DNA of 47,373 bases from Spirochaetia bacterium (GTDB lineage: Bacteria; Spirochaetota; Spirochaetia; CADAEX01), in assembly GCA_017535435.1 (NCBI GenBank), contig JAFXTY010000057.1, forward strand, positions 1 through 47,373, given 5' to 3'. The position numbers and the translations under genes were made by a program. Shown piece by piece: positions 1 to 47,373 of the stretch. Each line of letters starts with the position of its first letter. The stretch's first letter is position 1. Under the pieces are notes generated by a model that saw only the letters and a program-made list of their open reading frames with translations, did not search any database and had not been told where the DNA came from.

Positions 1-93
1 CAACATTACTATAACGTTACTCTGTTGTCAATAGTAACGCAAAAGAAATTTTGCAATTTATGCAAACTTTTTTATAACTGCTTGCACTACAAG
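1..93 (+). repeat. 93-bp intergenic repeat, copy 1
   Basis: This stretch aligns without gaps to 10051-10143; I count about 70 of 93 identical bases. Both copies hold a stem around TTGTCAAT or CTGTCAAT: GTTACT (16-21) pairs with AGTAAC (33-38) here, and GTTTCT pairs with AGAAAC in copy 2, so one base pair is swapped on both sides. Copy 1 precedes the ORF6N array and copy 2 precedes the peptide-precursor array. On the minus strand the core reads TTGACA. It may be a promoter or operator, or the scar of a mobile unit. The left end may continue outside the window. Confidence 0.6.
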
Positions 94-216
94 GAGATAG
101 CTATAAGAATATTTTTTGGAATCGGTTCAGAAACAGGGTAGAAATGGGTTAAAATACCAACATTGGTGACTCGTTACTAGTAATGAATCATGAGTCCGTA
201 TGGCTGTTTTTCTTAT

Positions 217-265
217 ATTTTTCACCTTTTTTTGAGAAAACCAAATCAAAATTAAGTTTTTTTCG
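217..265 (+). repeat. AT-rich intergenic repeat, divergent copy
   Basis: This A/T-tract segment lies just upstream of the first ORF6N gene and aligns with the better conserved pair at 30066-30117 and 31337-31389. All share the order ATTTTTCA, a run of T, AAAA, CAAA, CAAAAT, AA and a second run of T before CG or G. Identity to the other two is clearly lower than between those two. All three copies lie beside toxin-antitoxin or ORF6N type genes. Confidence 0.4.
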
Positions 266-287
266 GTATATAAGGCAGGAGGGTCAT

Positions 288-1166
288 ATGAACGACATAA
301 CTAACATAGAAGGCAAGATACTGGTAATCAGGGGCCTGCAGGTGATGCTGGACCGGGATTTGGCAGAGTTGTATGGTGTAGAAACTAAAGTTCTTAATCA
401 AGCAGTAAAGCGGAATATAAAGCGATTTCCTGATAGGTTTATGTTTAAATTGAACAAAGTTGAAGCTGAATCATGTTCAAAGTCACAATTTGTGACTTTG
501 AACGAAAAAGGTAATTTTCGTGGGCAAAATATTAAAAAACTCCCTTATGCCTTTACAGAACATGGTGTAGCCATGCTAGCATCAATTTTACGAAGTTCAA
601 ATGCTATTAAAATTGGTATTCAAATTATTGACGCATTTGTTGCAATGCGCAGATATATTCTTGCAAATTCACAAGTTTTTCAACGCTTGGATAGAATTGA
701 AACAAAGCAGCTGGAAGCAGAGCAAAAGATTGAAACAATATTCACTATCATGGACAGATACAAGATAGAGGACAAGCAGGGTGTCTTCGTCCAAGGTCAG
801 ATTTTCGATGCATACACCAAATTCCAGGAACTGATTAAGAGCGCAAAGAAAGAGATCATCCTGATTGATAACTACATAGACCTGACAGTCCTAGACCAGT
901 TGACTGCAAAGAACGCAGGAGTTGATGTGATCATCTATACACGGCCTAAAAACCCTGTCAAAAAGCTTGATATAGACAAATTCAATGCCCAGTATCCCAC
1001 TCTGGCCATAAAGCATACTTCAGCAATGCACGACCGTTTCCTCATCATTGACAACGCAGCAATCTACCACATCGGGGCATCCCTAAAAGACCTGGGCAGG
1101 AAATGCTTCGGCTTCACAAAGCTGGAGGATGCCCGGTGGATCAACATTGTATTAAATGCACTTTAG
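288..1166 (+). CDS. ORF6N-domain protein with C-terminal PLD-like domain
   Basis: The protein is 292 aa. Residues 1-128 form an ORF6N domain (KilA-N/Bro-N relatives, typical of phage and mobile-element DNA-binding proteins), with the landmarks VMLDRDLAELYGVETK, RFPDRFMF and LPYAFTEHGVAML. A short coiled linker (135-155) leads to a C-terminal domain with HDRFLIID (H248, R250, D255) and a following GASLKDLG, which resembles a single phospholipase-D HxK(x4)D motif with Arg for Lys. The ATG at 288 is chosen because AGGAGGG lies 5 nt upstream; an upstream ATG at 183 has no such site and would add 35 non-conserved residues. A perfect 29-bp palindrome sits inside the domain (475-503). It is the only intact member of a three-copy tandem array. 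Its role is unknown; stress or phage-related regulation is an inference from the family. Confidence 0.75.
   Translation: MNDITNIEGKILVIRGLQVMLDRDLAELYGVETKVLNQAVKRNIKRFPDRFMFKLNKVEAESCSKSQFVTLNEKGNFRGQNIKKLPYAFTEHGVAMLASILRSSNAIKIGIQIIDAFVAMRRYILANSQVFQRLDRIETKQLEAEQKIETIFTIMDRYKIEDKQGVFVQGQIFDAYTKFQELIKSAKKEIILIDNYIDLTVLDQLTAKNAGVDVIIYTRPKNPVKKLDIDKFNAQYPTLAIKHTSAMHDRFLIIDNAAIYHIGASLKDLGRKCFGFTKLEDARWINIVLNAL
476..502 (+). repeat. in-gene 27-bp palindrome, ORF6N copy 1
   Basis: The arms TTCAAAGTCACAA and TTGTGACTTTGAA are perfect complements around a central T, and one further base pair (475/503) also matches. It starts at the third base of codon 63 of the ORF6N gene and encodes SKSQFVTL. 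The two other ORF6N copies carry different but equally perfect palindromes of the same length and codon phase. Confidence 0.85.
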
Positions 1167-1180
1167 AACAGGAGGTAGCT

Positions 1181-1624
1181 ATGAACGACATGACAACCAT
1201 AGAGGGCAAGATACTGATTATCAGAGGCCAGCAGGTGATGCTGGACAGGGACCTGGCGGGATTGTACGGGGTGGAAACAAAAAATATAAATAAAGCAATG
1301 AGCAGGAATAAAGAAAGGTTTCCAATTAATTTCTGTTTTCAGCTAACTACTGACGAGTTTGCCAGTTTGAGGTTCCAAAATGGAACCTCAAATAAAAAAG
1401 GTGACAGACGTTATCTTCCATTTGTCTTCACAGAACAAGGCGTTGCCATGCTATCTACTGTTCTCTCATCTGATATAGCGATTGAAATCAGCTTGAAAAT
1501 TATGGATGCATTTGTATCCATGCGTAAGTTTATATTATCAAATGCACAGGTTTCAATTGACCGACGAAGAAATCAAGAAAGCTTCAAGGTCAAAATTTTT
1601 GACCTTGAAAGGACGTGGTCATAA
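1181..1624 (+). CDS. ORF6N-domain protein, C-terminally truncated
   Basis: This encodes 147 aa. Residues 1-124 match the ORF6N domain of the gene upstream (MLDRDLAGLYGVETK, RFPINFCFQL, LPFVFTEQGVAML, IMDAFVSMRKFIL). After about residue 124 the sequence runs into an out-of-frame junction with a third ORF6N fragment, so the last ~20 residues (from VSIDRRRN) are a nonsense tail and the PLD-like domain is gone. The ATG at 1181 follows AGGAGGTAGCT, a strong ribosome-binding site, 14 bp after the previous stop. The remaining domain could still bind DNA. A perfect 27-bp palindrome lies at 1366-1392. Confidence 0.6.
   Translation: MNDMTTIEGKILIIRGQQVMLDRDLAGLYGVETKNINKAMSRNKERFPINFCFQLTTDEFASLRFQNGTSNKKGDRRYLPFVFTEQGVAMLSTVLSSDIAIEISLKIMDAFVSMRKFILSNAQVSIDRRRNQESFKVKIFDLERTWS
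1366..1392 (+). repeat. in-gene 27-bp palindrome, ORF6N copy 2
   Basis: The arms TTTGAGGTTCCA and TGGAACCTCAAA are perfect complements around AAA. It starts at the third base of codon 62 (Ser) and encodes LRFQNGTS. Position, length and codon phase are the same as in copies 1 and 3, but the sequence differs. Confidence 0.85.
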
Positions 1625-1661
1625 TTTGAAGTATAAACCTTATGCCTTTACAGAGCAGGAG
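1549..1661 (+). pseudogene. remnant of a third ORF6N gene
   Basis: Read in the frame of the downstream toxin gene, this gives FQLTDEEIKKASRSKFLTLK and then GRGHNLKYKPYAFTEQ, the middle of an ORF6N domain without its first ~50 and last ~35 residues. It begins where copy 2 breaks off near 1548. It ends inside FTEQ, where the codons run directly into AGGAGGTAGCTATG. The codons for FTEQGVAM in intact copies resemble that ribosome-binding-site/start stretch, so microhomology recombination could explain the junction. Confidence 0.65.
1583..1609 (+). repeat. in-gene 27-bp palindrome, ORF6N copy 3 (remnant)
   Basis: The arms TTCAAGGTCAAAA and TTTTGACCTTGAA are perfect complements around T. It begins at the third base of an Ala codon, as in the other copies, and encodes SRSKFLTL. 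It has stayed perfect although the surrounding gene is broken, which suggests recent decay or selection on the DNA itself. Confidence 0.85.
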
Positions 1662-1683
1662 GTAGCTATGAACGACAAAAAAC

Positions 1684-1712
1684 TTGACATAATAATTGTA
1701 CCATTGTACAAT
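1684..1712 (+). promoter_or_regulatory. vapC promoter with overlapping operator-like palindrome
   Basis: The -35 TTGACA (1684-1689) is followed by a 17-nt spacer and the -10 TACAAT (1707-1712). The inverted repeat ATTGTAC, CATT, GTACAAT (1695-1712) covers the spacer end and the -10, a natural site for autoregulation by a toxin-antitoxin complex. The expected transcription start falls at about 1719, the A of an internal ATG. All of this lies inside an open frame that starts at 1668. Confidence 0.6.
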
Positions 1713-1718
1713 ACTAAT

Positions 1719-2105
1719 ATGGATATTATCATTGATTCTTCATGCATTGTCGCAGTGCTGCTGGGAGAAAACGAGGTTGAAACAGTTAAAAAAGCGACCG
1801 AAGGGAAAAGGCTGGTTTCTGCGGCATGCCTGCCATACGAGGTGGGAAATTCCCTCTCTGCTGCTGTGAAGCGGCATAGAATCTGCCCTGAAGATGCTGT
1901 GCTGGCTTACAAGGAATTTCTGAGGATACCCATACGCTTGATTGAGCCGGATATCTCAAAGGCGGTGAGAATTGCAGCGGAAGAAAAGCACTATGCATAT
2001 GATGCCTACTATATTGCATGTGCAATCGACACAGGGAATCCGTTGTATTCCCTTGATCAAGATATGATCGAAATCGCAGAGAAGCGAGGTGTAAAATGCT
2101 TGTGA
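1719..2105 (+). CDS. vapC: PIN-domain toxin, VapC-like
   Basis: This is a 128-aa PIN-domain ribonuclease toxin. The expected acidic residues are visible: D6 in MDIIID, E41 in YEVGNSL, D95 in YDAYYIA and D113 in SLDQDM. PIN toxins cut RNA with a metal ion bound by these residues. Two starts are possible. The ATG at 1719 begins at the PIN domain and lies 6 nt after a good -10 box, implying a leaderless transcript. The ATG at 1668 has a strong AGGAGG site and would add 17 residues (MNDKKLD...), but it derives from the ORF6N array. The antitoxin gene overlaps its 3' end by 10 nt, so the toxin comes first, the reverse of most vapBC operons. Confidence 0.8.
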   Translation: MDIIIDSSCIVAVLLGENEVETVKKATEGKRLVSAACLPYEVGNSLSAAVKRHRICPEDAVLAYKEFLRIPIRLIEPDISKAVRIAAEEKHYAYDAYYIACAIDTGNPLYSLDQDMIEIAEKRGVKCL

Positions 2106-2326
2106 TGACCTATTCCGATGCCAGGGCACATTTATCAGAACTCCTCAACCAGGTGAAGAGAGACGGAGCTGCCATAATCAAGCGTGCAGATGGCAGCACC
2201 TTCCGGGTCACCGTAGAAGAATCGACCACCGCCTCCCCTTTCGATGGGATAAAAAGCTTTGCCAACCTTCCTAAAGACGAGATCCTGAAACTTGTCAGAG
2301 ACTCCAAGCGGCGGGGAAGGCGATGA
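2096..2326 (+). CDS. Phd/YefM-type antitoxin
   Basis: The protein is 76 aa. The N-terminus (MTYSDARAHLSELLNQVKRDGAAIIKR) has the Phd/YefM fold pattern that binds operator DNA, and the C-terminus (LPKDEILKLVRDSKRRGRR) would be the toxin-neutralising tail. Translation may start at the ATG at 2096 (GCGAGGTG lies upstream) or at the ATG at 2105, which overlaps the vapC stop as TGATG. Coupled translation with vapC is likely. The partner assignment rests on adjacency. Confidence 0.75.
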   Translation: MLVMTYSDARAHLSELLNQVKRDGAAIIKRADGSTFRVTVEESTTASPFDGIKSFANLPKDEILKLVRDSKRRGRR

Positions 2327-2340
2327 AGGCATGAAGATGG

Positions 2341-2715
2341 CTAATGAGTATAAATAGTAAAAACGCCCGCAATAAAATCTAAAGAATATTTGCTGGCGTT
2401 TTCCCCTGTCAGTTTCAGAGTTCCCTGTCTTATTACATATGAGCCCCAATCCTCACCAGGGTCTCTGGTCAGTTCGCCGGTCAAGGAAACTCCAGATGGA
2501 AGCGGGTCAGGGCTATAGGTGTATGTAAAAGCAGGGTCTGCCTCACCACTATATTTCCAAGCAGCATTAGCCTTTACCGTAATAGTTGAAACCGTTCCCT
2601 TTCCTCCTCCGCCGCCAGATGAGCGCAGATTCAGCTCATTCTCAAGGAAATCGCAGGAAATGAACAGAAAAAGAGAAATGAACAACAGTAATAAAGGTAA
2701 GGCCTTCTTGAGCAT
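2341..2715 (-). CDS. small MBG-domain lipoprotein
   Basis: The protein is 124 aa. It has a lipoprotein signal peptide ending in the lipobox FISC (Cys ~21), a glycine run (GGGGG), and then one MBG-type domain: ITVKANAAWKYSGEADPAF, a SGVSLTGEL stretch, and YSLDFIAGVFTI at the end. MBG domains are beta-sandwich repeats of bacterial surface proteins. It follows the 689-aa lipoprotein gene by 11 nt and is probably cotranscribed with it. The upstream ribosome-binding site is weak. It ends convergently, 14 nt from the antitoxin gene. The function is unknown; cell-surface display is inferred. Confidence 0.65.
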   Translation of the reverse strand: MLKKALPLLLLFISLFLFISCDFLENELNLRSSGGGGGKGTVSTITVKANAAWKYSGEADPAFTYTYSPDPLPSGVSLTGELTRDPGEDWGSYVIRQGTLKLTGENASKYSLDFIAGVFTIYTH

Positions 2716-2726
2716 AACAATCTATT

Positions 2727-4796
2727 TTATGGTTCTGCCACTGTTGTAAGACGCCGGTCTCTGACACGGTTCAAGTAATTTCCACCCACATAAAGCTTTG
2801 TAATGACAGTATTATTCGGGTGAGTATCAAATGCCTGTCTTGTTGCCTTATAATCGCCCATATCATTCAAATATAATTCATTGCTTGGGGCAACCTCATG
2901 ATTATTATCATCACATGTTGCAAAGAGCGCTGTAACAGCAGGCACATTCACATGGGTAGAGAAGTCCCAGGATTTGATAACCGGCGTAAGCAGCGAAGGT
3001 GTCATAGTGTAGCAATGGCTGAACATGTAGAGAATATCTGTCAGATTTTTCAATTCTGTATGGGTCGGGAATGTTATGACTGCAGACTGGCAGCGGTCAA
3101 ACATTCTGTTCATTGTTGTGACTTTGGAGAAGTCCCAGCCGCTCAAGTCCAATGCCTGCACGTAGCTCGGAGCACCTGCTCCGTAGCATGCAAACATAGA
3201 TGACATATCGGTTACTTTTGAAGTGTTGAAGCCTGATACATTCAGTACAGTAAGATTGCTGTTGGAGCACAGGTAGAACATATGACTCATATTTGTAACC
3301 TTTGAGGTATCAAGACCGCTGACATCCAGACTTCTGATATTCATCTTCTTTGTAGCCGGTTGTTTTCCTTCAAGATCAGTACTTGAGAACATGTAGGACA
3401 TATCTGTCACATTGGCAGTATTAAAGTAAACAAACTTTCCATTTACTTTATCTGTACTATCCAATACAACCGATGTCAATCCTGTACAGCCGTAGAACAT
3501 ATGGTTCATGTTGGTTACAGCTGATGTATCAATACCTGTCAGGTCGATAGAAGTATACTTGGTCTGCTCCCTGAAGAAATCAGCCATGGAACCTGCCTTG
3601 AACTTGAATGTGTTGCCTACCTGGTCAGAATGCCAGTAGATATGACCATTATCATCATACCAAATTTTAACATTCTTTATTCCAACATACTCCACACCCT
3701 GAGGCCCAACAGCAGACCGGCTGAAGGATGTTACAGGATAAGCATCATACAGAGCATCAACTATATATTTGAAATAAGTGATATTAATATCCGGGTCTAA
3801 ATCTGATGTGAAGGTTGCTTCAAAATTCACCACACCATCAGGCATTGTAAATGAATACAAGTCTCCGCTGATAATAGGAGTGATTGTCTTTGCAGGGGTT
3901 CCCCATGTTATAGAGACATCTTCCAACACGGAGCCGCTCAATTCTTTAACATAGACAGTGACCAGGTCGCCGGCAGCGGCAATTGTGGCATTAGGCTGGA
4001 CAACTCCTTTCTCGTCATCAAAATCCAAATTTATACCATAGATTTTTGGAGTGATGCAGCCCAGCTGCCAGATTCCGTTATCCATGTGGCCGCTTATAAC
4101 TGCCATGGCATCTGCAGGCATAACTACTACTATATTGCCCTCTATATTGCCAGACGAATGGGTCAACTTGAAGTTATAGGTTCCTGGAGCCAAGCCAGAG
4201 AGTGTATCTTCAAATGGATATTTATCAGATGCGCTTGTGGCAGTCACAACAAAAGGACCGCCGGTAGCTGTACCTGTGTAGGAAATGCTCAGAGTATCGT
4301 CCACAGCAGCAGGAGCTGTCACAGATACGCGTACAGAACCTGCCACCGCATTGGTAACCAGCTTGTTGACCAGCACATCAACATTCACAGAAGCGTTTTC
4401 AACATTTGTAACATCAGAGAAACCTTCGTATATAACACTGGAACCATTTTTTATCCGGATTCCGAACACCCAGGGACCAGGGGAATAGTAGCCAATGCTC
4501 ATACCTGCAGAATAGTTTATAGGTATCCAATCTGTAGCCCCATGGATTCTGGATCCGTCCGGAGCCACCCACTGAGGAACAGCATTGTACTGATATGTAA
4601 GGGATGTCCAGTAATCACCGCTTGCTGACACAGCTTTCTGAAGATCTGAGGAATCGCTGTCCACAGTAAGGCATACCTTGACCAGGCCACTGGATTTAGA
4701 AACAGCAGAATCAGATACTGATCCGTTGTCGCAGCCGGTCAGGAGAACAAGAAGAGTTAATAATATTGTAAATATCGATACTATCTTCTTCATCAT
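2727..4796 (-). CDS. BspA-like (DUF285) surface lipoprotein
   Basis: The protein is 689 aa. The lipobox LLTGC gives a lipidated Cys22. Residues ~35-245 form a module shared with the two lipoproteins upstream (SGLVKVCLTVD, IHGATDW, NYSAGMSIGYYSPGPWVF, IYEG, DNGIWQLG). Residues ~380-640 are BspA-type leucine-rich-like repeats of the DUF285 family, with the units VTNMNHMFYGC, VTDMSYMF, LDVSGLDTSKVTNMSHMF and VTTMNRMF. Such proteins are attached to the outer surface and bind host or microbial ligands in oral treponemes and Tannerella. The ATG at 4796 overlaps the stop of the upstream paralog (ATGA), so the two are translationally coupled. Confidence 0.85.
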   Translation of the reverse strand: MMKKIVSIFTILLTLLVLLTGCDNGSVSDSAVSKSSGLVKVCLTVDSDSSDLQKAVSASGDYWTSLTYQYNAVPQWVAPDGSRIHGATDWIPINYSAGMSIGYYSPGPWVFGIRIKNGSSVIYEGFSDVTNVENASVNVDVLVNKLVTNAVAGSVRVSVTAPAAVDDTLSISYTGTATGGPFVVTATSASDKYPFEDTLSGLAPGTYNFKLTHSSGNIEGNIVVVMPADAMAVISGHMDNGIWQLGCITPKIYGINLDFDDEKGVVQPNATIAAAGDLVTVYVKELSGSVLEDVSITWGTPAKTITPIISGDLYSFTMPDGVVNFEATFTSDLDPDINITYFKYIVDALYDAYPVTSFSRSAVGPQGVEYVGIKNVKIWYDDNGHIYWHSDQVGNTFKFKAGSMADFFREQTKYTSIDLTGIDTSAVTNMNHMFYGCTGLTSVVLDSTDKVNGKFVYFNTANVTDMSYMFSSTDLEGKQPATKKMNIRSLDVSGLDTSKVTNMSHMFYLCSNSNLTVLNVSGFNTSKVTDMSSMFACYGAGAPSYVQALDLSGWDFSKVTTMNRMFDRCQSAVITFPTHTELKNLTDILYMFSHCYTMTPSLLTPVIKSWDFSTHVNVPAVTALFATCDDNNHEVAPSNELYLNDMGDYKATRQAFDTHPNNTVITKLYVGGNYLNRVRDRRLTTVAEP

Positions 4797-6874
4797 GGTT
4801 GTATTGTCAGCCTACAGCTCTTTATGTTATTTCCACCGCCTATATACAGGCGAACAACATCTTTAGTCCAATACTCTTCGGCATGGCGATTTCCAAAAGG
4901 TTTTCCATTAGCAGTCATGGTTTTCTCGCGGAAGATATAGTTAGCCGAGTTGTTACTTCCTGGCAATTGGTTCTCGTAGCTTCCAAACAAAGAAGTGTTG
5001 GAATTACCATAAATAGTAGTCTCATAATCAGCATGATTTTCAAATGTCCATGTTGCCACAATTCTTTTAAATGTTGCAGGAGTCAGAGCAAGACACTGGC
5101 TGAACAAATGGTCCATTGTAGTAAGACTTGCAAAGTCGGTCGTTTCCGGGAATATAAAACCTTCATTCATTTGCTCGAGTCGGTCAAACATACTTATCAT
5201 ATTTGTAACGCTTGAGAAATCCCAATTACTCATATCGAGTTCAGTCAGCCGGGAACCATAATTCTCCCAACATGCAAACATATGATCCATGCTGGTTACA
5301 TTTGCAGTTCTGAAACCTGATACATTCAGAATCGTAAGCTTGTAACACATAAAGAACATGTAACTCATATCTGTAACATTGGAAGTATCAAGTCCGCTGA
5401 CATCCACAGCAGCCAAGTTCATCCGAACAGGAGGCTTGCCAGCCAGATCTGCACTGGAGAACATATAGGACATATCTGTCACATTGGTAGTATTGAAGTG
5501 GACAAACTTTCCATTTGCATCCGTTTCTGTATCCAATGTAACTGATGTCAGCCCATAGCAGCCCATGAACATTCCAGACATATTAGTGACAAGAGAAGTA
5601 TCTATACCTGAAAGGTTTATATTTGTAAAAGTACTGCAATTCTTGAAGAAGTTGGCCAAAGACCCGGCTTTGAACCTGAATGTGCCGGCGTCGTTCTTCC
5701 AGCATATTTTATTAAGGCCAGGTTTATACCATAATTTCACACCCTTTGTTTCAAAGTAATCCCCTTCGACTGGGCCGCTATCATAACCAAAGGATGTGGC
5801 ACCAGGATAAGAATTATGCACTAACTTGAACAAAGTTTTGAAAACAATGATATCGATATCTGAGTCCCCACCTGAATATACGGCATTGATAGTTACATCA
5901 TCAGCATCGGGCATCACAAATGTGTACAGACCATTATCCGGAACAATCGGGTTTATGGAACCACCGGTCCATGTCACGCTTACATTGCCCTGAAGCACGT
6001 TGCCTGCAAGAGGATCCAAATGGAAAGAAACCTTGTCTCCTGCCGCAGCAGAAGTAAGATTGATCTGATAACTGCATCCTGTCAAGTTCAGAGTTATAGG
6101 ATGAACTTTTACAGTTATGTATCCAAGCTGCCAAATGCCATTATCAAGATGGCCTGTGATCTCGGCCCTCTCTCCGGCACGGAGGTCTACACCTATAGCT
6201 GCACCAGCGCCAGTAGATGAATGATTCAATGTGAATGTATAGTATCCGGAAGAAAGACTGCTTGCAGTGTAGGTGAATTCTGTGGTGCCGTTGCCAAGCG
6301 GGGTTCCAGAGATAGTCCCGGAAGAGCCGCTTGCTGTACCATGCCAAGCTACAGTCAATGCCTCGGCAGCAACAGTAGGTGCAGTTACAGTTACACTGAC
6401 TGTACCTGATGCCAGCTGTATAAACTTGGCCACCTCAACATTTACAGATGTATGGCCCGAATAAATGCTGGCAGTAGAATTACCTTCGTAAATAAGATTT
6501 AAGCCATACTTTACCTGAACCTCAAAAAGCCATTCACCAGCCGTGAAACTTCCAAGGGATGCAGGAGAACCTGCGCTGCAATTAGGAATAAGTATAAACT
6601 GATCATTTGTAGAGCCGTGAATAGGCCGATTCTGACTCCACTGAGGAGTTGCCTTATAAAAGAATCTCAAGTTGGCCGGATCATAATCGCTGTCCACCGA
6701 AATGCTTTTCTGGCTGGCGGAAGATTTATCTACAGTAAGGGATACATCGACAAGCCCACTGGAATTAGAAGCGGAAGAATCAGACACAGATCCGTTGTCG
6801 CATGCGAGAATGCAGAAAAATACTAATGTTATAAGACAAATGATTGCGCTTATGCTGCTTAATTTCGCCTTCAA
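4793..6874 (-). CDS. BspA-like (DUF285) surface lipoprotein, paralog
   Basis: The protein is 693 aa, with a signal peptide and lipobox CILAC (Cys25). The same N-terminal module is present (GLVDVSLTVD, RPIHGST, SAGSPASLGSFTAGEWLFEVQVK, DNGIWQLGYITVK), followed by DUF285 repeats (VTNMSGMFMGC, NTTNVTDMSYMF, LDTSNVTDMSYMFFMC, VTSMDHMFACW). The two halves are similar to, but clearly diverged from, the downstream paralog. The start codon is TTG at 6874, supported by AGGAG 10 nt upstream; no ATG lies nearby. It forms an operon with the downstream lipoproteins. The role is probably surface adhesion; the ligand is unknown. Confidence 0.85.
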   Translation of the reverse strand: MKAKLSSISAIICLITLVFFCILACDNGSVSDSSASNSSGLVDVSLTVDKSSASQKSISVDSDYDPANLRFFYKATPQWSQNRPIHGSTNDQFILIPNCSAGSPASLGSFTAGEWLFEVQVKYGLNLIYEGNSTASIYSGHTSVNVEVAKFIQLASGTVSVTVTAPTVAAEALTVAWHGTASGSSGTISGTPLGNGTTEFTYTASSLSSGYYTFTLNHSSTGAGAAIGVDLRAGERAEITGHLDNGIWQLGYITVKVHPITLNLTGCSYQINLTSAAAGDKVSFHLDPLAGNVLQGNVSVTWTGGSINPIVPDNGLYTFVMPDADDVTINAVYSGGDSDIDIIVFKTLFKLVHNSYPGATSFGYDSGPVEGDYFETKGVKLWYKPGLNKICWKNDAGTFRFKAGSLANFFKNCSTFTNINLSGIDTSLVTNMSGMFMGCYGLTSVTLDTETDANGKFVHFNTTNVTDMSYMFSSADLAGKPPVRMNLAAVDVSGLDTSNVTDMSYMFFMCYKLTILNVSGFRTANVTSMDHMFACWENYGSRLTELDMSNWDFSSVTNMISMFDRLEQMNEGFIFPETTDFASLTTMDHLFSQCLALTPATFKRIVATWTFENHADYETTIYGNSNTSLFGSYENQLPGSNNSANYIFREKTMTANGKPFGNRHAEEYWTKDVVRLYIGGGNNIKSCRLTIQP

Positions 6875-6923
6875 CCTATATATTCTCCTATTCCTTTCCT
6901 AATATAATTTTCCTCTCAGTTTT

Positions 6924-6965
6924 CCACCATTCAGAGACGCCCAGCCGGGTGCCTCTGAATGGTGG
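6924..6965. other. long intergenic hairpin
   Basis: A 13-bp perfect inverted repeat, CCACCATTCAGAG (6924-6936) and CTCTGAATGGTGG (6953-6965), surrounds a 16-nt GC-rich loop. It lies between the 520-aa lipoprotein gene and the downstream BspA-like operon. No U-tract follows on either strand, so a simple intrinsic terminator is unlikely. Partial termination, mRNA processing or 3'-end protection are possibilities. Confidence 0.7.
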
Positions 6966-7029
6966 GACACCATGGGACAGGATACCCTGCCCCCGATGTC
7001 TCCACCTAAAAACCTAAAGCAAACTCTGC

Positions 7030-8592
7030 TTACGGAGCATCTGCCTCGAATGTAGCAGTTATTGTTGTAGCTTCTGCAGGCATATCGAAATAAGCAATAC
7101 CTGTTACGGCACTATAGTTCGAATAAATGTTTGTTTCGCCAGCTTTAAGTGTAGCAAGATGATAACCTGCAGCAGGTGTCACAGCCAGAAGCACAGTCTC
7201 TCCTGCAGCAAAGGATGTTCCCTTTGATGCAACTTTTACAGTACCATTAGAAATATTATTACCAATGGCAACAGCATTAGGAGCCTTGAATGCAACATTA
7301 ACTGTTGCTGTAGCTGCCGGCATTCTGAAAGTAGCCACATTTGCGGCTGCGTCATATTCTATATCTGTTCCATGGGCTAATCCAGTAATACCGTCGATAG
7401 TGAATACAGGTCTATGAGAAGGAGTAGTAGGTGTTGCACTCAGAGATACAATGTCGCCAGGTGCAAAGATTGCAGTTGCGCTTGAATTTACTCCATAATC
7501 AACTGTTCCACCAGTGATAGTACCAAGTGCTACATTATAACCAACCTGAATATAAACTGTCTTAGATGCAGTAACTCCAGCTGTTGCATCAGTTGCTGTA
7601 CATGTAATATCAAACATTCCAGGAACGTTAAGTTCGTAGCTTAGTGTAGCGTTTCCGATGTTCTGCGGACCATTACCATTAACATACCACTTGTATGTAA
7701 TAGCATTGCCCTGAGTGGAAGTAGCAGCAGCTGTAAAAACAACAGCCGGCCCTAATGGGGTTCTATGAGCAGATTCTGGTGTAAGAGTGAAAGGATCGAT
7801 TCCAGGTGCTTTGATTGTTATTGAGGTAGGATGCCACTTTCCAGCATCAATTGTACCAGTGATATTTGAAGTCTGTCCTGCAAATACAGTCACTGCCTGT
7901 GCAGCTCCCTCAGTTACTGCGCCACCTTTATCAGTATATTTGAATGTGACGGTGTATGGGCCAGGAGCCAGATCATTTCTATGTCCAGAAAATGTTGCGA
8001 GTCCATCGGCATAAGTAGGAGCATCAAGGACTATACCTTCACCAGAGTCATTAACCAAAACGGTAATGGCCTCAGGTGCTGTTGGGGCAGCCCCACTTGT
8101 AGACGGAACATTTACGCTGAAAGATATATTACCATTGCCTCCAGTAGCAGGTTTTACTATGATTGTCGGGCTTGTTTGGTTAGTACGAATAATATAAGGG
8201 GTTTCTACTGAAGAGTAGATAACAGTATCACCCTTTTTCACCTGTGCCCAGAATGACCACTCGCCTGCTGTGAAATATCCAATATTTTTTGGGGCAGCTC
8301 CTGCACTATAGTTTGGAATCATAATATAATTTGCCCCTGTATCACCATGAACAGGTCTGTCCTGTTCCCAGTTATGATTAGCCCTGTACCAGTATGTCAG
8401 GCCAGAAAGATCTGTATCACTTGAAATAGCCTTCTGTGATACGGCACCTTCAACATCAACGCCAAGGCTTACCATTACTTTTTCATTGTGAGCAGCGCCA
8501 CTGGCATCGTCTTTGCTCATGCCGTTTGAGCATGATGCGAACAGCACTGCCAATACGACAAGTACTGTCATCAAAACTTTTCCTCTTTTCAT
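7030..8592 (-). CDS. surface lipoprotein with PKD-like and InlB-type repeats
   Basis: The protein is 520 aa. The lipobox FASC is at residues 18-21. Its first ~245 residues are the module found in the two BspA-like paralogs (RPVHGDTG, NYSAGAAPKNIGYFTAGEWSFWAQVK, DAGKWHPTSITIK). Then comes a PKD-like domain (~255-345: ITYKWYVNG, YELNVPGMFDITCTATDA) and two beta-grasp type repeats of the InlB/Listeria-Bacteroides kind (~350-435 and 436-518, each ending in FRMPAATATVNVAF or FDMPAEATTITATF). It has no DUF285 repeats. It has its own promoter and an AAGGAG site before the ATG. It is probably surface exposed. Confidence 0.8.
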   Translation of the reverse strand: MKRGKVLMTVLVVLAVLFASCSNGMSKDDASGAAHNEKVMVSLGVDVEGAVSQKAISSDTDLSGLTYWYRANHNWEQDRPVHGDTGANYIMIPNYSAGAAPKNIGYFTAGEWSFWAQVKKGDTVIYSSVETPYIIRTNQTSPTIIVKPATGGNGNISFSVNVPSTSGAAPTAPEAITVLVNDSGEGIVLDAPTYADGLATFSGHRNDLAPGPYTVTFKYTDKGGAVTEGAAQAVTVFAGQTSNITGTIDAGKWHPTSITIKAPGIDPFTLTPESAHRTPLGPAVVFTAAATSTQGNAITYKWYVNGNGPQNIGNATLSYELNVPGMFDITCTATDATAGVTASKTVYIQVGYNVALGTITGGTVDYGVNSSATAIFAPGDIVSLSATPTTPSHRPVFTIDGITGLAHGTDIEYDAAANVATFRMPAATATVNVAFKAPNAVAIGNNISNGTVKVASKGTSFAAGETVLLAVTPAAGYHLATLKAGETNIYSNYSAVTGIAYFDMPAEATTITATFEADAP

Positions 8593-8632
8593 TATTATCT
8601 CCTTAATAATAATATTTCTTATTTATATTTTA

Positions 8633-8661
8633 TTTATATACATTTTCGTAAATAAAGTCAA
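8633..8661 (-). promoter_or_regulatory. promoter of the 520-aa lipoprotein gene
   Basis: On the minus strand TTGACT (8661-8656), 17 nt and TATAAA (8638-8633) give a good sigma-70 type promoter about 40 nt before the ATG. Further upstream (about 8670-8710) is a second TTGACA, 28 nt before TGTTGG; the same spacing occurs in front of the next gene. Confidence 0.6.
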
Positions 8662-8736
8662 TAAAAAAACCAACATTGCAAAAGTACTAAATATGACAAC
8701 TAGTGTCAAGCAAAAATTTTATATTCTTTCATTCAC

Positions 8737-9828
8737 TTATTTTCCCCCGAAAAGAGCCCAGCTGTTGCTGAAGTTCCACTGGAGTCCGATGGTCACATGG
8801 GGCTTAAGATCGAAGTCCTTGATCCAGTCCAGACTTACGTCTGTGGTGAACTGCAGATTCTTATACAAAGTGAGGTCGAAGCCCACCGATGATCTCCAGA
8901 GAAGATAAGTGTTTATACCCTCATCATCATTATAATTTATTTTATACTTAAACCAGGCAGGTCCAAGCATAGTTCTAATATAGAAGTTAGGCTGAAGCTG
9001 CAGAGAGTTCATCCGCCAGTTAAGTCCTGTGCCGAAGAGCACTGTATACATATGGGCATGGTCTGACCTGAACCCCGGGAAATCCTCTTCCACCAGATTG
9101 TCGGGCACCTCTGCTATTCCTGCATCTGCCAGGAGGAACCAGTGAGGCATGAGTGCGAATGTTCCTTCTATATCCCAAGCTGTCTCTCCTGCCCTGATTC
9201 CGATTATATTCCGGCTCTGTCCCGCAGGCATTGTCTTAAAGGTGGAAACAAGTTCTCCTTCCTCGGTCATCCGGGTGCCTGGTACGGAATTGGCCTCATC
9301 CAGCGCCGCCTGTGTCGATGCCACCTTGGCCTCGTACTCCTCTATCCTTGCCAGGGCCTCCTGATATGCTGCCTCGTTCTCTTCCCGCTTCTTCTCAAGC
9401 TGGGCCAGCTGCTCGTTCAGGGCGGCAATCTCTGCCCCTAAAGCTGCCACATCATTACGGAGTTTACCCTCCGAGCTGCTGAGCTCGTTGTTTCTTCCCC
9501 GGAGCCAGCGGTTCTGATCTGCCAGGTCCGAGTTCCGCCGCTCAAGAGCGTCCTTCTCGGCCTTAAGGGCGGTATAATCAAACTCCTGCTGGGCCATCTT
9601 GCGCTCAAGATCCTCCAGCTGGGCACGGAGCTCTGCTATCTGAGCATTCTGAGAGAGGATTATTTCATCGTTTGGGCTGGTGCCGTTCTTGACTGCATTA
9701 TTGTCCATGGTATCCTCGATGATACGTACAGGTGGTGAGTCGTCTTTCTGTCTTGTCGCAATCACTATACCAGCTGCAGCAAGCAGAGCAAGCAGTACAG
9801 CGGCCGCTATAATGACTCCTTTTTTCAT
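8737..9828 (-). CDS. signal-anchored coiled-coil protein with C-terminal beta-barrel-like domain
   Basis: The protein is 363 aa. Residues 4-25 are a hydrophobic signal or anchor segment. Residues ~57-185 form a long heptad-rich coiled coil (IAELRAQLEDLERKMAQQE, then continuous E/K/L/A heptads). Residues ~200-363 look like an outer-membrane barrel: alternating aromatic strands such as WDIEGTFALMPHWFLLADAG, FYIRTMLGPAWFKYKI and VTIGLQWNF. A ~130-residue coil could reach across a periplasm, so the protein may tether the outer membrane. There is no close family recognition. It is transcribed from its own promoter with AGAGG before the ATG. If the signal is cleaved, it would be a barrel with a free coiled-coil arm. 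Confidence 0.6.
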   Translation of the reverse strand: MKKGVIIAAAVLLALLAAAGIVIATRQKDDSPPVRIIEDTMDNNAVKNGTSPNDEIILSQNAQIAELRAQLEDLERKMAQQEFDYTALKAEKDALERRNSDLADQNRWLRGRNNELSSSEGKLRNDVAALGAEIAALNEQLAQLEKKREENEAAYQEALARIEEYEAKVASTQAALDEANSVPGTRMTEEGELVSTFKTMPAGQSRNIIGIRAGETAWDIEGTFALMPHWFLLADAGIAEVPDNLVEEDFPGFRSDHAHMYTVLFGTGLNWRMNSLQLQPNFYIRTMLGPAWFKYKINYNDDEGINTYLLWRSSVGFDLTLYKNLQFTTDVSLDWIKDFDLKPHVTIGLQWNFSNSWALFGGK

Positions 9829-9919
9829 TGGACAATACCTCTAATCGATATATCGGCAGCTTGGTATATATTATCAAGGGAAAAAATAACACAGAAATAA
9901 AAATAAATACCAACAAATA

Positions 9920-9949
9920 ATTATACCTCACTAGAAATATCGTGGTCAA
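9920..9949 (-). promoter_or_regulatory. promoter of the coiled-coil/barrel gene
   Basis: The minus strand reads TTGACC (9949-9944), 18 nt, TATAAT (9925-9920), followed 4 nt later by TGTTGG near the expected start. This leaves a leader of about 85 nt that ends in AGAGG before the ATG. Confidence 0.6.
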
Positions 9950-10050
9950 TAGGCCAAAAGATATCATAAAGAGCCCACCATAATTGTATTCGTTTCTACC
10001 CCCCTTTCTTTTATCGGTAACATTTCACCAACGTTTCCGCCTTACAATAC

Positions 10051-10143
10051 CAACATTACTATACCGTTTCTAAACTGTCAATAGAAACACTGGAGAAATT
10101 TTACATTGTTTTGAAACTTTTTCCTAATTGCTTATATTACAAG
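10051..10143 (+). repeat. 93-bp intergenic repeat, copy 2
   Basis: This is the ungapped counterpart of 1-93. The stem GTTTCT (10066-10071) with AGAAAC (10083-10088) keeps pairing relative to copy 1 by a double change. The end of the repeat (CTTATATTACAAG) lies about 120 nt upstream of the first precursor-peptide gene. Confidence 0.6.
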
Positions 10144-10218
10144 AATATACCCGGAGCCGACCACCGGGAAAACCCGGCATTTCCCCAAGTAATGAGTGAT
10201 CTTTTTCTACTTCTTTCG

Positions 10219-10247
10219 TTGACACTTGGATTTCTATATATTAGATT
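10219..10247 (+). promoter_or_regulatory. promoter of the peptide-precursor array
   Basis: TTGACA (10219-10224) is followed by 17 nt and TAGATT (10242-10247). The expected start is near 10254, just before the GAAAGGGGC ribosome-binding site and the ATG at 10265. Confidence 0.5.
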
Positions 10248-10264
10248 ATGGAAAGGGGCATGAA

Positions 10265-10513
10265 ATGAAAAAGCTTGATTTAAACTCTTTCACAAAAGAG
10301 CAGATTGCCAAAGCAAAGGAGTGCAAGACTCCTGAGGAGCTCATTGAACTGGCTAAGAAAGCAGGCATTGCAATCACAAAGGATCAGGCAGAAGCCTATC
10401 TTGACGAACTTCAGGATGTGAAACTCGACCCAGGAATACTTGAAGGTGTTGCCGGCGGAAAACCCGGAAACAAGTGTTTCAGCTATGAATCGAAATTCAA
10501 AGATCCTTATTGA
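10265..10513 (+). CDS. double-glycine (Nif11-like) leader peptide precursor 1
   Basis: The peptide is 82 aa. Residues 1-65 form a helical leader of Nif11-like type (EQIAKAKECKTPEELIELAK, KKAGIAITKDQAEAYLDELQ) ending in the double-glycine motif EGVAGG (G64-G65). The predicted 17-residue core is KPGNKCFSYESKFKDPY, with one Cys. Leaders of this type direct ribosomally made peptides to modifying enzymes and C39-peptidase transporters. No such enzyme or exporter lies in this window, so processing must be encoded elsewhere if it happens. The ATG at 10265 has GAAAGGGGC upstream; an in-frame TTG at 10226 would overlap the -10 box. Confidence 0.7.
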   Translation: MKKLDLNSFTKEQIAKAKECKTPEELIELAKKAGIAITKDQAEAYLDELQDVKLDPGILEGVAGGKPGNKCFSYESKFKDPY

Positions 10514-10530
10514 TAGGCAGGAGACATGAA

Positions 10531-10697
10531 ATGAAAAAGCTTGATTTAAACTCTTTCACAAAAGAGCAGATTGCCAGGGCTTATCAGGAGGAACTCCAGG
10601 AGCAGAACTGACCCCGGAAGCTCTTGAAAAAATTGCCGGCGGATGGGGAAAAAACGCGGAATCCAAACTTTTGCAAAGATTTATGAAGAAGTATTAA
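10531..10697 (+). pseudogene. degenerate precursor peptide gene 2
   Basis: The first 46 bases match precursor 1, giving MKKLDLNSFTKEQIA. An in-frame loss of about 27 codons then joins this to AYQEELQEQ, and a stop follows at 10609-10611. In the next frame the rest is intact: LTPEALEKIAGG and a core WGKNAESKLLQRFMKKY, ending at 10697. One extra G near 10606 would restore a continuous ~55-residue precursor. So there are two lesions, a deletion and a one-base frameshift. A sequencing error could explain the frameshift but not the deletion. Confidence 0.7.
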
Positions 10698-10720
10698 GTG
10701 GATTATACGAGGAGGTTCAA

Positions 10721-10972
10721 ATGCCAATCGATAAAACAAAGTTGACAAAAGAGATGCTTGAGAAAGCAGCAATGTGTCAGAACGCTGATGATCTGGTTGC
10801 TCTGGCTAAAATCAAAGGTATTGAAATTACAAAGGAAGAGGCCGAGGCTTATCTGGATGAATTAGATGACTTTGAACTGTCCCCAGAAGCCCTTGAAAAT
10901 GTGGCTGGTGGAAAGTTTTTAGGTGGATCTTTTACATCAGATGCTTGCGCAAAGCACGGTCAGGCTTATTGA
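10721..10972 (+). CDS. double-glycine (Nif11-like) leader peptide precursor 3
   Basis: The peptide is 83 aa. The leader (TKEMLEKAAMCQNADDLVAL, AKIKGIEITKEEAEAYLDEL) ends in ENVAGG (G63-G64). The predicted 19-residue core is KFLGGSFTSDACAKHGQAY, with one Cys. Leader and precursor 1 leader are clearly homologous while the cores are unrelated, the usual pattern for peptide-precursor families. The ATG at 10721 is preceded by GAGGAGG at a proper distance. It shares the transcript with the two genes upstream and is followed by a terminator. Confidence 0.7.
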   Translation: MPIDKTKLTKEMLEKAAMCQNADDLVALAKIKGIEITKEEAEAYLDELDDFELSPEALENVAGGKFLGGSFTSDACAKHGQAY

Positions 10973-10982
10973 GGAAACGTCT

Positions 10983-11003
10983 ATGCCAATCGATAAATCA
11001 AAG
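10983..11003 (+). pseudogene. start of a fourth precursor gene, cut off by the terminator
   Basis: The bases after ATG at 10983 repeat the start of precursor 3 (MPIDK, then SK for TK), with a GAGGAAACG site upstream. After seven codons the sequence becomes the terminator stem. This looks like the 5' end of a fourth copy whose body was lost. Confidence 0.55.
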
Positions 11004-11025
11004 CCCCTTAATCGGGGCTTTTTTA
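11001..11025 (+). terminator. intrinsic terminator of the precursor array
   Basis: The stem AAGCCCC (11001-11007) and GGGGCTT (11014-11020) encloses a 6-nt loop and is followed by a T-rich tract (TTTTTTATTTT). Confidence 0.85.
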
Positions 11026-11200
11026 TTTTACAACTTGAGGCTTGAGGATTGTTGTCATTCATTGTTGACACTTGTTTTCAGGAAAAATTGAACCCACCAT
11101 CCGAAAGAGGACTTGGCCTCCGGCCCGCCCCCGGTCGCTTGATCCTCGCACCTGCTCGGCGCTCCCGGGTTTCAAGTCCTCCCTTGGTATGGGCATAAAA
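11026..11200. other. gene-free stretch with tRNA-Leu-like fragments
   Basis: No gene is visible. CCGAAAGAGGACTTG (11101-11115) repeats exactly the 3' end of tRNA-Leu (11230-11244). An inverted copy of its core, CAAGTCCTC, lies at 11173-11181. Between them is a very GC-rich segment. I cannot fold a second complete tRNA here. The pieces may be a decayed tRNA or an attachment-site remnant. Confidence 0.45.
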
Positions 11201-11221
11201 AAACCGGCATAAAGCCGGTTT
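11201..11221 (-). terminator. terminator after tRNA-Leu
   Basis: On the minus strand AAACCGGC, a 5-nt loop and GCCGGTTT are followed by a run of T, six bases after the tRNA end. The stem is A/T flanked on both sides, so it could act in both directions. Confidence 0.8.
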
Positions 11222-11226
11222 TTCTA

Positions 11227-11310
11227 TGCCCGAAAGAGGACTTGAACCTCCATGACCGTGAAGTCACTAGAACCTGAATCTAGCGTGTCTGCCAATTTCA
11301 CCATTCGGGC
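11227..11310 (-). tRNA. tRNA-Leu(CAG)
   Basis: The acceptor arms GCCCGAA and TTCGGGC pair over 7 bp. The anticodon stem CTAGA/TCTAG holds the loop TTCAGGT, giving anticodon CAG. A long variable arm (TGACTTCACGGTCA) is typical of leucine tRNAs, and the T-loop GTTCAAG is present. The discriminator base is A73 and CCA is not encoded. A terminator follows. Confidence 0.95.
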
Positions 11311-11409
11311 GTGAACATACCTATAATAATGGAGCATTGGAATCTTGTCAATAAAAATCACCTTGTTTATTTATAGATAAAATGGTATTTTAAGTTCAAA
11401 GGAATATGA

Positions 11410-12228
11410 ATGGGTATTAAGGTTCTGTTTATAGGCGAGATTGTCGGCAAGTCGGGAGTTTTCTGCGTCAAGAAGCTCCTGCCTAAGCTCAAGGAAGAGT
11501 ATGCTCTGGACTTTGTCATCGCCGCAAGCGAAGGAGCCACCGGAGGCTTCGGTATAGGGAAGACCCACTCCATCTATCTGCGCAAGCTTGGCATCGATGT
11601 CCTTACATCCGGAGAGAAGATCTTCTTCAAGAAGGATATCGTGGAGCACCTTCCGAAGGCACCCTGGCACCTAAGGCCAATCAACTTCCCTTACAACTGT
11701 CCTGGCCGGGGATGGAGGATCTACACTGTGGGCGACAAGAAGATTGCTGTCATCAATATCCTGGGCAACTCAGGCTTCACCCGCACCCATCTGAACAATC
11801 CCTTCCTTATCCTTCCGGAGCTTGCCGCAAAGGCCAAGGCCGAGACCCCGATAGTGATCGTGGACTTCCATGCCTCCACCACTGCCGAGAAGAAGACTAT
11901 GTTCTACATGATGGATGGCAAGGTGAGCGCGGTGATAGGCACCCACACCAAAGCCCTCACTGCCGACAGCAAGGTGCTCCCCGGCGGCACTGCCGTGATA
12001 TGCGACTCGGGCCGCACAGGCAGCCTCAACTCTGTGGGCGGCCTTGAGCCTGAGATTGAAATCAAGAAATATATGACCCAACTGCCCGAGCGCTCAAAGG
12101 AGTGCTGGGAGAATCTGGAGCTCCAGGGCGTGGTCCTGGACATAGACCCGGAAAGCGGCAAGGCCCTCTCCATAGAGCCTATCCGCAGAAGCTGCCCCTT
12201 TGAGCAAGGAGAGAACACCGATGTATGA
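11410..12228 (+). CDS. YmdB-family metallophosphoesterase homologue with altered active site
   Basis: The protein is 272 aa, the full length of the YmdB/TIGR00282 family, whose Bacillus member is a metal-dependent 2',3'-cyclic-nucleotide phosphodiesterase. The fold landmarks are kept (FIGEIVGKSG, RPINFP, VIVDFH, GTHT, TADSKVLPGGTA). Several expected metal or catalytic residues are not: Asp of GD is E10, Asn of GEN is G42, GNH has become GEK (E69, K70), Glu after DFHA is S156, and the second His of GTHTH is K181. E41, H154 and H179 remain. It may have a different activity or be catalytically dead. The ATG at 11410 follows AAAGGA. The rseC gene overlaps by 8 nt. Confidence 0.75.
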   Translation: MGIKVLFIGEIVGKSGVFCVKKLLPKLKEEYALDFVIAASEGATGGFGIGKTHSIYLRKLGIDVLTSGEKIFFKKDIVEHLPKAPWHLRPINFPYNCPGRGWRIYTVGDKKIAVINILGNSGFTRTHLNNPFLILPELAAKAKAETPIVIVDFHASTTAEKKTMFYMMDGKVSAVIGTHTKALTADSKVLPGGTAVICDSGRTGSLNSVGGLEPEIEIKKYMTQLPERSKECWENLELQGVVLDIDPESGKALSIEPIRRSCPFEQGENTDV

Positions 12229-12622
12229 ATGTGGCGTTGTACAGAAAGTATCTGAAAAAATAGTGACTATAAAATGCGGCACCAACAGCACCTGCGCCGC
12301 ATGCAAATCCCCTATATGCAGAAAGAAGGACCGCATCTTCGAGGTGCGGAACAGCCAGGGCTTCGAGCTTGCCGAGGGGGACGAGGTCGAGTTCCTGCTC
12401 CCATCCGGCCGTACTGTGTTCGAGAGCTTCCTGGTCCTTATACTGCCGCTGCTCCTTTTTATCGTCTTCTACTATATCGGCAAGGGAATATTCGGCGCAG
12501 AGAGCGAAGGAAAGAATATTCTCTGCGGGGTGCTGGGAATTGCCAACGGTTTTCTGATCGCCCTGTTCTACACAAAGCTCAGGGGCAGCAAGGATATGCC
12601 GGTAATCACCCGGAAGTGCTGA
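12221..12622 (+). CDS. rseC: RseC/SoxR-reducing system family membrane protein
   Basis: The protein is 133 aa. The cytoplasmic N-terminus carries four cysteines (C19, C25, C28, C33) in KCGTNSTCAACKSPICRKKD, the RseC family pattern, probably an Fe-S or redox site. Two membrane helices follow (~63-86 and ~95-113). RseC proteins act with the Rnf complex on SoxR in enterobacteria; the role in spirochaetes is not established. The ATG at 12221 has AAGGAGAG upstream and lies within the end of the previous gene. The stop abuts the convergent rsmE stop with no gap. Confidence 0.75.
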   Translation: MYECGVVQKVSEKIVTIKCGTNSTCAACKSPICRKKDRIFEVRNSQGFELAEGDEVEFLLPSGRTVFESFLVLILPLLLFIVFYYIGKGIFGAESEGKNILCGVLGIANGFLIALFYTKLRGSKDMPVITRKC

Positions 12623-13387
12623 TCATATAGAGCGCCAGGTCTCTTTCTCCAGGATAAGATTCTTCACAATTGCTGTGGCATAGAGGGCTGCAGTCTCGGC
12701 CCTCAGGATATTCTCCCCAAGGTATACCGGCTTGAAGCCTTTTGCCTCCAGAATCTCTATATCCTTCCGGGAAAGGCCTCCCTCAGGTCCTACGAAGAGG
12801 CTCACCTTCTTGAAATTGCCCTCCAGATACTGATGTATGCTTTTTCTGTCCATGGGGGACTGATGGAAAAAGAGAGCTGTCTCATGGGGTGAGACAGGGG
12901 GTATGTCATCAACCTTGATCATTGTCTCAACTGCGGTATGGATTGATGTGCCGCTCTGCTGCATGGCCTCTTTTATTATACGCTGCCACCGCTCCGGCTT
13001 CTCGTTCTTGAAGTCCTTGAGTCGTATCTGGGAATACTCAGTCTCCACCGGCACTACTTTAGCCACTCCGGCCTCCACTGCCTGCCGGATTATGAGGTCC
13101 ATGTTCTTCCCCTTGATAAGGCTCTGGTAAAGGATCACCTGAGTGCCTTGGCTTCCGGTGCAGGCATCTTTTTCCGCATCAGTTCCGGCAGGGAAAAGCT
13201 CCAGGGTGCAGCCCTCTCCATCAAAGCGGGAGACTATGCCACGCCACACAAAGCCGTCGGAAGCTGTGCATTTGAGCTCTGCCCCTACCTTGACCCGGAG
13301 CACATTCTTAAGGTAATGAGTCTCCTTCTCGTCCAGAAGCACGCTGGAGGAGCCGTCGAAAGAAGCGGGGAGGATAAACTGCTTCAC
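12623..13387 (-). CDS. rsmE: 16S rRNA m3U1498 methyltransferase RsmE
   Basis: The protein is 254 aa, the usual length. The SPOUT-fold signatures are VGPEGGLSRKDIEIL and LGENILRAETAALYA, which bind S-adenosylmethionine in the knot. The N-terminal PUA-like part has KNVLRVKVG. It methylates U1498 in the decoding region of 16S rRNA. The start codon is GTG at 13387, overlapping the upstream protease stop as GTGA, so it is coupled to ctp. Confidence 0.95.
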   Translation of the reverse strand: MKQFILPASFDGSSSVLLDEKETHYLKNVLRVKVGAELKCTASDGFVWRGIVSRFDGEGCTLELFPAGTDAEKDACTGSQGTQVILYQSLIKGKNMDLIIRQAVEAGVAKVVPVETEYSQIRLKDFKNEKPERWQRIIKEAMQQSGTSIHTAVETMIKVDDIPPVSPHETALFFHQSPMDRKSIHQYLEGNFKKVSLFVGPEGGLSRKDIEILEAKGFKPVYLGENILRAETAALYATAIVKNLILEKETWRSI

Positions 13388-14784
13388 TTGGCTTTTATCT
13401 CGCCTGCCTTGAGCATCCGGACTGCTTCTTGCAGCACAATGTCAAACTCAAGGTCGTAGACAGGAGAGTTGTTGCTGAAGTTGACCTCGTTGCGGACAAT
13501 CTTCCTGAGAACTCTGTCCTCCATAACTATCCCCTCGCTCTTCAGCTGCTGGATGAAGGTGTCGATCTGCAGGTCGGAAGGCTTTGGATTCTCCTTTACA
13601 AACTTCTGGACCCGGTACTCCTCGATGAGCTTCTTGTAGGAGGCTTTCTCCTCTTCTGTGAGCTCCCGGTCCTTCACCTCTTTCTCCGGCGGGATTCCCA
13701 CCTTGTCTATATTGATATTCTTAGGTGTGTAGTACTTGCCCATGGTAAGCTTGAAGCCATCCTTTCCCAGGGAGCGGAGCTGCTGCACAGAGCCTTTTCC
13801 ATAGGTGGTCTCGCCGATGAGCACTGCACGGCCGTTGTCGCTTAAGGCGGCAGAAAGAATCTCGGCGGCAGAAGCAGAACCACGGTCTATAAGCACCGCA
13901 ATCGGAACAGACTTGGAGATCTTGACCTTCTTGGTTGCATTGTATACCTGGTTCCATGAAGGAATCTTGCTCTTGGTGCTGACTATTACGCCGTCATCCA
14001 GGAAGAAATCGGCGATCTCCACAGCAGACTCCAGGACTCCGCCAGGGTTGCTCCGCAGGTCGATGACCAGATACTTGATCCGCTTCTTGGAGAAGCCCTC
14101 CAGGGCCTCCTTGACTTTGTCAGGGGTGTTGGCCGAGAACTGTATGATCCGGAGATATCCTATGTTCTTGTCGATGATATCTGATTTGACAGAAGGAACC
14201 TCGATGTTTTCCCGCACAATATCATAGGAGAATGTGATGTCCTTGTCCCGCAGGAATGTGATGTTCACAGTGGTGCCCGGCTTTCCCCGCATCATCTCGG
14301 TAGCTTCGTTGAGGGTCATGGAATCGGTAGGCTTTCCATCCACCTTGATGATATAGTCGCCGGCCCTTATTCCAAGCCGGTATGCCGGAGTATCCTCGAT
14401 AGGAGCCACAACCTTCACATAAGGCATGTAATCCTCGTCTATGGCTGCGTTTCCAGGCTGCTTGGTTATATAGAGGCCTACGCCGCCGAACTGTCCCATG
14501 GCGGAATCGGAAGCAGCCTCCATCTCAGACTCGGTCATAAAGACAGAATGAGGATCGCCTATGGCTTCGAACATCCCTTTCATAGCCCCCTCGAACAGAG
14601 CTTTCTCATCAACCTCCTCGATATAGTAGGTCTTGATGAACCGCATCATCTCGTCAAATATAAGGCCGTACTGGCTGCTTTTTCCAGCGCTCTGTGCAAA
14701 AGTCACCGGCACAAATGCCAGGAAAAGAATTATCGCCATAAGGGCTCCCGAGAGCCATACCCAAATTTTTCTGTCTTTCTTCAT
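13384..14784 (-). CDS. C-terminal processing peptidase (S41 family)
   Basis: The protein is 466 aa. Residues 8-30 are a signal or anchor helix. A PDZ domain spans ~95-180 (LGIRAGDYIIKVDGKP), then the S41 protease core has the catalytic Ser in GSASAAEIL (S305) and the Lys in TTYGKGSVQQL (K330). The enzyme cuts periplasmic proteins or their C-terminal tails. The C-terminal ~110 residues form a helical tail. The ATG at 14784 lies 6 nt after GATATT, itself 17 nt after a perfect TTGACA, and there is no Shine-Dalgarno site, so the mRNA looks leaderless. The rsmE gene follows in the same unit. Confidence 0.93.
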   Translation of the reverse strand: MKKDRKIWVWLSGALMAIILFLAFVPVTFAQSAGKSSQYGLIFDEMMRFIKTYYIEEVDEKALFEGAMKGMFEAIGDPHSVFMTESEMEAASDSAMGQFGGVGLYITKQPGNAAIDEDYMPYVKVVAPIEDTPAYRLGIRAGDYIIKVDGKPTDSMTLNEATEMMRGKPGTTVNITFLRDKDITFSYDIVRENIEVPSVKSDIIDKNIGYLRIIQFSANTPDKVKEALEGFSKKRIKYLVIDLRSNPGGVLESAVEIADFFLDDGVIVSTKSKIPSWNQVYNATKKVKISKSVPIAVLIDRGSASAAEILSAALSDNGRAVLIGETTYGKGSVQQLRSLGKDGFKLTMGKYYTPKNINIDKVGIPPEKEVKDRELTEEEKASYKKLIEEYRVQKFVKENPKPSDLQIDTFIQQLKSEGIVMEDRVLRKIVRNEVNFSNNSPVYDLEFDIVLQEAVRMLKAGEIKAK

Positions 14785-14790
14785 ACATTC

Positions 14791-14827
14791 AATATCGCTT
14801 TACTTATTAGATTTGTCAATATATACT
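14791..14827. promoter_or_regulatory. overlapping divergent promoters, ctp and membrane-protein gene
   Basis: Minus strand: TTGACA (14819-14814), 17 nt, GATATT (14796-14791), 6 nt to the ctp ATG. Plus strand: TTTACT (14799-14804), 17 nt, TATACT (14822-14827), 7 nt to the ATG at 14835. The start codons are only 50 nt apart, and the promoters interlock so that only one polymerase could bind at a time. Neither side has room for a Shine-Dalgarno leader. Confidence 0.6.
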
Positions 14828-14834
14828 ATATGCA

Positions 14835-15200
14835 ATGAGAAAATTGCTTTTTGCCGGATTTATATGGGAAGTGATCCGGTTTCTTTATATGTATGTCTTT
14901 GCCTCTGCCACACAGAACCTGGATCTGTTCATGTGGATGAACGCCCAGCAGATTGTGACAGCCCTGGGCATGTTCTTCCTGGCCTACGACTTCGATAAAT
15001 ACAGACATTATGCCATGCTGATGCTTGCGGCAAAGCTCTTCGGTATACTGGCAGACTTCATCTTCATCTTCAAGCTGGGGGGCACTGCAAGGTCCCTTGA
15101 TATGACCTCTTTCCTGATCCCGGCCTTTGCTCTGGTGCTGGATCTTTTCTTCGGATGCATCCTTTTCTTTGCTTCCCGGAAGCCGGAGGATGAGGAATGA
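14835..15200 (+). CDS. small integral membrane protein, unknown function
   Basis: The protein is 121 aa with about four hydrophobic segments (~5-23, 34-51, 59-80, 90-113) and an acidic tail (RKPEDEE). I do not recognise a named family. It overlaps the Lgt start by 4 nt (ATGA), so it is cotranscribed with lgt and may work at the membrane in the same unit, but that is only inferred from context. Translation probably starts leaderless at 14835. Confidence 0.7.
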   Translation: MRKLLFAGFIWEVIRFLYMYVFASATQNLDLFMWMNAQQIVTALGMFFLAYDFDKYRHYAMLMLAAKLFGILADFIFIFKLGGTARSLDMTSFLIPAFALVLDLFFGCILFFASRKPEDEE

Positions 15201-16036
15201 TAGCTTATATCCAGTACCCTGAGTGGCTCCACCCCGAGATTATTCCCGGACTTCCTGTCCGGTGGTACGGCTTTATGTACCTGGTGGCTTTTATCATCGC
15301 ATTTTTCCTTCTGCGCAAGCAGATGAAAGAGAGGGGCATTCCCTCCCCCAATGATGAGGCCATGAACCTTATAACCTGGGGCATCATCGGACTGCTTCTG
15401 GGAGCCCGTATTTTTGCCACCATTGTCTATGATGATACTGTGCTCTACCTGACCCATCCCTGGCTTATATTCTGGCCCTTCGACAGCCACATGCACTTCA
15501 CAGGGTTCCAGGGGATGTCCTACCATGGAGGTGTCATCGGCGGCGGTCTGGGAGTCCTTTTCTACTCCTTAAAGCACAGGCAGAGCTTCTGCGCCAATGC
15601 AGACATGATGGTGACAGCCATTCCTTTCGGCTACTTCTTCGGCCGCATAGGCAACTTCATAAATGCTGAGTTATACGGACGTGTGACTGATTCCCCTATG
15701 GGTATGATGTTCCCGGGACAGAACCAGCCGCGTCATCCGAGCCAGCTGTACGAGGCCTTCTTCGAGGGACTTCTGCTGGGTATTCTTATGTGGTTTGTAT
15801 TCCGGAAGATGAAGCTCAAGGATGGGGTCCGTATGGGACTCTACCTCTTCTGCTACGGCTTTATCCGGTTCTTCATCGAGTTCTTCCGGGAGCCGGACGA
15901 GAACATGGGATTCATACTCCTCAATTTCACCATGGGACAGGTGCTGTGCCTGCTCATGATGATAATCGGAGCCTCGGTCATTTTATTCTGTACTCTGATG
16001 TCTCCAGATGGTTGCCGGCCGCATCATAGCGCTTGA
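15197..16036 (+). CDS. lgt: prolipoprotein diacylglyceryl transferase
   Basis: The protein is 279 aa with seven predicted membrane helices. It carries the Lgt signature GRIGNFINAELYGR (from residue 149), VRWYG near residue 21 and MSYHGG (H110). Lgt transfers diacylglycerol from phosphatidylglycerol to the lipobox cysteine of prolipoproteins, such as the four lipoproteins at 2.3-8.6 kb. The last 59 bp overlap the 3' end of the opposite gene, and the C-terminal tail (MSPDGCRPHHSA) is not Lgt-like, so the overlap probably arose by loss of an earlier stop. Confidence 0.95.
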   Translation: MIAYIQYPEWLHPEIIPGLPVRWYGFMYLVAFIIAFFLLRKQMKERGIPSPNDEAMNLITWGIIGLLLGARIFATIVYDDTVLYLTHPWLIFWPFDSHMHFTGFQGMSYHGGVIGGGLGVLFYSLKHRQSFCANADMMVTAIPFGYFFGRIGNFINAELYGRVTDSPMGMMFPGQNQPRHPSQLYEAFFEGLLLGILMWFVFRKMKLKDGVRMGLYLFCYGFIRFFIEFFREPDENMGFILLNFTMGQVLCLLMMIIGASVILFCTLMSPDGCRPHHSA

Positions 16037-16502
16037 CTGTATAGCGGTAGTATGTGCCGTCTGCCTTGATATTCTTCTTCACCACAGTAAGCCCTTTGTC
16101 CAGATACTCGTAGGTTTTGAAGTTCTTCAGCTTTCCCTTGGCGCCATACTCAGTCTCTTTGGTGAGCCTTCCATCCTTGTCATATTCATAGGTGTAGAAG
16201 TCATCCAGCTGACCGTCCAGATAGAGGCATTCCTTCACCAGCTTGCCGGTTGAATCATACTCGTAGGTATGGGTCTCTCCTATCTCTTCCCTGTTGTTGA
16301 AAAGGATAGTCTCCTTAACCAGCTGTCCTTTGGCGTTGTATTCCTTTACCCGCTGGTCATAGGGCTCAAAGTTCTTGGGCACCTTCGGATCCGGCTTTGG
16401 AGCCAGTGGTGTTGTGGTCTGAGGATTTGATGCCGCAAAGAGCGGGGATGCCATAAGGATGGCAAGTGAAATAATTATCAAAATGCAAACAGTTTTTCTC
16501 AT
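15978..16502 (-). CDS. exported YD-repeat-like protein
   Basis: The protein is 174 aa. A signal peptide (MRKTVCILIIISLAILMASP to LFAAS) is followed by a proline-rich linker and about five ~22-residue repeats with the consensus YEYDSTGKLVKE (HTYEYDSTGKLVKE, YTYEYDKDGRLTKE, KTYEYLDKG, VKRYDAAGNHLE), similar to RHS/YD or YwqK-like repeats. It would be periplasmic or surface exposed. Its ATG overlaps the stop of the upstream acyl-CoA synthetase (ATGA), so it is the last gene of that operon, and its 3' end overlaps lgt on the other strand by 59 bp. Confidence 0.7.
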   Translation of the reverse strand: MRKTVCILIIISLAILMASPLFAASNPQTTTPLAPKPDPKVPKNFEPYDQRVKEYNAKGQLVKETILFNNREEIGETHTYEYDSTGKLVKECLYLDGQLDDFYTYEYDKDGRLTKETEYGAKGKLKNFKTYEYLDKGLTVVKKNIKADGTYYRYTVKRYDAAGNHLETSEYRIK

Positions 16503-18214
16503 TGTGCTTTCTCCTTGTCGCGGTTCTTGATCACGTTGCGCCGGATCTTGCCGCTTATAGTCTTTGGAAGCTCCTCCACAAACTCTACGATTCTAGGATA
16601 CTTATAAGGAGCTGTGGTGTGCTTCACATAGTCCTGTATCTCCTTAACCAGCTCAGGGCTTCCAGGGCGGTACTCTTTTGTAAGCACTATGGTGGCTTTT
16701 ACTACCTGGCCCCTGATAGGATCCGGCGCGCCGGTGACAGCGCATTCCAATACTGCAGGGTGTCCCTCCAGCACGCTCTCCACCTCGAAAGTTCCGATGC
16801 GGTAGCCGGAGCACTTGATGACATCGTCACAGCGTCCCATGAACCAGTAGTAGCCGTCCTCGTCCCGCCATGCGGTGTCGCCGGTGAAGTAGTAGCCGTC
16901 GTGGAACACCTCCCGGGTCTTGTCCGGCTCTCCATAGTACTCACATACTAAACCAGGGAAACGGCCTGCAGTTGCAGGGAATTTTTCCTTGTCCAACTTG
17001 AAGCAAATCTGGCCGCTCACTGCGGTGCCCACTTCCTCAAGCTCGTCGTTCAGGAGGCAGATGTTGTAGTATGGGGCCGGCTTTCCTGCAGAGCCCGGCT
17101 TGATCTTCTCTCCCTCGAAGTTGAAGAGGAATACTGTGGATTCAGTCTGGCCGAAACCTTCCCTGATCTCATAGCCTGTAAGCTCCTTCCATCTGTTGAA
17201 AACCTCGTCGGAAAGGGGCTCCCCTGCGGTTGAGCAGTGCTTTATGGAAGAAAGGTCGTAGCAGGATATATCCTCGTGGATAAGGAACCGGTAGATGGTA
17301 GGCGGCGCACAGAAGGTGGTCACCTTGTATTTCTGCACCTGCTCCAGAAGATGCACAGGCTTGAACTTGGAATGGTAGTCGTATACAAAGAGGGCTGTCT
17401 CGCAGATCCACTGTCCGTAGAGCCGGCCCCAGCTTGTCTTGGCCCAGCCTGTGTCTGCAACAGTCAGGTGGAGGCCACCCTTCTGCACATGCTGCCAGTA
17501 CTTGGCTGTCACTATATGTCCCAATGGATAGAGGAAGTTGTGTATTGCCAGCTTCGGATGGCTGGTAGTGCCGGAGGTGAAGTAACCCAGCATATAGTCA
17601 TCGTTGGTGGAGACATCCTCCCGCTTGAGAACCGGGAATGGCGCCGCATTCTTGCAGCCTGTCGCAAAGTCGATCCATCCATCAGGCAGGTCTGTCACAG
17701 GCTTGTCCACACCGAATTCATTTACTACAACCAGCTTTTTAAGTGTCGGGGACTGAGGCAGGCTGGCTGTGATATTCTGGATTATGCCAGGTGCATTTAC
17801 AGCCACCACCATCTTGATTTTTGCAAAGTTGTTGCGGTATACCAGGTCCTCCACAGTGAGCATGTGGGTTGCCGGGATTGCGATAGCACCGATCTTGTGC
17901 AGAGCGATGACACTGACCCAGAACTCGTAGCGCCGCTGGAGGATAAGCATGACCATGTCGCCCCGCTTTATGCCGCACTCCATGAAGAAGGAGGCAGCCC
18001 TGTCGGTACGCTCCTTCATATTGCCGAAGGTGATGGTGCATTCATCCCCCTCGTCATTGGTCCATACCATGGCCCTTGCATCAGGTGTCTTTGCCGCAAT
18101 GGCATCCATGACATCATAGGCGAAGTTGAAGTTCTCGGGTATGTTCAGTCTGTAGTTAGCTATAAAATCATCGTAGGATGAAAATTCTGTCCTGGGTAAG
18201 AAAACCTCTTCCAT
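16499..18214 (-). CDS. AMP-forming acyl-CoA synthetase (medium/short-chain type)
   Basis: The protein is 571 aa of the ANL superfamily. The P-loop-like motif is YFTSGTTSHPK, the core motif is EGFGQTES, then YYFTGDTAWRDEDGYYWFMGR and the C-terminal catalytic Lys motif PKTISGKIRR. The GWAKTSWGRLYGQW segment resembles the medium-chain acyl-CoA synthetase group. It would activate a carboxylic acid with ATP and CoA. Its substrate is unknown; neighbouring VOR genes suggest branched short-chain acids. It is paired with an HTH-cupin gene 18 nt upstream and has AAGGA before the ATG. Confidence 0.88.
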   Translation of the reverse strand: MEEVFLPRTEFSSYDDFIANYRLNIPENFNFAYDVMDAIAAKTPDARAMVWTNDEGDECTITFGNMKERTDRAASFFMECGIKRGDMVMLILQRRYEFWVSVIALHKIGAIAIPATHMLTVEDLVYRNNFAKIKMVVAVNAPGIIQNITASLPQSPTLKKLVVVNEFGVDKPVTDLPDGWIDFATGCKNAAPFPVLKREDVSTNDDYMLGYFTSGTTSHPKLAIHNFLYPLGHIVTAKYWQHVQKGGLHLTVADTGWAKTSWGRLYGQWICETALFVYDYHSKFKPVHLLEQVQKYKVTTFCAPPTIYRFLIHEDISCYDLSSIKHCSTAGEPLSDEVFNRWKELTGYEIREGFGQTESTVFLFNFEGEKIKPGSAGKPAPYYNICLLNDELEEVGTAVSGQICFKLDKEKFPATAGRFPGLVCEYYGEPDKTREVFHDGYYFTGDTAWRDEDGYYWFMGRCDDVIKCSGYRIGTFEVESVLEGHPAVLECAVTGAPDPIRGQVVKATIVLTKEYRPGSPELVKEIQDYVKHTTAPYKYPRIVEFVEELPKTISGKIRRNVIKNRDKEKAQ

Positions 18215-18232
18215 TGTTGTAAAATCCTTGTA

Positions 18233-18790
18233 TCAAAGTAGTATGAATGTCAAAAATCTTATGCGCCTGTCATCTGCATTCTGCTGTCCGTGAGGAAGAG
18301 ATGAATCGAAATAGATCGAGTCCCCCTCGTTAAGGATCACAGAGCTGTCCCCCACCATGACACGGACCGAGCCCTCCAGCACATAGTTGAACTCCTGTCC
18401 CGGATGGGTTGTAGGGTGGATCACCGGAATCTCCCCTGGATTCACAGTAACTAGGAACGGGTCAGCAAGGCGGTTGGCAAAGCCATAGGCCAGGGACTCG
18501 AAGTGATAGTCTGCAAGCCGGTCTACAACGATTCCCTTGTCCTTCCGGGTGACAAAGTAGGAGACATGATGAGAATCCTCGCCGGAGAGGAATGTATTCA
18601 GGTCGATATTGAACTTTTTTCCAAGGCAGAACATGACGCTTATAGGAATCTCGGTGTTGCCCGACTCAAGCTCGCGGTAGCGCTCCACAGTGACGCCGCA
18701 AATTTCTGCAAACTCTTCCTCCGACATCTCCATGATGTCCCGCAACTCCCGCATCCGGGCTGCCACAGCTTTATTCTGTTCGCTTACCAT
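18233..18790 (-). CDS. HTH-cupin regulator 1
   Basis: The protein is 185 aa. An N-terminal XRE helix-turn-helix (MSEEEFAEICGVTVERYRELESG) is followed by a C-terminal cupin ([36 protein letters not shown]). In this family the cupin senses a small ligand and controls DNA binding. It sits directly before an acyl-CoA synthetase, the first of three such pairs, so a fatty acid or acyl-CoA is a plausible ligand. An AAGGAG site precedes the ATG. Confidence 0.85.
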   Translation of the reverse strand: MVSEQNKAVAARMRELRDIMEMSEEEFAEICGVTVERYRELESGNTEIPISVMFCLGKKFNIDLNTFLSGEDSHHVSYFVTRKDKGIVVDRLADYHFESLAYGFANRLADPFLVTVNPGEIPVIHPTTHPGQEFNYVLEGSVRVMVGDSSVILNEGDSIYFDSSLPHGQQNADDRRIRFLTFILL

Positions 18791-18799
18791 AGATTCTCC

Positions 18800-20458
18800 T
18801 TATTTCTTATTGTCCTTTTCCCTTATGTTCTTCCGCATGATCTTGCCGCTGATAGTCTTTGGCAGCTCTTCCACAAACTCCACAATGCGGGGGTACTTGT
18901 AAGGGGCTGTTGTCTTCTTGACAAACTCCTGGATCTCCTTGGCCAGCTCCTCGCTGCCAGGTCTGTATGCCGCAGCCAGCACAATGGTGGCCTTTACAAT
19001 CTGGCCTCTTATAGGGTCCGGAGCACCTGTCACAGCGCATTCTACAACTGCAGGATGCTGCATAAGCACGCTCTCCACTTCGAAGGTTCCGATTCTATAG
19101 CCGGAGCACTTGATGACATCGTCGTTCCGTCCCATAAACCAGAAGAAGCCGTCCTCGTCCCGCCATGCGGTGTCGCCGGTGAAGTAGTAGCCGTCCCGGA
19201 CAACGCTGTCGGTCTTAGCTTTATCATACAGATATTCCTTGAAAAGTCCAGGGAATTTTCCATTCTTGAGAGGGAAGGCAATCTCCCCCACCTCGCCGTC
19301 GTCGCACTCCTGATTCTCGCTGTTCAGCACTACTGCGTTGTAGTATGGAGAAGGCTTTCCGATGGAGCCCGGCTTAAGGGAGTTCTCGTCAAAGTTCAGG
19401 AAGGAGAGGGTGGTCTCGGTCTGGCCGAAGCCCTCGGTTATGCTTAATCCTGTGATTCCCTTCCATTTATTGAACACGTTGTCAGACAGCGGCTCTCCTG
19501 CGGTTGAGCAGTGAACCAGAGAGGAAAGGTCGTAGCCGGAAAGATCCTCCTGGATCAGGAACCGGTAGATGGTCGGTGGTGCGCAGAATGTGGTTATGTG
19601 ATACTTCTCGATGAGGCCTATCAGGTCGATGGCCTTGAACTTTGAGTGATAGTCGTATACAAATACGGTGGCCTGGCTTATCCACTGGCCATACATCTTG
19701 CCCCATACTGCCTTGCCCCAGCCTGTGTCAGCCACTGTAAGATGGAGGCCACCTTTGCGCACCTTCTGCCAGAAGTAGGCTGTCACAATGTGAGCCAGAG
19801 GGTAGAGGTAGTCGTGGGCCACCATCTTAGGATGGCTTGTAGTGCCTGATGTGAAGTAGATAAGGGAGACATCGCTGTTCTCTGTGACCCGTGGGCCGTC
19901 GAATGGAGCTGCCGCCGCAACACCCTTGTCAAAGCTCTCCCAGCCTTCCCGCTCTGCGTTGACAATAACCAGATGCTTTACTGTGGGGGATTCAGCCATA
20001 GCCTTCTCCACATGCTCAGGAACATCATTCTCATCCACAGCCACAATCATCTTGATCTTGGCCGCATTGTTGCGGAATACGATATCCTCAGGTGTAAGCA
20101 TGTGGGTGGCAGGGATGCAGATTGCACCGATCTTGTGCAGTGCCAGCATGGAGAACCACCACTCGTAGCGCCGCTGGAGGATAAGCATCACCATATCCCC
20201 TTTCCCGATTCCCAGGGATTTGAAGTAGGAGGCAGTCTTGTCCACATTCTCCTTCATCTGGGCAAAGGTGAAGTCCTTCCGGTTTCCCCTGTCGTCAATC
20301 CATAGCATGGCCAGCGCATCAGGTGTCTCGGCTGCCAGCACATCCATCACATCATAGGTGAAGTTGAAGTTCTCAGGAACATTCAGCTTGAAATTATTGA
20401 AAAAGTCTTCATATGATGAAAACTCAGTCCTGTTTACAAATTTTTCTACCAATAACAT
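18800..20458 (-). CDS. AMP-forming acyl-CoA synthetase, paralog
   Basis: The protein is 552 aa, a close paralog of the 571-aa enzyme downstream (shared RTEFSSYEDFFNNFKLNVPE start, IYFTSGTTSHPKMV, EGFGQTETT, YYFTGDTAWRDEDGFFWFMGR, PKTISGKIMRK). The divergence suggests different acyl substrates rather than simple dosage. AAGGAG precedes the ATG, 12 nt after the upstream regulator gene. Confidence 0.88.
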   Translation of the reverse strand: MLLVEKFVNRTEFSSYEDFFNNFKLNVPENFNFTYDVMDVLAAETPDALAMLWIDDRGNRKDFTFAQMKENVDKTASYFKSLGIGKGDMVMLILQRRYEWWFSMLALHKIGAICIPATHMLTPEDIVFRNNAAKIKMIVAVDENDVPEHVEKAMAESPTVKHLVIVNAEREGWESFDKGVAAAAPFDGPRVTENSDVSLIYFTSGTTSHPKMVAHDYLYPLAHIVTAYFWQKVRKGGLHLTVADTGWGKAVWGKMYGQWISQATVFVYDYHSKFKAIDLIGLIEKYHITTFCAPPTIYRFLIQEDLSGYDLSSLVHCSTAGEPLSDNVFNKWKGITGLSITEGFGQTETTLSFLNFDENSLKPGSIGKPSPYYNAVVLNSENQECDDGEVGEIAFPLKNGKFPGLFKEYLYDKAKTDSVVRDGYYFTGDTAWRDEDGFFWFMGRNDDVIKCSGYRIGTFEVESVLMQHPAVVECAVTGAPDPIRGQIVKATIVLAAAYRPGSEELAKEIQEFVKKTTAPYKYPRIVEFVEELPKTISGKIMRKNIREKDNKK

Positions 20459-20470
20459 TTAAAAAACTCC

Positions 20471-21031
20471 TTAGAAGATTATTGCAAGGAACTTTGCAGG
20501 CTTTCCGTGCAAAGCTCTCATTCCATGAGGCCGAGTAGAATCAAAATAAATTGAATCCCCCGGCCCTAGAATGACTTCCTTCTTGTCAATAATCAGTCTA
20601 AGGTCGCCTTCAAGAATATAGTTGAACTCCTGCCCCGGATGGGAATTGAAATGAATTTCGCTTCCGTCATCTGCCGGGGCCACCACCATGAAGGGGTCAG
20701 CCTTCCGGTTGGCAAAGCCATAGGCCAGCGACTGGTACTTGTAGTCCCGCCGCCTCTCTATGGAGAGTCCCTGATCTTTCTTTGTGACAAAGTAGTTGTG
20801 TCTGTGAGGCTCGTCACCCGAGATAAGGGTTGTAAGCTCAAAGCCGTACTTCTTGGCCATGCTCTGGAGCACCCCTACCGGGATATCCACAGCACCGGTC
20901 TCCAGCTTCTGATAAGCCTCCGGGGTCAGATGGCATACTTCTGCAGCCTCCTCTATGGAGACATCCATTATCTCCCGCAGCCCCTTAAGACGGTCTGCTA
21001 CCTGTTTCATCTCTTCGCTTATTGCGCTCAT
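20471..21031 (-). CDS. HTH-cupin regulator 2
   Basis: The protein is 186 aa with the same layout as regulator 1: XRE domain ([23 protein letters not shown]) and cupin ([35 protein letters not shown]). The conserved YFVTKKDQG and [16 protein letters not shown] linker is shared by regulators 1 and 2. Its ATG overlaps the stop of the upstream FadD-like gene by 4 nt, so these pairs are in one transcript. Confidence 0.85.
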
Positions 21032-22674
21032 GCCTCAATCCCCCTTTCCTTCAAGAGTTCTGCTCCAAGCTGTGTAAGCTTGAACTTCTGTATCTTCCCG
21101 CTTCCTGTCATCGGGAATTCATCATCCAGGAAGAATACATATTTTGGAACTTTGTACCTGGAAATCTTGCCGATGCAGTAGTTCCGCACATCATCCTCGG
21201 TAAGCACTTTGCCAGGATAGAGGATTACGAATGCACCCACCACCTCGCCATATTTCTTGCTGGCAATTCCTGCCACCTGCACATCCTTGATCTCAGGCAT
21301 AGTGCGGAGGAACTCCTCTATCTCCATCGGATAGATATTCTCGCCGCCTCTTATGATCATATCCTTGATACGGCCGGTGACCTTGAAGTAGCCATCCTTG
21401 GTCTTAAGGCCCAGGTCTCCTGAGTGGAGATAGCCGTTCTTGTCGATAATCTTTGCAGTTTCCTCAGGCATCTTGTAGTAGCCCTTCATGATGTTGTAGC
21501 CCTTGCAGCACAGCTCTCCCACAACCTCAGGGGGACACTCCTCCAGAGTATCCGGGTCCAGGACTTTGACATCGATGAATGGAAGTTCCTTGCCCACTGT
21601 GGTGACACGCTTTTCCAGCGGATCCTCGGTGGTGCTCTGGGTCATGCCGGGAGAAGACTCGGTAAGGCCGTAGACGCTGGTTATATCCTTCATGTTCATC
21701 TCGTTCACAACCCGCTTCATAAGCTCCACAGGGCACTGGGAACCAGCCATGATTCCGGTCCGCAGGCTTGACATATCGTACTTCTTGAAGTCCGGGTGAT
21801 TAAGCTCGGCTATGAACATGGTGGGCACTCCGTAGATGGAAGTGCACTTCTCGTGGTCTATTGCTATAAGGGCCTGCTTTGCATCAAAGTGCTCAAGCAT
21901 AACGTGGGTTGCGCCGTGGGAATAGATTGCCATTACGCCAAGTACTATTCCAAAGCAGTGGTACAGAGGCACCGGCAGGCACACACGGTCCTTCTCGGTG
22001 TACTTCATGCTCTCGCCGATGTAGTAGCCGTTGTTCAGGATGTTGTAGTGGGAAAGCATGACTCCCTTGGGGAAGCCTGTGGTTCCCGATGTGTACTGCA
22101 TATTGACAACATCATCTTTCTTCACCGCATGCTCTGCCTCGAAGAGCTCCTCGTCCGACACATGCTGCCCCAGCAGCATTATCTCCTGGGTGGAGAACAT
22201 ACCACGGTGCTTCTCCTGTCCGATGTAGATCACATTCTTGAGGAAGGGGAAAGTCTTGGATTTAAGATGTCCCCGCTCATAGTAGTCCATCTCGGGCACC
22301 AGAGTCTTGGTCATGGCCACATAGTCGTTGTCCCGGTAGCCGTTGGAGAGGCACAGGGTGGTTATGTCCGACTGCTTCATAAGGTATTCAAGCTCATGAA
22401 GCTTGTACATTGTGTTCACTGTTACAAAGACTGCTCCGATCCGGGCACAGGAAAAGAGGAAGGTAAGCCAGTCAGGCACATTGGTTGCCCACATTCCTAT
22501 GTGGTCGCCCCTCTTTATTCCGATAGCCAGGAGCCCCTTTGCCAGCAGGTCCACACGGTGGTCGAACTGAGCATAGGTAAGGCGCAGGTCCCGGTCTGGA
22601 TAGACAAGGAATTCGTGCTCCGGGTCTTTTTTAGTCTGGTATCTGAGCATCTCGCCCAAAGTCATATCAAACAT
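21028..22674 (-). CDS. FadD-like AMP-forming fatty acyl-CoA synthetase
   Basis: The protein is 548 aa of the ANL superfamily but a different branch from the two enzymes downstream. The AMP motif is [16 protein letters not shown], then [47 protein letters not shown] and the Lys motif [10 protein letters not shown]. It is typical of medium- to long-chain fatty acid activation. With the FadL-family porin at 41.8 kb it suggests uptake and use of exogenous fatty acids. AAGGAGAG precedes the ATG. Confidence 0.88.
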
Positions 22675-22683
22675 GGTCTCTCC

Positions 22684-23259
22684 TTAGAACGGTGTGTAAA
22701 CCACAGCCAGAATCTTTGCAGGCTCTTTGCCTACAGAATGGAGGTGATGGGCAACGATGGAGTCGTAGTAGATGCTGTCCCCTTCGGAAAGCTCATACTT
22801 CTCCTTGCCGTAGATAACTTCAATCTGTCCCTTCATCACATAGATGAATTCCTCTCCCTCGTGGGTGGAAAGATGCACATCCTTGTGGGAATCGGGGAAC
22901 ACATCGATCATGAATGGATCCATGTGCCGGCCAGCCTTATTGTGGGCCAGGGAATAGAAGTCCAGGTCCGATGCCTTTGCATTGCTTCTGTCGGAGAAGC
23001 GGGTAACCTCGGTCTTCTCGTTCTTCCGGGTCACAGATGGCCCTATATTCTCCTCATCATCCAGGAAAGTCCCCAAACGGACGCCTAGGACTCTGGCAAT
23101 CTTGATCAGCGGTGTAAGCCCCGGAATAAGGTTTCCGTTCTCAATGTCTGTAATTGTCTGTACCGCCAGGTTTGCCCGTTCTGACACATCTTCCACAGTC
23201 AGATCGCGGCTCTCTCTGATGAATGCCACTTTGTGTCCAATTTTGTTTTTCTCGCTCAT
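22684..23259 (-). CDS. HTH-cupin regulator 3
   Basis: The protein is 191 aa with an XRE domain (LTVEDVSERANLAVQTITDIENG) and a cupin (HEGEEFIYVMKGQIEVIYGK, LSEGDSIYYDSIVAHHLHS). It is more diverged than regulators 1 and 2. As the first gene after the VOR terminator it heads the three-pair unit: regulator 3, FadD-like, regulator 2, synthetase, regulator 1, synthetase, YD-repeat protein. AGGAG precedes the ATG. Confidence 0.85.
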   Translation of the reverse strand: MSEKNKIGHKVAFIRESRDLTVEDVSERANLAVQTITDIENGNLIPGLTPLIKIARVLGVRLGTFLDDEENIGPSVTRKNEKTEVTRFSDRSNAKASDLDFYSLAHNKAGRHMDPFMIDVFPDSHKDVHLSTHEGEEFIYVMKGQIEVIYGKEKYELSEGDSIYYDSIVAHHLHSVGKEPAKILAVVYTPF

Positions 23260-23277
23260 TTGGTTTCTCCTAATCCT

Positions 23278-23283
23278 ATTATA
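23278..23283 (-). promoter_or_regulatory. -10 box before HTH-cupin regulator 3
   Basis: TATAAT on the minus strand lies about 18 nt before the ATG and directly after the T-tract of the VOR terminator. It leaves a short leader that contains AGGAG. The -35 would fall inside the terminator stem and is poor. Confidence 0.4.
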
Positions 23284-23285
23284 CT

Positions 23286-23313
23286 AAAAAAGCCGGGATG
23301 TAAGACCCCGGCT
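23286..23313 (-). terminator. terminator after the VOR operon
   Basis: On the minus strand AGCCGGG (23313-23307) and CCCGGCT (23297-23291) form a stem with a 9-nt loop, followed by a run of T. Confidence 0.85.
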
Positions 23314-23344
23314 TCTGCTATTGCATTTTCCAAAGTATTACAAC

Positions 23345-23893
23345 TTACTGCGCGTTCAGCGGTAGGTCGTAGCCTGCCTTAATGACCTTAAGGTTGACTT
23401 CGTTGAACTTCTTGTTCCGGGCAGAAATAGCCTGATCCAGAGCAAAAGCAAAGGAGTCGACATTGCAGAGCCATGGCACGATCTTGACCAGTGCGCCCAG
23501 GGCAACCATGTTACCTGCTCTCTCGCTGCCGTTCTCTGCTGCAATCCGGTTGCAGTCGATGCCATACACCTTGATGTCGGTGCGCTTCGGCTTGTTCTCA
23601 ATCAGAGATGTGTTGTAAATAAGGATTCCACCCTCTTTCATCCGTGGCTCGAACTTGTCCAGGGAAGGCTTGTTGAGAACGATACAGATATCTGGATGCT
23701 CTACAACAGGGGATGCAATCTCCTCATCTGCAACTACTACGCTGCAGTTTGCTGTACCACCCCGCATCTCGGCACCATAGGATGGAATGTGGGATACACA
23801 CTTATCCTCTTTCATAGCTGCGATGCACAAGATCTTTCCGGCGAGGATGACGCCCTGTCCGCCGAATCCGGCAAAAATAAGCTCTTTTGTCAT
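23345..23893 (-). CDS. 2-oxoacid:ferredoxin oxidoreductase, gamma subunit
   Basis: The protein is 182 aa of the catalytic gamma (POR_N/KorC-like) family, with FAGFGGQGVILAGKILC near the start, SYGAEMRGGTANCSVVV, VLNKPSLDKFEP and RAGNMVALGALV. It forms part of the VOR complex with the three genes upstream. Its ATG overlaps the beta-subunit stop by 4 nt. It ends shortly before a terminator. Confidence 0.9.
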   Translation of the reverse strand: MTKELIFAGFGGQGVILAGKILCIAAMKEDKCVSHIPSYGAEMRGGTANCSVVVADEEIASPVVEHPDICIVLNKPSLDKFEPRMKEGGILIYNTSLIENKPKRTDIKVYGIDCNRIAAENGSERAGNMVALGALVKIVPWLCNVDSFAFALDQAISARNKKFNEVNLKVIKAGYDLPLNAQ

Positions 23894-24642
23894 TTCTTCT
23901 CACCTCCATCTCTGAAGCACTTTACAGGATAGTATGGTTCCATAACATCCCGTACCCATTCAGCTGCCTTTGTAGGATCCACGCCCCAGTTTGTAGGACA
24001 CATGGAAAGGATCTCCACGAAGGAGTAGCCCTTGCCGTCGATCTGGTTCTGGATAGCCTTCTTGATGGCTTTCTTGGTCTGGTTGATGTGCTTCACATCA
24101 TATACAGCACAGCGCTCGATATAGTAAGGAGCCTCAAGAGTGTTGAGGAGCTCGCATGCTCTGATAGGCCAACCCACTTCCTTTGGATCTCTTCCGTAAG
24201 GAGTGGTCTTTGTAACCTGGCCCTCCATTGTGGTAGGAGCCATCTGACCGCCTGTCATACCGTAGATAGCGTTGTTGATGAAGATTACTGTGATATGCTC
24301 GCCTCTGTTGGCCGCATGTACAGTCTCTGCAGTTCCGATTGCCAGAAGGTCGCCGTCGCCCTGGTAGCAAATGACAACTTTATCTTTTTGAACTCTCTTG
24401 AGTCCTGTGGATACAGCCGGTGCTCTTCCGTGGGCAGCCTCAAGTCCGTCAGCCTTAAGGTAGTTGTATGCAAGAACCGAGCATCCTACAGGAGCAATGA
24501 CAAGAGTCTTCTCCTGGATTCCCAGCTCGTCCATGATCTGTGCAATCAGTTTATGTACAATTCCATGACCGCAACCAGCACAGTAGTGGGTGGTCACCTC
24601 TCTCATGGATTTTGGAAATGAATAAATTTTTTCTTCAGACAT
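23890..24642 (-). CDS. 2-oxoacid:ferredoxin oxidoreductase, thiamine-diphosphate beta subunit
   Basis: The protein is 250 aa from the ATG at 24642, which overlaps the alpha-subunit stop by 8 nt and has GAGGG upstream; a longer reading from 24702 lacks family similarity. The thiamine-diphosphate and Mg site GDGDLLAIGTAETVHAANRG with INNAIYGMTGGQ is clear, and YCAGCGHG lies near the N-terminus. It decarboxylates the 2-oxoacid and passes electrons to ferredoxin. Confidence 0.9.
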   Translation of the reverse strand: MSEEKIYSFPKSMREVTTHYCAGCGHGIVHKLIAQIMDELGIQEKTLVIAPVGCSVLAYNYLKADGLEAAHGRAPAVSTGLKRVQKDKVVICYQGDGDLLAIGTAETVHAANRGEHITVIFINNAIYGMTGGQMAPTTMEGQVTKTTPYGRDPKEVGWPIRACELLNTLEAPYYIERCAVYDVKHINQTKKAIKKAIQNQIDGKGYSFVEILSMCPTNWGVDPTKAAEWVRDVMEPYYPVKCFRDGGEKK

Positions 24643-25684
24643 AGCTCTTAACCCTCTGAACAATCTTTTCAACCTCAGGCAGCATTCCGCCAGGACGGCC
24701 AAGGAAGTCTACATCGCAGTACTTTCCGGCATTGATCTGAACATCCTGAACCATCTGTCCCATGCTCATCTCTACAGTGAGGATCTTCTTAACTTTCTTT
24801 GCAGCCTCTGCAATCTCCTTCTTAGGGAACGGCCACAGGGTGACAGGGCGGAACAGACCCACCTTGATTCCCTCTGCTCTGAGCATTCTGATAGCCTTCT
24901 TGCAGATTCTGGAAGCTGTACCGTAAGCAACGATCATGTAGTCTGCGTCATCCATATTCTGGGTGTCGTATATAACTTCGTTCTCCTCGATCTTCTTGTA
25001 GTTCTCATACAGGTCGTATACATGCTTCTCCAGATAGTTGTCCGGATTGAGGCGCAGGGATGCGATGATGTGAGGATCTCTTCCCTTTGCTCCGGTGAGG
25101 GCCCAGTCCTTTTCAGGAAGCTTGCCCACAGCCTTAGGAAGAACCAGAGGCTCAGACATCTGTCCCAGGTAACCGTCGCCCAGGATCATGCATACAATTC
25201 TATATTTGTCGGCCAGCTCGAAAGCCTTCACAGTGTAGTCAGCCAGTTCCTGCACGTTGCCCGGTGCAATGACCAGAACGTGGTAGTCGCCGTTTCCACC
25301 GCCGCGGGTTGCCTGGAAGTAGTCTCCCTGGGCTCCTGCGATGTTTCCGAGGCCAGGGCCTCCTCTCATCATGTTTACAATTACAGCTGGAAGCTGTGCG
25401 CCGGACATATAGGAGATTCCCTCCTGCTTAAGGGAGATTCCAGGGGATGATGAAGATGTCATAACCCGTGCTCCGCCGGCAGATGCACCCATAACCATGC
25501 TTACTGCGGCCAGCTCGCTCTCGGCCTGGAGAAATGTTCCGCCTACCTCCGGCAGACGCTTTGCCATGTATGCAGGTATCTCATTCTGAGGGGTAATAGG
25601 ATATGCAAAATAGTGACGGCATCCAGCCAGGATAGCTGCTTCTCCTATTGCCTCGTTACCTTTCATTAAAATCTTTTCACTCAT
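24635..25684 (-). CDS. 2-oxoacid:ferredoxin oxidoreductase, alpha subunit (VorB-like)
   Basis: The protein is 349 aa with the pyrimidine-binding domain of the family: YPITPQNEIPAYMAKRLPEV, QAESELAAVSMVMGASAGG, TSSSSPGISLKQEGISYM and MRGGPGLGN. The sequence is closest in feel to 2-oxoisovalerate (VorB) type enzymes, but pyruvate or 2-oxoglutarate use cannot be excluded by eye. VOR can run oxidatively (amino-acid fermentation) or reductively (making branched-chain 2-oxoacids from acyl-CoA). Confidence 0.88.
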   Translation of the reverse strand: MSEKILMKGNEAIGEAAILAGCRHYFAYPITPQNEIPAYMAKRLPEVGGTFLQAESELAAVSMVMGASAGGARVMTSSSSPGISLKQEGISYMSGAQLPAVIVNMMRGGPGLGNIAGAQGDYFQATRGGGNGDYHVLVIAPGNVQELADYTVKAFELADKYRIVCMILGDGYLGQMSEPLVLPKAVGKLPEKDWALTGAKGRDPHIIASLRLNPDNYLEKHVYDLYENYKKIEENEVIYDTQNMDDADYMIVAYGTASRICKKAIRMLRAEGIKVGLFRPVTLWPFPKKEIAEAAKKVKKILTVEMSMGQMVQDVQINAGKYCDVDFLGRPGGMLPEVEKIVQRVKSYV

Positions 25685-25698
25685 ATCAGGTCACTCTT

Positions 25699-25908
25699 TT
25701 AATATTTAATAATCTCAATAGCGATATCAGGACACATAGTCGCACAGAATGTACAGGCTATACACTGCGATTCATCTTTGCATACCGGATAATGAACACC
25801 CTGCTTGTTAGTTTCTTTGGACATTTCCAGGATCTTCTTAGGGCATGCACCTATACACAATCCGCAGCCTTTGCAGCGCTGAGATGATATTACAGGTTTT
25901 CCAGTCAA
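25699..25908 (-). CDS. 2[4Fe-4S] ferredoxin-like delta subunit
   Basis: The protein is 69 aa with two CxxCxxCxxxCP clusters (CKGCGLCIGACP from C12, and CIACTFCATMCP). It relays electrons between the thiamine subunit and ferredoxin in POR/VOR enzymes. The start is TTG at 25908, supported by AGGAGG 8 nt upstream. It is the first gene of the four-gene operon, 14 nt before the alpha subunit. Confidence 0.9.
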   Translation of the reverse strand: MTGKPVISSQRCKGCGLCIGACPKKILEMSKETNKQGVHYPVCKDESQCIACTFCATMCPDIAIEIIKY

Positions 25909-25978
25909 AATTTTGCCTCCTCATTTTCCGTTCTTACAATTTTATTCCTAAATAAATTTTTATACAATAACTTTTGAA

Positions 25979-25998
25979 ATGTTATATTATGTTATAAT
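25979..25998 (+). promoter_or_regulatory. -10 box and direct repeats before the nnrD-like gene
   Basis: A perfect TATAAT (25993-25998) lies 6 nt before the ATG at 26005, with no Shine-Dalgarno site. ATGTTATA is repeated at 25979 and 25989, exactly 10 bp apart, and could be a regulator site. No good -35 is visible. Confidence 0.45.
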
Positions 25999-26004
25999 TA
26001 AAGT

Positions 26005-26907
26005 ATGAAAACTGTAATTGACCACCCTATAGAGGAGAAATATCTGGCAGATGATATGAAGGACCAGCTGGGGGAGATTTCCTGCTCCAGGCCTGAATAT
26101 TATGTGAATGGAGATCTGAGGTTGCTCCGGGAGAGCGATCTAAGGCTGCCCACCAGAGTTGTTCAAAATGTGAACAAAGGGAGCTTCGGCCATGTCTCTG
26201 TGATGATGGGGGAGAAGCCGGGGGCCGGAATAATCGCCGCCACCGCCGCATTTGCCTTCGGGGCAGGGCTGGTGACACTGGTTTGTCCGGGCCGCCCGGT
26301 CTGCTGTCCTTATGAGCTTATGGACAGCCCTGTCCCTCCTGCAGCCACCAACGCCCTCGCCCTTGGGATGGGGCTTGGTGTGCCGTCTGCTGGGGTTCTG
26401 GCCTGACTTGATGCACACCCCGATGTGGCCTGCGTCTTTGATGCTGATATCTTAAAATATAAAGGAATAAAAGAGCTTATACTGCGGCGGAAGAAGGTGG
26501 TGCTGACGCCCCATCCCAAGGAGTTTGCCACCCTGCTCTTCCTCTGCGGCCTGGGGGAGTACGATGTTCCCTACATTGCCCAACACAGGTTTGAGCTGGT
26601 GCGCCGGTTCTGCGCCGCATTCCCCCAGGCAGTGCTCCTCCTCAAGGGGGCAAACTGTCTCATCGCCCAGGGCGTGAAGGTGTCGGTGAACACCTTGGGC
26701 AGTCCCTGCCTGGCCAAGGGAGGCAGCGGCGACGTGCTGGCCGGCCTTGTGGCTGCGCTTCTGGCCCAGGGGTATTCTGCCTACGACGCCGCCGTCAGCG
26801 GCTCCTTGGCCCACGCCCTGGCTTCCCGGCGGGTAAAATGCAGCTACGGTATGACACCTTTTGAGTTGATAGAACATGTGAAGGAACTGGAATCACTGTC
26901 ACACTGA
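26005..26907 (+). pseudogene. nnrD: ADP-dependent NAD(P)H-hydrate dehydratase, interrupted by an in-frame stop
   Basis: One reading frame runs from 26005 to 26907 with a single TGA at 26404-26406. Both halves match the YjeF C-terminal (NnrD) kinase-like domain: KGSFGHVSVMMGEKPGAG, ALALGMGLG before the stop; VFDADIL, VVLTPHPKEFATLL, LLKGANCLIA and AKGGSGDVLAGLVAALLAQG after it. The enzyme repairs damaged NADHX. The residue at the stop is in a variable loop, just before LDAHPDVACVFDAD. A nonsense mutation or a sequencing error is most likely. The downstream half could be started at GTG 26425 but would lack half the domain. The epimerase half of bifunctional Nnr is absent. Confidence 0.75.
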
Positions 26908-26951
26908 ACCGAAGGTCGCCGCAGGCTGCCGAGTTCAGTGAGACGCTCATC

Positions 26952-27428
26952 TTACACCCTGATAGGTTCTTTGCACTTGGGGCAGCGGTAGCGTCCCGGG
27001 GAAGGAGCCTTCACCTTGCGCCCGCAGTTGGGGCATTCAAAGACTTTAGGAAACTCAGATGCGGCCGGTTTTACAGGTGGAATATGGATATCCTGGGTCT
27101 GGCTGAAAAGCTCCAGATATCTCAGCTCCTCAAGAAGTTCTTTCGGCTGTCCCTGTATCTTCAGCAGAGCCAGACTGCTCTTTTCCACCTTAAGGAGTGA
27201 ATCCAGGCAGATGAAGACGCCGGCTCCCATATCATCAATGGAAGAGAGCTTCCCGCAGTCCAGCATGATGTGGTCATAGCCTGTGGTCACCAGGCTCTTG
27301 AGCCTTGCCAGCACAGCCTCGCCGTTGAAGGTGTTGATCTCGCCGGTCAGAGAGACCAGGAGATATTCATCCTCCTCACCCTTGCTGTGAATTTCTATCT
27401 GGATTCCAGAAATTTCCTGTTCTGCCAT
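26952..27428 (-). CDS. STAS-domain protein with C-terminal zinc ribbon
   Basis: The protein is 158 aa. Residues ~8-112 are a STAS domain of the anti-sigma-factor antagonist type (YLLVSLTGEINTFNGEAV, DHIMLDCGKLSSIDDMGAGV), with a Ser pair at the usual phosphorylation position. The C-terminus is a zinc ribbon (CPNCGRK, YRCPKCK). The fusion is unusual; signalling by protein-protein contact is likely. The ATG at 27428 is chosen because TTGACA, 17 nt, TATGCT and 6 nt lead to it; the ATG at 27434 would lie in the -10 region. Confidence 0.75.
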   Translation of the reverse strand: MAEQEISGIQIEIHSKGEEDEYLLVSLTGEINTFNGEAVLARLKSLVTTGYDHIMLDCGKLSSIDDMGAGVFICLDSLLKVEKSSLALLKIQGQPKELLEELRYLELFSQTQDIHIPPVKPAASEFPKVFECPNCGRKVKAPSPGRYRCPKCKEPIRV

Positions 27429-27434
27429 ATTCAT

Positions 27435-27470
27435 AGCATATTTGCTAAAAACGGTTTTGTCAAATATAAT
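27435..27470. promoter_or_regulatory. overlapping divergent promoters, STAS and YgiQ genes
   Basis: Minus strand: TTGACA (27463-27458), 17 nt, TATGCT (27440-27435), then 6 nt to ATG 27428. Plus strand: TTTGCT (27441-27446), 18 nt, TATAAT (27465-27470), then 6 nt to ATG 27477. The start codons are 48 nt apart and both transcripts look leaderless, the same design as at 14791-14827. Confidence 0.6.
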
Positions 27471-27476
27471 AGAAAT

Positions 27477-29258
27477 ATGAGGGACTTTCTTCCGATCAGC
27501 CAGGAGGATATGAGAAAGCGGGGCTGGGACAGTGTGGATTTCATCATCATAACAGGGGATGCCTATGTGGACCACCCCTCCTTCTGCACCGCCATTGTAT
27601 CCCGGGTCCTTGAGGCCGAGGGATGGAAGGTTGGCATAATACCCCAGCCCGACTGGAAGAACCCTGAATCTGTGAAAGTGCTGGGAAGGCCCAACATTGC
27701 CTTTTTAATCAACGCAGGGAACATGGATTCCATGGTGGCCAACTTCTCCTCCAAGACCAAGCGTCGGAGCCGTGACCAGTTCACCCCGGGGGGAGTGGCT
27801 GGAAAGAGGCCTGACCGGGCTGTCATTGTCTATACATCACTGGCAAAGGCAGCATACAAAGGGATTCCTGTGGTCATCGGAGGCATTGAGGCATCGCTGC
27901 GGCGACTGGCCCACTACGACTACTGGAGCGACACCCTCCGGCGCTCTATACTGCTGGATTCAAAGGCTGATCTGCTGATCTACGGAATGGGGGAAAAGCC
28001 TCTGTGGGACATCTCCAGAGCCCTTAAAGAGGGCATTTCCATAAAAGATCTGAAGAACATCCGTGGAACTGTGGTCAAAAGCTCACAGCTGCCGGAAGGA
28101 GAGTTCATCACCCTGCCCACCTACGAGGAGATGCAGGCCGACAAACTGAACTTTGCCCGCAGTTTTGCCATCCAGTACCGGAATACCGACCCCTTCTCCG
28201 GCAAGATGATGGTGGAGAAGACCGGGACACAGTATGTGATTCAGAACCCGCCGGCCCATATCCTTGCTATGGAAGAGATGGACAAGGTATATGCCCTGCC
28301 ATACATGGGAGCTGTCCATCCGATCTACGAGGCCCAGGGGGGAGTACCTGCCATAAAAGAGGTGGAATTCAGCCTCATCAGCGCCCGGGGCTGTTTCGGA
28401 AGCTGCAACTTCTGCGCCCTCACCTTCCACCAGGGGCGGATCATCCAGGCGAGGAGCCATCAGTCCATCATAGACGAGGCCATCAGGCTCACCCAAAAGC
28501 CAAATTTCAAAGGCTATATCAACGATGTGGGCGGCCCTACCGCCAACTTCCGGCAGCCGGCATGTAAAAAGCAGCTGACATCGGGGGCATGCCAGGACCG
28601 CCGCTGCCTTTTCCCGGGGCCCTGCCCCAACCTGGAGGTCTCCCACGCCGACTATCTTGATCTGCTGCGCAAACTCCGGGCCCTCCCGGGAGTCAAGAAA
28701 GTATTCATAAAGTCGGGCATCCGGTTCGACTACCTGGTGGCAGACAAGGATCCAACCTTCTTCCAGGAGCTGTGTCAGCATCACATCAGCGGTCAGCTCA
28801 AGATTGCCCCAGAGCACATATGCCCCCGGGTTCTGGACCTGATGGGCAAACCACGGCCCGAGGTCTACCAGAAGTTCGAAACCATGTTTAATGAAGAAAA
28901 TAAGAGGATAGGCAAGAAGCAGTATCTGATACCATACCTCATATCCTCCCACCCGGGCAGCGACCTGAAGGCTGCCATAGAACTGGCGGAGTATCTCCAT
29001 CAGGAGGGCTTTATCCCAGACCAGGTGCAGGACTTCTATCCCACCCCGGGAACAGTCTCCACCTGCATGTACTATACCGGGGTAAACCCGCTGACCATGG
29101 AGAAGGTCTCTGTCCCAAGGAGCGAGGAGGAGAAGAGCCTGCAGCGGGCCCTGCTCCACTTCCATAAACCAGAGAACAGGGAAAAAGTTCGCAAAGCCCT
29201 CCTGATGGCGGGCCGGAAAGACCTGATCGGCCCCGGTCCAAGGGCTTTGATACGGTGA
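27477..29258 (+). CDS. YgiQ family (UPF0313) radical SAM protein
   Basis: The protein is 593 aa, full length for the family. The N-terminal cobalamin-binding-like region (residues ~12-130; FIIITGDAYVDHPSF, PVVIGGIEASLRRLAHYDYW) is followed by the radical SAM core with CFGSCNFC (CxxxCxxC) and a C-terminal domain (YLIPYLISSHPGS, VQDFYPTPGTVSTCMYYTG). The substrate is unknown for this family. The start at 27477 fits the promoter; no Shine-Dalgarno is present. Ogt follows directly. Confidence 0.88.
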   Translation: MRDFLPISQEDMRKRGWDSVDFIIITGDAYVDHPSFCTAIVSRVLEAEGWKVGIIPQPDWKNPESVKVLGRPNIAFLINAGNMDSMVANFSSKTKRRSRDQFTPGGVAGKRPDRAVIVYTSLAKAAYKGIPVVIGGIEASLRRLAHYDYWSDTLRRSILLDSKADLLIYGMGEKPLWDISRALKEGISIKDLKNIRGTVVKSSQLPEGEFITLPTYEEMQADKLNFARSFAIQYRNTDPFSGKMMVEKTGTQYVIQNPPAHILAMEEMDKVYALPYMGAVHPIYEAQGGVPAIKEVEFSLISARGCFGSCNFCALTFHQGRIIQARSHQSIIDEAIRLTQKPNFKGYINDVGGPTANFRQPACKKQLTSGACQDRRCLFPGPCPNLEVSHADYLDLLRKLRALPGVKKVFIKSGIRFDYLVADKDPTFFQELCQHHISGQLKIAPEHICPRVLDLMGKPRPEVYQKFETMFNEENKRIGKKQYLIPYLISSHPGSDLKAAIELAEYLHQEGFIPDQVQDFYPTPGTVSTCMYYTGVNPLTMEKVSVPRSEEEKSLQRALLHFHKPENREKVRKALLMAGRKDLIGPGPRALIR

Positions 29259-29266
29259 GGCTGATC

Positions 29267-29782
29267 ATGTACCGATATACTTACCATACACCTGAGGGTT
29301 TCGACGATATTCTGATGAGCTCGGACGGCAATGTGCTCACCGGCCTCTGGTTCCAGGGCTCATCTGACCAGAGAAAGCATAATGAGCTTTTCATAGAGGA
29401 AGAGCGGCCTGTCTTCAAAGAGACCTGCAGATGGCTTGATATCTACTTCTCCGGCCGGCAGCCTGATTTCACTCCCATATACTGGCTATACGACCTTACC
29501 CCTTTCCGAAAGGAAGTATCAGACATCATGCTCTCAATCCCATTCGGCAAGACCATGACCTATGGTGACATCGCAAACCAGATCGCCCCGAAGCATGGAA
29601 TCCTTAAAATGTCTCCCCAGGCAGTAGGTGGCGCAGTAGGCTGGAACCCGATATGCATCATCATCCCCTGCCACCGTGTGATTGGGGCAGGAGGCAAGCT
29701 CACCGGCTATGGCGGCGGAATCAAAAACAAGATTGCACTGTTGGAGCTGGAAGGGAACGATATGAGCGAGGCAAAACAATGA
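29267..29782 (+). CDS. ogt: methylated-DNA--protein-cysteine methyltransferase
   Basis: The protein is 171 aa. The active-site motif IIPCHRVIG with the acceptor Cys, the DNA-binding helix (YGDIANQIA) and GYGGGIKNKIALLELE are present. It repairs O6-alkylguanine in DNA in a single-turnover reaction. The ATG at 29267 has GTGAGG upstream; a GTG at 29255 that overlaps the preceding stop is an alternative and would add four residues. The next gene overlaps its stop (ATGA). Confidence 0.92.
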   Translation: MYRYTYHTPEGFDDILMSSDGNVLTGLWFQGSSDQRKHNELFIEEERPVFKETCRWLDIYFSGRQPDFTPIYWLYDLTPFRKEVSDIMLSIPFGKTMTYGDIANQIAPKHGILKMSPQAVGGAVGWNPICIIIPCHRVIGAGGKLTGYGGGIKNKIALLELEGNDMSEAKQ

Positions 29783-30060
29783 ACGTTCAAGAGACCCTGG
29801 ACATTTTATACCAGCTGTGCAAAGAGGATAAGGTGCTGCGGCGCAAACTGCTGGCCACCCGTAACAGCAAGAACCCGGCAGCTGAGTTCTGTCGCATAAG
29901 CGCCGAATACGGCTACCCTATTTCGGCCATGGACCTGGTTATGGCCGGGGAAGAGGCTTATGCCGAGATGGCCCGCAGCACCAACGGAGGAGGCGAGAAC
30001 CACCCCCGCATCCAGAATGCCGACGACCTGTACGAGCTTTTCCTCGGCTCAATAGAATAA
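29779..30060 (+). CDS. small Nif11-like protein
   Basis: The protein is 93 aa. The pattern LYQLCKEDKVLRRKLLAT, then AEFCRISAEYGYPISAMDLVMAG, resembles the Nif11 helix pair (L..D..L...L...., then a..aGf.i...el). The second half (ARSTNGGGENHPRIQ, DDLYELFLGSIE) has no cleavable double-glycine site with a core after it. The ATG overlaps the ogt stop, so it is translationally coupled. The function is unknown. Assignment to Nif11 is by eye and tentative. Confidence 0.5.
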   Translation: MNVQETLDILYQLCKEDKVLRRKLLATRNSKNPAAEFCRISAEYGYPISAMDLVMAGEEAYAEMARSTNGGGENHPRIQNADDLYELFLGSIE

Positions 30061-30065
30061 TCTTC

Positions 30066-30117
30066 CACATTTTTCAATCTTTTTTCTCAAAAGTCAAAGC
30101 AAAATGAATTTTTTTTG
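30066..30117 (+). repeat. 52-bp AT-rich direct repeat, left copy
   Basis: This is nearly identical to 31337-31389, with one extra T in the right copy and a C/T difference; the last 32 bases, from CTCAAAAGTC to the final T-tract and G, are identical. The two copies lie in the same orientation and bracket higBA plus the flavodoxin gene. A diverged copy lies at 217-265. Confidence 0.75.
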
Positions 30118-30141
30118 AGTAATAGGAAATGGAGGTGCAAA

Positions 30142-30537
30142 ATGGAGTTGACAAATATTCACTACAGTTCATATAATGAAATCAAGTGGAAGATATATTC
30201 ATCAGAAGAATATGAAGCATGGTTTGAAACCCTTGATTCTGAAAGCAAAGAAGCTGTGTTAGAAAGAGTGTTGCTCTTAGAGACATTCGGGCCGAGTCTG
30301 CCACGTCCATACGCAGATGTAATAAAAGGTTCAAAGCACTATAAAAACTTAAAGGAATTGAGAGCTCAGACTTTAAATCACATTCTGAGAATTGCATATT
30401 ATTTTGACCATAGAAGAAATGCTTTTTTACTTACAGGCGGAGATAAAAAAGGAAAAAATGGAGGCATGTTTTATAAAAATTTGATTGCAGAGGCTGAGAT
30501 AATAATCGAAAAACATGAAAAGGAGATAAGAAAATGA
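30142..30537 (+). CDS. HigB/Gp49-like toxin
   Basis: The protein is 131 aa of the RelE-superfamily phage Gp49-like (HigB) group: IYSSEEYEAWFETLDSESKE, LLLETFGPSLPRPYADVIKG, LKELRAQTLNHILRIAYYFD and AFLLTGGDKKGKNGG. Such toxins cut mRNA on the ribosome. The ATG at 30142 has GGAGGTG upstream; a TTG at 30115 lies in the repeat and is not used. The antitoxin gene overlaps by 4 nt. Confidence 0.85.
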   Translation: MELTNIHYSSYNEIKWKIYSSEEYEAWFETLDSESKEAVLERVLLLETFGPSLPRPYADVIKGSKHYKNLKELRAQTLNHILRIAYYFDHRRNAFLLTGGDKKGKNGGMFYKNLIAEAEIIIEKHEKEIRK

Positions 30538-30839
30538 AAGAAGCTCTAAAAATGATGAAATCAAAAATGACTCCCGAATCAATCAGAAAAGCGCATATGA
30601 AAGCAGAACAGGAAATCCTGACAATTCGCTTGGCACAACTACGTGAAGAACAGAATAGAACACAGTCAGAAATGAACAATTTCACTCAGTCATCTGTCTC
30701 CAAAATTGAAAAACGGAAAGATATAAAAATATCAACTCTCATTGGTTATCTAGACAGCCTGGGAATGGGACTAGAAATCATCACCTATCCCAGGATTGCT
30801 GATGAGGGAATGCAGGAAAAAATCCTGTTAAAAATATAA
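30534..30839 (+). CDS. HigA-like XRE antitoxin
   Basis: The protein is 101 aa with an XRE helix-turn-helix (RLAQLREEQNRTQSEMNNFTQ, SSVSKIEKRKDIKISTLIGY). It follows the toxin in the usual higBA order with an ATGA overlap. It would neutralise the toxin and repress the operon. Confidence 0.85.
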   Translation: MKEALKMMKSKMTPESIRKAHMKAEQEILTIRLAQLREEQNRTQSEMNNFTQSSVSKIEKRKDIKISTLIGYLDSLGMGLEIITYPRIADEGMQEKILLKI

Positions 30840-30856
30840 ATCTTTATACAAATTGA

Positions 30857-31312
30857 TCACTTAATCCCATCAAGCCATGTCTGGACATCGGCCGGCTGAC
30901 GGCTGTTTGTGTAGAAATAATCGGTTATAGTTGAATCTGGCAGCAGGGCCTTCAAGGTCTTAAGAGAACTTTCCTTTCCTGTGGTACTGGCTGTTGCAAA
31001 TGGAATAATCCGCTTGCCGGCTAGATTGGCTTTGCGGATATATGTCTGCATAAAATCGGGAACTGTGCCAGCCCAGACAGGAAAACCGATGAAAACAATG
31101 TCATAAGGAGCAAAATCAGAAACAGCAGTCTTGAGCGCCGGGCTTTTCTTTGAAATCTTTTCCCCCACAACCCTGGCCACAGACGACAGGAAGCCGCCAT
31201 AAGCTTTTTCAGGCTCCACCGGATAGATATCAGCATTGAACTTTGCCTGGATCTGGTCGGCTATCCGCTTGGTCACTCCAGTCTTTGAATAGTAAACAAC
31301 TGCACACTTCAT
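30857..31312 (-). CDS. flavodoxin family protein
   Basis: The protein is 151 aa. The FMN phosphate loop YYSKTGVTKRIADQI, the VFIGFPVWAGTVPDFMQTYI segment and FATASTTGKESSLKTL are typical of flavodoxins used as electron carriers or small quinone reductases. The ATG at 31312 has AGGGGG upstream; a longer reading from 31339 has no ribosome-binding site. It is oriented opposite to higBA and lies between the two 52-bp repeats. Confidence 0.85.
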   Translation of the reverse strand: MKCAVVYYSKTGVTKRIADQIQAKFNADIYPVEPEKAYGGFLSSVARVVGEKISKKSPALKTAVSDFAPYDIVFIGFPVWAGTVPDFMQTYIRKANLAGKRIIPFATASTTGKESSLKTLKALLPDSTITDYFYTNSRQPADVQTWLDGIK

Positions 31313-31336
31313 ATTTGCCCCCTGGCTGAAGTGTAT

Positions 31337-31389
31337 CACATTTTTTCAATTTTTTTTCTCAAAAGTCAAAGCAAAATGAATTTTTTTTG
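31337..31389 (+). repeat. 53-bp AT-rich direct repeat, right copy
   Basis: This is the right partner of 30066-30117. It lies just upstream of the flavodoxin start codon, so on the minus strand it may also supply the promoter (TTGACT followed by an A-tract). The next gene on the other side is the first orphan HicB. Confidence 0.75.
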
Positions 31390-31428
31390 CGTATATACAA
31401 GCAAACCTCTTGTATAAAGAGAAAGTCG

Positions 31429-31458
31429 TTGACTTGTTGAGTAATTTTGTGTAATAAT
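31429..31458 (+). promoter_or_regulatory. promoter of first HicB gene
   Basis: TTGACT (31429-31434), 17-18 nt, then TAATAA or AATAAT (31452-31458), 7-8 nt before the ATG at 31466. No Shine-Dalgarno site is present. Confidence 0.5.
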
Positions 31459-31465
31459 ATTTATT

Positions 31466-31849
31466 ATGAAATACACATACACAGCAGTTTTTACCAAGAA
31501 AGGAAATAAGGTATATGCAAAGGTGCCCGATCTTGACGGGTGCATCACAACTGGGAAAGATTTGATTGATGCCATGGATCAGATGGCAGATGCAATGGCA
31601 GCTTGGTTATGTACTGCAGAAGATGAAAACCTTACGATTCCCGCTCCAACAGTTCAAGCCAAAATTAAACATAATAAGGATGATTTGCTGTCGCTTATCA
31701 AAGCTGATACGCTGGCATATAGGGCTGCAACAGACACTCGGGCAGTACGAAAAAATGTATCGCTCCCTCAATGGTTATTTTTACTTGCCGACCGAAAGCA
31801 TATAAACTGTTCCCAGGTGCTGCAAGAAGCCTTGCTGGCAAAGCTATAA
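31466..31849 (+). CDS. HicB-like antitoxin, orphan 1
   Basis: The protein is 127 aa. Residues 1-50 are the HicB partial RNase-H-like fold (YTAVFTKKGNKVYAKVPDLDGCITTG, DLIDAMDQMADAM). The C-terminus looks like a ribbon-helix-helix or XRE tail (VRKNVSLPQWLFLLADRKHINCSQVLQEALLAKL). HicB neutralises HicA mRNA interferase and represses its operon. No HicA-like gene (~60-85 aa with a dsRBD-like fold) lies on either side. Confidence 0.8.
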   Translation: MKYTYTAVFTKKGNKVYAKVPDLDGCITTGKDLIDAMDQMADAMAAWLCTAEDENLTIPAPTVQAKIKHNKDDLLSLIKADTLAYRAATDTRAVRKNVSLPQWLFLLADRKHINCSQVLQEALLAKL

Positions 31850-31881
31850 TGATCCTATATACCCCCACGAGTTCGAGAGGA

Positions 31882-31909
31882 TTGACAATACGCATTATGC
31901 GTATAAAAT
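31882..31909 (+). promoter_or_regulatory. promoter and palindromic operator of second HicB gene
   Basis: TTGACA (31882-31887), 16 nt, TAAAAT (31904-31909), then 6 nt to the ATG at 31916. The spacer holds the palindrome TACGCATTATGCGTA (31889-31903; 7-bp arms, one central base), well placed for self-repression by HicB. Confidence 0.65.
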
Positions 31910-31915
31910 ACAAAC

Positions 31916-32296
31916 ATGAATTTTATTTATCCTGCAATATGCCATTTTGAAAACGGCGGTTATTGGTATGAGTTTCCAGATCTTCCTGGTTGTTTTTCCC
32001 AAGGTGATTCCGAGCGGGAAATTGTTGAAAATGCAGAAGAAAGCCTTAAAGGCTACCTCATTACTGTATTGGAACAAGGAAAAGAACTTCCAAAAGCAAG
32101 CAGCATCTTTGACCACAAGGTGCGCGGAAAAAGTTTTGTAACATATATTGACAGCGGAATTGCTGAAAGTCACAGATATGTCCGTAAGAATGTGACACTC
32201 CCTGAATGGCTGGATAAAAAAGCAGAAAAAGCATCTATTAATTTCTCACAGACATTACAGGAAGCATTATGTAAAAAGCTTGGCTTTAGGGACTAA
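31916..32296 (+). CDS. HicB-like antitoxin, orphan 2
   Basis: The protein is 126 aa with the HicB fold (IYPAICHFENGGYWYEFPDLPGCFSQGDS, EIVENAEESLKGYL) and a C-terminal DNA-binding segment (VRKNVTLPEWLDKKAEKASINFSQTLQEALCKKL) clearly related to that of orphan 1. The N-terminal halves are more diverged. No HicA gene is adjacent. Two HicB genes in tandem without toxins may be decoys, regulators, or survivors of toxin loss. Confidence 0.82.
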   Translation: MNFIYPAICHFENGGYWYEFPDLPGCFSQGDSEREIVENAEESLKGYLITVLEQGKELPKASSIFDHKVRGKSFVTYIDSGIAESHRYVRKNVTLPEWLDKKAEKASINFSQTLQEALCKKLGFRD

Positions 32297-32347
32297 TTTG
32301 GCCCTTTTGTGGAAAAAACAACTGAATTTTAAGTCCGAACGAATTGA

Positions 32348-35300
32348 TTATTCTTCGGCAACATTCTTAACACCAAATTCTAGTTTGATTCTTAGTTCAG
32401 TATGTTTTTGATTTTTGAAAGCCAAATATTCCATATACTTTTTGTACATAATCTTTTTTATATATTTTTCCATATATTCGTAATCTGGATTACCTGAAGA
32501 ATTAATTGGCAACATAATATTTTGAGCTTTCATCCGTTTTTCATTGAATTTATATGCATATAAAAACTTATTCTTTTGCTGAAGAATATTTACTTTCATG
32601 AATAAAAGAGAATATTTGTTATCTGGCCAATGTTTTAAATGAAATTTTTTTACATCATCAGAAAAAATACATTCGTATGGGTGATAAAAGTTTTCAACAA
32701 CACTTCCATTATAATTTACACCAAGGACATTTCTATCAAGCGAATTATTATTGTTTGAAACAAAGTTAGTTATTCCATTGTTTGAATCCGAAGCTCCAAT
32801 AAAAGGTCTATTACCAGTTTGCATATTTGAAACAGTCAATCTTTTTCCAGAACTTATTTTAAAAATATCTATTAGTTTAAATTTATCCCATTCTTTTTTA
32901 TCAAGATTATCTGTTATTTGATTCTCGGGTGAAAAGCATTCTCTTATACGCTTTAATGCAAATTCATAATACTCTTTGTTTTTCTGTTCTTCCATTCCTC
33001 TTATATAAGATTCAATAAAATCGTGGTCTATCTCACCCCCTGAGGATATTGGAAGCATTATTTTCAATTTATCTGCAAATTTTTGTCTAAACTGTTTTCC
33101 ATAAGAAAATTTTGATGAGTTCATATTTATCATTTGAACAATAAATTTTTTTAGTGATTCGTTTATTTTATTATTTTGAAAGAAATAAATATTATCATCA
33201 CCTGTGCATTCATAATTGTGATAAAAAGAGTGCCCAAACATATCCACGGTTATTGACTTTGAAAATAAAGGCATTTCATTATTTTCAATAAAACTACTAA
33301 CACCTTGACTTTCCTCTGTTGCTGTTAAAAGTGGAATAGTCCCTGTTTTTCGATTTTGCTTTGTAAGTCTTACACCATGATAATTTTTAAACAAAGTCGA
33401 AAGATTAAATTCTTTCCATTTTCTACTTTCTAGCAAGTCTTGAAAGTTTTTTTTTACTACTTCTGGACTTTTATCATCTTCAAAAAGATACTTCCGACCT
33501 TGCATAATCATGCTGAATTCGAAAGTCAGATAATCTCCAACAGTTTTTTCAAAATCCTTATCTGTTGGGATTTCATCATTAAAATAATAGAAGCTATGAA
33601 GCCATTCATCATCAGCAGTAATTGTTGTTTTCACACAGAATTTTGTCGGTGCCTCGATTCTATCAAACCAAACATCAAGTAAGTGCTGTTTTTTATCTTT
33701 TGCAGCCTCCGTTTCCAAAAGACCTATATGCGGAGCAACTTTAAAGCCATCGTCTTCAAAATTGATAAACTTACATACCTGATCTTTCGGATGTGGTTGA
33801 CCACTTGTAAATACAGCAATACAAGGAATCACGCCAATTCCATAAAATGTATCTTTTTGAAGCATAATTACACCATCAAGGGTGTGTTTTTTAAGAATTG
33901 ATTCTTTTATTGACTGTTCTTCTTTTGTTTTCCCAGTCATAGAACTCTGTGGGACTATAACTGCACATTTTGCGTTAGGCAGCAATGAGTCCAAGAGATG
34001 TTCTGTAAAAGCAATTTCATACATTCCTGTATTGTTTTTCCCTTGAGAATATGGAGGATTCAGCATTCCAACAGTTGCCCTAAAATCAGTTTGTAATTGT
34101 TTCGGCTTTTTCATAAGAAAATCGTCACAATGAAGATTACTTTTCCCATCACCGCGTAGAATCATATTTGTAGTGGCAACAGTAAACATATCTGGTCGCA
34201 GTTCTATACCAAATAGTTGATTTTTTCTGATATTCTGTTTTTCTGAGTTGCTTTTAGCTTTAGAAAGCATTGCATGAAGAGCTGCCACAAGGAAGCCACC
34301 TGTTCCACAGCAAGGGTCAAAAATTCTATCTGTCGTTTTTACATCAAGTAAATCACAGAACAATTCTGTGATATGTCGTGGGGTCAATACAATTCCTAAA
34401 GTCTGTCCACTTCCCCCGGAATACCTCATAAATTCGCCATAAAAACGGCCAAGATAATCTTCTGAAGTTCTTGTGTATTTAATAGATTTATAAAGTTTTT
34501 CATCCAAGAATCTTGAAAAGAATTTTAAGGGAGTTTCGCCAAGAGCAGGATTTTTTTCATTAAGTTTAGTACTGTCTTTAATAATAGAGAATTGTGATAG
34601 AATCTTATCTATCTTAGTTACAGGTGATAAATCTGTCCGTTTAAAACTGGACTCAATAGCATTATATATTTTCTGGCCATCGGTTGTAACTGAATCTGCA
34701 TTCAAAGAATCGATAGAAAAATTTCCATTATCACGTTCTCTAAGAGCAAGAAGTATCCCAGAAACAACAAGGGGCTTTTCCTCATCTTTTATATTTCCGT
34801 AGTTTCTTAAATGCTCATGCAGTTCTTTTGCATCAGAAAGTAGTTCCGCAAGTTCTTTTTCCTTATCACTTGATTCGTTTAAAACATCGCGAAGATAATA
34901 TTCATCTATATTCTTTTCATTAAACGAGATAAACGATTCAACATCCTCAAGAGTATCAAAAACATTTAATCGATCATCAACAAAAATTGGAGTTATCCTA
35001 TGCTTTCTCTCATTACCAGAAATACCGAACGCAAAAACTTTCTTATAGGAGGTATTCAGGACTAGATGTTTAGCATAAAACAGGGCTCCATTTACTGCAT
35101 AATCAGTAACATCTTTTGTCTCTAGACCGATAAGCCCATCAGAATTATGTTTAATATGATTACAGATAGAAGCTTTGTCCTCTATAACAAGGATGAAGTC
35201 TTTTACAATGCCAACATATTCTGGATACCCTACTTTTCCTGTCCTTCGCTTGCTGGCAGTTTTTAGTGCGTCGTTTATCTCTTTAATCGTGCTTCCCTTT

Positions 35301-35374
35301 GCTTCAAGTTCCAACCCAGCTTGTTTTAGCAAGTCATGAACCCATAAATCAGTAGAAGCTTCTTTCCTCGGCAT
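32348..35374 (-). CDS. single-chain restriction-modification enzyme (nuclease, N6-adenine methylase, two target-recognition domains)
   Basis: The protein is 1008 aa. The N-terminus has a PD-(D/E)XK-type pattern (PEY, then D59, and E65-D66-K67 in VIEDK). The methylase core has motif I DPCCGTGGF (~353-361) and motif IV NPPY (~439-442). The last ~350 residues hold two type I S-subunit-like recognition domains, each opening with W..F.L..lF and G.RLT and each closing with LPI(S/N)SSG and D(H/Y). This layout matches type IIB/IIG (BcgI-like) enzymes. The ATG at 35374 is preceded by AGGAA and a TATAAT; a TTG at 35446 is an alternative. The gene is AT-rich, unlike the flanking core genes, which suggests acquisition by transfer. 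A divergent XRE gene is adjacent. Confidence 0.85.
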   Translation of the reverse strand: MPRKEASTDLWVHDLLKQAGLELEAKGSTIKEINDALKTASKRRTGKVGYPEYVGIVKDFILVIEDKASICNHIKHNSDGLIGLETKDVTDYAVNGALFYAKHLVLNTSYKKVFAFGISGNERKHRITPIFVDDRLNVFDTLEDVESFISFNEKNIDEYYLRDVLNESSDKEKELAELLSDAKELHEHLRNYGNIKDEEKPLVVSGILLALRERDNGNFSIDSLNADSVTTDGQKIYNAIESSFKRTDLSPVTKIDKILSQFSIIKDSTKLNEKNPALGETPLKFFSRFLDEKLYKSIKYTRTSEDYLGRFYGEFMRYSGGSGQTLGIVLTPRHITELFCDLLDVKTTDRIFDPCCGTGGFLVAALHAMLSKAKSNSEKQNIRKNQLFGIELRPDMFTVATTNMILRGDGKSNLHCDDFLMKKPKQLQTDFRATVGMLNPPYSQGKNNTGMYEIAFTEHLLDSLLPNAKCAVIVPQSSMTGKTKEEQSIKESILKKHTLDGVIMLQKDTFYGIGVIPCIAVFTSGQPHPKDQVCKFINFEDDGFKVAPHIGLLETEAAKDKKQHLLDVWFDRIEAPTKFCVKTTITADDEWLHSFYYFNDEIPTDKDFEKTVGDYLTFEFSMIMQGRKYLFEDDKSPEVVKKNFQDLLESRKWKEFNLSTLFKNYHGVRLTKQNRKTGTIPLLTATEESQGVSSFIENNEMPLFSKSITVDMFGHSFYHNYECTGDDNIYFFQNNKINESLKKFIVQMINMNSSKFSYGKQFRQKFADKLKIMLPISSGGEIDHDFIESYIRGMEEQKNKEYYEFALKRIRECFSPENQITDNLDKKEWDKFKLIDIFKISSGKRLTVSNMQTGNRPFIGASDSNNGITNFVSNNNNSLDRNVLGVNYNGSVVENFYHPYECIFSDDVKKFHLKHWPDNKYSLLFMKVNILQQKNKFLYAYKFNEKRMKAQNIMLPINSSGNPDYEYMEKYIKKIMYKKYMEYLAFKNQKHTELRIKLEFGVKNVAEE

Positions 35375-35474
35375 AAATGAAAAAATTCCTATTAAATACC
35401 AAAATTGATTATATTCAATTATTGTATATATTTTGAACTTTTTCAAGTTTTTATTTTAAATTTGAAAATATCCG

Positions 35475-35480
35475 TATCAT
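35475..35480 (+). promoter_or_regulatory. -10 box of the XRE controller gene
   Basis: TATCAT lies 6 nt before the ATG at 35487. No Shine-Dalgarno is seen, and the -35 region (TATTTT) is weak. The divergent restriction-modification promoter lies within 100 nt. Confidence 0.35.
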
Positions 35481-35486
35481 ATAAGA

Positions 35487-35819
35487 ATGAATTTTTGGGA
35501 AAGGGTTGAAAATCTTCTGGATCAGAAGGGCATTAATAAAAAGACATTAGCCTCAGAAGCAGGCATTGATGCCTCTAACATCTCAAAAGGACTGAAAAGT
35601 GGTGGTTCTCCTGCTGCAGATACTGCGGTAAAGATTGCTAAATTCTTAAATACAACAGTAGAATATCTTGTAACTGGTACCGACTCTCGATTATCCGAAT
35701 CCCAGCAAAAACAGCTTGACACCCTTCTCCGATACACAAATACAGTTAAAAGTCTCGACAAACTTCCTTCAAAAGTAAGAAAACCGATAGAGACAATGAT
35801 TTCCGAAATAGGAAAGTAA
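35487..35819 (+). CDS. XRE-family regulator, candidate restriction controller
   Basis: The protein is 110 aa. The helix-turn-helix covers KTLASEAGIDASNISKGLKSGGSPAADTAVKIAKFL, followed by a C-terminal helical tail (SLDKLPSKVRKPIETMISEIGK). It is divergent from the restriction-modification gene and convergent with the nuclease-fold gene, the position of C proteins that time restriction after methylation. It might also be a phage-type repressor. Confidence 0.7.
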   Translation: MNFWERVENLLDQKGINKKTLASEAGIDASNISKGLKSGGSPAADTAVKIAKFLNTTVEYLVTGTDSRLSESQQKQLDTLLRYTNTVKSLDKLPSKVRKPIETMISEIGK

Positions 35820-35822
35820 CTA

Positions 35823-36461
35823 TTATTTTAAATCATTAACATTAATAAATAAATTATGAATATATGGTTTAAGCTTAAAAATCTCCGGTAGACCCAATGA
35901 TTTATGAACTTGTTTAATTTCAGTTTCCCACTCCTTTTTACTTTTTACAGGTGTAACTGTATTGTCATTTAAAAAATATACAAATAATAAATGAGCATTA
36001 ATTTTATTACAGATTCTCAAAAAATAAAGGTGTGCTACTCTATTTGCATATTGATAATAATCGCTTTGCATCCAATCAAATGTTTTATCGACACCCAAGA
36101 ATGACTTTACCTCATTTAGCGACTTAGAAATAAGTATTCTTGATTCATTAGCTTTTGCTTTTGAAGGACCACTTTTTTGTTCAGTTATATGGGCTTTAGC
36201 TTCCACTAAAAATACTTTATCTTTTGTTTTTCCCAAGGCATCCCAATGCGCACCACCTCGTGGCCAAAACTCTTTTAACTTATAAGGAATTTTATCCAAT
36301 CCAAGTTCTTTTAGAAATCTAGAATCCCAATATTCTCTATATTTATCTTTTTTCAGTGGTGAAACCCATGTTATTTGGTCTTTTTCTTTCAGTTCATTTT
36401 GAATGATTTCGGGAAATTCATTAATAAGTATTTGAATATCTTTTTGACTTCCTTTTGCCAT
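35823..36461 (-). CDS. PD-(D/E)XK nuclease-fold protein
   Basis: The protein is 212 aa. The segment HWDALGKTKDKVFLVEAKAH gives D-(x)n-ExK of the PD-(D/E)XK fold (D in HWDAL, E and K in VEAKA). An HTH is not seen. No named family is recognised with confidence. Its location next to the restriction-modification genes suggests a defence role or a stand-alone nuclease. AGGAAG precedes the ATG, and TATAAT/TATACA boxes lie within 45 nt upstream. It is AT-rich like its neighbours. Confidence 0.6.
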   Translation of the reverse strand: MAKGSQKDIQILINEFPEIIQNELKEKDQITWVSPLKKDKYREYWDSRFLKELGLDKIPYKLKEFWPRGGAHWDALGKTKDKVFLVEAKAHITEQKSGPSKAKANESRILISKSLNEVKSFLGVDKTFDWMQSDYYQYANRVAHLYFLRICNKINAHLLFVYFLNDNTVTPVKSKKEWETEIKQVHKSLGLPEIFKLKPYIHNLFINVNDLK

Positions 36462-36868
36462 TTTTTCTTCCTAAAAATGTATACCCAATTATAACACATT
36501 ATATTCAAGATTAGAAACTATTTGAGGTCAAAATTTTTGACCTCGATTAGTCCCCACCCCTCCGCCTCAAACGAACGAAAGCTTAAGAAGCCGCCCAAGT
36601 GGAAAAACTTGAGCCCACCTAAAGATGCCCCTTGAGATATTGGGCGCCTCAGCAACAAACAAGCCTCCACTTCACATGAAAAAAGCGTTTACTGGGGTAT
36701 GTAAAAACAAGCCCAGAAAAAGGCACCTCCTAAAAGATATTGAACTCCCAGCAGAAGCCATCCCTGGCAGTGTTACAGCCTCTGGCTGTTTACTGAGCAG
36801 GGGTGGCTTGCTGATGGGATGAACGCTTATCGAGCAGGGGTGCCTTATTTCTGGGCTTATATTATATC
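36462..36868. other. gene-free boundary region between restriction island and arg operon
   Basis: This 407-bp stretch holds the promoter of the nuclease-fold gene, a solitary palindrome at 36524-36544 and the direct repeat GAGCAGGGGTG at 36795 and 36832. From about 36545 the base composition becomes richer in G and C again, marking the island edge. A 65-codon frame at 36625-36822 shows no protein features. Confidence 0.5.
36524..36544 (+). repeat. solitary ORF6N-type palindrome
   Basis: GAGGTCAAAA, a central T and TTTTGACCTC are perfectly self-complementary over 21 bp. The core GGTCAAAA/TTTTGACC is the same as in ORF6N copy 3. Read in frame it encodes LRSKFLTS, the same motif as in the ORF6N proteins, but no ORF6N gene surrounds it. 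Confidence 0.7.
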
Positions 36869-38131
36869 TTACTCAGTGGGGCGCTTCTTGAAGCTCTTGC
36901 TCTCCAGTATTGCCTGACCTTCCCCCACCTGCTGCTCCATAAGAGCACGCACCTTGAGCGGAAGTCCAAACAGGGTGATGAAGCCCTGAGCATCCTTGTG
37001 GTTGTACAGTTCTCCAGTTGTGAAGGAAGCGATGCTCTCGTTGTACAGGCTGTACTTTGACCAGGAGCCAGCGCCGCGGATAGAGCCTTTGTACAGCTTA
37101 AGCTTTACCCAGCCTGTGCAGGTCTTCTGTGTCACATCGATAAATGCCTTGCATGCATCCATCAGCGGGGTGAACCACTTGCCGTCATAGATAAGCTCGC
37201 TCATTCTGAGTGAGATCTGTTGCTTGAAATGGTAGGTGTCCCGGTCCAGGCACAGATGATCCATCATCTCGTGTGCTGCATACAGAATCGATCCACCAGG
37301 AGTCTCGTACACACCGCGGCTCTTCATTCCGACACACCGGTTCTCGCAGATATCCACAAGGCCCACGCCGTTCCTTCCGCCGATCTTGTTGAGCTCCAGC
37401 ATGATCTCAAGACCGTTCATCTTCTTGCCGTTCACGCTGACAGGAACACCTTTCTCGAACTCAATCTTCACATACTCGCCAGCCTCGGGAGCCTCCTCGG
37501 GGCATACTGTGTTCTGGAGCATGTGCTTGTAGTTAGGCTCGTTCTCGGTCTTCTCTAGCTCAAGTCCCTCGTGGGAAAGATGCCAGATATTCTCGTCCCG
37601 GCTGTAGGACTGGTCCTTCTTCATAGGAACCTCAAGACCCCGGTCCTCCAGGAACTTGATCTCTGCATCCCGGCTGTCCATGTTCCACTTGTCATCGCGC
37701 CATGCGGCGATAACCTTCAGGTCTGGGGCAAATGCCTTGATTGCCAGCTCGAACCGGATCTGGTCGTTTCCCTTTCCTGTTGCGCCGTGACAGATAGCCA
37801 CAGCTCCCTCCTGCCGTGCATACTCAACCAGAATCTTTCCGATTAAAGGACGTGCAGTGGAAGTACCCAGCAGGTACTGATCCTCGTATTTACAGTTGGC
37901 CTTCAGTGCCGGCCATACGTATTCCTCAATATATTCCTGACGTGCATCAACAACATAGCATGCGGAGGCTCCTGTCTTGAGAGCCCGTGCCTTGATTGCA
38001 GCCCAGTCGTCTCCCTGTCCCACATCCACGCAGACAGCGATGACATCGTAATCGTAATTTTCCTTAAGCCATGGGATGATAACTGTTGTATCAAGTCCAC
38101 CAGAATATGCAAGTACTATTTTTTCAGCCAT
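36869..38131 (-). CDS. argG: argininosuccinate synthase
   Basis: The protein is 420 aa. The ATP-binding motif is AYSGGLDTTVIIPWL, followed by VDVGQGDD, GTSTARPLIGKILVEYA and HGATGKGNDQIRFE. It joins citrulline and aspartate with ATP to make argininosuccinate. It is the last gene of the argRCBDG unit, 11 nt after argD, with AAGGGAG before the ATG. argH and argF are not in the window. Confidence 0.97.
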   Translation of the reverse strand: MAEKIVLAYSGGLDTTVIIPWLKENYDYDVIAVCVDVGQGDDWAAIKARALKTGASACYVVDARQEYIEEYVWPALKANCKYEDQYLLGTSTARPLIGKILVEYARQEGAVAICHGATGKGNDQIRFELAIKAFAPDLKVIAAWRDDKWNMDSRDAEIKFLEDRGLEVPMKKDQSYSRDENIWHLSHEGLELEKTENEPNYKHMLQNTVCPEEAPEAGEYVKIEFEKGVPVSVNGKKMNGLEIMLELNKIGGRNGVGLVDICENRCVGMKSRGVYETPGGSILYAAHEMMDHLCLDRDTYHFKQQISLRMSELIYDGKWFTPLMDACKAFIDVTQKTCTGWVKLKLYKGSIRGAGSWSKYSLYNESIASFTTGELYNHKDAQGFITLFGLPLKVRALMEQQVGEGQAILESKSFKKRPTE

Positions 38132-38142
38132 ATTAAACTCCC

Positions 38143-39357
38143 TTATTTATTCAACTTATTTTTCAAAGATTTTGCAATAATATCAAAGCCTTCGTCCATC
38201 TCTTTCTCGCTGATGATAAGAGGTGGTGCCAGGCGGATCACATTTGTTCCAGACCGGAGGACAAGGACACCGTTGGCCTTGCACTCGGCAATCAGGTCCT
38301 TGGAAAGGTCTCCCTCGTAGCCTGCCGGAGTATTCACTTCGAAGCCCCGGAGCATACCAGCGCCTTTAATCTCGCCGATGCAGTCGAACTTAGCCTTAAG
38401 TTCCTCGATTTTCTTCTTAAGATACTCTCCCTTTGCCTGCACCTCGAAGATGAATGGGGGGAAGAAAAGAGTCTCCAGCATCAGGTTTGCAACTGCACAT
38501 GCCACCGGATTTCCGCCGAAGGTGGAGCCGTGGTCACCAGGCTGAAGTATCTCGTTTATCTTCATAGGAATGAGGGTTGCAGAAAGGGGCAGACCGCCAG
38601 CCAATGGCTTTGCCAGTGTGATGATATCTGGATTCAGGTCAACAAGACCGGAGGCGAATGGATAGCCAGTCCTTGTAAGTCCGGTCTGCACCTCGTCGGC
38701 AATCAGGATGACATCCTGCTGTGCACACACTTCATTAAGGGCTTTGGCAAACTCCTTGGTCATGCACTTTAGGCCGCCCTCCCCCTGAATCACCTCCACG
38801 ATGATTGCAGCATAGGTGCCGTCCACAGTTTTCTTAAGAGTCTCCACATCATTGTATGGAAGGAACTCAACACCAGGCATAAGGGGCTGGCAGTCATCCT
38901 TGTAATGAGGGTTGTATGTGCAGGAGAGAGCTCCCACTGTGCGCCCGTGGAATGCATTCTCAAAGGCGATAATCTTGTGGTGTCCTTCTCCTTTTTTCCT
39001 CTTTGCATAAAGCCGCGCAAACTTGATTGCAGCCTCGTTGGCCTCGGTGCCGCTGTTTCCGAAGTGGACTGCGGCAAAGTTACCGAAAGATGTCAGTTTA
39101 TCTGCAACCAGAAGTGTTGCCTCTGATGTGTAGAGGTTGGAGGTGTGGACGATTTTCTTCATCTGGTCGTAGGCTGCCTTTGCCAGATCCTCCCGGCCGT
39201 AGCCAAGGGTGTTCACCGCAATTCCGGAGCCTAAATCCAGATACTTCTTTCCCTCCACATCCCATATATAGCAGCCCTTGCCGTGGTCGAAGAGAGTGAA
39301 CTCGTTGCCGTAGCTCCGTGGGTAAGGGGCATTGTATACAGTGCTTTTAGGTATCAT
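38143..39357 (-). CDS. argD: acetylornithine aminotransferase
   Basis: The protein is 404 aa of the class-III aminotransferase family. It has NSGTEANEAAIKFAR, AFHGRTVGALS, LIADEVQTGLTRTG, the PLP-lysine region ITLAKPLAGGLPLSA and GDHGSTFGGNPVACA. It forms N-acetylornithine from the semialdehyde. AAGGAG lies before the ATG. It sits 17 nt after argB. Confidence 0.93.
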   Translation of the reverse strand: MIPKSTVYNAPYPRSYGNEFTLFDHGKGCYIWDVEGKKYLDLGSGIAVNTLGYGREDLAKAAYDQMKKIVHTSNLYTSEATLLVADKLTSFGNFAAVHFGNSGTEANEAAIKFARLYAKRKKGEGHHKIIAFENAFHGRTVGALSCTYNPHYKDDCQPLMPGVEFLPYNDVETLKKTVDGTYAAIIVEVIQGEGGLKCMTKEFAKALNEVCAQQDVILIADEVQTGLTRTGYPFASGLVDLNPDIITLAKPLAGGLPLSATLIPMKINEILQPGDHGSTFGGNPVACAVANLMLETLFFPPFIFEVQAKGEYLKKKIEELKAKFDCIGEIKGAGMLRGFEVNTPAGYEGDLSKDLIAECKANGVLVLRSGTNVIRLAPPLIISEKEMDEGFDIIAKSLKNKLNK

Positions 39358-39374
39358 GTATTCTCCTTATTCTG

Positions 39375-40139
39375 TCAAAGGACCATACTGGTCCCGATCT
39401 TTCTTTCTATAGTCTTCTCAAGATCGCCGAAACTCTTATATTCGCCGATACATATTTCTTTTACACCATTTTTCAAAGCTTTGATAGAGGATGTCACCTT
39501 AGGGATCATTCCTCCGGAGATGACTCCGGCCTCAATCTCGGCATTTGACTGTGCCTCTGTAAGCAGTGTGATCACCTTTCCATCCTTAAGGACTCCCGGG
39601 ATATCGGAGATGAAGAAAAGCTTGGCCGCCTTCATGGCCTCAGATACAGCCAGAGCAGCCTCGTCCGCATTTATGTTCAGGGCCTTTCCACCCTTCTCCA
39701 TAGAGGCTGATGAAACAACCGGCAGATAGCCGTTCTCCAGCAGCAGAGTAAGGAGTGATGCATCAACTTCGGTCACCTTCCCGGTGTGGGAGACATCGCT
39801 CACAGCCTTGCCGGTGAATATGCTGCCGTCGCAGCCGGAAAGGCCCACTGCCTTGCATCCTGTGGTGTTGCCCAAGCGCACTAAAAGCTTGTTCATCTTC
39901 CCGGCCAGCACCATATCTGCAATCTCCATCTCAGGCGGGGTGGTAAGCCGCACTCCGTCCTTGAACACAGGCTCCAGGTTGAACACCTTGCTTATGCGGG
40001 AAAGCTCTGCCCCGCCACCATGCACCAGTATAAAGGCATACTGGGAGGAAAGCTTCTGCATCTCCTTGAAGAGGGCTTTCATGGCCGCCATATCAGAGGC
40101 TGCTTTGCCTCCGGTCTTTACTACAACTATATCCTTCAT
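39375..40139 (-). CDS. argB: acetylglutamate kinase
   Basis: The protein is 254 aa. Substrate loops VVVKTGGKAA, ILVHGGGAELSR and NINADEAALAVSEAMKA are those of NAG kinase, and ISDIPGVLKDG is typical near the C-terminus. The ATG at 40139 forms TGATG with the argC stop and has GGAGAG upstream; a GTG one codon earlier (40142) is possible. It phosphorylates N-acetylglutamate, usually the arginine-inhibited step. Confidence 0.93.
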   Translation of the reverse strand: MKDIVVVKTGGKAASDMAAMKALFKEMQKLSSQYAFILVHGGGAELSRISKVFNLEPVFKDGVRLTTPPEMEIADMVLAGKMNKLLVRLGNTTGCKAVGLSGCDGSIFTGKAVSDVSHTGKVTEVDASLLTLLLENGYLPVVSSASMEKGGKALNINADEAALAVSEAMKAAKLFFISDIPGVLKDGKVITLLTEAQSNAEIEAGVISGGMIPKVTSSIKALKNGVKEICIGEYKSFGDLEKTIERKIGTSMVL

Positions 40140-41176
40140 CACAGCTCTCCGTACAGGGAAAGACCTGCGGTCTCTTTAAAGCCGAAGCGGATGTTCATGT
40201 TCTGCACCGCCTGACCGGAGGCACCTTTTACCAGGTTGTCTATCACAGAGAAGAGCAGTATGGTGCTGCCCTGCACCTGCCAGCTTATGTCGCACCTGTT
40301 GGAGCCCCACACATTCTTGGTCTCGGGCAGGGTGCCTGGAACCAGGTTCACGAACGGCCTGTCGCCGTAGAAATCCTGGTAGATATGGAGCACCTCGTCG
40401 TTGGTCACCGGCTTTGCCAGATCGACTACAGTAGTCACCTCCATGCCCCGTTTAAGCGGCACCAGGTGTGGGGTGAAGAACAGGTCAAGACCGCTGTCAA
40501 AGGTGGCGATCTGGCTTAAGATTTCGGTGAAGTGCCGGTGGGTCTGGCCCGGCAGGTATGCACATGTGTTCTCGGTCCGCTCGCAGAAAAGGCTCTGCAC
40601 TTTGGCCTTACGGCCGGAGCCGGAGATGCCGGAGAGAGCGTTGGCCACTATCTTCCCTTTAAGGAGCCCTGCCTTTGCCAGCGGGATTACAGGCAGTAGG
40701 GTGCAGGTTGGGTAGCAGCCCGGGTTTGCGATTATGTCGGCCTTCTTGATCTGATCTGCATAGACCTCGCAGAGACCGTAAACGCTCTGTGGAAGCAGTT
40801 CAGGGCATGGAGGCTCCTGGCCGTAGGCCTGGGCAAACAGCTTGTGGTCCTTTATACGGAAGTCTGCCGAAAGGTCTATCACCACGCTCTTTCCGAAGAA
40901 AGGCTGGCATATCTTGGCCGACTCCAGGTGAGGCAGTCCTGCGAAAACTACATCCGGCTTCATGGCTATTGCCTCTTCCAGAGTGACCAGATTGCCTTTG
41001 CACAATCCCTGTTTCTTCTCTATCGCTTTTCCGATTCCCGGATCCACCGATGCAGCCGGCTGGCCGAACCTGGATGAGGATACCGGAATAATCTCGTCCA
41101 CATCTGGATGATCTGCAAGAAGCCTGAGCAGAATCATTCCTGTATATCCTGTTGTTCCTAAAATAACCGCTTTCAT
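40139..41176 (-). CDS. argC: N-acetyl-gamma-glutamyl-phosphate reductase
   Basis: The protein is 345 aa. The NADP-binding start is VILGTTGYTGMILLRLL and the catalytic Cys is in NPGCYPTC; HRHFTEI is also present. The ATG at 41176 is chosen because AGGAG lies 5-6 nt upstream; a GTG at 41182 would overlap that site. It reduces N-acetylglutamyl phosphate to the semialdehyde. It is 11 nt after argR. Confidence 0.95.
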   Translation of the reverse strand: MKAVILGTTGYTGMILLRLLADHPDVDEIIPVSSSRFGQPAASVDPGIGKAIEKKQGLCKGNLVTLEEAIAMKPDVVFAGLPHLESAKICQPFFGKSVVIDLSADFRIKDHKLFAQAYGQEPPCPELLPQSVYGLCEVYADQIKKADIIANPGCYPTCTLLPVIPLAKAGLLKGKIVANALSGISGSGRKAKVQSLFCERTENTCAYLPGQTHRHFTEILSQIATFDSGLDLFFTPHLVPLKRGMEVTTVVDLAKPVTNDEVLHIYQDFYGDRPFVNLVPGTLPETKNVWGSNRCDISWQVQGSTILLFSVIDNLVKGASGQAVQNMNIRFGFKETAGLSLYGEL

Positions 41177-41187
41177 ATTCACTCCTG

Positions 41188-41655
41188 TCAGATATATAAG
41201 GATGGAAATTTCTTCCGGAGAACCTCCTTAAGATTCTCCTTTGTGATTCCCTCTTTTATTACAAATATCACTGTGTCATCACCTGCCACAGTACCTAGAA
41301 TCTCATCAAGTCCCAGGCTGTCGAAGGCAACTGCAACTGTGTTGGCATAACCCGGCAGTGTCCGTATGACCCCCAGGTTGCCTGAGAAGTTCATACTTAC
41401 AAACCCGCGGCTTATGTCGCCGATGAAGTTGTCGGTGCTGCCACGCCTGTTCTCCCCCTCGCTCACTGTATAGAAGTAACCGCCCTGGGGATGATGGCTC
41501 TTGCTCACCTTCAGAGTCTTGAGATCTCTGGAGAGGGTGGCCTGGGTGACATCAATATTCCGCTCTGCCAGAAGAGCCTGAAGCTGCTCCTGGTTCTCGA
41601 TGCTATTGCTTATGATGAGGTTCCTGATTAGATTAAGCCTTGTCTTTTTATCCAT
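41188..41655 (-). CDS. argR: arginine repressor ArgR
   Basis: The protein is 155 aa. The N-terminal winged helix is in RNLIISNSIENQEQLQALLAERNIDVTQATLSRDLKTLKV. The C-terminal hexamer and arginine-binding domain has GTVAGDDTVIFVIK. It heads the arginine operon and should repress it, including itself, through the paired palindromes at 41659-41693. Its ATG is 9 nt after a TATAAA, with no Shine-Dalgarno. Confidence 0.95.
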   Translation of the reverse strand: MDKKTRLNLIRNLIISNSIENQEQLQALLAERNIDVTQATLSRDLKTLKVSKSHHPQGGYFYTVSEGENRRGSTDNFIGDISRGFVSMNFSGNLGVIRTLPGYANTVAVAFDSLGLDEILGTVAGDDTVIFVIKEGITKENLKEVLRKKFPSLYI

Positions 41656-41658
41656 TTC

Positions 41659-41693
41659 GGTATATTTATACCAATTTTTGCATATTTATGCAA
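41659..41693 (-). promoter_or_regulatory. argR-operon promoter overlapped by two ARG-box-like palindromes
   Basis: GGTATATTTATACC (41659-41672) and TTGCATATTTATGCAA (41678-41693) are perfect palindromes with centres 20 bp apart, the spacing of paired ARG boxes bound by an ArgR hexamer. On the minus strand TTGCAT (41693-41688), 17 nt and TATAAA (41670-41665) form a promoter, so the boxes cover both the -35 and the -10. Confidence 0.8.
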
Positions 41694-41711
41694 TACATAA
41701 TAGAATATATA

Positions 41712-41745
41712 AAATAAAAAAGGTGGAAACCGGAGCCTCCACCTT
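41712..41745 (-). terminator. terminator after the FadL-like gene
   Basis: On the minus strand AAGGTGGA and TCCACCTT pair around a 10-nt loop, followed by a T-rich tract (TTTTATTTTA). It separates the porin gene from the arginine operon. Confidence 0.85.
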
Positions 41746-41765
41746 AATCTTATCGGAATCTACTA

Positions 41766-42992
41766 TTATAAAAATCTGTAAGTTACGCTGATAGCTCCCT
41801 CGAAGATTTTCTTTTCCAGCTTGACATTCTGATATGTCTCGCTGAAGTACTGAACATAGAAGCCACCTACATCAATAGTCAGGTCATCAAAGAAGGTAAG
41901 CTCAAATCCACCGCAGTAGGTGAAACTATTAAGATATGGGTTGTAGAAACTGTTTCCACCCTCTTTCTTCTTGCTTCCGATATCTGTATAGAATCCTCCA
42001 AGGCTGACAGCCAGCATTTTATTGAACTGGTATTCTGCCGCAAAGTTGATTTCCCATGCATCATCAAGCTCATAGTCTGCAAGATCGTTGAAGTAGTAGT
42101 TGAAGCCCACTGCAGCATAAAGCTGTGGGATAATCTGCCAGCCTATACCGCCTCCCAGATATGCAGGAAGCACATAGGAGAAATGGTCACCTTTATTAGC
42201 ACCCAGAACTGCGGCACCTACACCATCTGCCTTTTTATATTCATAGTCGATAATAGACTCTGTATGATATGTCAATGCAATATCCAATGTCTCGATAGGC
42301 TTATAGTGAATACTGAAAATACCGCCTGTTCCAAAGCCATTAGCCTCGGTCTTGGCAAGTGTCTTGTCAGTTCCAAGAACAGGGGCAAATGCAGCAGGAG
42401 GATCATCATGCAATTTGATCTTTACTTTCTGAGAACCATAAAGGATACGCACTGCAGCAGCTACTGAGAGGTGGTCTTCCCAGAACTGGTGGGAAATTCC
42501 TATGATATTGTCATACAGAACTGAGTAAATATCCATGGAATGTCCAATATTTCCCAACTCAGGATGTCCATACTTTGCACCCATTTTTGTCAAAGCACCG
42601 ACAGTAAAGGCATTTCCATCTTCATATTCGAGCTCACCGCCACCTGCAGCAACAGTAAAACCGGCAAAGAGGGCAGTCCTGTTCTTCTTCCATACCAATG
42701 TAAGATCAGGATAGAGATAGGTAGGAACATCTGTGCTATATGACTCACCATTGAATTTGTTTGTGTACTTTTTATAAAGGAACTGGTTTCCAGCCCCGAC
42801 ATAGAGTCCATCTTTCAGGAATGCAGTTCCAGCCGGGTTGTAGAACATAGCATCAGGCTTCTTGCTTTCAGTTGCCTTTGAAGGGAACCTGGCATAGCCG
42901 GCACCGCTGTTGATCTTGTTCTCTGAACCGCCGGCGAAGAGCAGGCCGGTAAATACGATTGTCAGTATAAGAACCAATAGTGTTTTTCTCAT
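41766..42992 (-). CDS. OmpP1/FadL/TodX-family outer-membrane transporter
   Basis: The protein is 408 aa with a signal peptide (MRKTLLVLILTIVFTGLLFAG). It carries the family N-terminal hatch pattern (GAGYARFPSKATESKKPDAM, FYNPAGTAFLKDGLYVGAG) and many amphipathic strands, and ends in a terminal aromatic-rich strand (AISVTYRFL). FadL proteins carry long-chain fatty acids and other hydrophobic compounds across the outer membrane. It fits with the FadD-like and other acyl-CoA synthetases in the window. AAGGAGAG precedes the ATG. Confidence 0.85.
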   Translation of the reverse strand: MRKTLLVLILTIVFTGLLFAGGSENKINSGAGYARFPSKATESKKPDAMFYNPAGTAFLKDGLYVGAGNQFLYKKYTNKFNGESYSTDVPTYLYPDLTLVWKKNRTALFAGFTVAAGGGELEYEDGNAFTVGALTKMGAKYGHPELGNIGHSMDIYSVLYDNIIGISHQFWEDHLSVAAAVRILYGSQKVKIKLHDDPPAAFAPVLGTDKTLAKTEANGFGTGGIFSIHYKPIETLDIALTYHTESIIDYEYKKADGVGAAVLGANKGDHFSYVLPAYLGGGIGWQIIPQLYAAVGFNYYFNDLADYELDDAWEINFAAEYQFNKMLAVSLGGFYTDIGSKKKEGGNSFYNPYLNSFTYCGGFELTFFDDLTIDVGGFYVQYFSETYQNVKLEKKIFEGAISVTYRFL

Positions 42993-43017
42993 TAATTCTC
43001 TCCTTAATCATTTTGAT

Positions 43018-43031
43018 TTTAGCATGCTAAA
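43018..43031. promoter_or_regulatory. 14-bp palindrome upstream of the FadL-like gene
   Basis: TTTAGCATGCTAAA is a perfect palindrome about 26-39 bp before the FadL-like start codon, in the expected promoter region. It may be an operator for a fatty-acid responsive or other regulator. I see no strong -35/-10 pair to fix its position. Confidence 0.4.
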
Positions 43032-43070
43032 TTTGAGAATAAAATAAATTGTTATTATTGGTATTTTTGG

Positions 43071-45110
43071 TCAAAATTTGAGCAGATACCCTTCATCAGA
43101 GTCCACGGACTCTTCCTCAACTTCATTCTTCTCTGGCACAGCAGGAGCCGGGGTCTCAGACACAGCCGACGGCTCTGCCTTGGCAGTGAACCGCAATGTC
43201 CTTATAGGCTTGGAGCTCAGCCGCACGCCGGAAGCCTTGAATCCCTTGACATGATAGCTGTCCAGGTCAAACTCCTCCTCCAGAACCCGCAGCCGGGGCG
43301 CCTTCCTATATATCAATGTAATTGTACCATGCTGCTTTTCAGTCAGCAACAAAAATTTACATCCGTCAGGCAGGTACTGGTAACTTTTCTCCACAATGAA
43401 CTTCTCCACCTGGAACCGCTTTATGCACACATGCTTCTTGTCTGCAGTCTGGTAGATAAGCGAGAATATTGTGTTCTTGAGGATATCCTTGTCGGCGATG
43501 TTGCACCAGAGCATTCCCTGTCCCACAAACATCTTCTCCGGAGCGTTGATGACCTGGAATGTACCTTCCTTGCTTACAATCAGGAGCCTGTCGTATTCAC
43601 TTACAGCGAAAAGCTTCTCTCCATCCTTGACGCCGTAGCCAAGATAGCCGCTCTCTGCATTGTAGTTGAGCATCAGGTTCCGCTGGGCCACTGCCTTCAC
43701 ATCCACAGTCTGGAAGCTGTTGACCACGGTCCGCCGCTTGATTCCCACACCCGCCTTCTTTCTGGATTCGGTGAGCATCTTCTTAAGATCCTCGATATAG
43801 CGCAGGGAATACTCCACCAGATGTTCAAGCTTGTATTCACAGTCCTTGATATTGTTCTGGATCTCCTCAATCTGCTCGTGGTTCTTGTTGATGTCAAACA
43901 GGGAAATTCGCCTGATAGGAATCTTCAGAAGTCTTTCCACATCCTCTTTTGTCACCTTCCGGGCAAGCTGGTCTGCAAAAGGCCTGAACCCGTAAAGCAC
44001 AGCCCGCTCAACTTCCTCGGCAGTCTTCTTGGTCTCGATCTTCTTATAGATCCGCTCTTCGATGAAGATCCGGTCCAGTGTCCTTGCGTAAAGGTCTTCC
44101 AGAAGGTGCTCTTTCCGCAGCTCCTGCTCTGCCCTGAGGACATCCATCAGGTGCCGTGAGTGGTAGGCAATGATCTCGGAGACACCCATGATTGCAGGAA
44201 GGTCGTCCTTGATTACCAGGGAGTTGACGCTTATCTTGTACTCGCAGTTGGTGTATGCATACAGAGCGTTGATGAAGTTCTTGTTTGCATTTACGCCCCG
44301 CGGCAGGTCTATCTCGATGTTGGCCTTGTCTGTGGTGTAGTCGGTGATTGATGCAATCTTAAGCTTGCCTGCTTTTGCCGCCTTTGTGATGGAGTCAATC
44401 ATCATCTCGCTGGTGACAGAGTATGGAAGCTCCTCTATGATAATCCGCTTGGGGTCTGATGTGTTCAGCTTGGCCCTGATGACCACCTTGCCCTTGCCGT
44501 CATTGTAGTTGGAGACATCCATGATGCCTCCGGTGGGCAGATCCGGATAAAGGGTGAACTCCTCCTCCTTGATGAAAGAGCTCATGGCATCCAGCACTTC
44601 TATTGGGTTATGGGGAAGGATCATGGTGCTCATACCTACAGCGATACCCTCGGCCCCCTGTATAAGGACTACAGGAATCTTGGCCGGGAACACCATAGGC
44701 TCCTTGGCTCTGCCGTCGTAGCTGTCTATGTAGGTGGTGAGCTCCGGGTTGTAGAGCACTTCCTTTGCAAAAGGCAGGAGGCGGCACTCAATGTACCTGC
44801 CGGCAGCGGCGGGCTCTCCTGTAAGTATGTTGCCATAGTTTCCCTGCTTCTCGATAAAGAGGTCGCAGTTGGCCAGCTTGACCAGTGCGCCGTAGATGGA
44901 GGAATCGCCGTGGGGGTGGTACTTCATGGTCTCGCCCACAACGTTTGCCACCTTGTGGAACTTGCCGTCGTCCATGGAGATAAGGGAATGGAGTATGCGC
45001 CGCTGCACCGGCTTAAGGCCGTCCACCAGGTCGGGGATAGCACGGTCGCGGATTACATAGGAGGCATACTGGAGGAAATAATCTTTATAAAGCTGAGATA
45101 CTTGTGCCAT
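43071..45110 (-). CDS. parC: DNA topoisomerase IV subunit A (ParC-like)
   Basis: The protein is 679 aa, shorter than GyrA, with a reduced C-terminal domain as in bacteroidete-type ParC. It has DGLKPVQRRILHSL, YHPHGDSSIYG and the catalytic Tyr in AAAGRYIECR (Y106). In the quinolone-resistance region S70 keeps the usual Ser but G74 replaces the usual Asp or Glu (GyrA D87, ParC E84 in E. coli numbering). The tail after ~620 is acidic and proline-rich. It follows parE with a 1-nt gap; GAGGTG precedes the ATG. Confidence 0.88.
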   Translation of the reverse strand: MAQVSQLYKDYFLQYASYVIRDRAIPDLVDGLKPVQRRILHSLISMDDGKFHKVANVVGETMKYHPHGDSSIYGALVKLANCDLFIEKQGNYGNILTGEPAAAGRYIECRLLPFAKEVLYNPELTTYIDSYDGRAKEPMVFPAKIPVVLIQGAEGIAVGMSTMILPHNPIEVLDAMSSFIKEEEFTLYPDLPTGGIMDVSNYNDGKGKVVIRAKLNTSDPKRIIIEELPYSVTSEMMIDSITKAAKAGKLKIASITDYTTDKANIEIDLPRGVNANKNFINALYAYTNCEYKISVNSLVIKDDLPAIMGVSEIIAYHSRHLMDVLRAEQELRKEHLLEDLYARTLDRIFIEERIYKKIETKKTAEEVERAVLYGFRPFADQLARKVTKEDVERLLKIPIRRISLFDINKNHEQIEEIQNNIKDCEYKLEHLVEYSLRYIEDLKKMLTESRKKAGVGIKRRTVVNSFQTVDVKAVAQRNLMLNYNAESGYLGYGVKDGEKLFAVSEYDRLLIVSKEGTFQVINAPEKMFVGQGMLWCNIADKDILKNTIFSLIYQTADKKHVCIKRFQVEKFIVEKSYQYLPDGCKFLLLTEKQHGTITLIYRKAPRLRVLEEEFDLDSYHVKGFKASGVRLSSKPIRTLRFTAKAEPSAVSETPAPAVPEKNEVEEESVDSDEGYLLKF

Positions 45111-45111
45111 A

Positions 45112-46935
45112 TCACACCTCCTCTGGCAGCAGATACTGCATTATGAAATCCCGCCGCTCCGGGGTATTGTCCCCCATGTAGAACTCCATGGTCTTGGAGA
45201 GGTCGGCTATGCTGTCGGCTGTCACCGGAATAAGTTTTATATCGTTGCCTATAAAAGCTCCGAACTCCTTGGGGTCGATCTCTCCAAGGCCCTTGAACCG
45301 GGTGACCTCGCAGCCCCGGATCTCCTTCATGGCTTTGTCCCGCTCCTTCTCGTTGTAGCAGTAGCGTACCTCCTGCCGGTTCCGGACACGGAACAGAGGA
45401 GTCTCGAGAATAAAGAGCCTGCCGCTGGTCACCAACTCCTCGAAAAAGGTGAGGAAGTAGGTCATAAGGAGGATGCGGATATGGTAGCCGTCGTCATCGG
45501 CATCGGTGGCTATAACCACTTTGCCGTAGCGGAGCCCCTCCATGCCGTCCTCGATGCCCAGGGCCTTCATTATGTTGTAAAGCTCCTCGGTCTTGTATAT
45601 AACTGTGCGCTTTTCCCCTTCCACATTCTTGACTTTTCCCCGGAGGGAGAAGACAGCCTGAGTCCGCACATCTCTTGTCTTAGTTATGGTACCGCTTGCA
45701 GAATCGCCCTCTGTAAGGAATATCATGGAGGCTTCGCACTCCTCGGCATGGCGGGGGTCCTGATGCAGGTGCCAGCGGCAGTCCCGGAGCTTCTCGATGT
45801 TGAGCCGGGTGCGGCTGGAGGCTTCCTTGGCATTCTTCTTGACTTCGGAGAGCTCTTTCCGCAGCTTCTCGTTCCGCACAATTATGTCCTGGAGCTTCTT
45901 GGCATCATCCATATTCTTGTGGAGATAATCCTCAACCCCTTCCTTTACCTCGTTCATAATCCAGCTGCGGATCTCGGTGTTGCCCAGCTTGTTCTTGGTC
46001 TGGCTTTCAAACACCGGCTCCTTCAGTTTTATGGAGATGCAGCCTGCTATGCTTTCCCGCACATCCTGGCCTGAATAATTGGCCTTGAAATATTCGTTGA
46101 TGCCCTTGAGAAGCCCCTCTTTGAAGGCACTCAGGTGGGTACCGCCGTCCGATGTGTACTGGCCGTTCACGAAGGAGAAATAGGTCTCGCCGTAGTTCCG
46201 GGTATGGGTGAAGGCTATCTCCAGCTTATCGCCCTTGAAATAGACTATATCGTATTGGATGTTCTCGCCCACTTCGCTCTTCAGAAGGTCATATAAGCCC
46301 TTGTCGGAATAGAAGGTCTCCTTGTCAAAAGTAAGGGTGAGCCCCTGGTTCAGGTAGGCATAGTTCCACAGCCTCTTCTTCACAAAGTCGAAGTTGAAGG
46401 CATAATCCCCGAAAAGCTCAGCATCGGGGACAAACTCTATGAAAACTCCGTTCCGCTCCTTAGGGCTTGAGCCTTTCCGCTCCGATATCAGCTGGCCCTT
46501 CTCGAAGATTGCCTCCTGGAAACGGCCGTCCCGGATAGATACTACACGGAAGTAGGAGGAAAGGGCATTCACAGCCTTGGTTCCCACGCCATTCAACCCC
46601 ACAGAGAACTGGAAGACATCATCATTATATTTGGCACCAGTGTTGATCACAGATACGCAGTCCACCACCTTTCCCAGCGGGATTCCACGGCCGTAGTCCC
46701 TCACCTTCACCTTGTTGTCCTTTATCTCTATGACAATGCGCTTGCCGGCCCCCATTATGAACTCGTCCACGCTGTTGTCGATTATCTCTTTCAAGAGCAC
46801 ATAGATACCGTCGTCCGGATTGGAGCCGTTGCCAAGCCGTCCGATGTACATACCGCTCCTCTTTCGGATATGCTCCAGGGAGCTTAAGGTCTGTATCTTG
46901 CTCTCGTCGTATATTGCAGTTTTCTTCTCAGCCAT
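45112..46935 (-). CDS. parE: DNA topoisomerase IV subunit B (ParE-like)
   Basis: The protein is 607 aa. The GHKL ATPase has EIIDNSVDEF, VRDYGRGIPLG and GLNGVGTKAVNALS. The TOPRIM domain has LTEGDSASG, ATDADDDGYHIR and FKGLGEIDPKEF. EGDSASG in place of EGDSAGG sets it apart from classic gyrase B. It pairs with the ParC-like subunit to decatenate DNA. It begins 6 nt after the upstream phosphatase gene. Confidence 0.9.
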   Translation of the reverse strand: MAEKKTAIYDESKIQTLSSLEHIRKRSGMYIGRLGNGSNPDDGIYVLLKEIIDNSVDEFIMGAGKRIVIEIKDNKVKVRDYGRGIPLGKVVDCVSVINTGAKYNDDVFQFSVGLNGVGTKAVNALSSYFRVVSIRDGRFQEAIFEKGQLISERKGSSPKERNGVFIEFVPDAELFGDYAFNFDFVKKRLWNYAYLNQGLTLTFDKETFYSDKGLYDLLKSEVGENIQYDIVYFKGDKLEIAFTHTRNYGETYFSFVNGQYTSDGGTHLSAFKEGLLKGINEYFKANYSGQDVRESIAGCISIKLKEPVFESQTKNKLGNTEIRSWIMNEVKEGVEDYLHKNMDDAKKLQDIIVRNEKLRKELSEVKKNAKEASSRTRLNIEKLRDCRWHLHQDPRHAEECEASMIFLTEGDSASGTITKTRDVRTQAVFSLRGKVKNVEGEKRTVIYKTEELYNIMKALGIEDGMEGLRYGKVVIATDADDDGYHIRILLMTYFLTFFEELVTSGRLFILETPLFRVRNRQEVRYCYNEKERDKAMKEIRGCEVTRFKGLGEIDPKEFGAFIGNDIKLIPVTADSIADLSKTMEFYMGDNTPERRDFIMQYLLPEEV

Positions 46936-46941
46936 AAGTTG

Positions 46942-47373
46942 TCAAAGATCTCCAAACCGTTCCAGCATCCATCGTCCCTTCTCGAAGGAGAAGACGTTAA
47001 GGCTTGTGTTTCCGACCTTGAAGCAGCGGCGGGCGTTGACAGAGATTCCCAGCACCAGGCGCATAAAGAAGTCCACCCAACCCCGGTGTGTCACCACCAG
47101 GATATTCTCCCCGGGATGCTTCTCTGTCACAAATGTCATGAAATCCTGGATCATCTGGATGTAATCCTGCTTGCTCTGTCCGTTCGGAATGCGGTATTCC
47201 ATATCGTCGCTCACCGCTTTCCTGAAGTCGTCTGGATAGTGTTCCTTCACATATGCCCAGTCGTGGGTGGCAAAGATTCCCATATCCCGCTCCCGCAGCC
47301 GTTTGTCCGGTACAATCTCCAGATTGAGTTTTTCGTTGATATATTTTGCTGTGTCCCAGGCCCGTCCCAGGTC
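46942..47373 (-). CDS. histidine phosphatase family protein (5' end outside window)
   Basis: The visible C-terminal 143 residues read DLGRAWDTAKYINEKLN at the window edge, then RLRERDMGIFATHDW, VTHRGWVDFFMRLVLG (the second catalytic His) and FSFEKGRWMLERFGDL. The usual N-terminal RHG motif must lie beyond 47373. Substrates of this family range from phosphoglycerate to cobalamin precursors, so none can be assigned. It is probably the gene before parE in one transcript. Confidence 0.85.
   Translation of the reverse strand, partial: DLGRAWDTAKYINEKLNLEIVPDKRLRERDMGIFATHDWAYVKEHYPDDFRKAVSDDMEYRIPNGQSKQDYIQMIQDFMTFVTEKHPGENILVVTHRGWVDFFMRLVLGISVNARRCFKVGNTSLNVFSFEKGRWMLERFGDL

Follow-up and report, generated by a model that had tools for sequence, protein, structure and literature searches.

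Intact double-glycine precursor genes in a rumen spirochaete: probable members of a dispersed radical-SAM peptide library with exchangeable leaders and cores

Two small intact genes, designated P1 and P3, were found in a 47,373-nucleotide contig of a Spirochaetia bacterium (the window, meaning the whole stretch of DNA that was analysed). They very probably belong to a dispersed, prochlorosin-like combinatorial RiPP library, in which radical SAM enzymes would take the place of LanM and one distant machinery would serve all precursors. The genome that carries the window (G000) is a fragmented metagenome-assembled genome (MAG) of 1.70 Mb (99% complete, 0.25% contamination). Its precursor set comprises about 25 peptides spread genome-wide, to which the window contributes two working-looking genes and two remnants. 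This share of the library is ordinary; the interest of the library lies in the record of leader/core shuffling and in the Hint-bearing members encoded elsewhere. The precursor unit in the window contained the following features:

10219-10247, + strand: sigma-70-like promoter 5' of P1 (TTGACA-17-TAGATT, consensus scan)
10265-10513, + strand: P1, intact precursor of 82 aa with a leader ending in VAGG and a 17-aa core
10265-10459, + strand: P1 leader, KLDLNS-type, Nif11-like, VAGG at its end
10460-10510, + strand: P1 core KPGNKCFSYESKFKDPY, 17 aa, single core Cys
10531-10697, + strand: P2, broken copy with an internal leader deletion and a frameshift (pairwise alignment, three-frame translation)
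10721-10972, + strand: P3, intact precursor of 83 aa with a leader extending to VAGG and a 19-aa core
10721-10912, + strand: P3 leader, MPID-type, VAGG at its end
10913-10969, + strand: P3 core KFLGGSFTSDACAKHGQAY, 19 aa, single core Cys
10984-11004, + strand: stub of a further precursor, ATG and MPIDKSK (7 codons), reading into the terminator
11000-11021, + strand: intrinsic terminator that closes the unit

P1 and P3 were each preceded by a ribosome-binding site (GAGGAGG for P3) and had leaders of about 65 residues. The promoter sequence matched the consensus at 10 of 12 positions and was considered weak, because the scan yielded about as many sites as chance predicts. When the six-frame translation of the window was searched with a leader profile derived from the members that this genome encodes, P1 and P3 among them, these two genes scored E-values of 2.3e-31 and 1.5e-34, respectively, and the next-best match was P2, at 0.004. 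A chance origin of the P1 and P3 reading frames was ruled out by these scores. P3 exceeded the cut-off of TIGR03798, the NCBI model of Nif11-like leader RiPP precursors (33.7 versus 32.3 bits). P1, at 22.0 bits, remained below it, but, judging from its recovery of P3 in a sequence search (51% identity, E 1.8e-16), P1 is clearly homologous to the Nif11-like leader family; other members of the precursor family scored above the cut-off of the Pfam model Nif11. The leaders of P1 and P3 represent two different classes, KLDLNS-type and MPID-type, both recognized in the family at large.

The original prediction had described two intact and two broken precursors, all four with the leader motifs EAYLDEL and VAGG and, in the intact pair, cores of 17-19 residues with a single Cys. 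The core lengths and Cys counts were borne out, as were the integrity of P1 and P3 and the damage to P2. The first approximately 50 nt of P2 are identical to the P1 gene, most of its leader has been deleted, and its shifted frame ends in ELTPEALEKIAGG and WGKNAESKLLQRFMKKY, the latter following a residual IAGG. Instead of EAYLDEL and VAGG, P2 reads AYQEEL and IAGG. The supposed fourth precursor turned out to be the 7-codon stub at 10984, which carries neither motif. An identical stub, consisting of MPIDKSKPLNRGFF and a terminator, lies 3' of precursors at other loci and in other species, and the stub of the window also follows NCYSDL(S/T)GPWDT precursors in G000 (L028) and in the related species G002 (L079).

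A search of the whole MAG with P1 retrieved 31 leader matches on about nine to ten contigs, the best of them outside the window at an E-value of 2.3e-26. The array had been regarded as an orphan; the search for further leaders that had been proposed with it instead showed it to be one outpost among about 31 matches. In an alignment of 23 leaders, GG was invariant and ended the conserved region, with the variable core starting next; median identity among paralogues in G000 was 66% for leaders and 17% for cores. Contigs C65 (6.4 kb) and C58 (3.6 kb) consisted almost wholly of precursor and maturation genes. Repeats terminate many contigs of G000, and the ends of contigs C78, C39 and C31 fall within precursor or maturation genes, which suggests that such repeats interrupted the assembly. 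Isolated precursors, with no recognised maturation gene in the stretch examined, occupied at least six further loci outside the window.

Leader matches occurred in six of 98 genomes sampled from the genus, family and class, and all six (G000 and G002-G006) belong to one rumen Spirochaetia genus; the named relatives are MAGs of yak, goat and buffalo forestomach and MAG RUG13243. The C39 peptidase-ABC component of an exporter (TIGR03796) was above cut-off in five of these six and in no other of 41 genomes, the copy in the sixth (G005) ending at a contig end. With the N-terminal 70 residues of a radical SAM (rSAM)/SPASM maturase as query, exactly the same six were recovered among 21 genomes searched. 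G001, a seventh species of the genus, contained no precursors, no TIGR03796 exporter and no rSAM maturase. Precursors, C39 exporter and rSAM maturase thus co-occur in the six species and, among the relatives searched, not outside the genus.

Carriage by viruses or plasmids as a route of precursor spread was not supported. In the IMG/VR scan the precursors had no close copy, and two remote relatives (49-50%) were retrieved; with one Hint-bearing precursor as query, a phage collection gave zero matches and a plasmid collection only the Hint domain of a Selenomonas adhesin. On one IMG/VR contig (L162:1-3504), a related precursor with a core starting ECYFHNSC adjoins genes for a pseudo-rSAM/SPASM protein and a DUF7005 protein, a similar cassette outside the genus.

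Searches spanning the whole genome placed no C39 domain, LanC, YcaO or precursor-linked rSAM family member in the window, in agreement with the earlier claim that no modification enzyme, C39 peptidase or exporter lies within 47 kb. The original prediction had staked itself on a C39 exporter elsewhere in the genome, and one was found: G000 encodes an NHLM exporter comprising the NHLM HlyD (TIGR03794, 165.7 bits versus a cut-off of 156.2), the C39 peptidase-ABC (TIGR03796, 996 versus 853.3) and a second ABC protein (TIGR03797, 760.4 versus 709.4), as well as TolC. Contigs C28 and C46 jointly encode a MATE transporter, a B12-binding radical SAM protein, HlyD, ABC1, ABC2, a periplasmic binding protein, TolC and a pseudo-rSAM/SPASM protein; their near-identical HlyD ends probably reflect one locus divided by assembly. 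This order, from MATE to pseudo-rSAM, is kept in G002-G004 and, as far as the contigs extend, in G005 and G006; a match to the B12-binding radical SAM protein was not seen in G002. The pseudo-rSAM/SPASM protein (L033:8104-9711, L131:17442-19148, L162:776-2578), a conserved member of the cluster, has SPASM-like cysteines at its C-terminus and gave no Radical_SAM match above the cut-off.

Enzymes that could act on the precursors were also encoded away from the window. G000 contains at least three radical-SAM/SPASM maturase genes, situated amid precursors on C65 and C58 and at the end of C28; on C31 a truncated copy adjoins a precursor. DUF7005 proteins, which carry an HExxH motif, and FAD oxidoreductases were found alongside these maturases. 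The precursor-adjacent enzyme on C65 scored best with TIGR04463 (156 bits), CefB (153), Clo7bot (128), PapB (106) and DynA (106) and fell into no characterised equivalog family (PapB 105.7 versus 340; TIGR04463 156.4 versus 525; cut-offs ranged from 340 to 600 bits). Since these scores lie far beneath the equivalog cut-offs, the C65 maturase appears to form a separate branch whose chemistry cannot be read from the models. One DUF7005 protein (L112:4473-5339) starts with 25 residues of a precursor leader and is apparently a leader/enzyme fusion that arose through recombination.

The suggestion that a remote enzyme and exporter act on several such loci is consistent with this gene content. As to the kind of enzyme, the earlier proposal of LanM-type or radical SAM proteins held for the latter, the radical SAM/SPASM maturases being the candidates. 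Prochlorosin-style class II lanthipeptides, in which a LanM would act on the Nif11 leader, share with the present system the leader family, the scattered precursors and the core diversity (PMC2887384, PMC10783134). This route is nevertheless highly improbable here, as a search for LANC_like (PF05147) gave no match at E 0.1 in the 99% complete genome. YcaO-dependent maturation to TOMM/azole peptides was likewise rejected, PF02624 giving no match at E 0.01 in G000.

In the reading favoured here, the Nif11-type leader would be read by common radical SAM/SPASM maturases encoded elsewhere, likely partnered by the pseudo-rSAM/SPASM protein, DUF7005 and the FAD oxidoreductase. Once the core has been modified, the NHLM exporter would cut behind GG with its C39 domain, and the core would exit via ABC1/ABC2-HlyD-TolC. 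The mature products of P1 and P3 may act as bacteriocin-like compounds or as signals.

Further support came from the cores, which the original prediction had called unrelated. C-[YFW] was present in 37 of 65 mutually dissimilar cores drawn from the six species, against 14.1 expected when residues were shuffled inside each core, a count reached in none of 5000 shuffles. In 23 cores another Cys lay a few residues beyond this motif (5.1 expected), and the reverse order, [YFW]-C, was depleted. The cores thus share a signature, and C-[YFW] would be the likely target of modification. P1 contains it (KCFS) and P3 does not. Mean core charge was -0.5 behind MPID-type and +1.6 behind KLDLNS-type leaders (Mann-Whitney p 1.5e-5, with related sequences non-independent and a few sequences mis-sorted by the simple pattern used to assign leader classes).

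The same cores bear on the possibility that the peptides are unmodified class II-type bacteriocins or pheromones, with a leader serving the C39 exporter only, Cys residues forming disulfides and the rSAM enzymes acting on other substrates. A double-glycine leader and a C39 exporter would suffice for such a route and, while 55 of the 65 dissimilar cores contain Cys, a quarter have a single one and ten have none. Conservation of C-[YFW], rather than of Cys pairing alone, argues against it, as do the rSAM/SPASM genes that lie inside precursor arrays and match their species distribution exactly; it is accordingly given only a minor chance. Weighed against the library reading itself were the sub-cut-off TIGR03798 score of P1, the lack of C-[YFW] in P3, the failure to find orthologues of the P1 and P3 cores and the fragmentation of the MAG.

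Variation among cores, which had been read together with leader conservation as a sign of an active secreted-peptide system, was found to stem largely from exchange of leader and core modules, and many individual short cores are near-identical between species. The P3 leader is 93% identical in DNA to that of a gene on contig C119 of G006 whose core is GAKARLFGCSGVY, the identity ending near the GG codons, and in G003 this same core sits behind a KLDLNS leader. Seven pairs, one of them Hint-bearing, combined the same core with leaders of different classes. Conversely, 17 of 42 leader pairs with at least 88% DNA identity had cores less than 50% alike, and cores common to several species can be DNA-identical while their leaders differ by 16-22%. 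Because the same core occurs on different leaders and near-identical leaders precede unlike cores, leader and core appear to be exchangeable modules. New products would arise when recombination sets existing leaders before different cores, and also when short precursor units, some of them ending in a terminator, are scattered round the chromosome.

Positive selection is not claimed for short cores, for which between-species pairs gave a dN/dS of 0.57 on few sites, or for Hint-associated cores, for which four pairs gave 17 nonsynonymous and 1 synonymous changes, too few and not independent. Relative to its nearest relative, on C119 of G006, the P3 leader showed a pS of 0.245 and a pN of 0.020 (10 synonymous to 3 nonsynonymous changes; Fisher p 1.1e-5), and the P1 leader, compared with its own nearest relative, a pS of 0.38 and a pN of 0.125 (p 7e-4), a pattern that indicates purifying selection on both.

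The unit lies on an island delimited as follows:

10151-11100, no strand: island with the precursor unit; at the orthologous site of G005 both flanks are present with only about 75 bp between them
11227-11310, - strand: tRNA-Leu(CAG) (ARAGORN), flanking landmark of the island

In BLASTN of window positions 9601-11500 against the G005 locus L154, positions 9701-10150 aligned with 1-448 (91%) and 11101-11500 with 524-916 (88%). In G006, too, little DNA separates the tRNA side from the OMP-like gene, and no leader match was present at this locus in the stretches examined from G002-G006. Based on these near-adjacent flanks and the lack of leader matches, the unit is specific to the window's species among those examined; such an island would reflect either gain here or loss elsewhere. 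Mis-binning of the contig was disfavoured, because the genes on either side of the array match congeneric contigs with 84-91% DNA identity. The 3' end of the tRNA-Leu is partly repeated beside the intact gene (11090-11245), and these repeats are found at the empty site of G005 as well. The region upstream of the OMP-like gene (8737-9828), at 10002-10149, recurs at 81-89% identity at numerous further sites of the sister genomes and is possibly a common promoter region of a surface-protein family. Elsewhere, the window encodes two neighbouring large proteins with DUF285 repeats (2727-6874, - strand) and a type I restriction-modification protein in which one ORF combines N6-methylase and specificity domains (32348-35446).

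With two of its four members broken, the local array could be part of a decaying island, a stranded and unexpressed or unused fragment of an otherwise functional family. The damaged P2 and stub, the absence of the island from the corresponding site of sister species and the orphan status of the P1 and P3 cores are all compatible with such a relic. Against it, P1 and P3 are intact, with ribosome-binding sites, GG sites and a closing terminator, and substitutions in their leaders are enriched for synonymous change; a relic is therefore regarded as unlikely, though less so than the unmodified-peptide route.

In five of the six producing species, some precursors encoded off the window pass from the core directly into a Hint domain starting CF(A/T)(G/C)DS:

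L023:423-1199, - strand: GG-leader precursor with Hint domain
L024:6172-6927, - strand: GG-leader precursor with Hint domain
L030:493-1272, - strand: GG-leader precursor with Hint domain
L080, L085, L091, L103 and L112: further GG-leader precursors with Hint domains

Their cores, 12-21 residues long, span exactly the interval from the GG cleavage site to the catalytic Cys of the Hint domain, and some of these precursors end in a second leader-like helical piece. Hint_2 (PF13403) scored 32.7-33.3 bits against a cut-off of 28.4. Modelled with AlphaFold, a full-length Hint precursor gave a poor structure (pLDDT 59); the model of the Hint part alone reached a pLDDT of 70.6, and its top structural matches were all inteins, BIL or hedgehog domains (Z 9.4-10). 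The Cys1 nucleophile was invariant (11/11). Block B read TESQ in all 11, aligned with TKDH of Npu DnaE, so that TxxH was absent; also absent was the C-terminal His-Asn, which splicing inteins have together with a +1 nucleophile, the domain ending in GIATEGYF or GIAAEGYF.

In hedgehog proteins and most inteins, the initial step is aided by the His of block B. Loss of this residue speaks against an active Hint domain, and the invariance of Cys1 speaks in favour of one. A giant adhesin of Selenomonas ruminantium (plasmid pSRC1) ends in a Hint module that is 62% identical over 143 aa and also has TESQ, which argues for a common subtype rather than local decay; transfer of the module between rumen bacteria is plausible. 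The adhesin Hint (L164:2797-3435, NC_017078.1 near 110740-111174; TESQ, GYFTRGERGL) is followed by genes for an FAD-dependent oxidoreductase and a transporter.

Tentatively, the Hint domain, perhaps acquired from rumen Selenomonas adhesins, might serve as a built-in C-terminal activator, an N-S acyl shift turning the core into a thioester without a separate enzyme. After GG cleavage, ring closure by the free N-terminus or by a side chain of the core, or coupling of the core to another molecule, could follow; this would be a RiPP precursor bearing its own C-terminal activation module, and these precursors offer a directly testable case. An alternative in which the Hint-bearing peptides are the dedicated products, while the same recombination yields the short precursors as by-products or decoys, is improbable: their occurrence in five of six producing species with an invariant Cys1 would fit, but short precursors are far commoner, individual short cores are conserved between species, and no Hint-bearing precursor was seen in G004.

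The Hint domains resemble those of hedgehog proteins, BIL domains and inteins in their Hint_2 score, structural matches and Cys1 nucleophile, and differ in following directly on a GG-leader core, in having TESQ for TxxH and in lacking the C-terminal His-Asn. With the Selenomonas pSRC1 adhesin they share TESQ and a GYFTxGERGL ending; there, however, the module terminates an adhesin of about 5000 aa, whereas in the spirochaete precursors a leader-core peptide of about 83 residues comes before it. Searches of the open-access literature yielded no account of RiPP precursors with Hint domains, and one may exist elsewhere; nor was a rumen spirochaete rSAM-type precursor library found described in the open-access literature searched.

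The maturases resemble known rSAM/SPASM RiPP maturases (TIGR04463, CefB, Clo7bot, PapB, DynA), the best-scoring relatives of the C65 enzyme, which nevertheless lies far beneath every equivalog cut-off. With the NHLP/N11P systems (Haft et al., 2010; PMC2887384) the library has in common the three-gene exporter, the TIGR03798-type leader, paralogous expansion and exporter-precursor co-occurrence. Those systems pair with cyclodehydratases or LanM, whereas here neither YcaO nor LanC is present and rSAM/SPASM, pseudo-rSAM/SPASM and DUF7005 proteins are. Like the prochlorosins and synechococsins (ProcA/SyncA, ProcM/SyncM; PMC10783134), the system combines a Nif11-type GG leader, tens of scattered precursors, variable cores and a common machinery. 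It differs in having radical SAM/SPASM enzymes and no LanM, in leader/core exchange between species, in Hint-bearing members and in its host, a member of the Spirochaetia rather than a cyanobacterium. The 'one machine, many scattered precursors' arrangement would thereby extend from LanM and prochlorosins to radical-SAM systems of uncultured rumen spirochaetes, with a natural record of shuffling (one core on two leader classes, one leader on two cores) of the kind that peptide engineers attempt by design.
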